Positions 1 to 47,056 of a stretch of 47,056 nt of DNA are shown here, in pieces. How positions within the stretch are numbered: the stretch's first letter is position 1; each line of letters opens with the position of its first letter. This DNA comes from a virus, in the IMG/VR virus record IMGVR_UViG_3300006805_000046, positions 1 through 47,056 of that record; one strand, 5' to 3'. The notes under the pieces are model-generated. The model did no database searches, had not been told where the DNA came from, and saw only the letters and a program-made list of their open reading frames with translations. The position numbers and the translations under genes were made by a program.

Positions 1-13
1 ATGTCCTGGTACG

Positions 14-391
14 ATGTCATTGAACTATGTCATTGGCACTGGTGCTGCATTGGCGATCTACGGCATTCGCGACAGCTTTGATGACATCGATGTATCTGTT
101 ACACCCGAGACATATGCCCGTCTAATAAAGCTGGGACATGTTAGTCACTATGACGAATCGTTTAAAGTGAACATCATTACATTCAAGGAATTGAACATTG
201 ATGTGCACTCGGATGCCGAGCAGGTGAAACAGCCTACCGAGTTTATTCACGGTATGCGCGTTAGTTCTCCAGAAGTTATTTTGGAAATGAAACGACGCAT
301 GCGTAATCATCCGGATCGAAAACGTGAAAAGATAGCACGTGACGATAAAGACATCGCAGCCCTTGAACAGTTGATCCGTTCTAGAAAATAA
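14..391 (+). CDS. Nucleotidyltransferase-like protein, possibly 5'-truncated by window edge
   Basis: The 125-residue product starts with GTGAALAIYGIRDSFDDIDV, which fits the GG/GS-then-DxD signature of the MNT/nucleotidyltransferase fold (Asp pair in DDIDV as metal ligands). The C-terminal third (SPEVILEMKRRMR, then RDDKDIAAL) resembles the helical tail of the same family, where an Arg/Lys-rich helix precedes a D-x-x-x-L segment. The frame stays open upstream to base 2, so the true start may lie outside the window; ATG at 14 has no visible ribosome site. Substrate is unknown. It ends 12 bases before a hairpin terminator. Fold call is moderate; it could equally be an inactive relative. Confidence 0.55.
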   Translation: MSLNYVIGTGAALAIYGIRDSFDDIDVSVTPETYARLIKLGHVSHYDESFKVNIITFKELNIDVHSDAEQVKQPTEFIHGMRVSSPEVILEMKRRMRNHPDRKREKIARDDKDIAALEQLIRSRK

Positions 392-403
392 CCCTCCCTC
401 CCA

Positions 404-430
404 CCACGCTAGTTTAGCGTGGGTTTATGT
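404..430 (+). terminator. Hairpin terminator with TATG tail
   Basis: Eight-base-pair stem (404-411 with 415-422, loop GTT) followed by TTTATGTCC. It sits between the nucleotidyltransferase-like gene and the next gene and belongs to the hairpin-plus-TATG family seen throughout the window. Confidence 0.6.
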
Positions 431-449
431 CCTTTAAGGAAAGACCATC

Positions 450-1340
450 ATGATCGAAACAACCATGTCACCAGCAGAGTTTATCAAAGCTTTGTTTTTG
501 CACATATTACAAAACGGTGCGGAACCGCATGAAGTGCACGGTCTATTGACCACACCGTACAACGAATCTCTTTACGCACTCTTGCGGCGACAGGATCAAT
601 TGATTCAATCGCGCGACGGTCAAGCATTTGGCACACACTCGTTGCCGCTACATCTACCCGGTGGTGAACGCGGAATGCTTTACTACGTCCGAGGCATTGG
701 CGCGTGGGTGATGCATACTTCGATTTCAAAGATGATGGTGGTAACCTCCCCCAGCATCATAGAAAACCATTCGGAACTGGATGCCCTGCTACAGGATGAA
801 AACCTAAACCCCATGACATTGGCGTTGTTGTTCCATCCAATACACACGTTACAAGAGGTTGCCCGGCCGTACGTTGTACCGATCGCAGAGTTGGAAACGC
901 TGAAGCGGTTGTTGGGATTGGATCTATACGTAAACCTGCAAACGCATTCTACGCTGTTTTCAGATTCACCTTCTAAGGCAGATCCGCTAAACGTTGACCC
1001 GTTCACGCCTACGGAAGAAGTACATGCGATGGCTCGCCGTGCAGTTGATCTAATACCTAAGTTGAAACAGGCGCCGGGGTTATCTAGAAACGCATCACTG
1101 GCTTTTCATCAGCTACTGGCATTGGGGACGTTCTTGCGTTCCAGCGACCTAATGTCACGGATCTCACAGGGGAAATTTAAACCGGTGAGTGGTCCGGAGA
1201 TCCTTGGCCGCGCCATTGATCTAAACCGCAGTGTAGCGCAGACCATGGAACAGCTGCATAACGGCAATGTAACAAAATTGCAGGTAGAGACAAACTACAC
1301 TAACTTGATTGCGTTAGAAGGTTTGATTCGACCGCTATAA
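450..1340 (+). CDS. Hypothetical protein, 296 aa
   Basis: Not recognised. ATG at 450 follows AAGGA at a good distance. The protein is mixed alpha/beta at its N-terminus with a Pro- and His-rich stretch around residues 60-75, and mostly helical after residue 190. No transmembrane segment or catalytic motif is visible. It stands alone between two hairpins (404-430 and 1401-1432), so it is probably its own transcription unit. Coding is supported by the Shine-Dalgarno site, length and codon pattern similar to neighbours. Confidence 0.75.
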   Translation: MIETTMSPAEFIKALFLHILQNGAEPHEVHGLLTTPYNESLYALLRRQDQLIQSRDGQAFGTHSLPLHLPGGERGMLYYVRGIGAWVMHTSISKMMVVTSPSIIENHSELDALLQDENLNPMTLALLFHPIHTLQEVARPYVVPIAELETLKRLLGLDLYVNLQTHSTLFSDSPSKADPLNVDPFTPTEEVHAMARRAVDLIPKLKQAPGLSRNASLAFHQLLALGTFLRSSDLMSRISQGKFKPVSGPEILGRAIDLNRSVAQTMEQLHNGNVTKLQVETNYTNLIALEGLIRPL

Positions 1341-1400
1341 ATCCAACCTGACACTGGCGCAGCAGTGGAAAAGAAACCAAAAGCACGGTAAAAGTTCACC

Positions 1401-1432
1401 GCATACCGCCAATAGTGTAGCTGGCGGTATGC
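1401..1432 (+). terminator. Hairpin terminator
   Basis: Perfect 11-bp stem (1401-1411 with 1422-1432) and a 10-base loop, 60 bases after the preceding stop codon. The right arm contains TATGC and is followed by ATTACTTT. Likely ends the 450-1340 transcript. Confidence 0.6.
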
Positions 1433-1634
1433 ATTACTTTACTCAACTCAGGAGCATGTAAACCCTCAAGTCGTATCGCCGCTTATGGTAAATGGTTAAA
1501 CAAATCACCTACCACCGCAGAGTCTATCTTTGTGCTACCGAATAACCACTTGTTCAAAAGAGCAAGGGTGTCTACAGCGACGGGATTGTCCCGTCGATGC
1601 AAAACCCCCAATCCATGAAATAAGGAGCACTACC
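1433..1634 (+). promoter_or_regulatory. Non-coding leader with a hairpin upstream of the transglycosylase-like gene
   Basis: About 200 bases without a convincing gene. It contains a perfect 8-bp hairpin with a 3-base loop at 1578-1596 and ends in TAAGGAG before the ATG at 1635. An in-frame upstream start at 1530 exists but lacks a ribosome site. No tRNA fold or clear promoter was recognised; it may be a structured leader of the next gene. Confidence 0.3.
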
Positions 1635-2369
1635 ATGGCAACGTCAGATATCACAGTACGCGACACAGTCGCTAAACTGACGCCCGATAATGCAGTCGCA
1701 CAAGCTGCTTGCGCGCTAGGACAGAATGACGTCCTATTAGTTTACATCTCCATGCTACACCGCATCATTGCAGTGTTAGTAATCCTGATCTTCTGTTTTG
1801 GATTAGGCATTGTTTGGGGAGACGTTAAACTGCAAGCGCGTGTGAATGAAGTGCGTGTGCAGCAAGGAGAGATTACAAAACTCCAAGCCGAAAACGTTAA
1901 CCTGACTGCAATCGCTGCCCCCATGTTGGAAAAGATTAAACGGGGTGCCAATTACATTTCATCCAATTACAAAGTTCCAGAGGCTAAAGCACAGCACTAC
2001 GCGGAGCTTATTATGGTAAGCGCGCTAAAGACTGATACGGCTTATTCTTTGGCACTGACCCTAGTTGGAAAAGAGTGTAGTTATAATTGTACCGTTTCAT
2101 TTAATGGCTCCTCGTACGGAATGACGCAGGTTAATTGTTATTACCACTGCGCTGCCTACAAGGTTACAAAACAAGATCTCCTAAAGCCAGAAGTAGCGAT
2201 CCCTATTGGGTTCGACATATTGGCTAACTACCGCAAGCGATGGAAATCTACATTCACGGCCCTAGAGCGTTACTCTGGACATGAGAGTGCAGAATACAAT
2301 CGACTGTACGCGGAAGACATGTTGCGGCAGGAGCAGTACACCCGTCGCTTCTTGGAGAGGCCCGTTTAA
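1635..2369 (+). CDS. Membrane-anchored lytic transglycosylase-like protein
   Basis: ATG at 1635 follows TAAGGAG, giving 244 residues; longer versions starting at 1530 lack a ribosome site. One hydrophobic segment (about residues 43-62) is followed by a short coiled-coil-like stretch (about 63-95) and a C-terminal region resembling the SLT/lysozyme fold: VGKECSYNC with candidate catalytic Glu147, then SSYGMTQVNC in the position of the family's G-x-M-Q motif, then a helix beginning KPEVAIPIGFDIL. The unusual cluster of Cys (148, 151, 168, 172) suggests disulfides outside the cytoplasm. Role by inference: peptidoglycan cleavage from the membrane during lysis or entry. Moderate confidence in the fold. 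Confidence 0.6.
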   Translation: MATSDITVRDTVAKLTPDNAVAQAACALGQNDVLLVYISMLHRIIAVLVILIFCFGLGIVWGDVKLQARVNEVRVQQGEITKLQAENVNLTAIAAPMLEKIKRGANYISSNYKVPEAKAQHYAELIMVSALKTDTAYSLALTLVGKECSYNCTVSFNGSSYGMTQVNCYYHCAAYKVTKQDLLKPEVAIPIGFDILANYRKRWKSTFTALERYSGHESAEYNRLYAEDMLRQEQYTRRFLERPV

Positions 2370-2389
2370 TATTTAAAGGAGATACCGCG

Positions 2390-2842
2390 GTGGAAAAACT
2401 TCCTAAAGTGCTCTACCATGGAACTGGCATGGATGGCGAAATAATCAATCCACACTATCGGATTGAAGATCAGCTGTACGTTGCAGCGAGTGCGGATCGA
2501 GACCTGGCATTACTTAAATGGTTTAAGCAAGCACTCGAACAACGCTACCGCGTTATCTCTCTAACGCACAAAAACAATTTACTGATGGTGGTGCTATCTG
2601 CACATTCAGCTTTATTGCCGCGTGTGGATTTAAAACAAACCATGGTGTGGTTGCACACCATTTCATTTTCACAGACTGAGTGGGAGCGTCATTTAGACGT
2701 GCATCCCTCGTGTTGGTTTAGCCTGAATAAACAGTCAAACTTCGTATCGACGGAACACTTACAGTTAAGCGCAGTGTACAAAAACCATCGTTACGTGATT
2801 ATACATGTACAGCAAGGGGAAGTAGAAGGCGTCTTCACTTAG
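2390..2842 (+). CDS. Possible ADP-ribosyltransferase-fold protein, 150 aa
   Basis: GTG start at 2390 after AAAGGAGAT. The N-terminus KVLYHGTGMDGEIINPHY followed by LYVAASADRDLALLKWF resembles small ART-fold proteins, in which YHGT binds NAD near the start, a Y-x-[AST] strand follows, and a helix with A-x-x carries on. The third ART residue, usually Glu, is not obvious; Glu-rich VQQGEVEGVF at the C-terminus is a candidate. Twenty bases separate it from the transglycosylase-like gene, so they are probably co-transcribed, and a hairpin follows at 2934. Function could be modification of a host protein, but that is inference from a short motif. Confidence 0.5.
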   Translation: MEKLPKVLYHGTGMDGEIINPHYRIEDQLYVAASADRDLALLKWFKQALEQRYRVISLTHKNNLLMVVLSAHSALLPRVDLKQTMVWLHTISFSQTEWERHLDVHPSCWFSLNKQSNFVSTEHLQLSAVYKNHRYVIIHVQQGEVEGVFT

Positions 2843-2933
2843 AAGCACAGCTGGAAGGCTCTGACAGCTCGTGTGTGCGACGCTAACTAAATAACCGACC
2901 CGATGTTTACCTACTGCCATAGAACGGCTTACA

Positions 2934-2960
2934 GCCCTTCCCACACGGGAGGGGCTTATG
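2934..2960 (+). terminator. Hairpin terminator with TATG tail
   Basis: Stem GCCCTTCCC (2934-2942) with GGGAGGGGC (2947-2955), one G-U pair, loop ACAC, followed by TTATGTCC. An 8-T tract follows at 2975-2982. Closes the 1635-2842 unit. Confidence 0.7.
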
Positions 2961-3014
2961 TCCGTCCATTGTTCTTTTTTTTGGCTTGATACTGTGTTAA
3001 CATTGGGGTGCCAC

Positions 3015-5039
3015 ATGAGCTTTCAGAAAACAATGTCACGGTTGGTTGGCTTTATTGACATAGCCGAATCAGCGACCACTATTACCGTTACAAACGTACC
3101 TGTTAAAGATATTGAACGAATGATATTTGATGAGTGGCGTTCGTCTAAAATCACCGGTGGGTTATTCCTAAGCAGTACTCGAAACTCGTTTACCATCCCT
3201 CGCTTCTTTGCGATTGAATTAGCCTTTGTGATAGAACACTTGCTGGCTAACTCCAAGCGATTAAAGCATGCTCGCGCACTACGACGCACGCTGGAGTTAC
3301 TGTACGCTGAAACCTGGTTGCAGTATACCCGCAGTCAACAGCCGGACATATTGAATTTTGATTTGATTAAGCGGATGCGTCTTAAACCGCTCCCCCATCA
3401 AGCGGAGTTCTTTCAAACCTACAACCGAGTCGTTCCACGCTATAACTTAAATGGCTTCTTACTGTCCTCCCCACCCGGTACGGGTAAGACCTACACTGGA
3501 CTGGCGCTTTCAGTAATGTTGGAGGCAGACGTTGTTATTATCATTGCTCCAAATAACTCTGTCTACAGCGTGTGGGATAAATCCATTAAAACATTGATTG
3601 ATGGGGCGACAGAAGCCTGGGTCTCACGCAACAATCTCCCATTGGATGCCAAACACAAGTACTACATATTCCACTACGAATCCATTGGTAAAGCAGTGGA
3701 GTTGGCTGGGATGTTACGCGGTAGTCAAAAGCGATCGGTCGTCATCTTGGATGAAAGCCATAACTTCAACGAAGTCACGGCATCCCGTACAGAACAGTTT
3801 GTGCGCCTGTGTAAGACATTACACAGTGAACACGTACTGTGGTCATCTGGCACACCTATCAAAGCGATTGGCAATGAAGCCATTCCTTTACTGCGCACAA
3901 TCGACCCGTACTTTGATGAAGCGACTGAGCAGCGGTTCAAAACAATCTTTGGTAAAGATGCTAAACACGCCATTAACATTTTGGCACACCGCATTGGACT
4001 GGTCACTTATAAAGTTGCTAAGGACACGGTGGTAGATATCAAGCCAATCATTGAAACGATTAAAGTGCAACTGCCCAACGGCAGTGACTACACGTTGGCG
4101 ACGATACGAGATGAGATGACGGTGTTCATTAAAGAACGTACGGAGTATTACAAGAAAAACATGACAGCCTACGTGGCGGCGTACGAGTCTTGTTTGAAAG
4201 TTTTTGAAAACAAAGGGCTGTCTCCCAGTCAGCATGAGGAGTATGCACGGTACCGTGCTAACGTTGCCATCATTCGTAAAGAATACGATCCGGTCTTACA
4301 CAAGACTATTGCAGCCTCCGTAAACGCTTACGAAAAGAATGTCATTCTGCCCGTACTACCCAACGCGATGAAACACGTGTTCCGCGACAGTAAGTCCGTT
4401 GTGAAATACGTGCACCTAAAGATCCAAGGGGAGTGCCTGGGGCGCGTGTTGGGTAAGAAGCGTTCCAAGTGTAACGTGGACATGGTGCGTCAAACCGACG
4501 TTAGTAGTCTGGTAGAGAACTCTATCAAAAAGACAATCGTGTTCACCTCGTACGTGGATGTGGTCAAAGAAATGGATCTCAAACTAAAAGACGAGGGGTT
4601 TAAAACGTGTTTGGTCTATGGTGAAACGAATCGTAACGTGACGCAGATTGTTAAACAGTTTGAAGAAGACGTTGATACGAACCCATTGATTGCCACCTTT
4701 GATTCATTGTCCACAGCAGTTCCATTGACGGTAGCCAATACCATCGTCATGATGAACTCACCCTTCCGCCATTACGAGTTTGATCAAGCGGTATCTCGCT
4801 GCGCACGCTTAGGACAAGACACGCAAGTGTACGTTTACATGGTTGTATTGGATACGGGGAATGAGCCTAACATCTCGACTCGTGCTAAAGACATCATGGA
4901 ATGGTCGCTGTCTCAAGTAGAAGCTATCATGGGGGTGAAGGTAGATCGTAGTGGTTCGGACTTGGAAGTTACATTGGAAGCAATGGATCTTTGCAGTGTA
5001 CCGGCAGCGATTGGAATGCCTAAAGCATTACTTTGGTAA
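3015..5039 (+). CDS. SNF2-type superfamily 2 helicase/ATPase
   Basis: 674 residues from ATG 3015; an upstream in-frame ATG at 2958 lies inside the terminator tail and is unlikely to be used. Helicase motifs are clear: HQAEFF as Q-like motif, Walker A PPGTGKT (153-159), motif II DESH (246-249), motif III SGTP (278-281). The C-terminal lobe has KTIVFTSYVDVV, LVYGETN, and motif VI QAVSRCARLGQ near residue 590, typical of SNF2/Rad54-like enzymes. It should be a DNA translocase used in replication, repair or transcription. phiKZ-like phages encode related helicases, one reported with the polymerase genes; that link is from memory. The final 60 residues carry no motif. It is followed by a bidirectional hairpin. 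Confidence 0.9.
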   Translation: MSFQKTMSRLVGFIDIAESATTITVTNVPVKDIERMIFDEWRSSKITGGLFLSSTRNSFTIPRFFAIELAFVIEHLLANSKRLKHARALRRTLELLYAETWLQYTRSQQPDILNFDLIKRMRLKPLPHQAEFFQTYNRVVPRYNLNGFLLSSPPGTGKTYTGLALSVMLEADVVIIIAPNNSVYSVWDKSIKTLIDGATEAWVSRNNLPLDAKHKYYIFHYESIGKAVELAGMLRGSQKRSVVILDESHNFNEVTASRTEQFVRLCKTLHSEHVLWSSGTPIKAIGNEAIPLLRTIDPYFDEATEQRFKTIFGKDAKHAINILAHRIGLVTYKVAKDTVVDIKPIIETIKVQLPNGSDYTLATIRDEMTVFIKERTEYYKKNMTAYVAAYESCLKVFENKGLSPSQHEEYARYRANVAIIRKEYDPVLHKTIAASVNAYEKNVILPVLPNAMKHVFRDSKSVVKYVHLKIQGECLGRVLGKKRSKCNVDMVRQTDVSSLVENSIKKTIVFTSYVDVVKEMDLKLKDEGFKTCLVYGETNRNVTQIVKQFEEDVDTNPLIATFDSLSTAVPLTVANTIVMMNSPFRHYEFDQAVSRCARLGQDTQVYVYMVVLDTGNEPNISTRAKDIMEWSLSQVEAIMGVKVDRSGSDLEVTLEAMDLCSVPAAIGMPKALLW

Positions 5040-5040
5040 G

Positions 5041-5078
5041 GCATAAAGCCCCTCCCCAATTGGGGAGGGGCCTATGTC
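5041..5078. terminator. Bidirectional terminator of the CATA/TATG family
   Basis: GC-rich stem 5048-5057 with 5062-5071, flanked by GCATAAA on the left and CTATGTCG on the right. It lies between the convergent helicase and CYTH genes and can fold on either strand. Confidence 0.8.
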
Positions 5079-5079
5079 G

Positions 5080-5667
5080 TCATGCGTCCAACTGCTGCCA
5101 TTCCGCATGCCATAGTCGATCAACGAAAGCACGTTCTTCCCCAGACATCTGAGTATCTTGGTTAGTAATGATTTCATCAAACTCCAATGGGAATTCTGGA
5201 ATCTTAGCGTGGGGATCTTCGACCTCTAAATCGATCTTTACCCACACACTGGGTTCACCGGAACGCGATACAAAGACATCCACTTCCCAAATACGGTCAG
5301 TGCCGGCCACTGGAAACTCATAGCGCGTTTTCCGATACCCGTTGGTTGCAACTACTTTCAATGCAGTGAACATATCTTTGGAAATGTCACACTCCACTTC
5401 ATCCCAACCGTAAGCACCTTCACGCACTTGTTTGGTACACAGTACCCAACGACGGTGATCGATCTCACGGATACGCGCCCGGAACCCTTCAACCTCTTTA
5501 CCAGGTGTAAGCTTCCACTGTTCATGAGACTCTGTACGTACGGCGGCTTCCAATTGTGTAATGTCTTTTAGTCTACCGTAGAACGTGTATTCTATTTCTT
5601 TGTGCAGGTTACCATCAATGGCACCTTCTAAAGCAATGTTCATCATTGCCAGTAGTGACTGTCTCAT
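5080..5667 (-). CDS. CYTH-domain (triphosphate tunnel) protein
   Basis: 195 residues; start ATG at 5667 follows GGAG on the minus strand. The N-terminal part contains KEIEYTFYGRL, matching the ExExK-like opening of CYTH proteins (here EIEYTF). The middle has RKTRYEFPV then IWEVDVFVSRSGEP and VKIDLEVEDP, which fit the conserved K-x-R-Y, W-E-x-D-x-F and x-E-x-E strands, followed by a Pro-rich segment matching 'fexPxw'. Members bind or hydrolyse triphosphates with divalent metal; the substrate here is unknown (tripolyphosphate, thiamine triphosphate or a nucleotide). It is a single-gene unit read against its neighbours. Confidence 0.75.
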   Translation of the reverse strand: MRQSLLAMMNIALEGAIDGNLHKEIEYTFYGRLKDITQLEAAVRTESHEQWKLTPGKEVEGFRARIREIDHRRWVLCTKQVREGAYGWDEVECDISKDMFTALKVVATNGYRKTRYEFPVAGTDRIWEVDVFVSRSGEPSVWVKIDLEVEDPHAKIPEFPLEFDEIITNQDTQMSGEERAFVDRLWHAEWQQLDA

Positions 5668-5807
5668 GCGTATGCTCCAACTTAATTCCTATAACATCAC
5701 TAACCTATCCGATATATTTTTAGACACATACTACCTTTATGACCAGTAACCTTTGACTTACTCGTGTCACTACTCCCAATGCTACATACCGATCAAGGAG
5801 CACTACA
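5668..5807. promoter_or_regulatory. Divergent intergenic region with AT-rich core
   Basis: 140 bases between divergent genes. An AT-rich core (CGATATATTTTTAGAC, near 5709-5724) is the best promoter candidate. AAGGAG before ATG 5808 is the ribosome site of the plus-strand gene. Confidence 0.35.
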
Positions 5808-6551
5808 ATGGATACGCCTAACAAGTACGACCAAATATACGGTGCAATTGCTGCACTTACTCCTGCTGATTTTGATGCACTGGCAGGTGCTGGTAAAACC
5901 GTGTTGGTCACCGGTTACATGGCCGACGATTTTGTCGTGCCTGAAATGCAAAATGGCTGGCGTCTGCGGTTGCTGACCGCTGGCCAAGAGCGCTACTGTC
6001 GTCAACTGATCATTCAGCCGGGGTCACCCCGTTCCAAAGAAATTTGGAAGAAGGGACAGATTCAACTGGCTACTGAAGCGGGTCTGAATCCTATCCAAGC
6101 CGAAGTCTGGGCCGGTAGCCGCCTCCCACGCCGTCACGAACTGCTCAAGCAATTGGGTGTCGCGTTAGCTGATAGCCACCTGATCACTGCCTACCTGAAC
6201 TATAAGGATGGCGTTGATTATCGTGAGTGGTGTAATACCTGGGGCATTGCGAAAGATGGGCTGTCGCCTAGCAATCGTCGCTACATGGTTGATCATCTGC
6301 GTATGGTGCTTGATGGTGAAAAGCGTTACAACAGTCCAGCACACAAACGTTTGTTGGAAATGCGGGAAGCCGAGAAACATGCGGTGACATTGTCTGACGA
6401 TATGTTGGCGCTGATCAATAGTCGCGTGGATGCAAGTAACACGGTTAACGCAGCAGCGCCAGAAGCAGCTACTGTGGCCGTTGTTGAAGCTGTGGCAGAA
6501 GTTGCAGTCGAAGCCCGCCCCGAAGTAACGCAGGGTGTTGTTTACGAGTAA
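5808..6551 (+). CDS. Hypothetical protein, 247 aa
   Basis: Not recognised. ATG at 5808 is preceded by AAGGAGCACTACA. The body (residues 1-200) is soluble and mixed; the last 45 residues are an Ala/Val/Glu low-complexity tail (AAAPEAATVAVVEAVAEVAVEA in part). Codon use is biased to frequent codons compared with neighbours, suggesting a well-expressed protein. It is a one-gene unit between a divergent promoter region and a bidirectional terminator. Confidence 0.8.
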   Translation: MDTPNKYDQIYGAIAALTPADFDALAGAGKTVLVTGYMADDFVVPEMQNGWRLRLLTAGQERYCRQLIIQPGSPRSKEIWKKGQIQLATEAGLNPIQAEVWAGSRLPRRHELLKQLGVALADSHLITAYLNYKDGVDYREWCNTWGIAKDGLSPSNRRYMVDHLRMVLDGEKRYNSPAHKRLLEMREAEKHAVTLSDDMLALINSRVDASNTVNAAAPEAATVAVVEAVAEVAVEARPEVTQGVVYE

Positions 6552-6560
6552 GTCAAACAC

Positions 6561-6600
6561 GGCATATCCCCCCCTCCGGTTAGGGAGGGGGGGATTATGT
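6561..6600. terminator. Bidirectional terminator of the CATA/TATG family
   Basis: Stem 6567-6577 with 6584-6594 (very C/G rich), flanked by GGCATA and TTATGTC. Located between convergent genes; an 8-T tract follows at 6616-6623. Confidence 0.8.
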
Positions 6601-6626
6601 CAGCACTGCCACACCTTTTTTTTCAC

Positions 6627-7271
6627 TCAAGGAGGAGGCATGTCACCGAGTTCCTGTAACCGCGCTACTAACGCAGCAATGGTATCGGTGTTCAGATCGT
6701 TCTTATCGACTTCGGCCATGTACAGCTGATAGTCAGTCTGCGTGATACTGATCCCTGCCGTACGGGCAGCTTCCAGTGTAATGTGCTGTGACTTAGTAGG
6801 TTGCTCTGTAGCCGGAGCTTTATGCAATGAGACCTGTGGAATTGCGCCAATGGTCAACTGTGCAACGTTAGCAACCTTAGACATCAATGTACTCAAATCC
6901 ACAAAGTCTGGAATGGCACCTAAATCGATTGATACCACGACACGAGAGTAAGGCTCACCGCTTACATCGGGAAACCCTTCCATGTAAGTATCTGGTACGT
7001 ACAGGTAAGAACCGTTGGTTCCTCGTAACGTAATGATGTTGGGGTCTAACGCTTTCTCAGCAGCGAATGTGAAAACCGATCCACCGTACGTATTCCCCTC
7101 AACCAACCCAGCACTCAGGTAGTATTCTTTATAGACGTCGATGCCAAGCTTGTAGATGTCGTCAAACGAACGGATTGCCTCGCATTCGTAAACGATGTCT
7201 GGATTTGCGATCCACGGCAAGCGCAGGGCGTAACGCCCCGAACTACCAATCGTTGGTGTTAACTTAGCCAT
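6627..7271 (-). CDS. Probable virion structural protein, 214 aa
   Basis: Not recognised by motif. ATG at 7271 follows AAGAGGTG on the minus strand. It is 12 bases downstream of the 444-residue gene and probably co-transcribed. The sequence is Tyr/Val/Thr-rich beta-type for the first 150 residues, then helical with a pattern like the end of a small structural protein, ending in MPPP. The virion assignment is inference from composition and from pairing with the next gene. Confidence 0.7.
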   Translation of the reverse strand: MAKLTPTIGSSGRYALRLPWIANPDIVYECEAIRSFDDIYKLGIDVYKEYYLSAGLVEGNTYGGSVFTFAAEKALDPNIITLRGTNGSYLYVPDTYMEGFPDVSGEPYSRVVVSIDLGAIPDFVDLSTLMSKVANVAQLTIGAIPQVSLHKAPATEQPTKSQHITLEAARTAGISITQTDYQLYMAEVDKNDLNTDTIAALVARLQELGDMPPP

Positions 7272-7283
7272 GTATTACACCTC

Positions 7284-8618
7284 TTACGGAATGGTAGCAA
7301 TGAACGTAAACTTGGTTGTAATCAGATAGGTTGTCCCATCGACATCAAACGTCAAGTAAACTTTAGTGCCGCGTTTAGCGCGATTGAATCCCAGCGGTAC
7401 TGGGGAACTGCCGGTCATGGTGCGTGCATGTTCTAACGCTTCGTTCAACTTAGAGGCAAATGCAAACGTAGTAGGCTGCATGCGGGCTGCGTCAGTTGAG
7501 CCAATTGGCACACTCATGTAGTCTGGGAATTTCTCATTAAACTTGAATACGGCACCGCTGTTATTTGGGTTGCCAATGACCAAGATTGCAGCAGAACGCC
7601 AGAATACGTTAGACGACTGTAAGTTATTATCGATGAACGTAGCGATTGTTACGGCGGCAGCGTAAGTGTCTGGCAGCAAGTCCTCAGCGGTACCAACCAT
7701 TTCGCCCAATGACACAGTAGGCGAGTAAATACCGTAGTCAAAATTGGTTTCTGGAGTTGCAATGCGGTTCCACATGGGAATGATAACAAACTCATTCTCA
7801 GCGTAAAGATCAGGTAGTAACGCTGCCCATGGAAATAATGCATCGCCATTAACATCAATGTACGCCCGGATAGCAGCCTTGATGTTATCACTGTCATTGC
7901 CGGCGGCGCCGTAAATGAGTAACGTCCAAACAGTTGGTCGTGTCGATACTGGGAACGTTGGATCCACCCAGGTAAAGGACTGTGTCTTCAACAGCGACGC
8001 AGGATTGTTACCGGTAGCTGTTTGTATTTTCAGTACCAGTGCCTGCGGTGTCATAGCCGCTAAGAGCGGGCTAACAAATGCAGTTGAGTTGTTCAGATCG
8101 TCTACATTGTCCAACGGTGGTATGACAATGATTTCGTATTCATCGTACTGTGTACGGAACCGGTCATCTTTAAACCAAACTCGGACGGTATAATCTTCGC
8201 CAGATTCAGTAATAACAAATTCTACATAGTCTGGAATATTCTTTGTAGGGGATGCCAGCTCTATCAACTCATTCACAGCGAACAAGGTGGCAGATGGGAA
8301 GGCCGCGGCCAGATCTAACAGGAAAGTCGCTTTGTCTGCTTCCCCTGGAATAGTGCCAGCCGTATACCGATTGTAGACCCAGTGGCCCAATTGCAAAATA
8401 GTATTGGATACTGCAGGCGGAACTGTTACCACTGCGTCCAAATCATTTTTGCTAAAGAAACATGCCAATTCTACGTCTGGATAGATGTCATTTGCATAAT
8501 AGCCAATATCACGTGAAAACGTTCGGCTATATGTGTCGAGTTCTCCTAACGGCGAGACAGTGCCGGCTGTGTTATCGGCGTACTGCACGTTAGTGATAAA
8601 ACCTTTAATTCTGTTCAT
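7284..8618 (-). CDS. Probable virion structural protein, 444 aa
   Basis: Not recognised by motif. Start ATG at 8618; the upstream ribosome site is weak (GAGGTGAGG lies about 15 bases before it). Composition is that of a beta-rich tail or baseplate protein: many Thr, Asn and Asp, few Lys and Cys, aromatic strands such as VEFVITESGEDYTVRVWF and a C-terminal beta segment VYLTFDVDGTTYLITTKF. It is the first gene of a two-gene minus-strand unit reading away from 8687. Confidence 0.7.
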   Translation of the reverse strand: MNRIKGFITNVQYADNTAGTVSPLGELDTYSRTFSRDIGYYANDIYPDVELACFFSKNDLDAVVTVPPAVSNTILQLGHWVYNRYTAGTIPGEADKATFLLDLAAAFPSATLFAVNELIELASPTKNIPDYVEFVITESGEDYTVRVWFKDDRFRTQYDEYEIIVIPPLDNVDDLNNSTAFVSPLLAAMTPQALVLKIQTATGNNPASLLKTQSFTWVDPTFPVSTRPTVWTLLIYGAAGNDSDNIKAAIRAYIDVNGDALFPWAALLPDLYAENEFVIIPMWNRIATPETNFDYGIYSPTVSLGEMVGTAEDLLPDTYAAAVTIATFIDNNLQSSNVFWRSAAILVIGNPNNSGAVFKFNEKFPDYMSVPIGSTDAARMQPTTFAFASKLNEALEHARTMTGSSPVPLGFNRAKRGTKVYLTFDVDGTTYLITTKFTFIATIP

Positions 8619-8686
8619 GCTCTAAAACCCTCACCTCTTTAGCGGCATTATTTGAGGAATCATACCATTCGCAAGGAGGACACCTA

Positions 8687-9130
8687 ATGGAGTTAAGTTC
8701 CGCCAGCGGTTTACTAAGTTTTATCAAATACATTTTGTTTGGTAGGGCTGCAGTGGGCGACATTATTCGTCGCCATAAAGTCGTTTCGTTCCTGTCCTTC
8801 ATACTTACAATGGTGTTGGTGCTAACCAGTTATTCGTTCTACCAGTCAGTCTCCCGCACCCAGCAATTGACTGAACAAACAAAACTTCGAACAGTGCTAC
8901 AGCAGAACTTTGATTCATTGGTTCCACTGGATACGCCGCCTGAAAAAGCCCCTTACATCATCATTAAAGAGTTGATGCGAATCCAATACGAGAGTAAGCA
9001 GTGCCGTAACGAGCTGGCTGCGCTGACAGAAGTAATGAATGCTGGTGCAAACGATCGGACAACAGAACATATTCAGTCATTGTTAGACGATATGGCTAAA
9101 ACAAAAATACGCACCCCGCCCGTACAGTAA
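8687..9130 (+). CDS. Single-pass membrane protein, 147 aa
   Basis: ATG at 8687 after AAGGAGGACACCTA, one of the strongest ribosome sites here. One hydrophobic helix at about residues 32-55 (VVSFLSFILTMVLVLTSYSF) preceded by basic RRHK, so N-in/C-out. The rest is hydrophilic and helical with a possible coiled coil (QLTEQTKLRTVLQQNFDSL). This layout would suit an inner-membrane spanin or a membrane-bound accessory protein, but no family is recognised and the fit is only topological. It precedes the RNase H gene by 51 bases. Confidence 0.75.
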   Translation: MELSSASGLLSFIKYILFGRAAVGDIIRRHKVVSFLSFILTMVLVLTSYSFYQSVSRTQQLTEQTKLRTVLQQNFDSLVPLDTPPEKAPYIIIKELMRIQYESKQCRNELAALTEVMNAGANDRTTEHIQSLLDDMAKTKIRTPPVQ

Positions 9131-9181
9131 AACCATACGGAGCTTCCTATCACATGAGTGCTTATTCATTTGGAACTAAAC

Positions 9182-10747
9182 ATGGATATACCAGCAGCTA
9201 ACCCATCACAGCGTGAACTCATTGAGCGCTTCACCATGACCCTGAACGAAGACTTCTTTCGAACGGTGAACTTTAGTGCGCATTTAGACACCATCAACAA
9301 AGATAAAGATCCCTTGGGATTGGTACTGTACACTGATGGTGGATGGAGAGCCAATCCCGACATGGGTGGTTGGGGTGCACACGGTTATTTCTACACCGAT
9401 AAAGAACCCAAACAGGGAACGGGGTGTAAAGATGCCATTCTAACGGCTCGTGGCTACCTCAAGAAAGACAGTATGGAAGCCAAACCCGTTTCAGCCATGG
9501 GTTATGTAGATATGTCAGGTGGGATACCCGTCTCCACGAATAACCATGCAGAGCTAGAAGCGTTGATCATGTCGCTGGTGTGTGGGCTGGTTAACAACGT
9601 CGCAATGCTGACATTAAAGTTGGATAGTGAGTATGCGTTGAAAGGGGCTACTGAGCGATTGGAGCGCATGCGTCGATCGAACTTTATTAACCCTACCAGC
9701 GGATCCCCAATCCCCAACATCTCCTCATGGCAACTTATCTCTGACCTACTGACCGTGTACACCGAACGCAGTGTGCCCATTACCTGGTTATGGGTAAAGG
9801 GACATTCGGATTCAGTCGGTAACAACAAAGCAGATCTATTGGCCACTCGTGGCATTACAATGGGTCGTAATGGAAACTACGTATATGATGCAGTTTGTCG
9901 TCGGGCTCCTGGTTACTGGAACCCTGCTGTTGAGTACAACCGTTTACTAAACGAATCCCGTTGGTATTTCCAGACTGGGCGAGTGCAAGATGGTAGCTGT
10001 GGGTACTACACCTACTACTTGGGATCCCATGGCCCTGACGATAAGGACTTTGGCAAGCCTGCCTCCGATGTGAACTATGCGGTGGTCAGATTGGAAGAAA
10101 AGGATCCGGTGCTATCCGCGTTAGAAACTTACGTTACGACGGCAGCTCCAGACAAAATCAATCGAATCATGATTGGTCGTTTGGACTTCATCTTCAATCC
10201 AACACATTACGCTGACATCTTAAACGGTGGTGCTACGCTGCTAATGCATAAAGGCCCACGCTTAGATTTCTACATCAACGATAAAACGCCTTTACTTGCA
10301 GAGCTAGATCCGCCTCGGCGGGGGCTGGATGCAGCTGTGGAGATCAATCGTTTAGAGTTGATACTGGAGCGCGTAATTGCTAATGACGAACCACAGAACT
10401 ACGTGTTGAACGATATAACTGATCTTATTTATGAGACTGATGTCAGTAAGAAGAAACCAGTCACAAAGATCAAAGGTCACATCGACAGTAGCTTGTCATC
10501 ACTAAAGCTGAAGTTAATCAGTCCGGTGAATGTAGAGCCTGTGGAGGTGAATCTAACCATCGGCATCGATACGCCGTCACGCAACATGATGGCGTCATAC
10601 GCAGCCGAAGGAGTTCGGGCAATCGCAGTAACATGGCGGGAATCCGATCAGGCGTTTCGATATGGTACTGTTATTATGTCGGGACATAACGTTGGCATCT
10701 GGGCAGGTGCGTATTCTAATATACGGATCCTTCCCACTAAATCCTGA
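9182..10747 (+). CDS. RNase H domain protein with long C-terminal extension
   Basis: 521 residues from ATG 9182; GTG 9158 is an alternative and an ATG at 9154 opens a 15-codon dead end in another frame. The N-terminal half is RNase HI-like: VLYTDGG (Asp52), NNHAELEAL (Glu124), LKLDSEYAL (Asp148), WVKGHSDSVGNNKAD (His208, Asp218). These are the four carboxylates and flap His of the active enzyme, so it should cut RNA in RNA-DNA hybrids. An insert of about 45 residues lies between the first strand and the Glu. The last 300 residues have no recognised fold; RNase HI alone is about 155 residues, so this is a two-part protein. Confidence 0.85.
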   Translation: MDIPAANPSQRELIERFTMTLNEDFFRTVNFSAHLDTINKDKDPLGLVLYTDGGWRANPDMGGWGAHGYFYTDKEPKQGTGCKDAILTARGYLKKDSMEAKPVSAMGYVDMSGGIPVSTNNHAELEALIMSLVCGLVNNVAMLTLKLDSEYALKGATERLERMRRSNFINPTSGSPIPNISSWQLISDLLTVYTERSVPITWLWVKGHSDSVGNNKADLLATRGITMGRNGNYVYDAVCRRAPGYWNPAVEYNRLLNESRWYFQTGRVQDGSCGYYTYYLGSHGPDDKDFGKPASDVNYAVVRLEEKDPVLSALETYVTTAAPDKINRIMIGRLDFIFNPTHYADILNGGATLLMHKGPRLDFYINDKTPLLAELDPPRRGLDAAVEINRLELILERVIANDEPQNYVLNDITDLIYETDVSKKKPVTKIKGHIDSSLSSLKLKLISPVNVEPVEVNLTIGIDTPSRNMMASYAAEGVRAIAVTWRESDQAFRYGTVIMSGHNVGIWAGAYSNIRILPTKS

Positions 10748-10756
10748 GGTTGAATC

Positions 10757-11212
10757 ATGTGGCGCTTCTGGGATAGGATTAAAACTGGCTTGATCCATGC
10801 GGGATTAGTGATCATTGGAGTACTGTTGCCAGACAGAGGCAAGCGCATTCTGATGTTAACTACCCTACAGATGCAACTGGTTCATGAAGGTATCTTCCAC
10901 GAAGATGCTCTCGACCGATTTAACGTCGCAATGAACCTCGTCACGCAAGAAGACGCTCTACTCTTTCCGGCTAATGTTTACCGGTCAGTGTGGGAGCATA
11001 CAGCCCTGAAGGAAAACATGTACATCGTGGAAGGTTTTGATTTCACGAACTCATGTCTACCCTACGAGGAAGCACAGCGTCTAGCACAAACACTGGCACG
11101 CGATGTAGTGCCAAGTTGGTTACGTTACGGACCAAAGCAAGGCGATATGGTAACTGATATCATTCGCTTATTCTATTGTCAACCTTCGTTGTCTAGGCAA
11201 CTGGTGGTGTAA
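10757..11212 (+). CDS. Hypothetical protein, 151 aa, one hydrophobic N-terminal segment
   Basis: Not recognised. ATG at 10757, with GAGGTTG just upstream and the RNase H stop 10 bases before. Residues 11-24 (GLIHAGLVIIGVLL) are moderately hydrophobic; they may be a weak membrane anchor or buried helix. The remainder is mixed alpha with several Leu/Gln-rich helices. It closes the 8687-11212 unit ahead of a bidirectional terminator. Confidence 0.7.
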   Translation: MWRFWDRIKTGLIHAGLVIIGVLLPDRGKRILMLTTLQMQLVHEGIFHEDALDRFNVAMNLVTQEDALLFPANVYRSVWEHTALKENMYIVEGFDFTNSCLPYEEAQRLAQTLARDVVPSWLRYGPKQGDMVTDIIRLFYCQPSLSRQLVV

Positions 11213-11234
11213 CATACGCAGCTTCAACGACACG

Positions 11235-11270
11235 GCATAGGCCCCTCCCTAGCGGGAGGGGCTTTATGTC
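11235..11270. terminator. Bidirectional terminator of the CATA/TATG family
   Basis: Stem GCCCCTCCC (11241-11249) with GGGAGGGGC (11254-11262), loop TAGC, flanks GGCATAG and TTTATGTCG. Between convergent genes; an 8-T tract follows at 11280-11287. Confidence 0.85.
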
Positions 11271-11285
11271 GCTGGCTGCTTTTTT

Positions 11286-12104
11286 TTAAAGTGCTTTGCG
11301 AATCTTATCCATGGTCAACTGCATGGTAGTCGTGGAGGTTTGCAGGAGATGGTAATACGCTGCAAAGAACTCCACTTCCTGTGCTAGGTTCAAGGCAACC
11401 TTAGCCATGGACTGCATGGTAACGCCTGAGAGCTTGTAGGTTTCCGGATCTTGGCGCATGTGTACCATCAAACGATCCATCATTTCCACAATGACATTGA
11501 CTTCATTTTCAATTTCTTTACGGTCAATTGCTGAGATCTGTTGGTTAAGCGTATTCAGAATAGCAACAACGCTTTCAAATTCATTGTTGTTCTTGAATAC
11601 TTTGCTGAATTCAATAACGTCACGGTTAGAAGCGCCATCGATACGTTTGGCCAGGGCTATTTTAATGCTATCCAGATCATGGAATACCAGACCACGGGAG
11701 AAATGACTTTCACGAATGCTTGCCATGGTTTCTGGACGACCCAACATCTCACCCAACCATGCGGTGGTTGGACGCAGTGTTTCAGACATCAGTAGACCAG
11801 CAACGCCTTGTGCCTCTTGCAGGGCTTCAGCAAAACCAATGTAATCGCCGCGCATGCCGGTGGGTACAAAGATTTCAAAATGAGACAGTGCGTAGTAGTT
11901 CATTGCACGAGTAATGTTGTTGGCATCACGCTTAGAAAGTGTACCGCCCCAAAAGTTAGACAGCGTTCCAATCTTGGAGTGGACGAAGCCTTTAACGTCA
12001 TCCATGAACTTTGGAAGACGGGTGGGAATGGCATTCAATAACTGAGAGGGATTCATGCTCTCGAGCGCAATCATCTCTGCAGTAATGATAATAGATTTGT
12101 CCAC
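11286..12104 (-). CDS. Probable virion structural protein, 272 aa
   Basis: Helical protein without recognised motif. GTG at 12104 has GAGG six bases upstream and is preferred; GTG at 12116 would add four residues but lacks a site. Internal stretches such as MNPSQLLNAIPTRLPKF and an even spread of amphipathic helices, with little Cys, suggest a head or inner-body component of a phiKZ-like virion, which is inference. It is a single-gene minus-strand unit between a bidirectional terminator and a divergent region. Confidence 0.7.
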   Translation of the reverse strand: MDKSIIITAEMIALESMNPSQLLNAIPTRLPKFMDDVKGFVHSKIGTLSNFWGGTLSKRDANNITRAMNYYALSHFEIFVPTGMRGDYIGFAEALQEAQGVAGLLMSETLRPTTAWLGEMLGRPETMASIRESHFSRGLVFHDLDSIKIALAKRIDGASNRDVIEFSKVFKNNNEFESVVAILNTLNQQISAIDRKEIENEVNVIVEMMDRLMVHMRQDPETYKLSGVTMQSMAKVALNLAQEVEFFAAYYHLLQTSTTTMQLTMDKIRKAL

Positions 12105-12217
12105 GAGAAACCTCACAGCCTGAAAAGGGGAAAAGGGAAGTAGCCGTCAAACGGCCTCAACTATAAAATAACACGTCTTCGTCAACTATGTGTACTAAAC
12201 CGCCATTGAGGATTACC
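12105..12217. promoter_or_regulatory. Divergent intergenic region with TATAAAAT
   Basis: 113 bases between divergent genes. Contains purine-rich GAAAAGGGGAAAAGGGAAG, then ACTATAAAATAAC near 12160-12172 as promoter candidate for the RecA-like unit. TGAGG before ATG 12218 is the ribosome site. Confidence 0.35.
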
Positions 12218-13837
12218 ATGAGCTTCGGAAGTTTTAAACAAGCGCCGGACATGCGGCCACAATTTAACGTCGGGTTTCCGTTCGATATAATGACCGGCCG
12301 ATATCACACTGGTAAGCATGGCGAATCCATCTTAAGTGGTGGATTAAACTATCTAACTGGTATAGCGGGACGAGGCAATACCTTCAAAACAACAATCGGG
12401 GAACAACTCGATAACGCTGTACTGAATAACTACGCAGGATCAGTCTCGCAGAAGTACGAAACTGAAATCTCTGGCTCACGGCAACGTAAGTTAGAACTGT
12501 GTAAAGCGTTTGATCAGATACGTGGCCACGACCTATTCGAACTAGGCCGCACGTTCCTGACAGATGCCTCAGAGTATTCGGGTACGGCATGGTTTGAAAA
12601 GGTTAAAGAAGTATTGAACGAGCGTGCTAAGAATCGTACCGGTATAAAAGATACGCCATTTATTGATAGCAAGGGTAAATACATTCCTGCATTTGTACCG
12701 TGGAATATATTTGTGGATTCTTTGTCCATGTTCCGTGCTGACGTAGTGGCCAATCTCCAGAATAAAGGCGGTGTGGGTGACTCTGAACGTAACGTTGAAG
12801 CTTTGCGCGATGCAGCATCAAAGTCACAGTTCTTAGGTGAACTACCAGTGCTGTCTGCTCGTAGCGGCACGTACTTCATTCTAACTGCACACGTGGGCGA
12901 TCGTATCCAAATGGATCCGTACGCACCGAACCCTAAGAAGCTAGAGTACCTTCGTAATAACGCTGGCTTTAAACACGTCCCAGAAAAGTTCTCGTTCCTA
13001 ATGAATGACTGCTGGATGACGATCTCTTCCGCCCCCTTGGTTAATCAGGCCACCAAAGCGCCAGAGTTTCCACGAGATAGCGCTGACGACATGAAAGGCG
13101 ATACAGATCTGGTTATTATTCGCATGATGAACTTGCGATCAAAGACCGGAGCGTCAGGGTTACCGATTGAGGTGGTAGCATCTCAGTCAGAGGGATTTAA
13201 AGAAGGGCTGTCAGCATTCTGGTATATTCGTTCGTTTGAACGGTTTGGTTTGGGTGGGAACGTGCAGAACTATTTTGCCGACCTGTATCCAGACTGTAAA
13301 CTATCGCGTACGACCATCCGTGGGAAAATTGATACGGATCCGCGCTTGACTCGCGCACTAATCATCACGGCTGAAATGTGTCAGATTAAGAATCTCTGGC
13401 ATGACGTTCCGGATGGTCTAATGTGTACGCCTGCCGAACTGTACGCTGATCTGAAAGCCAAAGGCTACGATTGGGATCAACTGTTGGATACTCGTAACTA
13501 CTGGGTATTCACTGAAGACGATGCCAGTCATCCAAAACGCTTTCTAAGCACCTACGACCTGTTGAACATGCGATTGGGCACCTACCGCCCATACTGGATG
13601 GATAAAGCTACTACAGCGGCTCCTGCAGCCGTTAAAACCAATGCACGTGGACAGACAACTGCCGTACTGCACCTTGATGATTCTCCATTCATTGAAGACG
13701 TGCCAGCACCAGTGGCAGAGGTAACGCCCGTTGCAGTGGTTGCTGCAAAAACGACAACGCCAGTAACGGTCAGCAGGCCGGCTCCTGGTAAATTCAAATC
13801 TGTACTGAACGGCGTATCCGCCAATGGAGGTGCTTGA
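12218..13837 (+). CDS. RecA/UvsX-like ATPase
   Basis: 539 residues from ATG 12218 (TGAGG just upstream); ATG 12188 adds ten residues without a ribosome site. A P-loop-like GIAGRGNTFKTT (48-59) sits after an opening SGGLNYLTG, as in RecA/DnaB-type ATPases, where a specificity Gly-rich start precedes Walker A. FVDSLSMF near residue 163 fits a Walker B-type strand (hhhDSL). The C-terminal 80 residues are a Pro/Ala/Thr linker plus a short basic end (PGKFKSVLNG), a possible protein-interaction tail. Likely roles are strand exchange or replication recombination; a helicase-loader or RadA-like role is also possible. phiKZ carries a RecA-like gene in a comparable location as I recall. Confidence 0.65.
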   Translation: MSFGSFKQAPDMRPQFNVGFPFDIMTGRYHTGKHGESILSGGLNYLTGIAGRGNTFKTTIGEQLDNAVLNNYAGSVSQKYETEISGSRQRKLELCKAFDQIRGHDLFELGRTFLTDASEYSGTAWFEKVKEVLNERAKNRTGIKDTPFIDSKGKYIPAFVPWNIFVDSLSMFRADVVANLQNKGGVGDSERNVEALRDAASKSQFLGELPVLSARSGTYFILTAHVGDRIQMDPYAPNPKKLEYLRNNAGFKHVPEKFSFLMNDCWMTISSAPLVNQATKAPEFPRDSADDMKGDTDLVIIRMMNLRSKTGASGLPIEVVASQSEGFKEGLSAFWYIRSFERFGLGGNVQNYFADLYPDCKLSRTTIRGKIDTDPRLTRALIITAEMCQIKNLWHDVPDGLMCTPAELYADLKAKGYDWDQLLDTRNYWVFTEDDASHPKRFLSTYDLLNMRLGTYRPYWMDKATTAAPAAVKTNARGQTTAVLHLDDSPFIEDVPAPVAEVTPVAVVAAKTTTPVTVSRPAPGKFKSVLNGVSANGGA

Positions 13838-14139
13838 TGTCAGTTCGTATTAAAACTGGATCGAAAGCCGACCAGACGATCCAACTGATTGCGGCAGTAA
13901 ATGCTGATGCAGCAATACGTTTTTCAAAAGGCTTTTGCAGTTCAGTACTAACGATCACGTGTGACGATGATCTAGAAGCGTTGAATCGCTACTGGCGAGC
14001 ACAATTCGCCAGACTAGAAGTAGATACGTCAATACCGCGTATGTATTTAAGCCATAGCACAGACTTCCAAGCATGGCTATTTAACTTCCGCCGACACGTG
14101 TTGCCAATGATCTTGAAACACAAATTACCATACGTGTAA
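13837..14139 (+). CDS. Hypothetical protein, 100 aa
   Basis: Not recognised. ATG at 13837 overlaps the RecA-like stop in TTGATG, and GGAGGTG lies just before it, so translation is probably coupled. Small alpha/beta protein with two Trp/Arg-rich helices (LNRYWRAQFARL, WLFNFRRHV). No catalytic motif seen. Confidence 0.7.
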   Translation: MSVRIKTGSKADQTIQLIAAVNADAAIRFSKGFCSSVLTITCDDDLEALNRYWRAQFARLEVDTSIPRMYLSHSTDFQAWLFNFRRHVLPMILKHKLPYV

Positions 14140-14140
14140 C

Positions 14141-14662
14141 ATGTGCACTGTAGCCGGTACGGGACATCGTCCGAGTAAACTAGGCGGTTACGATCAAAAT
14201 GCTATAGACTGGTTAACAGCGGTGGCATTTAAATCGTTGCGATTGCTCAATCCAGATACGGTCATCTCAGGGATGGCCATGGGTTGGGACATGGCTTTAG
14301 CGGATGCAGCGATAGGATTAAACATTCCCCTCGTCGCTGCTATTCCGTTTGAAGGACAAGATCGGATATGGTCCGGTAGTGTTCGCCATCGTTATAACCA
14401 AATAGTTAATAAGGCTGTACGGGTAGTCTACACATCTCCTCCTGGTTATGCGCCCTTTAAAATGGAAGTGCGCAATCGCTGGATGGTGGATAATGCAGAT
14501 GAAATTCTAGCACTGTGGGATGGATCAACTGGTGGTACTAAGAATGCGGTAACGTATGCATTCCGTAAACACAAGCCAATTCAAAATGCATGGCCTTTAT
14601 TTCAACGTACGGGTGACCTACTCGAACCTATAATCGGAGACAGCGATGTCTGGCAACCGTAA
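14141..14662 (+). CDS. SLOG-family (YspA/DprA-like fold) protein
   Basis: 173 residues. The start MCTVAGTGHRPSKLGGY matches the nucleotide-binding opening of the phage/YspA-type SLOG family (GxGHR), followed by ISGMAMGWDMALADAA (SGxAxGxD), AAIPFEGQ and, near the end, RNRWMVDNADEILALWDGSTGGTKNAV, which matches the family's N-x-x-M-x-x-x-D and GGT motifs. These proteins bind a nucleotide or nucleotide-derived ligand; activity is unproven. There is no ribosome site: the ATG is one base after the previous stop, so it relies on translational coupling. It overlaps the beta C-terminal gene by 17 bases. Confidence 0.85.
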   Translation: MCTVAGTGHRPSKLGGYDQNAIDWLTAVAFKSLRLLNPDTVISGMAMGWDMALADAAIGLNIPLVAAIPFEGQDRIWSGSVRHRYNQIVNKAVRVVYTSPPGYAPFKMEVRNRWMVDNADEILALWDGSTGGTKNAVTYAFRKHKPIQNAWPLFQRTGDLLEPIIGDSDVWQP

Positions 14663-15314
14663 GGCGGCTGAAGCCGTAATCCTCAAATGGGTTAAAGCAA
14701 TTGACCCATCTGAAAAGAATACTCAAATGTACGAAGCGATGTTTGCCAAGATGACTGACGCGCAGTTCGATGCGTGGATGGTCGCTATCGAAGGTCGTAA
14801 GGACTATGTTTCGATTGTAGCTGACAATGGAACAGGGTCTAAGGTCACCACGGATAACAACATCAAAGTCGCCAAACAGATGGGTGTACATCTGCTGCAG
14901 AAGCTATGGTTGACTGATGCCGTTACCGGCATGCGCTATTTGACGCCGATTGAATATCTGGTGTTAGATTTGCCGGTACGCCGACAGATTCAAACGTTGG
15001 AAAATAAGATCTCTATTCCTGAAGACAATAAGCACATTGATGAATTGACCGACCAGCCTACAGGGACATCGAAAGGTTCATCTATCTCCTTCCCTGAGTT
15101 GCAGGTGCTGTATGCACAGAACTTAGACGCTTCTATTTTGGAGCTTATTAAGTTCCGCGGTGGGGATGAGAAAGCCATGCGTGCGATGGATAAATCCATC
15201 ATTGACTCAGGGGGCGCTTCACTGGAATCCCTAAAACAATTGGGTACCAAAGTTCGCGCCAATACAACCCTCTCAACCTTCCTAAAGGGGATGCATTTTG
15301 ACAACAACTACTGA
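14646..15314 (+). CDS. RNA polymerase beta subunit, C-terminal segment (separate gene)
   Basis: 222 residues; ATG 14646 has GGAGA upstream. Residues 137-200 line up with the bacterial beta C-terminus: QPTG for the QPLGGK motif, ISFPELQVLYAQNLDASILELI for the R-F-G-E-M-E-x-W-A-L-E-A-Y segment, then GDEKA and a final Leu/Gly pair for the last helices. Large insertions separate residues 90-135 from the canonical pattern. In phiKZ-like phages beta is split into two genes, and gp149 is the C-terminal piece of the virion polymerase as I recall. The N-terminal piece here would be the 31508-35977 gene. It should pack against beta-prime near the active site. Alignment by eye; a profile search would confirm it. 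Confidence 0.7.
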   Translation: MSGNRKAAEAVILKWVKAIDPSEKNTQMYEAMFAKMTDAQFDAWMVAIEGRKDYVSIVADNGTGSKVTTDNNIKVAKQMGVHLLQKLWLTDAVTGMRYLTPIEYLVLDLPVRRQIQTLENKISIPEDNKHIDELTDQPTGTSKGSSISFPELQVLYAQNLDASILELIKFRGGDEKAMRAMDKSIIDSGGASLESLKQLGTKVRANTTLSTFLKGMHFDNNY

Positions 15315-15864
15315 TGCACCTTTCGTCAACTTTGTTTCACGTTTGGATGTTGTACTGTCCAAGGTGACGGATAACGTTAGAAACTCCACTGCCTTTGCAG
15401 CAACGATGTCGCCTGCGGAACTGCCCCCGTTAATGGAGCTTTACAGTTTTGCAGAAGCTGGCATCCAGTGGCATGCTGTGGACTCCATCAAAATCATCGA
15501 AGATCTTTGGAACAGGCGCATTCGTCCAAATGAAGTCTGGACTAGTCACCTCATGCGACTGACACGTGAACTGCGATTGCATTTATACGGCGGGGCCTTA
15601 GGGGTCACATGGGAAGAGTTAATTGTGGCAATGGCTGCATCCATGGACGTCTATGGCACGACAGGCGATCGCATTGCTGCAGATGCATGGATTGATCGGT
15701 ATCCAACTACAACAGGGTGGACTACGGTGTTGACTAAAAACCCGTGGCTAGTGACGCTAATGCTACTGGGATTAGCCCAACCGATTGCATTAGCAGCGGA
15801 GGTTTCTCACGGTATGCGTCCACCCGCTAAAGGTACTGCAGTAAAAAGCGGTCCAACGATGTAA
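15298..15864 (+). CDS. Hypothetical protein, 188 aa, TTG start
   Basis: Not recognised. The start is TTG at 15298 with AAAGGGG seven bases upstream, overlapping the beta C-terminal gene by 17 bases. Mostly helical, with a Trp-rich middle (WHAVDSIKIIEDLWNRR) and a hydrophobic stretch near residues 148-166 (NPWLVTLMLLGLAQPIALAA), possibly one membrane segment. It is part of the compact 12.2-17.1 kb unit, so a role near the polymerase, head or dUTPase genes cannot be chosen. Confidence 0.7.
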   Translation: MTTTTDAPFVNFVSRLDVVLSKVTDNVRNSTAFAATMSPAELPPLMELYSFAEAGIQWHAVDSIKIIEDLWNRRIRPNEVWTSHLMRLTRELRLHLYGGALGVTWEELIVAMAASMDVYGTTGDRIAADAWIDRYPTTTGWTTVLTKNPWLVTLMLLGLAQPIALAAEVSHGMRPPAKGTAVKSGPTM

Positions 15865-15876
15865 GGGATGTAAATC

Positions 15877-16674
15877 TTGAAACAGAAAATCCTTATAGAA
15901 CTCGATGCGTTGTTAGATACACGCATCGCAGTTGTATCTCAGCTTTCGCCAGAAGCTGCGATTGACCTACTGAACAGCGACTACCGCGTGAGACCCAGTG
16001 ATGAGATCGGGTTGTTTACTGACCACATTACTACTGAACAGTTTCAGGAAGCTTACAAGAAACGCGATGCTACGGTACTGCCAATTTCACGCCCTACCGC
16101 TATCATGTTTGCTGTCAACCAGATTGTTCGCAAGCTAGAGCGCGAGATGTACACGCTTAAGGATAAAGTTGAGTCAATTGAGGTTGAGGTTAACGTCTAT
16201 CCGTACGTACTGCCACAAAACGTAATGGATGAGATTGCTATTAACGTAATGACAATGGTTGGTTGCGTTACACCAGTGCGTTCAGTCTTCTATCCCCCTT
16301 TCCATCTAACCCCAACGGTTATTGCACGGGGTGAGTACAGTGCATTAGTATTGTACAATCTACAGGACTGGATTAATGGTGCGCTAGTACAAGAAATTGA
16401 TCCGGCGAATTGTTGTCCAACTGTTACCTTGTTTGCACCAGCATTGTTGAAGACCATTGAAGGCGTCCCGACCAACGCTGAGTTGACTGATGCACAGGGT
16501 GTATTTACCGATCCTTTCCTGGCACACTCTCGAATGTTTGCCCAGATCATTGGGTTGGACTTCTGGCCCGTTGACTTTTTTAGTATTGTTGATTTAAATG
16601 AAATCCTTGAGGAAACCCCATCTGATGAAAACGCTGACACAAGTAAAGATACTGGATCCACGCCTGGGAACTGA
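15877..16674 (+). CDS. Hypothetical protein, 265 aa, TTG start
   Basis: Not recognised. TTG at 15877 follows AAGGG with usual spacing; no better start exists nearby. Residues 40-100 are helical with charged heptads ([22 protein letters not shown]). The middle is beta-rich and the end is acidic ([16 protein letters not shown]). The last 50 bases overlap the start of the dUTPase gene. Virion or DNA-metabolism role cannot be told from sequence. Confidence 0.7.
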
Positions 16675-17080
16675 GTTCCCCATGCCGTCCTATGGAACGG
16701 TTGGTTCTGCTGGGTTGGATCTACGAGCAATGACACCGGAAACGATTGTCTTAGCGCCGGGTGAAGTAATGCTCATTCCTACAGGGATGGCCATTTACCT
16801 TTGTAACCCAGCACTGGCAGGGATGATTCTACCACGCTCTGGATTAGGCCATAAAGGATTGGTACTGGGTAACCTGGTGGGACTGATTGATTCTGACTAT
16901 CAAGGGGAGTTAAAGATCTCTTGTTGGAACCGTGGAACCACACCGCAGATTATCGTACCGGGCGATCGCATTGCTCAATACGTAGTTGTTCCAGTTATTC
17001 AGGTGGAACTGGAAGTCGTAAGTGACTTCGTAGAGAGCGACCGTGGCGCGAGTGGTTTTGGTTCGACTGGTCAGGCTTGA
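16625..17080 (+). CDS. dut: dUTP diphosphatase, trimeric type
   Basis: 151 residues from ATG 16625, the normal length of the family. All five motifs are visible: SAGLDLRA (28-35), PRSGLGHKG (70-78), [11 protein letters not shown] (86-96) with catalytic Asp, GDRIAQY (113-119) and [10 protein letters not shown] (140-149) including the phenylalanine that stacks on uracil. It converts dUTP to dUMP and PPi, lowering dUTP and feeding dTMP synthesis. This is of interest since some phiKZ-like phages carry uracil-rich DNA; an active dUTPase argues for ordinary thymine DNA here, by inference. The gene starts inside the previous frame and is the last of its unit. Confidence 0.97.
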
Positions 17081-17082
17081 CG

Positions 17083-17115
17083 GCATAGACCCCTCCCTTC
17101 GGGGAGGGGCTTATG
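17083..17115. terminator. Bidirectional terminator of the CATA/TATG family, UUCG-type loop
   Basis: Stem CCCCTCCC (17090-17097) with GGGAGGGG (17102-17109), loop TTCG, flanked by GGCATAGA and CTTATG. Between convergent dUTPase and minus-strand gene. Confidence 0.85.
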
Positions 17116-17163
17116 TTCCTTATTTTAAGCAGTAAAGATATACGCCCACGCCAGCAGTATGTG

Positions 17164-17583
17164 TTAGTCCGCCTGCATGAATTGACTGTACGTCATTTCA
17201 ACGGAACCGATATCCATCTCACCGGGTACTATCTGCATGTCTTCAACTAAGGCGGCTGGCAGTGACGCAGTAGGATGTGCTTCGGGTGGAATAACTGCAT
17301 TGCCGTTTTCAAATGGTGAACGATTCCCCACCTGATGATAGATAGAAGCAATGGCCAGTTGAGCGAGTCGATCTGCCTCTGCGCTATTGGTATCGTTGTT
17401 CAGACGCTTCTTAGTAAGCGCTGTACGATCCATGTCGCCCAGGGTAGCTAGTAGTAGTTGTTGCGTTTTGGGGTCATCCGGCATCTTACCTTCTGCACAC
17501 AAGGTGCTGATAAGATTTTGTCGCAACCCCTGTGTAAATTGCAAGACCTCGTCGTCGGTCATTGCTGCATTGGCGTCAATCAC
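17164..17583 (-). CDS. Hypothetical protein, 139 aa
   Basis: Not recognised. GTG start at 17583 with GGAGGT four to five bases upstream on the minus strand. Residues 1-75 are helical (Asp/Leu-rich), the last 60 are Pro/Glu-rich and likely flexible, ending YSQFMQAD. It forms a single-gene unit read against the surrounding plus-strand blocks; such isolated inverted genes in jumbo phages are often early or regulatory, but nothing here proves that. Confidence 0.65.
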   Translation of the reverse strand: MIDANAAMTDDEVLQFTQGLRQNLISTLCAEGKMPDDPKTQQLLLATLGDMDRTALTKKRLNNDTNSAEADRLAQLAIASIYHQVGNRSPFENGNAVIPPEAHPTASLPAALVEDMQIVPGEMDIGSVEMTYSQFMQAD

Positions 17584-17686
17584 GATGACCTCCGGTTATG
17601 TAAAATTATACCGCACATAGGATTTGGTGGTATTCCATCGTTTTTCAGTTACACATTACCTTAGTGAGAGATAGGAGCTGAGCTTT
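17584..17686. promoter_or_regulatory. Divergent intergenic region with AT-rich core
   Basis: 103 bases between divergent genes. GTTATGTAAAATTATACC near 17596-17613 is the AT-rich promoter candidate and includes a TATG. AGGAGC precedes ATG 17687. Confidence 0.3.
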
Positions 17687-18211
17687 ATGTTATTCAGAAA
17701 GCGTTGGCTGCGGTACAAAATACGACGACTGGAAGCACGTCACCGAAAACTCGATACGTGGAAAGCAACCCCTAATCGAATGATGGAATTACTCTTCGCC
17801 ATTCGTGCATCTGATATAATTGTCAGTGTAGAAAAAGCAAAGAAGCTTGAGTTGATCACAGGTTTTACCAACGCTGAAGACGTAATACGTGTACTGCGCC
17901 AAATAACTTCCAACATCGATACACTTGACGTCGTTGACGACAGTGTATCGGGACGTTACAAACAACCAATATCACAGTCACTGGATGATTTTCTAATTAC
18001 CCGCAGTGGCGACTGTGTAGACATCAAGGAGTTCTACCGTGTACTTCGGTTAGCCTTAATCGAATTTGCAATTGTTTATAATGGGGTACAGACCAATGAG
18101 GAGTACTGCGGCTATTACCATCGTAAGACTACCGGACTGTGCAAAGATCTATTTACCATCGTGGAGGCGCTGCTGTTAGCAGCGACGAGTCTTGAAACCA
18201 ATACTTGGTAA
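17687..18211 (+). CDS. Hypothetical protein, 174 aa
   Basis: Not recognised. ATG at 17687, AGGAGCTGAGCTTT upstream. The N-terminus is strongly basic (RKRWLRYKIRRLEARHRKL), possibly nucleic-acid or membrane-surface binding. The rest is helical and acidic. It overlaps the next gene by 20 bases, indicating coupled translation in a four-gene run of small proteins. Confidence 0.7.
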   Translation: MLFRKRWLRYKIRRLEARHRKLDTWKATPNRMMELLFAIRASDIIVSVEKAKKLELITGFTNAEDVIRVLRQITSNIDTLDVVDDSVSGRYKQPISQSLDDFLITRSGDCVDIKEFYRVLRLALIEFAIVYNGVQTNEEYCGYYHRKTTGLCKDLFTIVEALLLAATSLETNTW

Positions 18212-18599
18212 AGAACTCTCGAGGATCTTAAACGATCCACGCAAGGAAATACAACACGCGCGTAATCCCCTGGCGCGACTGTACCGAAAAATCCTAATGG
18301 ATCTCCAGTTAACTCCAAGTCAGATGAACAAAAACATGTTAGCCTGGCTGGATGATCCTCGAAACGGAATCCCGAACAATGGAGCCATGCGCTCTAGTGA
18401 ACGCGGTAACTTGATTAAGGAAATGACTAAACCCAACATGACGTGGAAAGTCTTTATGAAGTGCATTCGCTTCTTGAGACCGTTAAACATCAAGTTGTCA
18501 TTTGAACTGGAATGGGCAGGGAGGCGATTCACTACTCATGAACTATCAGTTAGAGTTAATCATGCTGAAGCGGTAGCGCAAGGGGAAGACGATGAGTGA
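18192..18599 (+). CDS. Conserved phage protein with DPRNGIP...RGNLIKE...MTWKVF signature
   Basis: 135 residues. The region WLDDPRNGIPNN, MRSSERGNLIKE, PNMTWKVFMKCIRFL and THELSVRV matches a small conserved family I have seen in many jumbo and T4-type phages without known function. The likely start is TTG 18192, since the family begins shortly before a NDP motif (here ILNDPRKE); no ATG lies close to that position. The TTG has a poor ribosome site and probably depends on the overlapping upstream gene. Function unknown; the block of conserved residues suggests a binding surface rather than an enzyme. Confidence 0.7.
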   Translation: MKPILGKELSRILNDPRKEIQHARNPLARLYRKILMDLQLTPSQMNKNMLAWLDDPRNGIPNNGAMRSSERGNLIKEMTKPNMTWKVFMKCIRFLRPLNIKLSFELEWAGRRFTTHELSVRVNHAEAVAQGEDDE

Positions 18600-19005
18600 T
18601 CCAGAGCTAGTAAAAATTGAGCAAGAATACCGCAAAGCCAATGTGGTACTATGCATCACTAATCATGCGCAACAGTTGTTTAATCATCGTATCCAACAGG
18701 TACAGAATGCATGGCGAAAATACCAGTCTAAGCTATTGCTGGATTTTGCACAACGCGACGCAACTGTCCCAATGCTCCCGAGTCCTTCACTGAATAACAT
18801 TGACGATACGCTCATTCAAGGTTTTTGGAATGCGCATCTAGCGACCTATGGTGAACTGGATCTGCTTTTTAAACACATTGAACCTGAAGTGTTTAAATCG
18901 CACATCGACATGTTACACGAAATTACCACACTACGCGCTGAAAACCACATGCTAAAAGAACAGGTAGCGAAAACTGCTGGTTTAACAGCTTGGTTAAAGG
19001 AATAA
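18592..19005 (+). CDS. Hypothetical coiled-coil-type protein, 137 aa
   Basis: Not recognised. ATG at 18592 lies within the last codons of the previous gene (8-base overlap), with GGGGAAGACG as ribosome site. It is almost wholly helical, with a heptad-like run at the C-terminus (LHEITTLRAENHMLKEQVAK), so it probably oligomerises. Part of the 17687-19300 unit. Confidence 0.7.
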   Translation: MSDPELVKIEQEYRKANVVLCITNHAQQLFNHRIQQVQNAWRKYQSKLLLDFAQRDATVPMLPSPSLNNIDDTLIQGFWNAHLATYGELDLLFKHIEPEVFKSHIDMLHEITTLRAENHMLKEQVAKTAGLTAWLKE

Positions 19006-19009
19006 AACG

Positions 19010-19300
19010 GTGACCATAATGTCTCATGGTAACCATGTAAATGAGTTGCTTAACACGGCAGATGAGTTGGCTAAATGCTTGCAAGCGGAGACGGACCGTT
19101 TGATTGCAGTGGGCTATACTCAAGTGATCGAACTTAAGCAACTCAACTCCCAGGTGACGAATGCAGAGCATATCACCGAACCATCAACTGTAAATAGAAC
19201 ACGAGTCCTTTACGACAATGTACGCGTTGCTAGAAACCTGACACTCGAGGGTCTGGTTAACGATCTAGCGACGACCAATACGCACCACCCTGCCAAATGA
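19010..19300 (+). CDS. Hypothetical small protein, 96 aa
   Basis: Not recognised. GTG at 19010 has AAAGG about nine bases upstream; ATG 19019 is an alternative. It is helical in the first 50 residues and polar throughout. Four bases separate it from the previous stop. Last gene of the small-protein unit. Confidence 0.6.
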   Translation: MTIMSHGNHVNELLNTADELAKCLQAETDRLIAVGYTQVIELKQLNSQVTNAEHITEPSTVNRTRVLYDNVRVARNLTLEGLVNDLATTNTHHPAK

Positions 19301-19460
19301 GGTTCTCGTTTCGGCAGTACGCACGCAGTCTGGCGGTGTCAGCCCGCTGTACTGATTGGTAATAAGTGCATGTGACGGAGAACCTCGCCATCCGGGGTTC
19401 TCCATTATGTTTTATGCCTTTCTTTTTTTGGCCATGGTATGAACTGCATGAGGCTTTGCT
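19301..19460 (+). promoter_or_regulatory. Structured intergenic region with terminator hairpin
   Basis: 160 bases without a gene. Left half: CAGTAC (19315-19320) can pair with GTACTG further right, enclosing GCGG/CCGC, suggesting a folded RNA element. Right half: stem 19377-19384 with 19396-19403 followed by ATTATG, then a 7-T tract at 19423-19429. The region probably ends the upstream unit and leads into the 19461 gene, whose site is GAGG. Confidence 0.45.
19377..19409 (+). terminator. Hairpin terminator with TATG tail
   Basis: GGAGAACC (19377-19384) pairs with GGTTCTCC (19396-19403), followed by ATTATG and, 14 bases on, seven T. Closes the 17687-19300 unit. Confidence 0.65.
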
Positions 19461-20537
19461 ATGACGGACTTAATTGCCAATACCGTGTTTAGTACCGGTC
19501 CCGACGACAAGGTCGCTACCGTTGATGTATACAAACCCCAAGTCAATACACCTAAGAACAATGGTGTAACCAGTGTAGGTAAGGATATTGTTAAGACGTT
19601 AAATAACGATCTGGCAAAACTTACCACCGTAAAAACACTAAAGTCCATTGTACAGTTTGATGTCAACGGCATGACAGTAATGACCAAGCAACAGGCAATG
19701 GATAAATTGTCTGATGCAGTCGGTGGGGTGGCTGGTTTAAAAGATAAAACAATCGGCCCAATACTAGCCAGTTTAGGGTTTGATCCAGCGATGGCATCTT
19801 TGGACAAACAAGGTTTACTGGCAGGGGTCAAGGCACAATCAATCGGACGAGCTGAAGACTTCGTTGGTAAACAGTTAGGTATGGGTGACATCCGCGTAAT
19901 GGTGGGTGAGGTTGAACACATACGCAGTGACATTAAGAACGTAAATAGCGTCCAAGGCGCAATGGATGTGCTGGGTAAGCTCAGTGGAGATACACTAGTT
20001 GGACGAGTTGGCATTGTTAAAGATAATCTAGCTATCCTTAGCAGCGTCATGGGCACGTTGACTGAATTGCGTATTCCAGATACCGTGGACCGCGTGATGG
20101 CGGCGGTACACAGTCAAGAAGAACGCAAACAGTTACTGTTGGCTAATCTAGGTACGACGTTAGAACACAGCGATACGTATACCTTGGAACGAACCATTGC
20201 GGAATCGAGCGCTGGTGCCGTAATGGCCAAAGATCCGGAAGCCATTCTTAAGCTGTTGGCTAACTATAGACTGCCCGAAGGTCAAGATGCTCCTGACCTG
20301 ACTGCGTGCAATGCGTTGCTGGCATTGCTCAATAGTTTAGATCCTAACTGGGATCAGTACAAACGCAATGGTCAGATGATTAGTAACTTGTCTACGTACG
20401 CGGCAGCCAATGCCGTGTGTCGACGCACGTTAATGCTTTCTCCAACACACTACGTCGCTTGTGTCATGGCATCCTCCTACCAGTCTATCAATATGCTGGT
20501 AAGTGCCAAACAGAAGTTTCCACACGCCGCGCTGTAA
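19461..20537 (+). CDS. Probable virion structural protein, 358 aa
   Basis: Soluble, Ala/Leu/Val-rich, mostly helical, few Cys. ATG at 19461 follows GAGGCTTTGCT. No enzyme motif. It lies next to the tail-type genes and the giant tape-measure gene, where phiKZ-like genomes carry virion proteins (gp184 region as I recall). A long complementary frame runs on the opposite strand over 19412-20056, but it has no ribosome site. Function within the particle is unknown. Confidence 0.7.
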   Translation: MTDLIANTVFSTGPDDKVATVDVYKPQVNTPKNNGVTSVGKDIVKTLNNDLAKLTTVKTLKSIVQFDVNGMTVMTKQQAMDKLSDAVGGVAGLKDKTIGPILASLGFDPAMASLDKQGLLAGVKAQSIGRAEDFVGKQLGMGDIRVMVGEVEHIRSDIKNVNSVQGAMDVLGKLSGDTLVGRVGIVKDNLAILSSVMGTLTELRIPDTVDRVMAAVHSQEERKQLLLANLGTTLEHSDTYTLERTIAESSAGAVMAKDPEAILKLLANYRLPEGQDAPDLTACNALLALLNSLDPNWDQYKRNGQMISNLSTYAAANAVCRRTLMLSPTHYVACVMASSYQSINMLVSAKQKFPHAAL

Positions 20538-20540
20538 TGG

Positions 20541-20580
20541 CGACATAAAGCCCCTCCCAAAGTGGGAGGGGCTTATGCCG
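20541..20580. terminator. Bidirectional terminator of the CATA/TATG family
   Basis: Stem GCCCCTCCC (20550-20558) with GGGAGGGGC (20564-20572), extended outward by AA/TT and CATA/TATG pairs. Between convergent genes. Confidence 0.85.
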
Positions 20581-20586
20581 TGTCGG

Positions 20587-21375
20587 TTACTTAGAGAGAC
20601 GTTCACTGTCACGGCTAACAGCGGCCAATACTCGACCTACAAACGATGAACCAAACGCGTTGGCATAGTGTGACTTAGACCAATACGAGTTAAACGCCAC
20701 TCCTTGACGTGTCAGTGCTATCGAAAGCCTACGCATTGTTTGTGTTTGATCAGCCATCGAAAGATTACCCAATGCTCCCAGATAATCGCTAAAGGCATTA
20801 TCGTCATCAAACAATCCACGCAACGGTGCCAGTGCAGTATAGCCTTGTCCAATTGGTGCGTGCATGACTGTAGACAAATCCTTTACAGTAAATGTAATGT
20901 CAATGCCCAACGCTTCGTTTTCATTATTCCAACCCATTGTACCCACACCACGACTAATCGAAAGGGAGTCAATCATCCCCAATCGAATTGTCTGACGACC
21001 TCGACTCCACATGGAGCAAAGGAAAGGTGATGTGTAGGATTGCGTACCAGTCGAGAGCGGGAGTGCTGCAGCCATTATCATAGCCAACGGCACGTACATG
21101 TACATGTAACGGTTCATTCGATTACCGTAGACCGATCGCAGTTGCATTGTAAACGTTTGGGATGGGAAGGTGGAACTGGAACTTTGCCATACTTGAGGAA
21201 TGTCTACAAAGGCAGAACCAGCCAGTTGCATTAGTCCAGACATCCCCACGCCTTGCAGCGCGCCTTTGGCTAGATCAGTAACCGCTTCTACCGCAGAGTC
21301 AATAATTCCAATACCAGTGTTACCACCAGAGAAGTCAAATTGCATGCTGCGACCAGTAGTGGCCATGCCGTTCAT
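20587..21375 (-). CDS. C-terminal part of a tail-type protein, downstream of an in-frame TGA
   Basis: 262 residues if started at ATG 21375, but the same reading frame continues upstream without a stop through codons DSSIAGK to TGA at 21397-21399 and then into the 440-residue gene. There is no good ribosome site before ATG 21375. The sequence is beta-rich with Met/Tyr/Ser-rich strands (NRYMYMYVPLAMIM) and Gly-rich start (FDFSGGNTGIGI). I read it as the C-terminal third of a 710-codon protein split by one stop codon. Restart, readthrough, or a nonsense change are all possible; see finding. Confidence 0.6.
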   Translation of the reverse strand: MNGMATTGRSMQFDFSGGNTGIGIIDSAVEAVTDLAKGALQGVGMSGLMQLAGSAFVDIPQVWQSSSSTFPSQTFTMQLRSVYGNRMNRYMYMYVPLAMIMAAALPLSTGTQSYTSPFLCSMWSRGRQTIRLGMIDSLSISRGVGTMGWNNENEALGIDITFTVKDLSTVMHAPIGQGYTALAPLRGLFDDDNAFSDYLGALGNLSMADQTQTMRRLSIALTRQGVAFNSYWSKSHYANAFGSSFVGRVLAAVSRDSERLSK

Positions 21376-21396
21376 CTTACCGGCAATGCTTGAGTC

Positions 21397-22719
21397 TCAA
21401 AACGAATTACTAAATGACTCACCCACTTCACCCGTTGCATCTACTCGCCACGTTATAAACTGTGAACCATCATTCTTTTCAGCGGTCAATAGTTCTCCCA
21501 TTGGAGAAGATCCTGGTTCCGCACCGAAATAAGAAAGCACTTTATCAAAGGTAGATTGACCAGGCTTGGGATCCTTTACTGCTTCCCAACGTGGACGATA
21601 CAATACCTTAGTGATACTGGCATCGGCAGTACCCTCTGCCTCTCCAGTCGTTACATCAGCACTTGCATCTACCTGAATGGCAGTCTCACCTTTGAGCGCA
21701 GCTGTTCCTTTTTCCAATCCTTGTTTAAAGTACTCATCGGTTTTCTGCTGACGGGACGTGGAGGGTTGATTGTAATCAATGCCGTAGTACTTCTTTAAGT
21801 AAGCCTCAATGCCTTTAGAACCTGGATCCTGCATCTTTCGCTCTTCCATGAAAGCAATCACTTTGGTTCTAGCATCGGCTCGATTATTAGCACCCGTTGT
21901 AATTTCTGCAATTGCATCGTAACGCTTATTTGCCAATCGTTGTGCTTTGTTGGCTACCTCGTACATGTCAATCGAGCCGTTGGCATTAATGATGCCTGGG
22001 GCACGTTTTGTAAACCATGCGATGTGTTCAGGGGACAGTGCTCCTTCTTCTTTCAAGGTAGCGTCATATGGAGTATCGTACACACGTGGCACAATACCCA
22101 TGTTCACACCCAACGTATTGGAAATGTAGTTAACACGGTTCCAGTAGTTAGCCATCGTGGGTTTCATGTAGTAGTACTTAGAAGAAGGTGTGTTAAGCGC
22201 GTACTTAACCGCTTTACCAATGCCGATGTAAACCCAAAATGGCAGTGTTACAACCAGACCGATTACTTTACCGATTGTAAAGAACAGTCCATCGGAACGG
22301 CCTTCGTTGGCTAGCAGTCCTTGACCGCTATCGTAGAAGCTAGTAAAAAACGTTGTCATGCCGTTGAATTCAGGTACACCAAACTGCATGTGGACTAACT
22401 GTCCTTGGTCGTCGATGGCTTCAGAGTACCAGCGACCCATGCCGACGGAGCGTTCCGCACGGCCATCTTTAGCAATCTCAGAAAAGTTATACGAGGCTTC
22501 TGAGAGTTTACCAGAGTTTCTAATATCGGCATAGCGCGTACGTTGTGGCGGAGAATTAATAGCCCAGTTGCACCCTAAACGCGAACTGGTGAATTTCTGA
22601 GAGGCAGTCGTAAAACTACGCCACCGCTGTGCGGCCGCAGAAACATCTTTGGCTGACAACATAAATGATTGACGTACCCATTTATGGTCATTGATCTGTT
22701 GCATTGCTGGAGTCGTCAC
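21397..22719 (-). CDS. Probable virion/tail protein, N-terminal part ending at in-frame TGA
   Basis: 440 residues from ATG 22719 (AGAGGATAGTTACGTG upstream on the minus strand). The protein has a hydrophobic stretch (about residues 148-165: TIGKVIGLVVTLPFWVYIG), a Tyr-rich middle (SSKYYYMKP) and a Thr/Ala/Glu-rich linker before its end (VGESFSNSF). The stop TGA is followed directly in the same frame by 269 more codons, so this is the first 62% of a 710-codon frame. It lies between the giant tape-measure gene and the next terminator, a location of virion genes in phiKZ-like phages. Confidence 0.65.
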   Translation of the reverse strand: MTTPAMQQINDHKWVRQSFMLSAKDVSAAAQRWRSFTTASQKFTSSRLGCNWAINSPPQRTRYADIRNSGKLSEASYNFSEIAKDGRAERSVGMGRWYSEAIDDQGQLVHMQFGVPEFNGMTTFFTSFYDSGQGLLANEGRSDGLFFTIGKVIGLVVTLPFWVYIGIGKAVKYALNTPSSKYYYMKPTMANYWNRVNYISNTLGVNMGIVPRVYDTPYDATLKEEGALSPEHIAWFTKRAPGIINANGSIDMYEVANKAQRLANKRYDAIAEITTGANNRADARTKVIAFMEERKMQDPGSKGIEAYLKKYYGIDYNQPSTSRQQKTDEYFKQGLEKGTAALKGETAIQVDASADVTTGEAEGTADASITKVLYRPRWEAVKDPKPGQSTFDKVLSYFGAEPGSSPMGELLTAEKNDGSQFITWRVDATGEVGESFSNSF

Positions 22720-22757
22720 GTAACTATCCTCTTAACCTACGGTTCATAGATAACGCC

Positions 22758-22795
22758 GGCATATACGGAAGGGCTTTTATGCCCTTCCGCTATGC
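22758..22795 (-). terminator. Hairpin terminator (CATA/TATG family) after the giant gene
   Basis: Stem CGGAAGGGC (22766-22774) with GCCCTTCCG (22781-22789), outer GCATA/TATGC pairs. It lies just past the 3' end of the minus-strand tape-measure gene and before the 22719 gene. Confidence 0.7.
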
Positions 22796-22797
22796 TG

Positions 22798-25700
22798 TTA
22801 GATGTTACCCATTCCCACCGGAGCTTTCGTTCCAGTAGTGTTGGTAACCTTACTGGATACCGGCTTTAGTGCAGCAGGTGCAGCGCTACCCGTGGCTAAG
22901 GATTTCAAGTTAGCAGTGTTACTGCGAACATCAACCATGAGTGTAACCAACTCGCCCAAGTGTGCACGCATTGCAGTTTGTACTGTTAACTGCTGTTGTA
23001 GTAACGATGCAGTATCTGCAAGGTTCTTAGTGTTGGACATGCTAGTTGCATTTTGTGCAGATGCATTAGCGATCGAGGCCTGCGTTGTTGCAGCTTTCGC
23101 TGTCGCAACTACAGGCGCAGTTGTGTACACTGGAGCAGGAGCAGTAACCACAGGCTTAGCGGCTGCTGGTGCAGCTGCGGCTGGCTTAGCGGCTGCTGGT
23201 GCAGCTGCGGCTGGCTTAGCGGCTGCTGGGGTGACTGGCAAGCTAGCAGCGGTAACTGCTGGGATAGTCACACCGCCGGCCGATTTAACCGGTGCGGCTG
23301 CTGCAGGCTTGGCTCCCGGTGGAGTTAGCATGAGTGGTGGAGTACCGGCTGCTGGTTTAGCTGCTGGCGGTTTTGGTAACGGGGCGGGCGGAGGTGTGGC
23401 CATTGGTTTATTACCAGCCGCTTGCTGCGATGCACCCGATGGTACCGCGGGTGCCTTTTCACCAACCACTTTAAGCGGCGGAACTGCAGGGGTACCTGTA
23501 GCGCCAGTTGAGGCTGGCGCTGTAGTGGAAGGGACAATCTTACCAGCGTATGCCAGTGGAAGCCATTTCTCTACACCCTTGGCGACGTGTTCCAGTCCAA
23601 TTGTGCCGCCGTTCAATACCTTACGGATTGCCTTGGTATCACCAGTAGCCAACAACTTCTTACCGACACGCTGTGTCATGAAGTACATGGTCGTTTTAGC
23701 AGCTACCTCTGGATCAAATACCAGGTCAGGATTGTTAACCAAGTCCAAACCCAAATATTTACCAGCGGCAGCGTAGTTACCTTTACCTGTCAACTGAATG
23801 AATCCACGACCGCGGTATTTCCACCCCTCATCGTTTTCATCATTACCCATACGACCGCCATATAGGAAATTAGCAATCGCGCGCGGCCCGCCTGCTACAG
23901 CGGCTTCAGTTGCAGCTCGACCCTTTTTCTGAGCTGTTTTAAACAGCTTCATCATTGTGTCGGCTTTGTAGTTTAGGTTTTCGTCGATTCGAGTAAACCC
24001 ACCCGTTTCGTTGTCAACGTTAGCCATGATCTGCGCTTGGGAGACTGGATCCGTAATACCCTGTGCAAGCATTTCTCGAACCATCGCATCGCGATTTTTC
24101 TGAGCATCACCCTTCAAGGTTTTATAGACCATTGTTCCTGCTGCGCCGACTGCACCAGCGACACCACCCTGCGCGTAGCCTTTGCTGGCTTCATTGCCGG
24201 CGGTCGTTAAAAAGTCCTTAGTAGTATTAAACGCATTAACGGCGCCTTCGATCAGAGAACTGGTACCGTCAACGGCTTTCCCGTAAAGGTCCATCGCATT
24301 CTTACCCAGTTTCTTATAACGATCGATTCGACTCTGGATGATAGAGGCTACCGCCTGTTTGGATTTACTCCAATAAGACTTTTGCTCATCTTCCATCTGT
24401 TTCTTTTGTTCTGCTGCTTTCTGTGCTGGACTCTTTGCAGCCTCTACCTTACGGGCTGTAACTTCTTCGTCGTGTTTGGAACCATCGTCTTCAACGATCT
24501 CCAATGTGTCTTCGTATTTACTATTGACTTGACCCATGTCCAGATCAACCTTACCCTTGTCTGCAGGGAATGGGGATAGACCTACGGCGTAGGGGGAACG
24601 GTCATCAAGTGGGAAGTGGGTACGTTTAATCAGTGCAATCTTTTCTTTGGTGTAGAGGTTATCATCCACCCCTGCCAGATCAGTTTTACCGGTAAGGTCA
24701 CAAAGTACCGTCAGGTGCGAAAGATACACAGGCTTAAAGCGATACTGGAACCAGCTCAAGAAGTTTTGCAACTCCTCTTCCTTGGTGTGATCAATGCCAA
24801 AGATCTTAATCATCTCTGAAACTTTAACCCCAGTGCCCAGTTTAGCTTCTTTGCCTTTAGAAACCTGAACAACCTTAATAAGCATTTGTTCCAGTGCGGC
24901 AATCTTACCCACTTTCTCTTCGTCTTTGGTTTTGAAACCATACTGCGCCATGCGATACTGGGTTACCCAATTGCGTGGGCGCGTCGCGTACTTGTACGCT
25001 TTGTAACCGACGTAGGCAACCAGCGCAGCTGCACCGACTGCCAGTGTGACAGGAGAGGTTAGAATAGCCAAAGCACCAGTGCCGATAGCCCCTGCTATAC
25101 TGCCCGCAGTGGCGAGTGCAGATGCACCCATAGTGGTACCAGCCAAAGCCATTCCACCACGCGCCAGCAGCGAGCCTGCGCCCTTAGCGACTGCCCAGGC
25201 ACCCTTACCGGCTAACTGCGCACCCTTTAGTCCCACTTTAGCAGAGAATATCGTTGCTTTACCGATAACTCCCAAAGCTTTCGTAATGAGCCCGAAGCCT
25301 GGAATCAATCCGAAGATTGCTTTAGTGAGACCGCCTAACCCGCCAGTCAATGCACCCAATATTTTCTTTATGCCACCTAACCCGCCACCCAGTAGACCCA
25401 TGAGGCCACCGCCGCCGTCATCTTCTTTCTTTTCCTTACGACTGAAGAAGCCTTTCATCTTGTCCCACATGGAACCAGACTTGGCTTTCTCTGCATCGGC
25501 TTCGGCTTCGGCGCGGGCTTGTAGCTGGTCTTCGCGTGAACCGTTGCGATCACCGTCCCCATCCGTATCACCGGACACTTTTGGTTTACCGCCTGGTAAC
25601 CGTTCTTCGAGTATGGCGTAGATCTTATCTAAACGATCCACCACTGGTTTGGAATAACCCAGGAGAGAGAAACCGCTGAACATGTTCTTGACGACTTCCC

Positions 25701-28700
25701 AACCGCCACCAAAGAACTGCTTCAACATGTCCACGCCACCCATGGCTTTCTTCAGTAACCACTTGCCAGCCTTTAAACCAAAGCCAGCTACTGCACCCAA
25801 AGCACTCCCAATCTTAGCACCGATTGTTCGCAACGGTTTACCGTTAACGTCAACCAATCCCTTGTGAATGTCTTCGGTCGTCAGTAGGACGTTACCTGTA
25901 TCGTCAACCACGTCACTGGTGATGTCAGCAATGCCGTGCACCGCTTTACCATCTTTCTTTCGAGTGTACCCGCCTTCACGCATGACACGTGCTAGCAATC
26001 GAGGCTTATCCTCGCCCGTCACGTAAACGTCTTTGGCTTTCACCAACTTAAGCAAAGCAGGGATGCCTTTCTTAAGCGTATTGAAAACAAAACGATGTGG
26101 TGCTATCAGTAGGTTTGCACCAGACATGAGTGCATTGAAGGCCATTACCGGCAACGGCTTACCAAACTTATCCACCAGACCCTTTTCAAAGTCAGCAGCG
26201 CTGATAACCTCATCACCTTCTTCATTCATCACTGGACCAGTAATGTCACGCATGGACTTAATGACTTTGCCAGACTGTTTATCCGTGTACTTACCTTGAC
26301 GCATGTTAACGGCTTGGATGCGTGGATGTTCTTCACCTTTGACGTAGATGTCTTTAAACCGCGCCGTTGCAGCGCCGACCATTCCACTACCAAAGTTTAA
26401 AGCACCCTTACCAAGTTTAAACACACCCTTGGCCATGGCTGGTATTTTACCGCGAATAAACTTACCGGCGTTATAGACTTTCTTTAAGCCACCGCCAATA
26501 ATCTTACCGCCTAGCTTGCCAACCTTACCGATACCGCGACCAATGCCGACGTAGAGCCTGTCCATCCCTTGTAACTTAGGACCTGGACCACCGCCACCGC
26601 CACCACCTTCTTGACTAGCAAGGATGTTAAGAATCGCTTCAACGGATTGCGCAATGCCAAAAACTGCTTCAGCCATACTGCCAGATATTTCTTGCTGGAC
26701 AGCAGCGGCTTCCGTCGTCGCTTCGATTAGCGCCTCAGTGGCCGATGGTTCTGTAGACAGTGGTACTGGAGCACCAGCATTGTTTCCGGCATCGACCGTA
26801 GGGGTAGGTTGTGCAGCAGGCCCACCAGAGGCTCCGCCTGCACCAGCACCAGGTGCTGCAGCGGCTTTCATTCTGACTTCGATGTACTTACGTGCTTTAG
26901 CTGCTACGTCTTCAGCAGCTTTAGCGGCTTCTTCGAGTTTACGTTTAGCTTCACCCTGCAAATGTTCACGATCAATACGGTCACGTAGTTTATTTGCAGT
27001 GGCAGTTGCCTCGCCGATTAGCGATCGTGCTTTATCAAGTGCAGCAGGACTGTGATCAGCATAGAGGGTCTTTGCTTTGTCAACTAATGGTTCTAGTTCA
27101 CTGCGAATGCTTTTCGAAAGCGATTCTAACATTGACTTTGCACGATCACGCGCATCGCGCAGTGCCTGCCTAGCGGCGTCTGCCATGCTCGGTGGAGGAG
27201 GTCCTTCGACTTCAGGAGATGCCGGATTGTTAGTAAGGTCTCCAATCAAGTCAGAGCCCAGATTACGCAAGCTACCAACTTTATTTCGAATAACCTGGGC
27301 AGCCGATAACGGTGAACCGCCTGGAGTCGGAGATGGACCACCTGCTCCACCAGCACCACCACCGCGACGCGGCTTACGCTTTGACTTAGCCTGTTTCAGT
27401 CGATCTCGTAGCTTGTTAACTTTCTCTGGCTCGCCGATGTAGTCTAAGAAAGCTTTCTGATTAACAACCCACTGTGATCCGTTGTGAGTAATCAACCCTA
27501 ACTCTTCTAGGTTTTCCTGGTTGCCATTAGCAGTTTCTTCAATGAGAATCCGTTGCAAATCTGGAATGCTGTTTACGGTGCTATCAAAAGCATTTAGGAT
27601 GTTCCCTAGATTTTCTTGACCATCACCTTCTAAGTCATCTTTATACAACTTAGTAAAGCCATCCTCAGCGTACGATTCTTTGATGCCAGCCACACCTTGC
27701 AAGTGAGACTTAATCTCACGGGAAGTTTTATGGTCAACGTCTTTACCCAGACTACCATCTTTCATAAAGGTATTAACTGAAAAACCCTCACCAGCCTCAG
27801 CGGCTTTCAATACCGCTTTACGCAACGCTTCCTGCGCTGGACGAGATAACTGGTCGGCTTTCATAGCCTCCATTACCTTATCCAAGTTAGCATTGACGTG
27901 ATCTTTGGTGCGTGAGTTCAGAACGGCATCTTTGATGCGCGCTGTGGTAGACTTGGCATCGTCAAACTTCCCACTCGTCATTGAGTAATTAAGTGGACGT
28001 AATGATTCATCACCGGTGCGTGTAATACGCAGCTCGTTATGGATGCGAGCTAGCCATCCTGGAATAATTTCTGTCAGTGCCAGCCGTGCATGCAGATTGA
28101 AGTGAACGGCTTCATCCAATTTACCCGCTGCGGATTTACGCACACCGCGTTCTTTGGTAAATGTGCCCATGCCTTCACGGACTTCACCCAGGAACATGTC
28201 AATCAGCACATTACCACTACTCTGGCCACCTTTAGACCACTCGTTTGCTTGCGTACCAATGGTGCGCTTCATGTTATTTATTTTGCGGCCAAAGTTTACA
28301 ACTTTCTTGTTCTTGGCTAAGTATCCAGCTAGGGGTTTGGTTATTTTCCCCAACAATTTACCCATACCAAAATTACCAAGTAATCCGCCGCCTGCGTCGA
28401 TTGCAGTATCCTGGCCAGACATGCCCATCTCGCCAGCCATCTCTGCCCCGCTACGCCCTAGCTCAGCCACGCCAGTAATCTGACTGATATTCCCAGAAAG
28501 ATCTTGAGCAAAGTTATTAACCTTACTGGTGAAATGGTTTATGACACGTTTACCAATACCGCCAGTCCAGCCGTTTATGGAACCGCTGATTTTACCAAAC
28601 AGACTCTGCTTTAATAGCTGTTCGATAACTTCTTTGTTATGCATCTTAACAAAGTCAGGCAGTCCAGTATTCTTGCGAATATCTTTTAGGTGTTCGCCAG

Positions 28701-29436
28701 AGATTTTACTGTGTGCTTCAAATGCCGTAAGCAATCGCTTCTGAACGTAGTACTGACGATATTGGAGTTCGAGTGACTTCTGCTGGTACTTATGCGTGAC
28801 TTGATCTTGGTAGTTAGTTAAACGCCCAATCCCTTGTCGGATGGCATCGAGTTGATTTAGCGAGTTAAGCTGCAACTTGCTATTAACCAAATCCCGTACC
28901 TGTGACTTTGCTTCGTCACTGCGGTCACGCTGGGCTTGATCCTCGGCCTGTAGCTGAAAGATCTGTCCTAAATCAGACGCAATGGAGCGTGATTCCATCT
29001 CCTCATCTGACATCCGCTTATAGACTTCTTCAGCCTTAGACCACTCTTTGAGTTTCTTGTGAATCTTTTCTGGTAGAAAGCCTGGCTTCTCAGGAAGAAT
29101 GGCGCGTACTGCACCCTTCATATCCTGCGTAACAGCCTTTGCTTCCTTAGCAGCGGTATCGTATAGTTCGCCCAATCCACTGGCAGTCGCGTCGATTGTC
29201 TCGTATGCAGTGTCGTAACCTGGTGGTAATGCATCCTTGATAAATTTTATCTGGGCGCGTGGATCTTTGATATGATCTAATGCACCGCCAGCAAGAGCTT
29301 TGGCAGCACGTGTGACCGGTTTTCTATCTTCCTTACCACCGGAAGGTCCATTACCGAAATCATCCGACCCGAACTCGAGGTCGTTGAAATCGTCCATGCT
29401 GAAGTCATCTAACTGACCTGGTTTTTTCTTTGCCAC
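22798..29436 (-). CDS. Giant tape-measure-like protein with GH19-type lysin domain
   Basis: About 2,212 residues. GTG at 29436 has AGGGGAG seven bases upstream and gives MAKKKPGQ; ATG 29469 adds 11 residues with a weaker site. Layout: acidic N-terminus; helical region (50-550); Pro/Ala-rich linkers (about 690-900); Gly-rich hydrophobic helices; two tandem copies of a module of about 80 residues (KDIYVKGEEHPRI near 1030, KDVYVTGEDKPRL near 1135), each ending KGLVD-GKPL; more membrane-like helices (about 1360-1470); a GH19 chitinase/lysozyme-like domain (about 1785-1965) with NETGGF (catalytic Glu) and YRGRGFIQLTGKGNY; a long Ala/Pro/Lys repeat tail. Length and lysin match phiKZ gp181 as I recall. 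It should set tail length or the inner tube and open peptidoglycan during entry. Confidence 0.85.
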   Translation of the reverse strand: MAKKKPGQLDDFSMDDFNDLEFGSDDFGNGPSGGKEDRKPVTRAAKALAGGALDHIKDPRAQIKFIKDALPPGYDTAYETIDATASGLGELYDTAAKEAKAVTQDMKGAVRAILPEKPGFLPEKIHKKLKEWSKAEEVYKRMSDEEMESRSIASDLGQIFQLQAEDQAQRDRSDEAKSQVRDLVNSKLQLNSLNQLDAIRQGIGRLTNYQDQVTHKYQQKSLELQYRQYYVQKRLLTAFEAHSKISGEHLKDIRKNTGLPDFVKMHNKEVIEQLLKQSLFGKISGSINGWTGGIGKRVINHFTSKVNNFAQDLSGNISQITGVAELGRSGAEMAGEMGMSGQDTAIDAGGGLLGNFGMGKLLGKITKPLAGYLAKNKKVVNFGRKINNMKRTIGTQANEWSKGGQSSGNVLIDMFLGEVREGMGTFTKERGVRKSAAGKLDEAVHFNLHARLALTEIIPGWLARIHNELRITRTGDESLRPLNYSMTSGKFDDAKSTTARIKDAVLNSRTKDHVNANLDKVMEAMKADQLSRPAQEALRKAVLKAAEAGEGFSVNTFMKDGSLGKDVDHKTSREIKSHLQGVAGIKESYAEDGFTKLYKDDLEGDGQENLGNILNAFDSTVNSIPDLQRILIEETANGNQENLEELGLITHNGSQWVVNQKAFLDYIGEPEKVNKLRDRLKQAKSKRKPRRGGGAGGAGGPSPTPGGSPLSAAQVIRNKVGSLRNLGSDLIGDLTNNPASPEVEGPPPPSMADAARQALRDARDRAKSMLESLSKSIRSELEPLVDKAKTLYADHSPAALDKARSLIGEATATANKLRDRIDREHLQGEAKRKLEEAAKAAEDVAAKARKYIEVRMKAAAAPGAGAGGASGGPAAQPTPTVDAGNNAGAPVPLSTEPSATEALIEATTEAAAVQQEISGSMAEAVFGIAQSVEAILNILASQEGGGGGGGPGPKLQGMDRLYVGIGRGIGKVGKLGGKIIGGGLKKVYNAGKFIRGKIPAMAKGVFKLGKGALNFGSGMVGAATARFKDIYVKGEEHPRIQAVNMRQGKYTDKQSGKVIKSMRDITGPVMNEEGDEVISAADFEKGLVDKFGKPLPVMAFNALMSGANLLIAPHRFVFNTLKKGIPALLKLVKAKDVYVTGEDKPRLLARVMREGGYTRKKDGKAVHGIADITSDVVDDTGNVLLTTEDIHKGLVDVNGKPLRTIGAKIGSALGAVAGFGLKAGKWLLKKAMGGVDMLKQFFGGGWEVVKNMFSGFSLLGYSKPVVDRLDKIYAILEERLPGGKPKVSGDTDGDGDRNGSREDQLQARAEAEADAEKAKSGSMWDKMKGFFSRKEKKEDDGGGGLMGLLGGGLGGIKKILGALTGGLGGLTKAIFGLIPGFGLITKALGVIGKATIFSAKVGLKGAQLAGKGAWAVAKGAGSLLARGGMALAGTTMGASALATAGSIAGAIGTGALAILTSPVTLAVGAAALVAYVGYKAYKYATRPRNWVTQYRMAQYGFKTKDEEKVGKIAALEQMLIKVVQVSKGKEAKLGTGVKVSEMIKIFGIDHTKEEELQNFLSWFQYRFKPVYLSHLTVLCDLTGKTDLAGVDDNLYTKEKIALIKRTHFPLDDRSPYAVGLSPFPADKGKVDLDMGQVNSKYEDTLEIVEDDGSKHDEEVTARKVEAAKSPAQKAAEQKKQMEDEQKSYWSKSKQAVASIIQSRIDRYKKLGKNAMDLYGKAVDGTSSLIEGAVNAFNTTKDFLTTAGNEASKGYAQGGVAGAVGAAGTMVYKTLKGDAQKNRDAMVREMLAQGITDPVSQAQIMANVDNETGGFTRIDENLNYKADTMMKLFKTAQKKGRAATEAAVAGGPRAIANFLYGGRMGNDENDEGWKYRGRGFIQLTGKGNYAAAGKYLGLDLVNNPDLVFDPEVAAKTTMYFMTQRVGKKLLATGDTKAIRKVLNGGTIGLEHVAKGVEKWLPLAYAGKIVPSTTAPASTGATGTPAVPPLKVVGEKAPAVPSGASQQAAGNKPMATPPPAPLPKPPAAKPAAGTPPLMLTPPGAKPAAAAPVKSAGGVTIPAVTAASLPVTPAAAKPAAAAPAAAKPAAAAPAAAKPVVTAPAPVYTTAPVVATAKAATTQASIANASAQNATSMSNTKNLADTASLLQQQLTVQTAMRAHLGELVTLMVDVRSNTANLKSLATGSAAPAALKPVSSKVTNTTGTKAPVGMGNI
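23161..23220. repeat. Two exact 30-bp tandem repeats in the giant gene
   Basis: Two perfect 30-bp copies (23161-23190 and 23191-23220) with degenerate copies on both sides, encoding the Ala/Pro/Lys tail of the tape-measure protein (AAAAPAAAKP units). In-frame length changes by slippage would be tolerated. Confidence 0.9.
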
Positions 29437-29496
29437 GGGTTTTCTCCCCTGGTTGACAAATGTGTTCATAAAATCCGTTAATAAAGGAGAACGAGC
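29437..29496. promoter_or_regulatory. Very short divergent start region
   Basis: Only 60 bases (27 if the ATG at 29469 is used) separate the starts of the giant minus-strand gene and the polymerase beta-prime gene. It holds AAATCCGTTAATAAAGGAG, including the ribosome site of the plus-strand gene. Promoters must be very compact or lie in the opposing coding sequences. Confidence 0.35.
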
Positions 29497-31503
29497 GTGA
29501 AACGCTTAGACTTACCTGCGAACATCACACTGATGGAACTGACGCCACAGCGCCTCCAGTCCCTTAGACCGGTACGGGTGTTAGACATCTACGATACCGC
29601 TCCAAACTTCCATCCGGATGGACTGTTCTCTACGGAGATCTTTGGACGGGTGGGTAGCGAGATGCGCGACGAGCGCTTCTCCTATATTGACTTACGTGCT
29701 TCCGTGTTACACCCAGTTATCTTTCAACACCTTTGTAAACTCAAAGGGTTGTATGGTGGAATCCTGTCAGGCAAAGCATTTGCCATTTGGAATCCAGTGG
29801 AAAAAGATTTTGAAGCCAGCGACGCTTTAAATGGCGAGTCCGGTTATGCGTTCTTCATGAGCCACTATAAAGAACTAATATTTAAACCGACTGGTTCGGA
29901 TGCCCGTGACGTACGCATTCAGTTGATTCAGAAATTCAAAGATCGTGCATTGACCTCTAAAGTGTTGGTCATTCCAGCCGGACTACGCGACATTGAAGTC
30001 GATGTGACAGGTCGTGAAAAAGAAGGTGAGATTAATGGCTTCTACCGTTCACTCATCTCGACCTCTAATGCGATTGGTATTACCAGCGATTTGAATTCGC
30101 CTATTCTGAATAACTCACGTTACTCCATGCAACTGGCTTTTAACAACATCTACGATTACCTGCATAACTTGATTCAGGGTAAGTCTGGATTCATTCAGGG
30201 TAAGTGGGGTGCACGGCGTATCTTTAACGGTACCCGTAACGTGATCTCCGCCATGGATACCTCAGTCGCAGTGATGGGTGCAAAGAATTCACCTACCTCC
30301 ACACAGTCAAGCGTTGGTTTGTTTCAAACCATCAAAGGGGTATTGCCACTGACCAAGCATTTATTGCTAACCGGTTGGCTACGACGCGTCTTTCAAACAG
30401 AAGACGGTATGGTGACATTAGTAAACCCCGCCACCTTGCAGCCAGAGTCATTTCGTATATCGCCCACGGTAACTGACCGCTGGTTTACCAGCTCTGGATT
30501 GGAAAGCGTTATTAATAGCTATTCCGCTGCCTCAGTGAGACTTAAACCGGTCATGATTGAAAACTATTATGTCGGCCTAGTCTACCGTCCAAAAGATCGC
30601 ATGGTATTCAAGTTCTTTAATGACATCCGTGAATTGCCAGAAGGCGCATTGCGCTCCGATGTTCATCCTATCTCGCTGTGTGAGCTGATATACATAGCTG
30701 GGTATATGAAGTGGAATGAACTGGCTATGTTTGTTACTCGGTATCCAATTACTGGACTGGGATCAATCTATCCATCGCTACCGTACGTTAAGAACACCGT
30801 CGTCAGTGAAGTTCGTCGTGAGTTAGATGAAACCTGGAAAGAGTACCCAGAGGAATTTACCGCACTCGAGTATCCCACCTTTGAACGTGAGGTGTTTATC
30901 GACACGCTGATCCCACATCCTCGACACCTTGAGGCCATGGGTGGTGATTAAAACTAAAGCAAAACATGTTTCAAAAGCTTTAGAAATAGTCCTCTCATGT
31001 AGTAATGCATGAGCAGTTTTCTCTTTAATTGCTGGAAACCCCTAAAGCTGTTCCACCACTGCGAGGCGAAAGCCAAAGCCATGGTTTGAAAACGGAACGG
31101 ATATTACAATGGGCAACCGTGGGTTCTAAGAACCCCTTTAGCAGCCAAGCTCCTGTTAAATGGAGAAGGTTCAACGACTAACCCTTTACCAGGGTGTACC
31201 GATCAAGCGATTGGGAAATGGGAGACACCCTACTCGAAAGAGGGGGTGAAGATATAGTCTGGCCTCATGGGAAACCATGAGCTGCGCATAATGGCGCGGG
31301 ATTGATTTTGCGAATCAGTCTGAACATAAGCGTTTGATGGCGATACGTGTTCTGCAAACTTTTTGTATGCCGATGAATCGGTAGCTGAAATCAAGAAGCG
31401 CCTCGAAGATCCCCGTGCGTATATTCGTGGGGATAATAGCTTGCGCGATTCACCCATCGTTGAAACAGTGGAACGCGTATTGGCGGCCATGACCGGAGAT
31501 TAA
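29497..31503 (+). CDS. RNA polymerase beta-prime N-terminal subunit, split by a group I intron
   Basis: Spliced product 540 residues: exon 1 is 29497-30948 (GTG start after AAAGGAG; 484 codons), exon 2 is 31333-31503 (56 codons plus TAA). Motifs in order: DGLFSTEIFGRV (41-52, the beta-prime 'GLF..IFGP' opening), VIPAGLRDIEVD with N-x-x-Y/F-R-x-I (RDLxP region), GFIQGKWGARRIFNGTRNVIS (the G-K-R-x-x-x-S-G-R-x-V loop), and the catalytic DFDGD, whose Asp484, 486 and 488 hold Mg2+. The intron lies right after Asp484. Without splicing the protein ends at that residue on TAA. In phiKZ this would correspond to gp180, part of the virion polymerase, by synteny. The C-terminal half of beta-prime is not in the window. 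Confidence 0.9.
30949..31332 (+). ncRNA. Group I intron (self-splicing), ORF-less, 384 nt
   Basis: Starts right after a T (exon ...GGTGGTGAT) and ends on G (...AAGCG), as group I introns do. Conserved elements: P AATTGCTGGAAA (31027-31038), Q-like GCAGCCAAGC (31141-31150), R GTTCAACGACTA (31169-31180) and S AAGATATAGTC (31249-31259). R and S pair (GACTA/TAGTC) as P7, the guanosine site. Stem-loops: CTAAAGC/GCTTTAG (30954-30960, 30977-30983) and CTCATG/CATGAG (30994-30999, 31008-31013). A tentative P1 pairs GGTGAT with GTCCTC (30989-30994) with one mismatch. No open frame of useful length or homing endonuclease lies inside. The sequence resembles phage IA-type introns such as T4 td. Confidence 0.93.
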
Positions 31504-31507
31504 TGGC

Positions 31508-34500
31508 ATGATTCATTATAACCAATTTTACCGTAAGTACGGCATTAGACAACAGGGGCTATTGGCACGCCCCATGCTGCACTCACTTACGTCATTTCAG
31601 TTACCGTTTAACTCTATCCTGCATCATCTTGGGGAAGACGGTACACTGATGTCGGCCAGTGACTTAGCCTATCAGGGTAACGCTGGTCGGTACGTCATGA
31701 CGCAGCATGTGGTGTCATTGGCAGAAGATGCAACATTGGGCAATCCAATTAACATCCCAACTGACCGCAATCTGCTGATGCGTCACTTTCATCAAAAGAA
31801 CTTGAAGTTTCGACTCACCCGCGATTACACAATCGTACTAAACGATGCTAAGCAATTGGTAACGTTTAACTACGCTTTCTTAGAGCGCCTGTATCGCTAC
31901 CCGAAGACCCCACTGCAACCGTACTACGAGTGGTGTAACCATTACCGCACCATGTGGGAGAACGTTGCTGCTATTGCACCAACAACAACTCGTCAACACT
32001 TTGTGATGATGGATCTCCCGATGGGTTTGGCTGCCCCTTCAATTTATCAGAAGTATGAAACTTCTGGTTTGAACCTATCCATGCTAGCTCGTCAGTTTAC
32101 AAACCCAAAAGCGTTTGCATTGGCTGACTTGTGGACATGGCTTGGTGCTGAGCGCGAGAAGTCTATTCTGTCAGTGCTGCCTACTGAAGTATTGAACAAA
32201 GTAAACTTAGTCTGGGTTGAAACTGGCCACTGGACTGTCATCAATCTGGGACTGTTGGAAGCATGGCGTAACAATCCAGAAGTAACGGAAGCGATGACTG
32301 CGGGTTTTACGGCTAACTTGAAACTGTTGGGTGCTAACGCAGGTCAACTTGATCCACTGCAGATGCAGCGTCGTATGTTGCGCATGTGGATGTCGTTGAT
32401 TGAAGCCCGTTCCGTTTCTGACGTAGATGAACTCTCGGATCAGGAATTGGATATTAAAGGACAGGCTAGTCCAGCGTCGGTGGATAACGATGCTAACCGT
32501 GATGCAGATGGGGAGTTGGTATTTAACCCAGCGCAAGCCGACGAAGCAGAGGTTACGATTGATGGCCAGTTGGATGATATTGAAATTCCAACCATGGTAC
32601 CAAACGCTAAACCTACACAGATGCCGGTTAACGCTACTCCGCCGACAGAGACAACCGACGACAGCGCTCCAAAGAAGAAATCCCGATACGCCGATGCTAA
32701 AGCACAGGATGCTACCAAACCTGAAGAGCTGGATGTAGGGGATGTTGAATTAGATCTACCGCCAGACGAAAGCGATATAATGGATGACAAAGCCATCGAT
32801 GCCGATTTGGCTGCACTCGAGAAAACTGCAAATGAAGCAGAAGTACTCCAGGAAGAATCCGTCGGTTATAAGCCATACGTCCCACCGACTGATTCAATGG
32901 AAGCGGGTGTAACGGATTCGGCTAAGCGTCTGGTGGCTCGAGGTGTATTGTCCCCTGCGCAATATCGACGCATGGAACAGTTAGCCGTGCGTTATAAAGA
33001 GATTCCCAATCCATACGAACGTGGTACTAAACTGGATGCGCTTACGCACCTTACAACCGCTGATGTTGAGATGGCCGTTAAAACGCCAATCGCCCCGTCT
33101 GTTAGTGGTGTGTCTGATGCCTCAATGCTTTCCTCTTCACTCAATCGTTTCGATCGCGACTACGTACGTGAAGTGATGAAGAAAGACGTTGTGAAAATGG
33201 CATTGAACGTGCAGAAAGCCGGTATCGCAATTCAGAACTACGAAGTTGATCGCATTGATGAACTGAATGGTTCGTACGAAATACACACGGTGAAAGTAGT
33301 TCCAGTAATTGGGACGCCTTCTACCCTGCGGTTTAACTTACCCGTGGTGGATGACAACGGTACCTTTCGTGCAAAGGGTGTGAAGTATCGCATGCGTAAG
33401 CAACGCGGTGATTTACCTATCCGAAAGATATCTCCTAGCGAAGTAGCGATGACTAGCTATTACAGCAAGTTGTTTGTTAGTCGCTCAGACCGTGCCGTCT
33501 TTAACTATTCCAACTGGTTATTAAATCAGATTACTGCACGAGCCGTAGACACTCTGGATGATTCGGTAACGGATATTAAATTAGGTGACGTGTTCGTTAA
33601 CGAAGCTAAAGTCCCGCGAATCTATTCCACGATTGCCATGCGTTGCTCCGAGTTTAAGTCAGGGGAATATCATTTCTTCTTTGATTACGACAAACGGGAA
33701 CGTTTCTTTGGCCCAGATACCATCAAAGCCATTGAAGGGAAAAAGGGATTGGTACCGGTTGGTAAAGCCGCTGGTGATATCCTCATCATGGATACCAAGA
33801 ACGTAGTGCACCGTATTGTGGCAGAGGGCGACAAACACGTCGCTAAACCGTTGGGTACGTTGGAACAGATCCTGAAATTACCGGCGGCCAAAGCACCAGT
33901 GGAAATCGCTGAGGTAGGCATCTACGGTAAAGCAATCCCAATTGGGATTGTACTTACTTACGAAACTGGTTTGGGTAATCTACTGGAAACGTTGAAGCCT
34001 GACTATCGTCGCGTTGCTACCCGTGAACGTTACGTGTTAGGGGACGATGAGTTTGATGTACGGTTTGAAGATGAAGCATTGATTTTCAAACGCAGTGACA
34101 AAACAGCCCAGCTTATATTTGGTGGGTTTAATCGTTACCGCACAGACATTCGTCGCTACTCAGTTTACCACTTCGATAAGAAAGAAACGATTGCTGCAAT
34201 CCTGGATAACAACGGATTGGGCTCACGCTTCCCACGCGAAATGGATCTAATGTTTAAAATGTGGGTTGACCACATTACCCGTGAGCTACTGGTTGAGATG
34301 AAAGAGCCTACGGATTTGTTTAATCTGTTTATCTCTGCCGTTCGCAAACTGGAAACTGATGATCATCCTTTGGCGGTGGACAATCTGTTCATGCGCGACA
34401 AAGGCTACGAGCGTTTTGCTGGTTTAATGTACGGCGAGATCGTGCGTTCAATGCGTCAATACTCCGGTAAGCCTGCCAATGCCAAAGCGACTGTGGACTT

Positions 34501-35977
34501 AAATCCCTACGCGGTATGGAAAGCCATTACTGATGATGCAACCGTGACGGTGGTAGAAGACTCCAATCCATTGGGTAATCTCCAAGAGAAAGAAGTGGTG
34601 GTATTCCGTGGGGGTGGTGGACGCAGCGCGCGTTCAATGACCGCTAAGCATCGTGCCTTCCACAAGAACGGTATTGGTGTTGTATCTGAAGCTACTCCAG
34701 ATAACGGTGACACTGCTACCATTACGTATCTGACGGCTGATCCAAGCTATCGTAGTCTGCGTGGAACTATTGAACCGGTAACGAAGGTTGATGGTAACAT
34801 GGCTCGTGTGGTAAGTACCAGTACAATGATGGCACCTGGCGCTGAACACGACGATCCTAAACGTATCAACTTTATCAGTATTCAGAACAAACAAACCACA
34901 CACTGTGTCGGTTATACTCCAATGCCATGTCGTACTGGCTATGAGCGCGTCATTGCTCATCGCACGGATGACCTGTATGCAAAGACTGCACGACTGGGCG
35001 GTGTAGTGGATGCAGTAACCGATAAAACCATTAGTGTAACGTACAGTGATGGTGAGCGTGTCAGTTATGAACTGGGCAGACGCTTCGGCGTATGGGCTGG
35101 CAATAACATTCCCCACATGGTTACAACTGAGCGCACGAAAGGTGAAGTGATTCGCCCAGGTGACGTGCTCTGCTACAACAGCAACTTCTTCGAACCAGAC
35201 AACCTCGACCCTAATCAGGTTGTAATGAAAACCGGCGCGTTAGCACGCACGGCTTTGTTTGAATCGACGGACACGCTGGAAGATTCCTGCACCATCTCAG
35301 AAGAGCTAGCTGCACGACTGTCAACGACCTCCACCGAAATCCGCATCGTACAAGTTACCAATGATCAAGAAATTAGAAATGCCTTGAAAGTTGGAGATGT
35401 AGTAGATGTAGAGAGTATTTTATGTACCATCGAGAATACTACGGCAGGTCGTAGCGAACTTTTCGACGACGCTGCGCTGGATACATTGAAGCTGTTATCG
35501 AACTTGACCCCTAAGGCTAAAGCCCGTGGCGTCATTGAACGCATCGAAGCAGTTTACACCGGCGATGTTGACGAAATGTCACCCTCCATTCGCGCTATTG
35601 TTGAACGGTCTGACCAGGACATCTATCGTCTAAATAAACAGCTTGGGAAACCAGCTGTGTCGGGACAGGTAGCCGTTGGGTTCCGCATCAATGGTCAGGA
35701 AATGGGTGTCGATGTGGTTGCTATCCGTTACTACATTACCGGCCCAGTATCAATGGGTATTGGTGACAAAGGAGTATTTGCCAATCAGATGAAGTCCGTT
35801 GTTGGACGCGTCATGTTGGGTGAGAATACAACTGAGTCGGGTGAAGCGATTGATGCAGTGTTCAGTTATCAATCTATCGCCAAGCGAGTGGTGTTGTCGG
35901 CGGAACTGATTGGAACCACCAATCGTCTCTGTGTTGAAGTAGGGCGACTGGCCCTTGAGGCATATCGGTCATCTTAA
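31508..35977 (+). CDS. RNA polymerase beta subunit, main part (lacks C-terminus)
   Basis: 1,489 residues, ATG 31508, four bases after the beta-prime stop; GGAG is ten bases upstream. Beta-like features: NGTFRAKGVKYRMRKQRGDLP (about 614-635, the 'GTFIINGxER' region), SRSDRAVFNYSN, a KDVV/GDVL-type series, and near the end ITGPVSMGIGDKGVFANQ (the GDK..NKG catalytic lysine region) followed by GEAIDAVFSYQSIAKRVVLSAELIGT (PVDIxxxPxxxxxRM..GQ). It stops before the final beta domain, which is the separate 14646-15314 gene. An acidic, Pro/Thr-rich insert of about 145 residues (303-447) interrupts the N-terminal part and looks disordered. It matches phiKZ gp178 by position. Together with the beta-prime gene it builds the catalytic core. 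Confidence 0.85.
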   Translation: MIHYNQFYRKYGIRQQGLLARPMLHSLTSFQLPFNSILHHLGEDGTLMSASDLAYQGNAGRYVMTQHVVSLAEDATLGNPINIPTDRNLLMRHFHQKNLKFRLTRDYTIVLNDAKQLVTFNYAFLERLYRYPKTPLQPYYEWCNHYRTMWENVAAIAPTTTRQHFVMMDLPMGLAAPSIYQKYETSGLNLSMLARQFTNPKAFALADLWTWLGAEREKSILSVLPTEVLNKVNLVWVETGHWTVINLGLLEAWRNNPEVTEAMTAGFTANLKLLGANAGQLDPLQMQRRMLRMWMSLIEARSVSDVDELSDQELDIKGQASPASVDNDANRDADGELVFNPAQADEAEVTIDGQLDDIEIPTMVPNAKPTQMPVNATPPTETTDDSAPKKKSRYADAKAQDATKPEELDVGDVELDLPPDESDIMDDKAIDADLAALEKTANEAEVLQEESVGYKPYVPPTDSMEAGVTDSAKRLVARGVLSPAQYRRMEQLAVRYKEIPNPYERGTKLDALTHLTTADVEMAVKTPIAPSVSGVSDASMLSSSLNRFDRDYVREVMKKDVVKMALNVQKAGIAIQNYEVDRIDELNGSYEIHTVKVVPVIGTPSTLRFNLPVVDDNGTFRAKGVKYRMRKQRGDLPIRKISPSEVAMTSYYSKLFVSRSDRAVFNYSNWLLNQITARAVDTLDDSVTDIKLGDVFVNEAKVPRIYSTIAMRCSEFKSGEYHFFFDYDKRERFFGPDTIKAIEGKKGLVPVGKAAGDILIMDTKNVVHRIVAEGDKHVAKPLGTLEQILKLPAAKAPVEIAEVGIYGKAIPIGIVLTYETGLGNLLETLKPDYRRVATRERYVLGDDEFDVRFEDEALIFKRSDKTAQLIFGGFNRYRTDIRRYSVYHFDKKETIAAILDNNGLGSRFPREMDLMFKMWVDHITRELLVEMKEPTDLFNLFISAVRKLETDDHPLAVDNLFMRDKGYERFAGLMYGEIVRSMRQYSGKPANAKATVDLNPYAVWKAITDDATVTVVEDSNPLGNLQEKEVVVFRGGGGRSARSMTAKHRAFHKNGIGVVSEATPDNGDTATITYLTADPSYRSLRGTIEPVTKVDGNMARVVSTSTMMAPGAEHDDPKRINFISIQNKQTTHCVGYTPMPCRTGYERVIAHRTDDLYAKTARLGGVVDAVTDKTISVTYSDGERVSYELGRRFGVWAGNNIPHMVTTERTKGEVIRPGDVLCYNSNFFEPDNLDPNQVVMKTGALARTALFESTDTLEDSCTISEELAARLSTTSTEIRIVQVTNDQEIRNALKVGDVVDVESILCTIENTTAGRSELFDDAALDTLKLLSNLTPKAKARGVIERIEAVYTGDVDEMSPSIRAIVERSDQDIYRLNKQLGKPAVSGQVAVGFRINGQEMGVDVVAIRYYITGPVSMGIGDKGVFANQMKSVVGRVMLGENTTESGEAIDAVFSYQSIAKRVVLSAELIGTTNRLCVEVGRLALEAYRSS

Positions 35978-35983
35978 ACCATC

Positions 35984-36015
35984 GGTTAAGGGGAGTCTTA
36001 GGGCTCCCCTTAACC
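35984..36015. terminator. 12-bp inverted repeat between beta and the next gene
   Basis: GGTTAAGGGGAG (35984-35995) pairs perfectly with CTCCCCTTAACC (36004-36015), loop TCTTAGGG. Could attenuate transcription from the polymerase genes into the virion genes or stabilise mRNA ends. Confidence 0.6.
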
Positions 36016-36036
36016 ACCACCAAAAGGGCATTAATC

Positions 36037-37710
36037 ATGTTGCGCAAAGAGTCCATCGAATCGGTCATCGTGCTGGCTAAGAAGGCAGCTGCTGCCGGCC
36101 TCACCATCACACCAATTTCCAATACGCCACTTGCACTGGCGATGCAAAATTGTTACACACCAGAACTGGATTCCGCTAAAGATGCGGACATTTACAGCAT
36201 TGGTGATTTGCTCCACGTTGCCTCTACTCGTCCAGATGTAGCAGGTAGCTTCCCACATGACGACGCTATTAACGTAGTGGTCGATATGGTGAGCGGGTCA
36301 GTGCAGAAGAATCTGTTGCTGGCACGCACCATTGTCAATCCGCAAGTATTGCAGTTGGCAAAATTCGTAGAAGATGAAATTGGCAAAACTGAAGTAGCGA
36401 CTTCTTCACCAGTGGCCATTGTACCGGATTACATGAATGGCATTTGGGCCTCTACCACATTGGAAACAATGGTTGGTCGATACGAAGAAAGTTTCGTTGA
36501 ATCCATGCCTGCTCCACAGTGGTTTGACGCCAAGCCAGTTGATGAAATACTGGGACTGCTGAACAGCGGCTCGAGCGCTTTCGATAAGGAAGTGGATGTG
36601 TGGACTGCACAGCTCGGTGCTGACTTCTTCAATGCAGTGTACTGTCGTGTGTTCATGTTGAATCCAGTTGGTAGCCCTGCTCTGTCCAACATTTACGATT
36701 ACCTGGATGATCGCGTTAACTGCATGCCATTGGAATTGCGTAACCGCGCATTGGCTGTGTACCTGATGGCTCGCTCCATGAAAGGCGATGCACCAGAAGG
36801 CGCAGACATGCCATTGAACGTATACCGTGAGAAGATGTCTAAGTTGGCTGAGCAAGCGGGGCGTTCAGTGGCTCAAGCGCTGGCTCGTCGTCGCTCTGAC
36901 ATTCGCGGTAAACTGTTGATTCCATTCTGGCCAAACTGTTCCGTCAGTCAAGCCTTGGCAACAGGCACTACTATCCTGGTAACAGGTGAAGTGTATGACC
37001 AGTGGATTGCTAACGGTGGCTCACCTGACATTATTCTGGGCGCGTTCGTTACTGATCAGACCATGTCACCGGATGCATTGCTGGCGGGTGCTGAGAAGTT
37101 TAGCTCTGCTTGGAGTCGCACGCAGATTCTATTGCGTAGCCAAGCAGTCTCGGGTCGTTTCAACGGCATCATCCGTGGCTTGATTGCCGGTGTACAGCAG
37201 ATCGTTAACGACATTGCTGAAGACGAGTTGGTGGTGGTCAATCGCAATGTGCTAATGTCACGTTGTAACGAAGTGGTCTCCACACTGTCTTCAGAATGTG
37301 CAAACGATCTCTACGGCACTGCTCGCAAAGTACTTTGCTTTGTACTGTACGCCCACACCGATGCAGAGAAGATCCTGCAAGCCTTGGATCGTGCATTGGC
37401 AGGTAATCCAGATCTGGATGTGCGTGAAGGTGCATTGTACGCAGTTATCGATATGATGGCTGAATGGCTGTTGAAGCTGGTAGACGTTCGTATTGGTGCG
37501 GTGCCTAATGGTCCTGATACTGAAAACGAAAAAGCAGCCTCTGCATTGGCTACGTTGGCAACTGCCATTGAAATTGGTGTGGAAACGATTGACCGCATTG
37601 CCGGTAATGAAATCTCCAACCAAGTCGATGGAGCGCAAGCCACTAACGGCATCATCGCACAGGCACTGTCGTTGAAGCTACAAAACAAACTGCAACATCT
37701 AATCCCCTAA
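36037..37710 (+). CDS. Probable virion structural protein, 557 aa (phiKZ gp177-like by position)
   Basis: ATG 36037 with AAAAGGGC upstream. Helical, Ala/Leu-rich, low in Lys and with no enzyme motif. Codon use is biased to a small set (GTG, CTG, GAA), as expected for an abundant protein. It is positioned between beta and a small gene followed by the prohead protease; in phiKZ the equivalent gene products are head components. The assignment is by order, not by alignment. Confidence 0.7.
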   Translation: MLRKESIESVIVLAKKAAAAGLTITPISNTPLALAMQNCYTPELDSAKDADIYSIGDLLHVASTRPDVAGSFPHDDAINVVVDMVSGSVQKNLLLARTIVNPQVLQLAKFVEDEIGKTEVATSSPVAIVPDYMNGIWASTTLETMVGRYEESFVESMPAPQWFDAKPVDEILGLLNSGSSAFDKEVDVWTAQLGADFFNAVYCRVFMLNPVGSPALSNIYDYLDDRVNCMPLELRNRALAVYLMARSMKGDAPEGADMPLNVYREKMSKLAEQAGRSVAQALARRRSDIRGKLLIPFWPNCSVSQALATGTTILVTGEVYDQWIANGGSPDIILGAFVTDQTMSPDALLAGAEKFSSAWSRTQILLRSQAVSGRFNGIIRGLIAGVQQIVNDIAEDELVVVNRNVLMSRCNEVVSTLSSECANDLYGTARKVLCFVLYAHTDAEKILQALDRALAGNPDLDVREGALYAVIDMMAEWLLKLVDVRIGAVPNGPDTENEKAASALATLATAIEIGVETIDRIAGNEISNQVDGAQATNGIIAQALSLKLQNKLQHLIP

Positions 37711-37730
37711 TCTTCCCTTAAGGAGCCGGT

Positions 37731-38453
37731 ATGAAGTTTACAGACATGACACGTGATGCTAGCGTAATTCATGCCGGCTTGGTTGAGAAGCCAGGCGGAA
37801 TGTTAATCGCTAAGGTCCCACTGCGCATCTATACTCCAAAACGATTTGAAGCAAAGAAGTTAGCAATCATTGCTTCTGAGGTTCGAGTCATTGGGATATT
37901 TGCAATTGTAATTGATCAGACGTACGCAGTGTCCAAAGCCTTAGCCATGATGCAGCTCACACCGTCCAGTACGAGTGTGGTAAAGATAGATGATGACGAG
38001 TACTATGAGTTCTCGTTTGATGCAGGTGCGGTAGTGTGTCCGAATATCAATCTAGTGCAAACTGATCAGCTGGCCTTTAAGGTCTATGATGAGATTATTG
38101 CTGGTGGACACATTCCCGGCTTTATCGCAGGGGATGACTTGGCTAAGTTATTTGATACGGCCAAATACCACTGTAACGTAACGCTGTCGCCTACTAACGC
38201 GCCGTTGGAAATGATTGCTGCTGCAATCAGTCGTGACCCTAGCGATCTACGCCGTTACTATCGACATGCAATTGAAACAATCGACGATCAGAAAACGAAA
38301 CCGCCACACTTCATTGCATTCCGTAACGTTATCCGCGGTGCAACGAATACGACGGCTCGCTTGATGGGATCTTACTTTGACGATGGCATTATGTCAGCGC
38401 TGGTAAATCCGTCTGAGAAAGCTGAAGGCATTGAAACACTTCTGAGATCCTAA
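37731..38453 (+). CDS. Probable virion-associated protein, 240 aa (phiKZ gp176-like by position)
   Basis: Not recognised by motif. ATG 37731 with AAGGAGCCGGT upstream. Alpha/beta with a hydrophobic strand (VIGIFAIVIDQTYAV) and a basic helix (RRYYRHAIETI). It is 20 bases after the previous gene and 14 before the prohead protease, so all three are likely co-expressed late genes. Confidence 0.7.
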   Translation: MKFTDMTRDASVIHAGLVEKPGGMLIAKVPLRIYTPKRFEAKKLAIIASEVRVIGIFAIVIDQTYAVSKALAMMQLTPSSTSVVKIDDDEYYEFSFDAGAVVCPNINLVQTDQLAFKVYDEIIAGGHIPGFIAGDDLAKLFDTAKYHCNVTLSPTNAPLEMIAAAISRDPSDLRRYYRHAIETIDDQKTKPPHFIAFRNVIRGATNTTARLMGSYFDDGIMSALVNPSEKAEGIETLLRS

Positions 38454-38467
38454 TTAAGAGAGCGATC

Positions 38468-39241
38468 ATGGCATACGCAAGTTTTTCGTGTACCGCATTA
38501 GTCGGTACGAATAAGGTCGGACTACTTCAAAAAGACGCAGACGGTTACTACGACGTAGTGCTGGGTGCATTGGATTACTTTAACAGCCGTGGCGATTTCT
38601 ATCCACTGGCCACCGCCAAGCGACTGTTTGAAAGTTCATCCATTCTGATGCGACGCATCAAGGGTGGCAATCTGCGCGGCGAGTGTGGACATCCCCGCAA
38701 GCTACCAGGCCAATCGATGCCAGAGTACATTCACCGTATTCTGGACATTAATGAACCAACGGTCTCGCACCACATTCGCGAAGTGTGGATTGACGATAAG
38801 TCAATGAAGGACGATAATGGTCGACCAATTGTGCTGGTGCGCGGTTGGGTTCGTCCAGCTGGCCTACACGGCGCAGGTCTCCAGAAAGCACTGGATAACA
38901 AACACGAAAACGTTTGTTTCTCCATTCGCTCGCTAACGCGTGACGTACTTACACCCACAGGCACTTACATTAAGAACCTGGAAGAGATCATCACCTGGGA
39001 CTGGGTAAATGAGCCTGGTATTAATGTTGCCAATAAGTTCGGTCATCCCTCGCTGGAAAACATGATGTCTGATGTTGTATTTACAGATAGTCATTTGCGT
39101 GCCGTTCGCGACCTGCAGCATGCCGACACATGTGGCCTAGAGTCACGTGGTGGGTTAAGTGTAGAGTCATTGATATCCAGTCTGCAATGGGAACCCCCAG
39201 TCGACTCAATGGTTGTATTGCCTGCTTCTAGCAAGTGGTAA
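38468..39241 (+). CDS. Prohead core protease (T4 gp21 / phiKZ gp175 type)
   Basis: 257 residues, ATG 38468 after AAGAGAGCGATC. The pattern matches herpesvirus-like phage prohead proteases: NLRGECGHPR (His75, in the family's 'GELDHP' position), VSHHIREVWID, RGWVRPAGLHGAGLQKAL, NVCFSIRSL (Ser152, in the 'VSSRGL' position) and WDWVNEPG (Asp178, 'DlVtxPs'). The His-Ser pair is catalytic in this family. It removes internal core and scaffold proteins and trims head proteins, cleaving after S/A/G-x-E in phiKZ. Candidates in this window are the acidic linkers of virion proteins. A hairpin follows the gene. Confidence 0.9.
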   Translation: MAYASFSCTALVGTNKVGLLQKDADGYYDVVLGALDYFNSRGDFYPLATAKRLFESSSILMRRIKGGNLRGECGHPRKLPGQSMPEYIHRILDINEPTVSHHIREVWIDDKSMKDDNGRPIVLVRGWVRPAGLHGAGLQKALDNKHENVCFSIRSLTRDVLTPTGTYIKNLEEIITWDWVNEPGINVANKFGHPSLENMMSDVVFTDSHLRAVRDLQHADTCGLESRGGLSVESLISSLQWEPPVDSMVVLPASSKW

Positions 39242-39245
39242 TAAG

Positions 39246-39286
39246 GCGACATAAGCCGGGAGGGGCTACCCTCCCGGTCTGTGTCG
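39246..39286 (+). terminator. Hairpin terminator of the CATA family
   Basis: CGACATAAG, then CCGGGAGGG (39256-39264) paired with CCCTCCCGG (39269-39277), then TCTGTGTCG. The left CATA is present, but the right side has TGTG where the family has TATG. Confidence 0.7.
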
Positions 39287-39310
39287 ATTGTATTTAAAGC
39301 GGAGTGTCTC

Positions 39311-40741
39311 ATGGACCAGCGTACTGAAAAAGAAAAGTTGGAAGAATTCCTGGGCACTGCAGCGCCAGAGAAAGCTGACAAAATAGAACTAGTGGATAAT
39401 GGGTTGGGTGAGATTGCTTTACTGGAGTTCTTTAAAAGCCCCGACATCAAAGTTGTTGTTCCAGCGGTCGCTCGGTCCCCAGAAATGGATCAAACAATCC
39501 CTGCTTGGTCAATGCCCTTTACACTTAAAGATCTTTTACGTAAATACGAAAACTTTGCTCACAAGTTCATTTACGGCGACGTAGACTGGAAGGGAGGTTT
39601 CTACCTATTTCAAGCCCGCCCTGCTATGATCGCTAAACCCACCAATGGCGTAGCGGGGTTTGACTCAATAATTGACACTGGGTGGATTATTCCATACTCG
39701 CCCGAGACCAAACGCTGTCCCGTTACGTTAATAGGTAAAGTATTTGTGACCGAGATGCGTTTGCAAGGCATTAGTAAACTCGGTAAAGCCAGGGCGCACC
39801 ATACCACGATAATCGTACAGATCGACGAAGGGCATAGCGTAAAACTTAATGCAGAGGCTGAGTTAGATGCAGGGTACTGGAGTTGCGTTGAAGCATATGA
39901 CCAGGTGTTGGGTGATTTCGTATTACGCCATGAGCGCATTACACGAAACGCTTATTTGGTGGAGCGCGCTCTATCTGCTAGCATGTTGTCTTACCCAACG
40001 GATGCCAGTGACGTAGAACTCAGCGAACACGACAAAGCAAAGCGGTATGTAGAAATAGTGGCAATGGATAATGCGGCAGAGATTGAACTAATCGCTGGCA
40101 CCGAGTTTGATACGTACCCACTGATCCACATTAGCAAAGACAAAATCCCAAGCTTCTCACCGTTTGTGTCTGCCCGCACGTTGGGTGTGGATGAAGAAGA
40201 TAGACTCTTACCACGCATCTGTGTGACACCGTATGTCATCAACTCCCTAGTGGCCAAAGGTACATTGCGCGGTGATTACTTCGAACGCGATAAAGATGAA
40301 ACATGGCCAATGATGCGCGTGTACGGACTGAATGCCGATTGGGTATTTAGACCATCGGGTAAACTGGTTGCGGATGCACCGGCTACGGATGAGCTTTGGT
40401 TATTGAGCTATAGCGAATCCACGCAACAATATCCAGCCATCCAGATCGCCGAGTTCTTTCCAAAGGAAATTACGTATCAGCATCTAGGTAAACACACGCA
40501 AGCCACCATCTCTAAAATCGAATGGTATGTACAGGTGCAGCCTGATAAACAAATAATGTGGTGCAAAGGTTGTCCATTAGTGGGTGGCTATTATCACATC
40601 ACTGAAGAGCGTACACTGGTTGATGAAAAACCAAAAACCAAATTCATCAAGCGAGTCATTACGAGCGACATGTACGTCGCTGGTAAGGAGTTGCTAGTGA
40701 ATATTCCTAAAAAGGAAGCCCCTCCATCCAGTGGATGGTAA
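39311..40741 (+). CDS. Hypothetical protein, 476 aa, probable virion protein
   Basis: ATG 39311 with GGAG seven bases upstream; a GTG at 39281 inside the previous hairpin tail is rejected. Mixed alpha/beta, Trp- and Tyr-rich, with repeated short strands (VRVYGLNADWVFRP, LWLLSYSESTQQYP) and a Cys pair motif WCKGC. No enzymatic signature. The gene directly follows the protease and precedes the lipoprotein by 16 bases. I cannot assign a role. Confidence 0.7.
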   Translation: MDQRTEKEKLEEFLGTAAPEKADKIELVDNGLGEIALLEFFKSPDIKVVVPAVARSPEMDQTIPAWSMPFTLKDLLRKYENFAHKFIYGDVDWKGGFYLFQARPAMIAKPTNGVAGFDSIIDTGWIIPYSPETKRCPVTLIGKVFVTEMRLQGISKLGKARAHHTTIIVQIDEGHSVKLNAEAELDAGYWSCVEAYDQVLGDFVLRHERITRNAYLVERALSASMLSYPTDASDVELSEHDKAKRYVEIVAMDNAAEIELIAGTEFDTYPLIHISKDKIPSFSPFVSARTLGVDEEDRLLPRICVTPYVINSLVAKGTLRGDYFERDKDETWPMMRVYGLNADWVFRPSGKLVADAPATDELWLLSYSESTQQYPAIQIAEFFPKEITYQHLGKHTQATISKIEWYVQVQPDKQIMWCKGCPLVGGYYHITEERTLVDEKPKTKFIKRVITSDMYVAGKELLVNIPKKEAPPSSGW

Positions 40742-40757
40742 CAACCGGAGATATACG

Positions 40758-41222
40758 ATGTTTGATAAAATGAAAGGCCTACTCCTTTACCTACGATTGA
40801 AAGCAGTTTCTGCTTTCATTCTAGTAGCGATGGTATTCAGTTCCGCGGGTTGCTCTACCATTCACGAGTGGTATGCAAACCCTGCTAATAAAGTGGCTAT
40901 CAAAACCGTGGTAACCATTGCGGTGATGGACTTGGTCACTAAGCATCCCGAGTACAGGGAAAAGATACGGTCTACTACCACCGCTGTCCGACTCTATGTG
41001 GATGGTAAACCGTTAGCCACTGCCCCTGAGATAATGGCATTGGTGAGTTCCAAGATTGAATGGGATAAGTTGAAGCCCGAAGAATCTTTGGCAATTCAAA
41101 TTGTCATGTCTACTATTCAAGCCTCTATCGAAGAAAAATTGGCATCCGGCCAAATTAAGCAAGACTACCGGGTATCAGTTGGACAGATGTTGGATTGGGT
41201 AGCTGCTGCGGCAGAGTACTAA
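40758..41222 (+). CDS. Lipoprotein, 154 aa
   Basis: ATG 40758, CCGGAGATATACG upstream; an upstream GTG at 40731 is rejected. Residues 14-31 form a signal peptide (KAVSAFILVAMVFSSAG) ending at a lipobox-like SSAGC with Cys32 as lipidation site, then STIHEWYANP. Mature chain is soluble and helical. Possible roles: outer-membrane spanin subunit, superinfection exclusion, or other envelope function. The 147-residue one-TM protein at 8687 could be an inner-membrane partner, but they are far apart and the link is speculation. Confidence 0.8.
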   Translation: MFDKMKGLLLYLRLKAVSAFILVAMVFSSAGCSTIHEWYANPANKVAIKTVVTIAVMDLVTKHPEYREKIRSTTTAVRLYVDGKPLATAPEIMALVSSKIEWDKLKPEESLAIQIVMSTIQASIEEKLASGQIKQDYRVSVGQMLDWVAAAAEY

Positions 41223-41261
41223 ACTTAATGTAGAACCATTCACCCATTTGGAGTTTTGAAG

Positions 41262-42284
41262 ATGACCCTTAAAGTATTTGATGGATCCACGTGGGTGGAT
41301 GTTAAAAGTCAGATTAAAGTACAAGAAGCAGGGCAGCCTACTTTAACCGATATTAAAGAAGTCTGGCACACTGCCGCTGGGGGCGCTACCCCAAACTGGC
41401 AAAAGGTGTGGGCAAAAGAAACTATTGTCCTTCTTTCAGGCGGTGGAAGAAATATTGATCTACGGCTTGAATACGATATTCGCGTTTTACCACCACCTGT
41501 AGCTGGAGATGTTATTATTTTTAGAAATCCAGCTGGTGGTTTAATAGGTGGGTCATATCAAAATAATGCCCCTGCCCCAAGAGTAGCTATTACTAGTAGA
41601 GATTATACCGCCCCAACAGTTATTAACGATGGTGGAACGTTAATTTATCAAGGTACACCTAATTGTGTTTTCACACCAACAATAGTCGGGGATAAATTAT
41701 ATATTGTCCCAAAAACATTTAGTATGGTGACTGGTAATTGGCCTGCTGGGGTTATTCTCATTTTCGAAAACTATGGCTTCATTTACGGACATGGTGGTCC
41801 TGGCGGTGGTTATTTTGTACGCATAGCGCCAGGGCAGTGGTATGCAATTGCCGGGGATGGCGGGGATGCAATTGGCGCTACCGTTCCATTGATAATGAGA
41901 AATTTCAATACAATAGCTGGAGGGGGAGGTGGCGGAAGTGGTTACCATACGGCGATAGGTGGCGGTGGTGGCGCTGGTAGCGATGGTGGCGCTGCAGGGT
42001 GGTCGCCTATCTCACCTGGAGGAGTTGTGTTAAATCCAAATACGGCTGGTAATGGCTCGTCGCAAGGATTGGGCGGGGTTGCAACGTACGGCGGCGACCA
42101 CTATTATGGCGGTTTAGGCGGGGCGTTAGGACAAGATGGCGGTGCCTGTAGCTGGACTGACAATGGTGGTCCGTTGCAGTCAGGTTTCCCTGGATATGGC
42201 AGAGCTGGACGTGCCGTCGGCAAAGGGGCAAATCTCATTACCTGGCAAAACTATGGAACCGTTCTTGGGGCGTTGGTAAACTAA
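41262..42284 (+). CDS. Glycine-rich receptor-binding adhesin-like protein
   Basis: 340 residues, ATG 41262, GGAG eight bases before. N-terminal half beta-type (TLKVFDGSTWVDVKSQI, DITSRDYTAPT). From about residue 165 to the end it is dominated by Gly runs (AGGGGGGSGYH, GGGGGAGSDGG, YGGLGGALGQDGG), like the polyglycine-helix receptor tip of T-even gp38-type adhesins and the glycine-rich domains of phage fibres. Likely at the distal tail end where it binds the host surface. It follows the lipoprotein in the same unit and ends at a hairpin. Base composition of the Gly part is simple-sequence-like, allowing length variation. Confidence 0.75.
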   Translation: MTLKVFDGSTWVDVKSQIKVQEAGQPTLTDIKEVWHTAAGGATPNWQKVWAKETIVLLSGGGRNIDLRLEYDIRVLPPPVAGDVIIFRNPAGGLIGGSYQNNAPAPRVAITSRDYTAPTVINDGGTLIYQGTPNCVFTPTIVGDKLYIVPKTFSMVTGNWPAGVILIFENYGFIYGHGGPGGGYFVRIAPGQWYAIAGDGGDAIGATVPLIMRNFNTIAGGGGGGSGYHTAIGGGGGAGSDGGAAGWSPISPGGVVLNPNTAGNGSSQGLGGVATYGGDHYYGGLGGALGQDGGACSWTDNGGPLQSGFPGYGRAGRAVGKGANLITWQNYGTVLGALVN

Positions 42285-42285
42285 A

Positions 42286-42326
42286 GGCATAACTAGACAC
42301 TCCCCTTTTGAGGGAGTGTCTATGCC
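42286..42326 (+). terminator. Hairpin terminator of the CATA/TATG family
   Basis: GGCATA, then GACACTCCC (42296-42304) paired with GGGAGTGTC (42312-42320), then TATGCC. Closes the adhesin gene. Confidence 0.8.
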
Positions 42327-42420
42327 GCCTATCATTGGAAATCTTTACAGAGACATATTACTATTGTGAGTAGACTTGGTACCTCTATTCATCCCATCAA
42401 TCCTTGCAAGGAAAACAACC

Positions 42421-42897
42421 ATGTCTGAACAAAAAGAAATTACGCTGAAAGATTCCACCTTGGAAATGTCCAAGCGTATTACCGATGCCGGCTTTAAGGT
42501 TCTTAAAGATGGCAACGTGGATGCACCCGAAGGTCTGTTTGAGCAATGTCTCGAAGGCTCTGGTTTGAACCTCGGTGACTTCAAGAAGACCCAGGGTTTC
42601 ATCGCGGAGTTTGCTGCTGGTCTGGGGCATTCCCTGGGCAGTCAGGCAGTTGCCGTAATGGGCAAGCATAAGGAAGTGGAAACCATCGCCACTGAGGTGG
42701 CAATTGCGCGTGACAAGCTGGGCGCGCAAATCAATCGTTCACAAGTAGTGAATGATGGCAAGGGTGGACAAGCTACTATCCACGGTAACCTCTCCATGAA
42801 GTATACCACTTCTGGTGCAGGCAATTCCCGTGGAGAACTGAAGAAAGTTCGTCAATCACTGCGTGAGCAAGCTTCACGCATTCTGGCTGATGACTAA
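42421..42897 (+). CDS. Hypothetical small abundant protein, 158 aa
   Basis: Not recognised. ATG 42421 after CAAGGAAAACAACC. Codon use is strongly biased (AAG, GAA, CTG, GGT, CGT), the strongest of the small genes here, which suggests high expression. Helical, soluble, with a predicted coiled region and a Ser/Gly-poor body; ends AILADD-like (SRILADD). It stands alone between two hairpins. A 90-base leader runs upstream after 42326. Structural or DNA-binding roles are both possible. Confidence 0.75.
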   Translation: MSEQKEITLKDSTLEMSKRITDAGFKVLKDGNVDAPEGLFEQCLEGSGLNLGDFKKTQGFIAEFAAGLGHSLGSQAVAVMGKHKEVETIATEVAIARDKLGAQINRSQVVNDGKGGQATIHGNLSMKYTTSGAGNSRGELKKVRQSLREQASRILADD

Positions 42898-42905
42898 ACC
42901 CACAC

Positions 42906-42932
42906 GGAGAGTCGGGACCACCCCGACTCTCC
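42906..42932 (+). terminator. Hairpin terminator
   Basis: Perfect 11-bp stem GGAGAGTCGGG (42906-42916) with CCCGACTCTCC (42922-42932), loop ACCAC, no T run and no TATG. Ends the 42421 gene. Confidence 0.65.
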
Positions 42933-42954
42933 ATTACTCCAGAAAGGATCTACC

Positions 42955-43128
42955 ATGAAATTCTTAATACTGTTCGCAGTGATTGGATTCATTCTTTGGA
43001 AGCATCCGTACCTAGGTGCTTTTATTGTAGGGTTGTTAATCCTACGTTTCATCCCATGGCTGTTAGTCATCGGTGTGGTTGGTACTATTATCTACTTTGC
43101 AAATCTTGCAAATAAACAAGCAGCTTAA
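42955..43128 (+). CDS. Small two-segment membrane protein, 57 aa
   Basis: Short frame from ATG 42955, with AGAAAGGATCTACC upstream. Residues 2-14 (KFLILFAVIGFIL) and 20-50 (LGAFIVGLLILRF...LLVIGVVGTIIYF) are strongly hydrophobic with KHP and RFIPW breaks, predicting two or three membrane passes; it ends ANKQAA. Such tiny hydrophobic proteins can be holin-like or membrane-anchoring factors; nothing specific shows which. It is separated from neighbours by a hairpin before it and by 71 bases after it. Confidence 0.7.
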   Translation: MKFLILFAVIGFILWKHPYLGAFIVGLLILRFIPWLLVIGVVGTIIYFANLANKQAA

Positions 43129-43199
43129 GTAACCATACAGCGGGTTGATTACCAACTCGCTTAATTTAACTACTGCACTTTTTATTTTTTGGAGGTTCT

Positions 43200-43652
43200 A
43201 TGTTTGGCTGGAGCAAGCGTGGTCGCGCACAATGTGCGCATGATGCTGCAATTGAATTAAGAAAAAAGAACGCGGTACTTGCATTGCAAGCGGCGATCAA
43301 TTCAAAGCAGTACGCTCAGTTTCAGAACTTAACTATCCCTCGGGTATATACGGATAATACTATCCGCAGCAGTTATACATGGGCGGTAGATAGGCGTTTG
43401 CACATTGCAACAATCTCCTACACTGAACAGCGCGGACTGCAACTCATTGGAGAATTTACTTGCCGCCTGCACTACAAAGGCGATCGTTTTCTAAAAGCGG
43501 TGGTAGAATCTTACTCCGCAAATCCATGGTGTGTCGATGATGTAATTGAAGCGGCCATTTCGGCTTGGAAACTAGAACCCTATCTCAAGGAGCTTGGTAA
43601 TGTGGAAGTGGATAAAACGCCAGTATTCGAAGCACAGCAATGCCCGTCGTAA
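43200..43652 (+). CDS. Hypothetical protein, 150 aa
   Basis: Not recognised. ATG 43200 with TTTTTTGGAGGTTCT upstream, a strong site. Basic N-terminus (SKRGRAQ), helical then beta (RRLHIATISYTEQRGLQLIGEF). First gene of a chain of five overlapping or near-overlapping small genes up to 45663; its last 53 bases overlap the next gene. Confidence 0.7.
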   Translation: MFGWSKRGRAQCAHDAAIELRKKNAVLALQAAINSKQYAQFQNLTIPRVYTDNTIRSSYTWAVDRRLHIATISYTEQRGLQLIGEFTCRLHYKGDRFLKAVVESYSANPWCVDDVIEAAISAWKLEPYLKELGNVEVDKTPVFEAQQCPS

Positions 43653-44172
43653 AAATGCAGGGTTGATGGAAAAAGAAATACGTACGGCCATGGTTAAAAT
43701 GGTTGAGCAGCAATTAAACGATCAGTTTGAGGCATGTTTTACGCCTGAGTACATGGCTAACGTTTTCCCTCGCTTAGGTACACGGGACTTTGGTGTCATT
43801 CAACAGTTTGCACAAGTCGATGCGTACGGCGTTTCATTCACTGGTTTAAGGATCAACAATGCAGCCGCCATTGTACTGACCATTCATCGAGTTGCATGTG
43901 GAATGTCTTTCCAGCATGTGGTGATATGTGATAGGCAGGATGGGGCAGTAACGGTAATGCCGTGTAATGCAAGTGCGTTGCCAGCGTACATGCTGCGTGC
44001 CGTGGAGACGTACTACAACAAGCATCTGGCCAACGTGGTTAAAGACATGTGGATATCTCGTGAAGATACGCTGCCACTGGATCCACCGTTACAACCTGTA
44101 GCAAAACCCATCTCCGCTGGGGCAGCCGACAATAACGTCGTGCGTTTAAAACCAAGGAATGATCCAAAATGA
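43600..44172 (+). CDS. Hypothetical protein, 190 aa
   Basis: Not recognised. ATG 43600 with CAAGGA upstream; the TTG at 43594 is less likely. Basic start (WKWIKRQYSKHSNARRKN). Contains VFPRLGTRDFGV, which resembles VFPLLDTRSLGV in the 44816 protein, and a following Val-rich beta segment, so the two are probably diverged copies. The C-terminus is a Pro-rich tail. Overlaps the next gene by four bases (ATGA). Confidence 0.65.
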   Translation: MWKWIKRQYSKHSNARRKNAGLMEKEIRTAMVKMVEQQLNDQFEACFTPEYMANVFPRLGTRDFGVIQQFAQVDAYGVSFTGLRINNAAAIVLTIHRVACGMSFQHVVICDRQDGAVTVMPCNASALPAYMLRAVETYYNKHLANVVKDMWISREDTLPLDPPLQPVAKPISAGAADNNVVRLKPRNDPK

Positions 44173-44819
44173 AATACATGTCACTGGCTAACGTTCACTT
44201 TGCTACCAGTACTTTATTCACTCGTAAACTGGGCGAGGGTACGCCTCGGGTTGAATTAGGAATCCCTGCAACCATTTACAATGAAATGTTAAGGCTAGGT
44301 ACTGATCTGGTGTGGGTTATCGGTGAACATCGTTTAAATCCATTTACCACCGATTCAATGGTTGGGCGTACACATCCTTTAGCAAAACACATCATGGAAG
44401 GAGCTATTGATATTGAAATGATGGCGTGGATCTGTGCGTACATAAACCGAGGTACCACCATTGAAGGGGGGTGGCTGCATTTCGAATCACGCATGTTAAC
44501 TATACGGGGTAATAGCAGTACCCGTGGGTATAATGCCATCTTGTTTGAATACTACTACCGAGCCATCTCCACAATCATTCAGGGTGGAGTACCCAATTCA
44601 TTAATTGGACCAGTGTATCGCTTTTTGGAAATTGCAGGACGCACGTGCGACTTAAGTGACCCGACAGTTATAGCCGACACGTACCATGCATTGTGTACGG
44701 CGGCTGGTTGCATTGCCCCTAATCTGCAAACGCAATCTTTCTTAGCGAACCTGCCTAGTTATAAAAGCGATCCACTTTACATTGGTGAACTCAAACGATT
44801 GACCAGGGGAACCGTATGA
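44169..44819 (+). CDS. Hypothetical protein, 216 aa
   Basis: Not recognised. Starts at ATG 44169 inside ATGA with the previous stop; ends in ATGA with the next start. Helical with a Trp/Ile-rich middle (EIMMAWICAYI). No motif. Translationally coupled with both neighbours, so stoichiometric production is likely. Confidence 0.7.
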   Translation: MKYMSLANVHFATSTLFTRKLGEGTPRVELGIPATIYNEMLRLGTDLVWVIGEHRLNPFTTDSMVGRTHPLAKHIMEGAIDIEMMAWICAYINRGTTIEGGWLHFESRMLTIRGNSSTRGYNAILFEYYYRAISTIIQGGVPNSLIGPVYRFLEIAGRTCDLSDPTVIADTYHALCTAAGCIAPNLQTQSFLANLPSYKSDPLYIGELKRLTRGTV

Positions 44820-45259
44820 CCGAAGAAAATGTCGAAGTGGATGACCAACCACGTTCAAACAAAGCAATCGCAAACGTGGCAATGAGGCAATTGCAACAAG
44901 ACTTTATAATGACCAAAATAAACACGCTGTTGGTCAAGGTATTTCCGTTGTTAGACACCCGGTCACTGGGCGTTGACATTGTACATGAATCGTTTATGTG
45001 GCGCCATAACCTGCAACACTGCATTGCGGTTGAAATAGCATGGATAGCACAGCTTGCAGTACATCACATCACAATAGGGTATTATGGACCGGATGGAATT
45101 CGGTACTTGATCACTGGTTTTGATGCAGATCAGATGTTTAGCTATACGAAAATGGAAACGTTTAGTTTAATAGACTTTTCCATAATTGCCGATATCTGTG
45201 ACAGCATTGATGACCTTAGACAGGCATTGCCGCCCACCTCCAAAGAGACCTCGACATGA
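44816..45259 (+). CDS. Hypothetical protein, 147 aa, possible paralog of the 43600 product
   Basis: Starts at ATG 44816 in ATGA. Acidic start (TEENVEVDDQPRSN), then VFPLLDTRSLGV as in the 43600 product, then a beta-rich half with HH motif (VHHITIGYYGPDG). No known family. Ends in ATGA with the next gene. Confidence 0.7.
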   Translation: MTEENVEVDDQPRSNKAIANVAMRQLQQDFIMTKINTLLVKVFPLLDTRSLGVDIVHESFMWRHNLQHCIAVEIAWIAQLAVHHITIGYYGPDGIRYLITGFDADQMFSYTKMETFSLIDFSIIADICDSIDDLRQALPPTSKETST

Positions 45260-45663
45260 ATCAGACGCTTAGTGCACTGCAAGCAGAAGTAAACAAGAAA
45301 CTACTCGCCCTCGCTACTCTAGTGGTGGCAGCTGGTTTGACATCCACTGCTACAAATCGTGCGGTGCTTTATAGTACCTTAACCGTATTGGGTAATGACA
45401 GCGACGTGTTGGTGGGGATTGCATCCAGCGATAATGCCGCCTCGGGCGCTACCGATCGCCAATGCAGCGAAATCAAAATTACATCCCGCAGTGGAAATGT
45501 AATGGCATATTACGACTCATCTCGTCCGGGTGCTAAGTTGCAGATGGTGGATACCCCAGGCATTACTGTGTTTGATTATTTCAACATCCTGAAAATGTTG
45601 GATACGCTTACTACAGCTTTTGCAGCTGGATACCCAGCCGCTGCCATCACCATTCCTAAATAA
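45256..45663 (+). CDS. Hypothetical protein, 135 aa, possible structural protein
   Basis: Starts at ATG 45256 overlapping the previous stop. Helical N-terminus (LSALQAEVNKKLLAL) followed by Thr/Ser/Ala-rich beta segments (SNRAVLYSTLTVL, KITSRSGNVMAYY) and a Pro/Ala end. Composition resembles small virion or tail proteins. Last gene of the coupled chain; hairpin follows. Confidence 0.65.
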   Translation: MNQTLSALQAEVNKKLLALATLVVAAGLTSTATNRAVLYSTLTVLGNDSDVLVGIASSDNAASGATDRQCSEIKITSRSGNVMAYYDSSRPGAKLQMVDTPGITVFDYFNILKMLDTLTTAFAAGYPAAAITIPK

Positions 45664-45669
45664 TCCATT

Positions 45670-45695
45670 AGAGCCTCGCCTAGCGAGGCTCTATG
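45670..45695 (+). terminator. Hairpin terminator with TATG tail
   Basis: GAGCCTCG (45671-45678) with CGAGGCTC (45684-45691), loop CCTAG, then TATGCCC. Ends the 43200-45663 unit. Confidence 0.7.
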
Positions 45696-45720
45696 CCCAC
45701 TCACCGCAAGGAGTTCTACT

Positions 45721-46542
45721 GTGAGCAATCACATGTCGTTTATTTTAGGCGCGCATGACGACGAGATGTCCGTAATAGAAAACGTGTTACGTGGACTGAA
45801 ACTGCCCTACGCCTATGCCACTGCAAACAATGAACGTTGCACCAGTCGTAACGCATATGCTGCTACAGGTGTAATTCAAATGGGACATGGATATCAATCT
45901 ACCAGTCCTATTGCAATGGTAGTTACCATTGAGTGTGCAGGTCCCACTATTATCCCTACCGTTCGCATTGATCACCATCATCCAGGCGATACCGGTTTTG
46001 ATAAAGGGGCCGATCAGTATTTTGACGGCAGCAGTATTGGACAGCTTTGTAATTTACTGATGGATGAAGAGTATGATCAGTCTGTATTGGAATGGCATGC
46101 GAATGTAAGTTTGCATCTAGCAGCCGCCAATGATCATTGTCCTGCGCATGCCCTAGCAGGGCTTTGTCCAGGGGTGGATCCAGAACAGCTACGTAACTAC
46201 CGCATAAACGCCATCAAACGCGTTACAGCGCTTCCAGAGGCAAAGATACGCATTGGTATCCAGAAAGCTGCAGAGCGTCTTAAAGCGCTTCCTAGACGGC
46301 TTGTAGAGGGTGTTGAGGTAATCCATTGCACTGATTCGTTTCCACACTTCGTAAATGCAGTATTGTGGTCGGGCAGTGCAGTCGAATACTACAAAGAGTT
46401 ACCCGATGGGTCTGTGCGTAAAGGTTTGCTCAGTTGTACTAGTCCGGCTGTTGTTCAGACCTGGATGAATGAGCATGCGTCGGTATTAAAAGATATATAC
46501 GGCTGTCCTGTGCGCGGGTATGCCGGTGGGTATTTACCATAA
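45721..46542 (+). CDS. DHH-phosphoesterase-like hypothetical protein, 273 aa
   Basis: GTG start at 45721 with AAGGAGTTCTACT before it. Motifs suggest a DHH-type metal phosphoesterase: ILGAHDDEMSVIENVL (first Asp motif), VRIDHHHPGDTGF (the DHH motif), then AANDHCPAH. In that superfamily Asp and His residues bind two Mn2+ and remove phosphate from inorganic pyrophosphate, short oligonucleotides (NrnA-like) or cyclic nucleotides. The C-terminal domain (VEVIHCTDSF onward) could be the substrate domain. Recognition rests on local motifs only. Confidence 0.5.
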   Translation: MSNHMSFILGAHDDEMSVIENVLRGLKLPYAYATANNERCTSRNAYAATGVIQMGHGYQSTSPIAMVVTIECAGPTIIPTVRIDHHHPGDTGFDKGADQYFDGSSIGQLCNLLMDEEYDQSVLEWHANVSLHLAAANDHCPAHALAGLCPGVDPEQLRNYRINAIKRVTALPEAKIRIGIQKAAERLKALPRRLVEGVEVIHCTDSFPHFVNAVLWSGSAVEYYKELPDGSVRKGLLSCTSPAVVQTWMNEHASVLKDIYGCPVRGYAGGYLP

Positions 46543-46566
46543 ACCAATAAAGCAAGGAGCATTACA

Positions 46567-46671
46567 ATGTTCTATCCAGTAAAGTGGTTAGATTATCTAC
46601 GGTTTAAACTTCGAATCCGTTGCTGTGGTGGGTCATGGGATGCTGGAGAAGTTCAAGCTATGGAGGGATGA
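46567..46671 (+). CDS. Tiny ORF, 34 aa
   Basis: ATG 46567 with CAAGGAGCATTACA upstream. The peptide is basic (YLRFKLRIRCCGG), with a CC pair. The good ribosome site supports translation; the following gene overlaps it in another frame. No family known. Confidence 0.45.
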   Translation: MFYPVKWLDYLRFKLRIRCCGGSWDAGEVQAMEG

Positions 46672-46798
46672 ACGTATTGGTCGTCATGCGCTAATTGAGC
46701 CGCTTGAGTGGTTCGCTGGAGGTTATGCGCGTGCAAAGTCTAACCCAGAGCAGTCCGTGCCGAAGGCAAATCAAGCCACACAGGAGCGCCAGCCATGA
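46640..46798 (+). CDS. Small ORF, 52 aa
   Basis: ATG 46640, overlapping the previous ORF by 32 bases in another frame; weak ribosome site. Product LEKFKLWRDERIGRHALIEPLEWFAGGYARAK plus a polar tail. Codon use (GAG, CTT, GCG) differs from the long genes in the window. No family recognised. Confidence 0.4.
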   Translation: MLEKFKLWRDERIGRHALIEPLEWFAGGYARAKSNPEQSVPKANQATQERQP

Positions 46799-46956
46799 GC
46801 GATAAGATGACAGACACAAAGATGCTTGAAGGGTTTGCGAAAGAGTTTAAGCCGTTCGTAGGTGGAATGATCTATTTTGACGACCATGCAAGCAGGTTCA
46901 GGGCGTGTGAGCCGTACACAATCGACGCAGCCATCGCACAGGACAAGGGGGAGTGA
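46795..46956 (+). CDS. Small ORF, 53 aa
   Basis: ATG 46795 overlaps the previous stop in ATGA; AGGAG is nearby upstream. Contains PFVGGMIYFDDHASRFRACEPY, an aromatic, acidic stretch like small accessory proteins of enterobacterial phages. Not identified. Confidence 0.45.
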   Translation: MSDKMTDTKMLEGFAKEFKPFVGGMIYFDDHASRFRACEPYTIDAAIAQDKGE

Positions 46957-47056
46957 TGAATATGGTAATCGGAGGAAAATATAACTGGATTGGTCAGCCA
47001 GAAAGACTTGTGTACATCGGGAAATCTGGTAGCTGGTATCAGTTTGCTAAAGTTGG
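46956..47056 (+). CDS. Partial ORF running off the window
   Basis: ATG 46956 overlaps the previous stop (TGATG) and has AGGGGGAG before it. Visible residues: IGGKYNWIGQPERLVYIGKSGSWYQF, an aromatic-rich pattern I have seen in small proteins of enterobacterial phages, though the name is unknown. No stop before the window end. Confidence 0.45.
   Translation, partial: MNMVIGGKYNWIGQPERLVYIGKSGSWYQFAKV

Follow-up and report, generated by a model that had tools for sequence, protein, structure and literature searches.

A group I intron, very probably self-splicing, lies between codons 1 and 2 of the catalytic DFDGD motif in the gene for the virion RNA polymerase β′-N subunit of a phiKZ-like jumbo phage, a reading to which we assign a probability of about 95%. 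It occupies positions 30949–31332 on the forward strand of the window, by which we mean the whole 47,056-nucleotide stretch of viral DNA analysed (IMG/VR record IMGVR_UViG_3300006805_000046). Few codons in biology are as constrained as the catalytic ones of multisubunit RNA polymerases. The class and boundaries of the intron, the protein restored by joining the exons, the recurrence of the insertion site and the presence of empty alleles in related phages can all be read from sequence.

The intron is 384 nucleotides long, starts with TAAAAC, which contains an in-frame UAA stop codon, and finishes with AAGCG, the last base being G. A scan of the whole window against Rfam returned a single match, to the group I intron family RF00028 at 30970–31281 (60.5 bits, E 5.4e-13), and the covariance score on which the original prediction had been staked is thus above the gathering score of 50 bits. 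The match is far beyond chance and the element is a genuine group I intron. The Q element (TAATTGCTGGAA, 31026–31037), the R element (GTTCAACGACTA, 31169–31180) and the S element (GATATAGTCTG, 31251–31261) show no mismatches to the consensus used. R and S supply the 5′ and 3′ strands of P7, which in the window intron is GACUA/UAGUC with all five positions paired; among the introns compared, P7 varies by compensatory changes (GACUA/UAGUC, GACCA/UGGUC and GAUCA/UGAUC). An extended P1, at 30937–30998, was identified by RNA folding, and consists of the exon 12-mer AUGGGUGGUGAU and the internal guide UAGUCCUCUCAU, with a CUAAAGC/GCUUUAG extension. Folding of 30937–31005 gave −14.5 kcal/mol with a z score of −2.2. 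At the splice site itself P1 is short (GAU/GUC) and has interruptions. The 5′ exon ends in a U opposite the G of GUC, and the intron ends in G (GAU↓ and AAGCG↓, where arrows mark splice sites), as is characteristic of group I introns. Folding of the whole intron gave a z score of −4.3, and none of 100 shuffled sequences folded equally well. The boundaries are where the original prediction had put them, right to the base, and the P, Q, R and S elements, the preceding U and the terminal G that it had listed are all present. The intron was also correctly said to lack a reading frame: no open reading frame of at least 80 amino acids was found in it, and therefore no intron-encoded homing endonuclease. 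No match to HNH_3, HNH or GIY-YIG nucleases was obtained anywhere in the 47-kb record, which is possibly a fragment.

Exon 1 (29497–30948, forward strand) begins with a GTG start codon, encodes 484 amino acids ending in GGD, and has the 3′ end ATGGGTGGTGAT. The gene is a homologue of phiKZ gp180 and 201phi2-1 gp275, and tblastn gave matches in 294 phage records. On its own the exon 1 product matches positions 2–484 of the 539 in phrog_2986 (RNA polymerase beta subunit; 589 bits, E 1e-176). Exon 2 (31333–31504, forward strand) has the 5′ end TTTGATGGCGAT, lacks a start codon at FDGD, and encodes 56 amino acids (FDGDTCSANFLY...AAMTGD) before closing with TAA. Joining the exons in phase 0, with the predicted junction GGTGGTGAT-TTTGATGGC, gives a 540-amino-acid protein reading GGDFDGDTCSA, which matches phrog_2986 over positions 6–538 of 539 (645 bits), DFDGD included. 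The insertion is therefore after the first Asp of DFDGD, as proposed, and the spliced protein fills the family profile. Downstream lies the gene for the virion RNA polymerase β subunit (phiKZ gp178 homologue, 31508–35977, forward strand, 1489 amino acids; phrog_3148, 1512 bits), in which we saw no sign of interruption. On the reverse strand at 22798–29469, the position of phiKZ gp181, is a divergent tail fibre gene with an endolysin domain (phrog_3201, 894 bits; Glyco_hydro_19). The order phrog_3201, 2986, 3148, 3841, 2926, corresponding to homologues of tail fibre/endolysin, β′-N, β-N, gp177 and gp176, is the same in phiKZ and 201phi2-1. This gene order, together with the phrog_2986 match, identifies the split gene as that for virion polymerase β′-N. 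The product would presumably be an active polymerase subunit carried in the virion.

Guanosine-dependent self-splicing would be expected to follow the usual course. The exon end GAU of the transcript would pair with the guide GUC of the intron, guanosine would attack after the exon-end U, and the freed exon would then attack after the terminal G, joining the exons in phase 0 to encode the catalytic subunit. Unspliced mRNA has UAA directly after GGD; ribosomes would stop at this codon, and the product would lack FDGD and with it the metal-binding loop. The earlier claim that active polymerase needs splicing agrees with this arrangement, and splicing of the window gene is probably obligatory in cells.

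The original prediction implied that an intron at this position is rare. This does not hold, since the same site is occupied in phiKZ, OMKO1, fMGyn-Pae01 and many metagenomic relatives. In all, the identical site D↓FDGD carries an intron in phiKZ, ten further Phikzvirus isolates and 16 other metagenomic lineages (131 lineages compared). These introns, in phiKZ, U1B, OMKO1, fMGyn-Pae01 and many IMG/VR contigs, follow GAT and end in G immediately before TTY. The U1B, OMKO1 and fMGyn-Pae01 genes are interrupted as GCGGAT↓..ACG↓TTTGAC by group I introns of 1443 and 481 nucleotides scoring 88–93 bits. By megablast, at least 79% of the length of the OMKO1 intron was found in 11 Phikzvirus phages, phiKZ among them. 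When a 106-amino-acid query spanning the junction was used in tblastn, some Phikzvirus records matched the exon 2 part alone. The phage SL2, whose exon 1 is 99% identical, is uninterrupted and provides a collinear empty allele, GCGGAT↓TTCGACGGGGAC.

The phiKZ gp180/gp179 intron, found also in U1B, T2P, U5, PhiPizzaParty, phi9_PA9, LC and Wadjak 1 and 2, interrupts the same gene as the window intron, at GAT↓TTY, has a group I core and ends with ..ACG. It differs in its place in another part of the core tree and, in phiKZ, U1B and Wadjak 1, in its length of 1443 nucleotides and its HNH_3-type endonuclease reading frame, which the window intron lacks. The OMKO1 and fMGyn-Pae01 intron resembles the window intron in being ORF-less, but it is 481 nucleotides long and its neighbour in the core tree is the phiKZ-type intron of U1B. 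In phiKZ (NC_004629 186157–189258, minus strand; our locus L230, 968–4068), gp180 is annotated as 490 amino acids ending in LGAD, gp179 lies inside the 1443-nucleotide intron, and exon 2 (FDGDTVSF..., about 56 residues including the catalytic FDGD) is unannotated. The predicted exon junction is GCGGAT-TTCGACGG, which joins GGGGGCGGAT to TTCGACGGGG and would yield the junction-spanning peptide sequence LGADFDGDTVSF. The phiKZ gp180 intron may have been described before; the legend to a diagram of the SPN3US, phiKZ and 201phi2-1 vRNAP subunits refers to introns and to a homing nuclease (PMC5105663, Fig. 7).

A sister intron is present in the non-virion polymerase. In phiKZ gp55/gp56/gp56.1 (locus L008, 1705–4543), the non-virion β′-N gene is cut at N↓ADFDGD by a group I intron carrying the HNH gene gp56. 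Like the window intron it interrupts a jumbo-phage RNA polymerase gene at the catalytic motif, here NADFDGD, and the two fall in the same supported clade (95/96); it differs in residing in the paralogous non-virion polymerase, one codon upstream, and in carrying gp56. PDB chain 7OGP_A, deposited as PHIKZ055 joined to PHIKZ056.1, reads ..KAPN↓ADFDGD; a splice point giving ..QLN↓ADFDGD was discarded, being off by four codons according to this chain. For native gp55 isolated from infected cells a size of 56 kDa is reported (PMC4666361), closer to that of the joined protein than to that of the 420-amino-acid open reading frame. These data support splicing of the intron at the paralogous motif but are no proof of it for the window, and the 7OGP chain may come from expression of exons that had already been joined. 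A phiKZ-like phage with an endonuclease-bearing intron in a virion polymerase gene had been mentioned in the original prediction. This is PhiPA3, whose virion polymerase gene gp210 has a group I intron at conserved aspartates (Birkholz et al. 2024, PMC11620839), but the gene concerned encodes the other large subunit, β (gp178 homologue). The PhiPA3 intron further differs from that of the window in encoding a functional nicking endonuclease (PMC11620839).

To follow the site across lineages we ran three IMG/VR scans with exon 1 alignments and added the phage loci, giving 222 usable rows, which were dereplicated to 131 lineages. Single-protein IMG/VR scans yielded no matches with exon 1, and one contig only with phiKZ gp55. 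An intron is present in the motif in 20 of the 131 lineages (15%; these are ranked hits and not an unbiased sample), and 18 use the exact site of the window. In L021 the insertion is shifted by one base (GACT↓TC), apparently keeping a U ahead of the intron. On the exon 1 tree of the 131 lineages, intron presence requires 16 changes, of which supported branches force 14, and exon 1 is almost identical in L086, which has a 1299-nucleotide intron with a reading frame, and in the empty L083. In Serratia phage 2050HW (locus L002, 3001–4640) the annotation of β′-N shows three overlapping CDS and no intron, resembling frameshifts in the sequence or the gene. The same-site introns range from 353 to 2294 nucleotides. 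Six contain long reading frames that resemble one another, and HNH_3 was matched by all three of those scanned, in one case below the cut-off. The L086 intron scores 47.3 bits against RF00028, and the same-site introns of L146, L149, L177, L200 and L215 are also below the gathering score. Four of these five retain R, S and a fully paired P7 (5/5); in L146, S could not be located confidently.

We rejected the idea that all same-site introns share one origin, as they formed one clade in 0% of bootstrap trees of the intron core (a short tree, mostly with weak support). The extracted cores of the window intron and the phiKZ gp180-type intron do not share a clade; occupation of the same site therefore does not mean the same recent ancestor. 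Group I introns close to that of the window were observed in the N4-type RNA polymerase genes of the N4-like Pseudomonas phages PAP02 and YH6 (L003 and L009), suggesting that introns may have moved between unrelated phage families infecting pseudomonads. The window intron is probably an endonuclease-free derivative of HNH-bearing introns that home to the motif in related phages, or a relative maintained alongside them, with a history that would include homing and endonuclease loss.

Three other explanations of the split gene were weighed. The 484-amino-acid part might be a separate subunit, with the intron a non-splicing relic of gene fission. In phiKZ-like phages the polymerases naturally consist of several separate polypeptides (PMC7598289), and exon 2 is absent from the phiKZ gp180 annotation. 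However, a break inside DFDGD would place the three metal-binding aspartates on two chains, exon 2 offers no start codon at FDGD, the P7, guide sequence and terminal G are intact and covarying, and in phiKZ the homologous nvRNAP protein forms a single joined chain. We regard fission as very improbable. Equally hard to credit is that the intron is inactive and the contig derives from a non-viable or assembly-mixed phage. The contig is indeed a single 47-kb metagenomic fragment, and its 60.5 bits are lower than the 88–93 of phiKZ-type introns, but other same-site introns score similarly low (58.8–63.1 bits), no conserved core motif has a mismatch, neither exon is interrupted by a stop, and the β gene downstream is intact.

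An intron that does splice could be kept as a regulator of polymerase production, through a splicing switch or delay, and not as a tolerated parasite. The late packaging of the host gene's product and the ORF-less forms in several lineages would suit such a role. The patchy distribution, in 20 of 131 lineages and with absence from near-identical phages, is better explained by a mobile element that is gained and lost, and we consider regulation unlikely, though somewhat less so than fission or a defective allele. A self-splicing group I intron within DFDGD remains by far the best account of the window.

The motif is invaded at other positions as well, group I introns being found at at least four points within the five DxDGD codons. 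Introns follow DFD in L220, L226 and PBS1, DFDG in phiR1-37 and DFDGD in L204. The guides track the site: perfect 6-bp P1 helices are formed by GGAGAU/GUCUCC in the second intron of L204 and by GAUGGU/GCCAUC in phiR1-37, and the PBS1 pairing is CUACGAU/GUCGUAG. The introns of Yersinia phage phiR1-37 (g178/g179) and Bacillus phage PBS1 (genes 35–33) are, like that of the window, group I introns in the DxDGD motif; they carry nuclease-like reading frames, and differ in being inserted after DFDG and DYD respectively. The phiR1-37 intron (L014, 4139–5551) scores 44 bits, below the cut-off, and its exon 2 is unannotated. In PBS1 (L013, 2356–5973) one polymerase gene carries a group II intron (80.7 and 55.2 bits) as well as, downstream of it, the group I intron (84 bits), each with a nuclease-like reading frame; the group II intron is a further difference from the window.

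Three contigs, L220, L226 and L204, have tandem introns enclosing predicted exons of 6 or 12 nucleotides. L220 (4947–5842; 76.5 and 63.9 bits) and L226 (4947–5701; 78.1 and 79.9 bits) each contain two group I introns around the predicted 6-nucleotide exon TTCGAT (FD), and L204 (4950–5956) contains two around the predicted 12-nucleotide exon TTCGACGGAGAT (FDGD). In the first L204 intron the Q, R and S elements match exactly, yet its score is under the Rfam cut-off. Tandem partners are each other's nearest kin in the intron-core tree (support 95/93 and 82/97), which suggests that they may have arisen by local copying. Small exons and exon skipping are already known for group I introns in phages (PMC11878797), and the predicted microexons would extend this behaviour.

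The first Asp codon is GAT in 18 of the 18 lineages with an intron at the exact site, because a U is needed before the splice site. Empty alleles have GAT in 11 of 111 cases and GAC in the other 100; GAT and intron presence are strongly associated (Fisher p 5e-13, from a slightly conservative table of 17/1 vs 11/100). Empty alleles exceed the context-matched expectation for GAC with z scores of 6.5–6.8, compared with −0.0 to 2.9 for other conserved Asp columns outside the motif. With strict dereplication at 65% identity the excess was 0.85 vs about 0.65 (p about 0.04), and after dereplication at 55% identity it was not significant. As it weakens in this way we hold it to be suggestive only; it might reflect evasion, loss of GAT alleles to invasion, or shared ancestry. 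A broader reading, which we offer tentatively and at rather under even odds, is that the DxDGD codons of jumbo-phage polymerases form a docking array. GAY-TTY-GAY-GGN-GAY would supply up to three GAU triplets usable by one guide (GUC); introns would enter behind any of the Asp codons and spread by copying to adjacent ones, giving tandem introns around 6–12-nucleotide exons, and intron-free phages would lean towards GAC as if evading invasion silently.

The kind of element described here is already known, and what specialists would want to pursue is the insertion hotspot, together with the predicted microexons and the codon signature. The public annotation of phiKZ gp180 stops before FDGD, which affects structural and proteomic work on the virion polymerase. 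These codons are among the most constrained known, yet they are repeatedly occupied by introns in jumbo phages, the model phage phiKZ included. They provide a compact natural experiment on intron targeting, in which a single motif offers at least four points of insertion, naturally occurring plus/minus pairs and a GAT/GAC choice that tracks occupancy.
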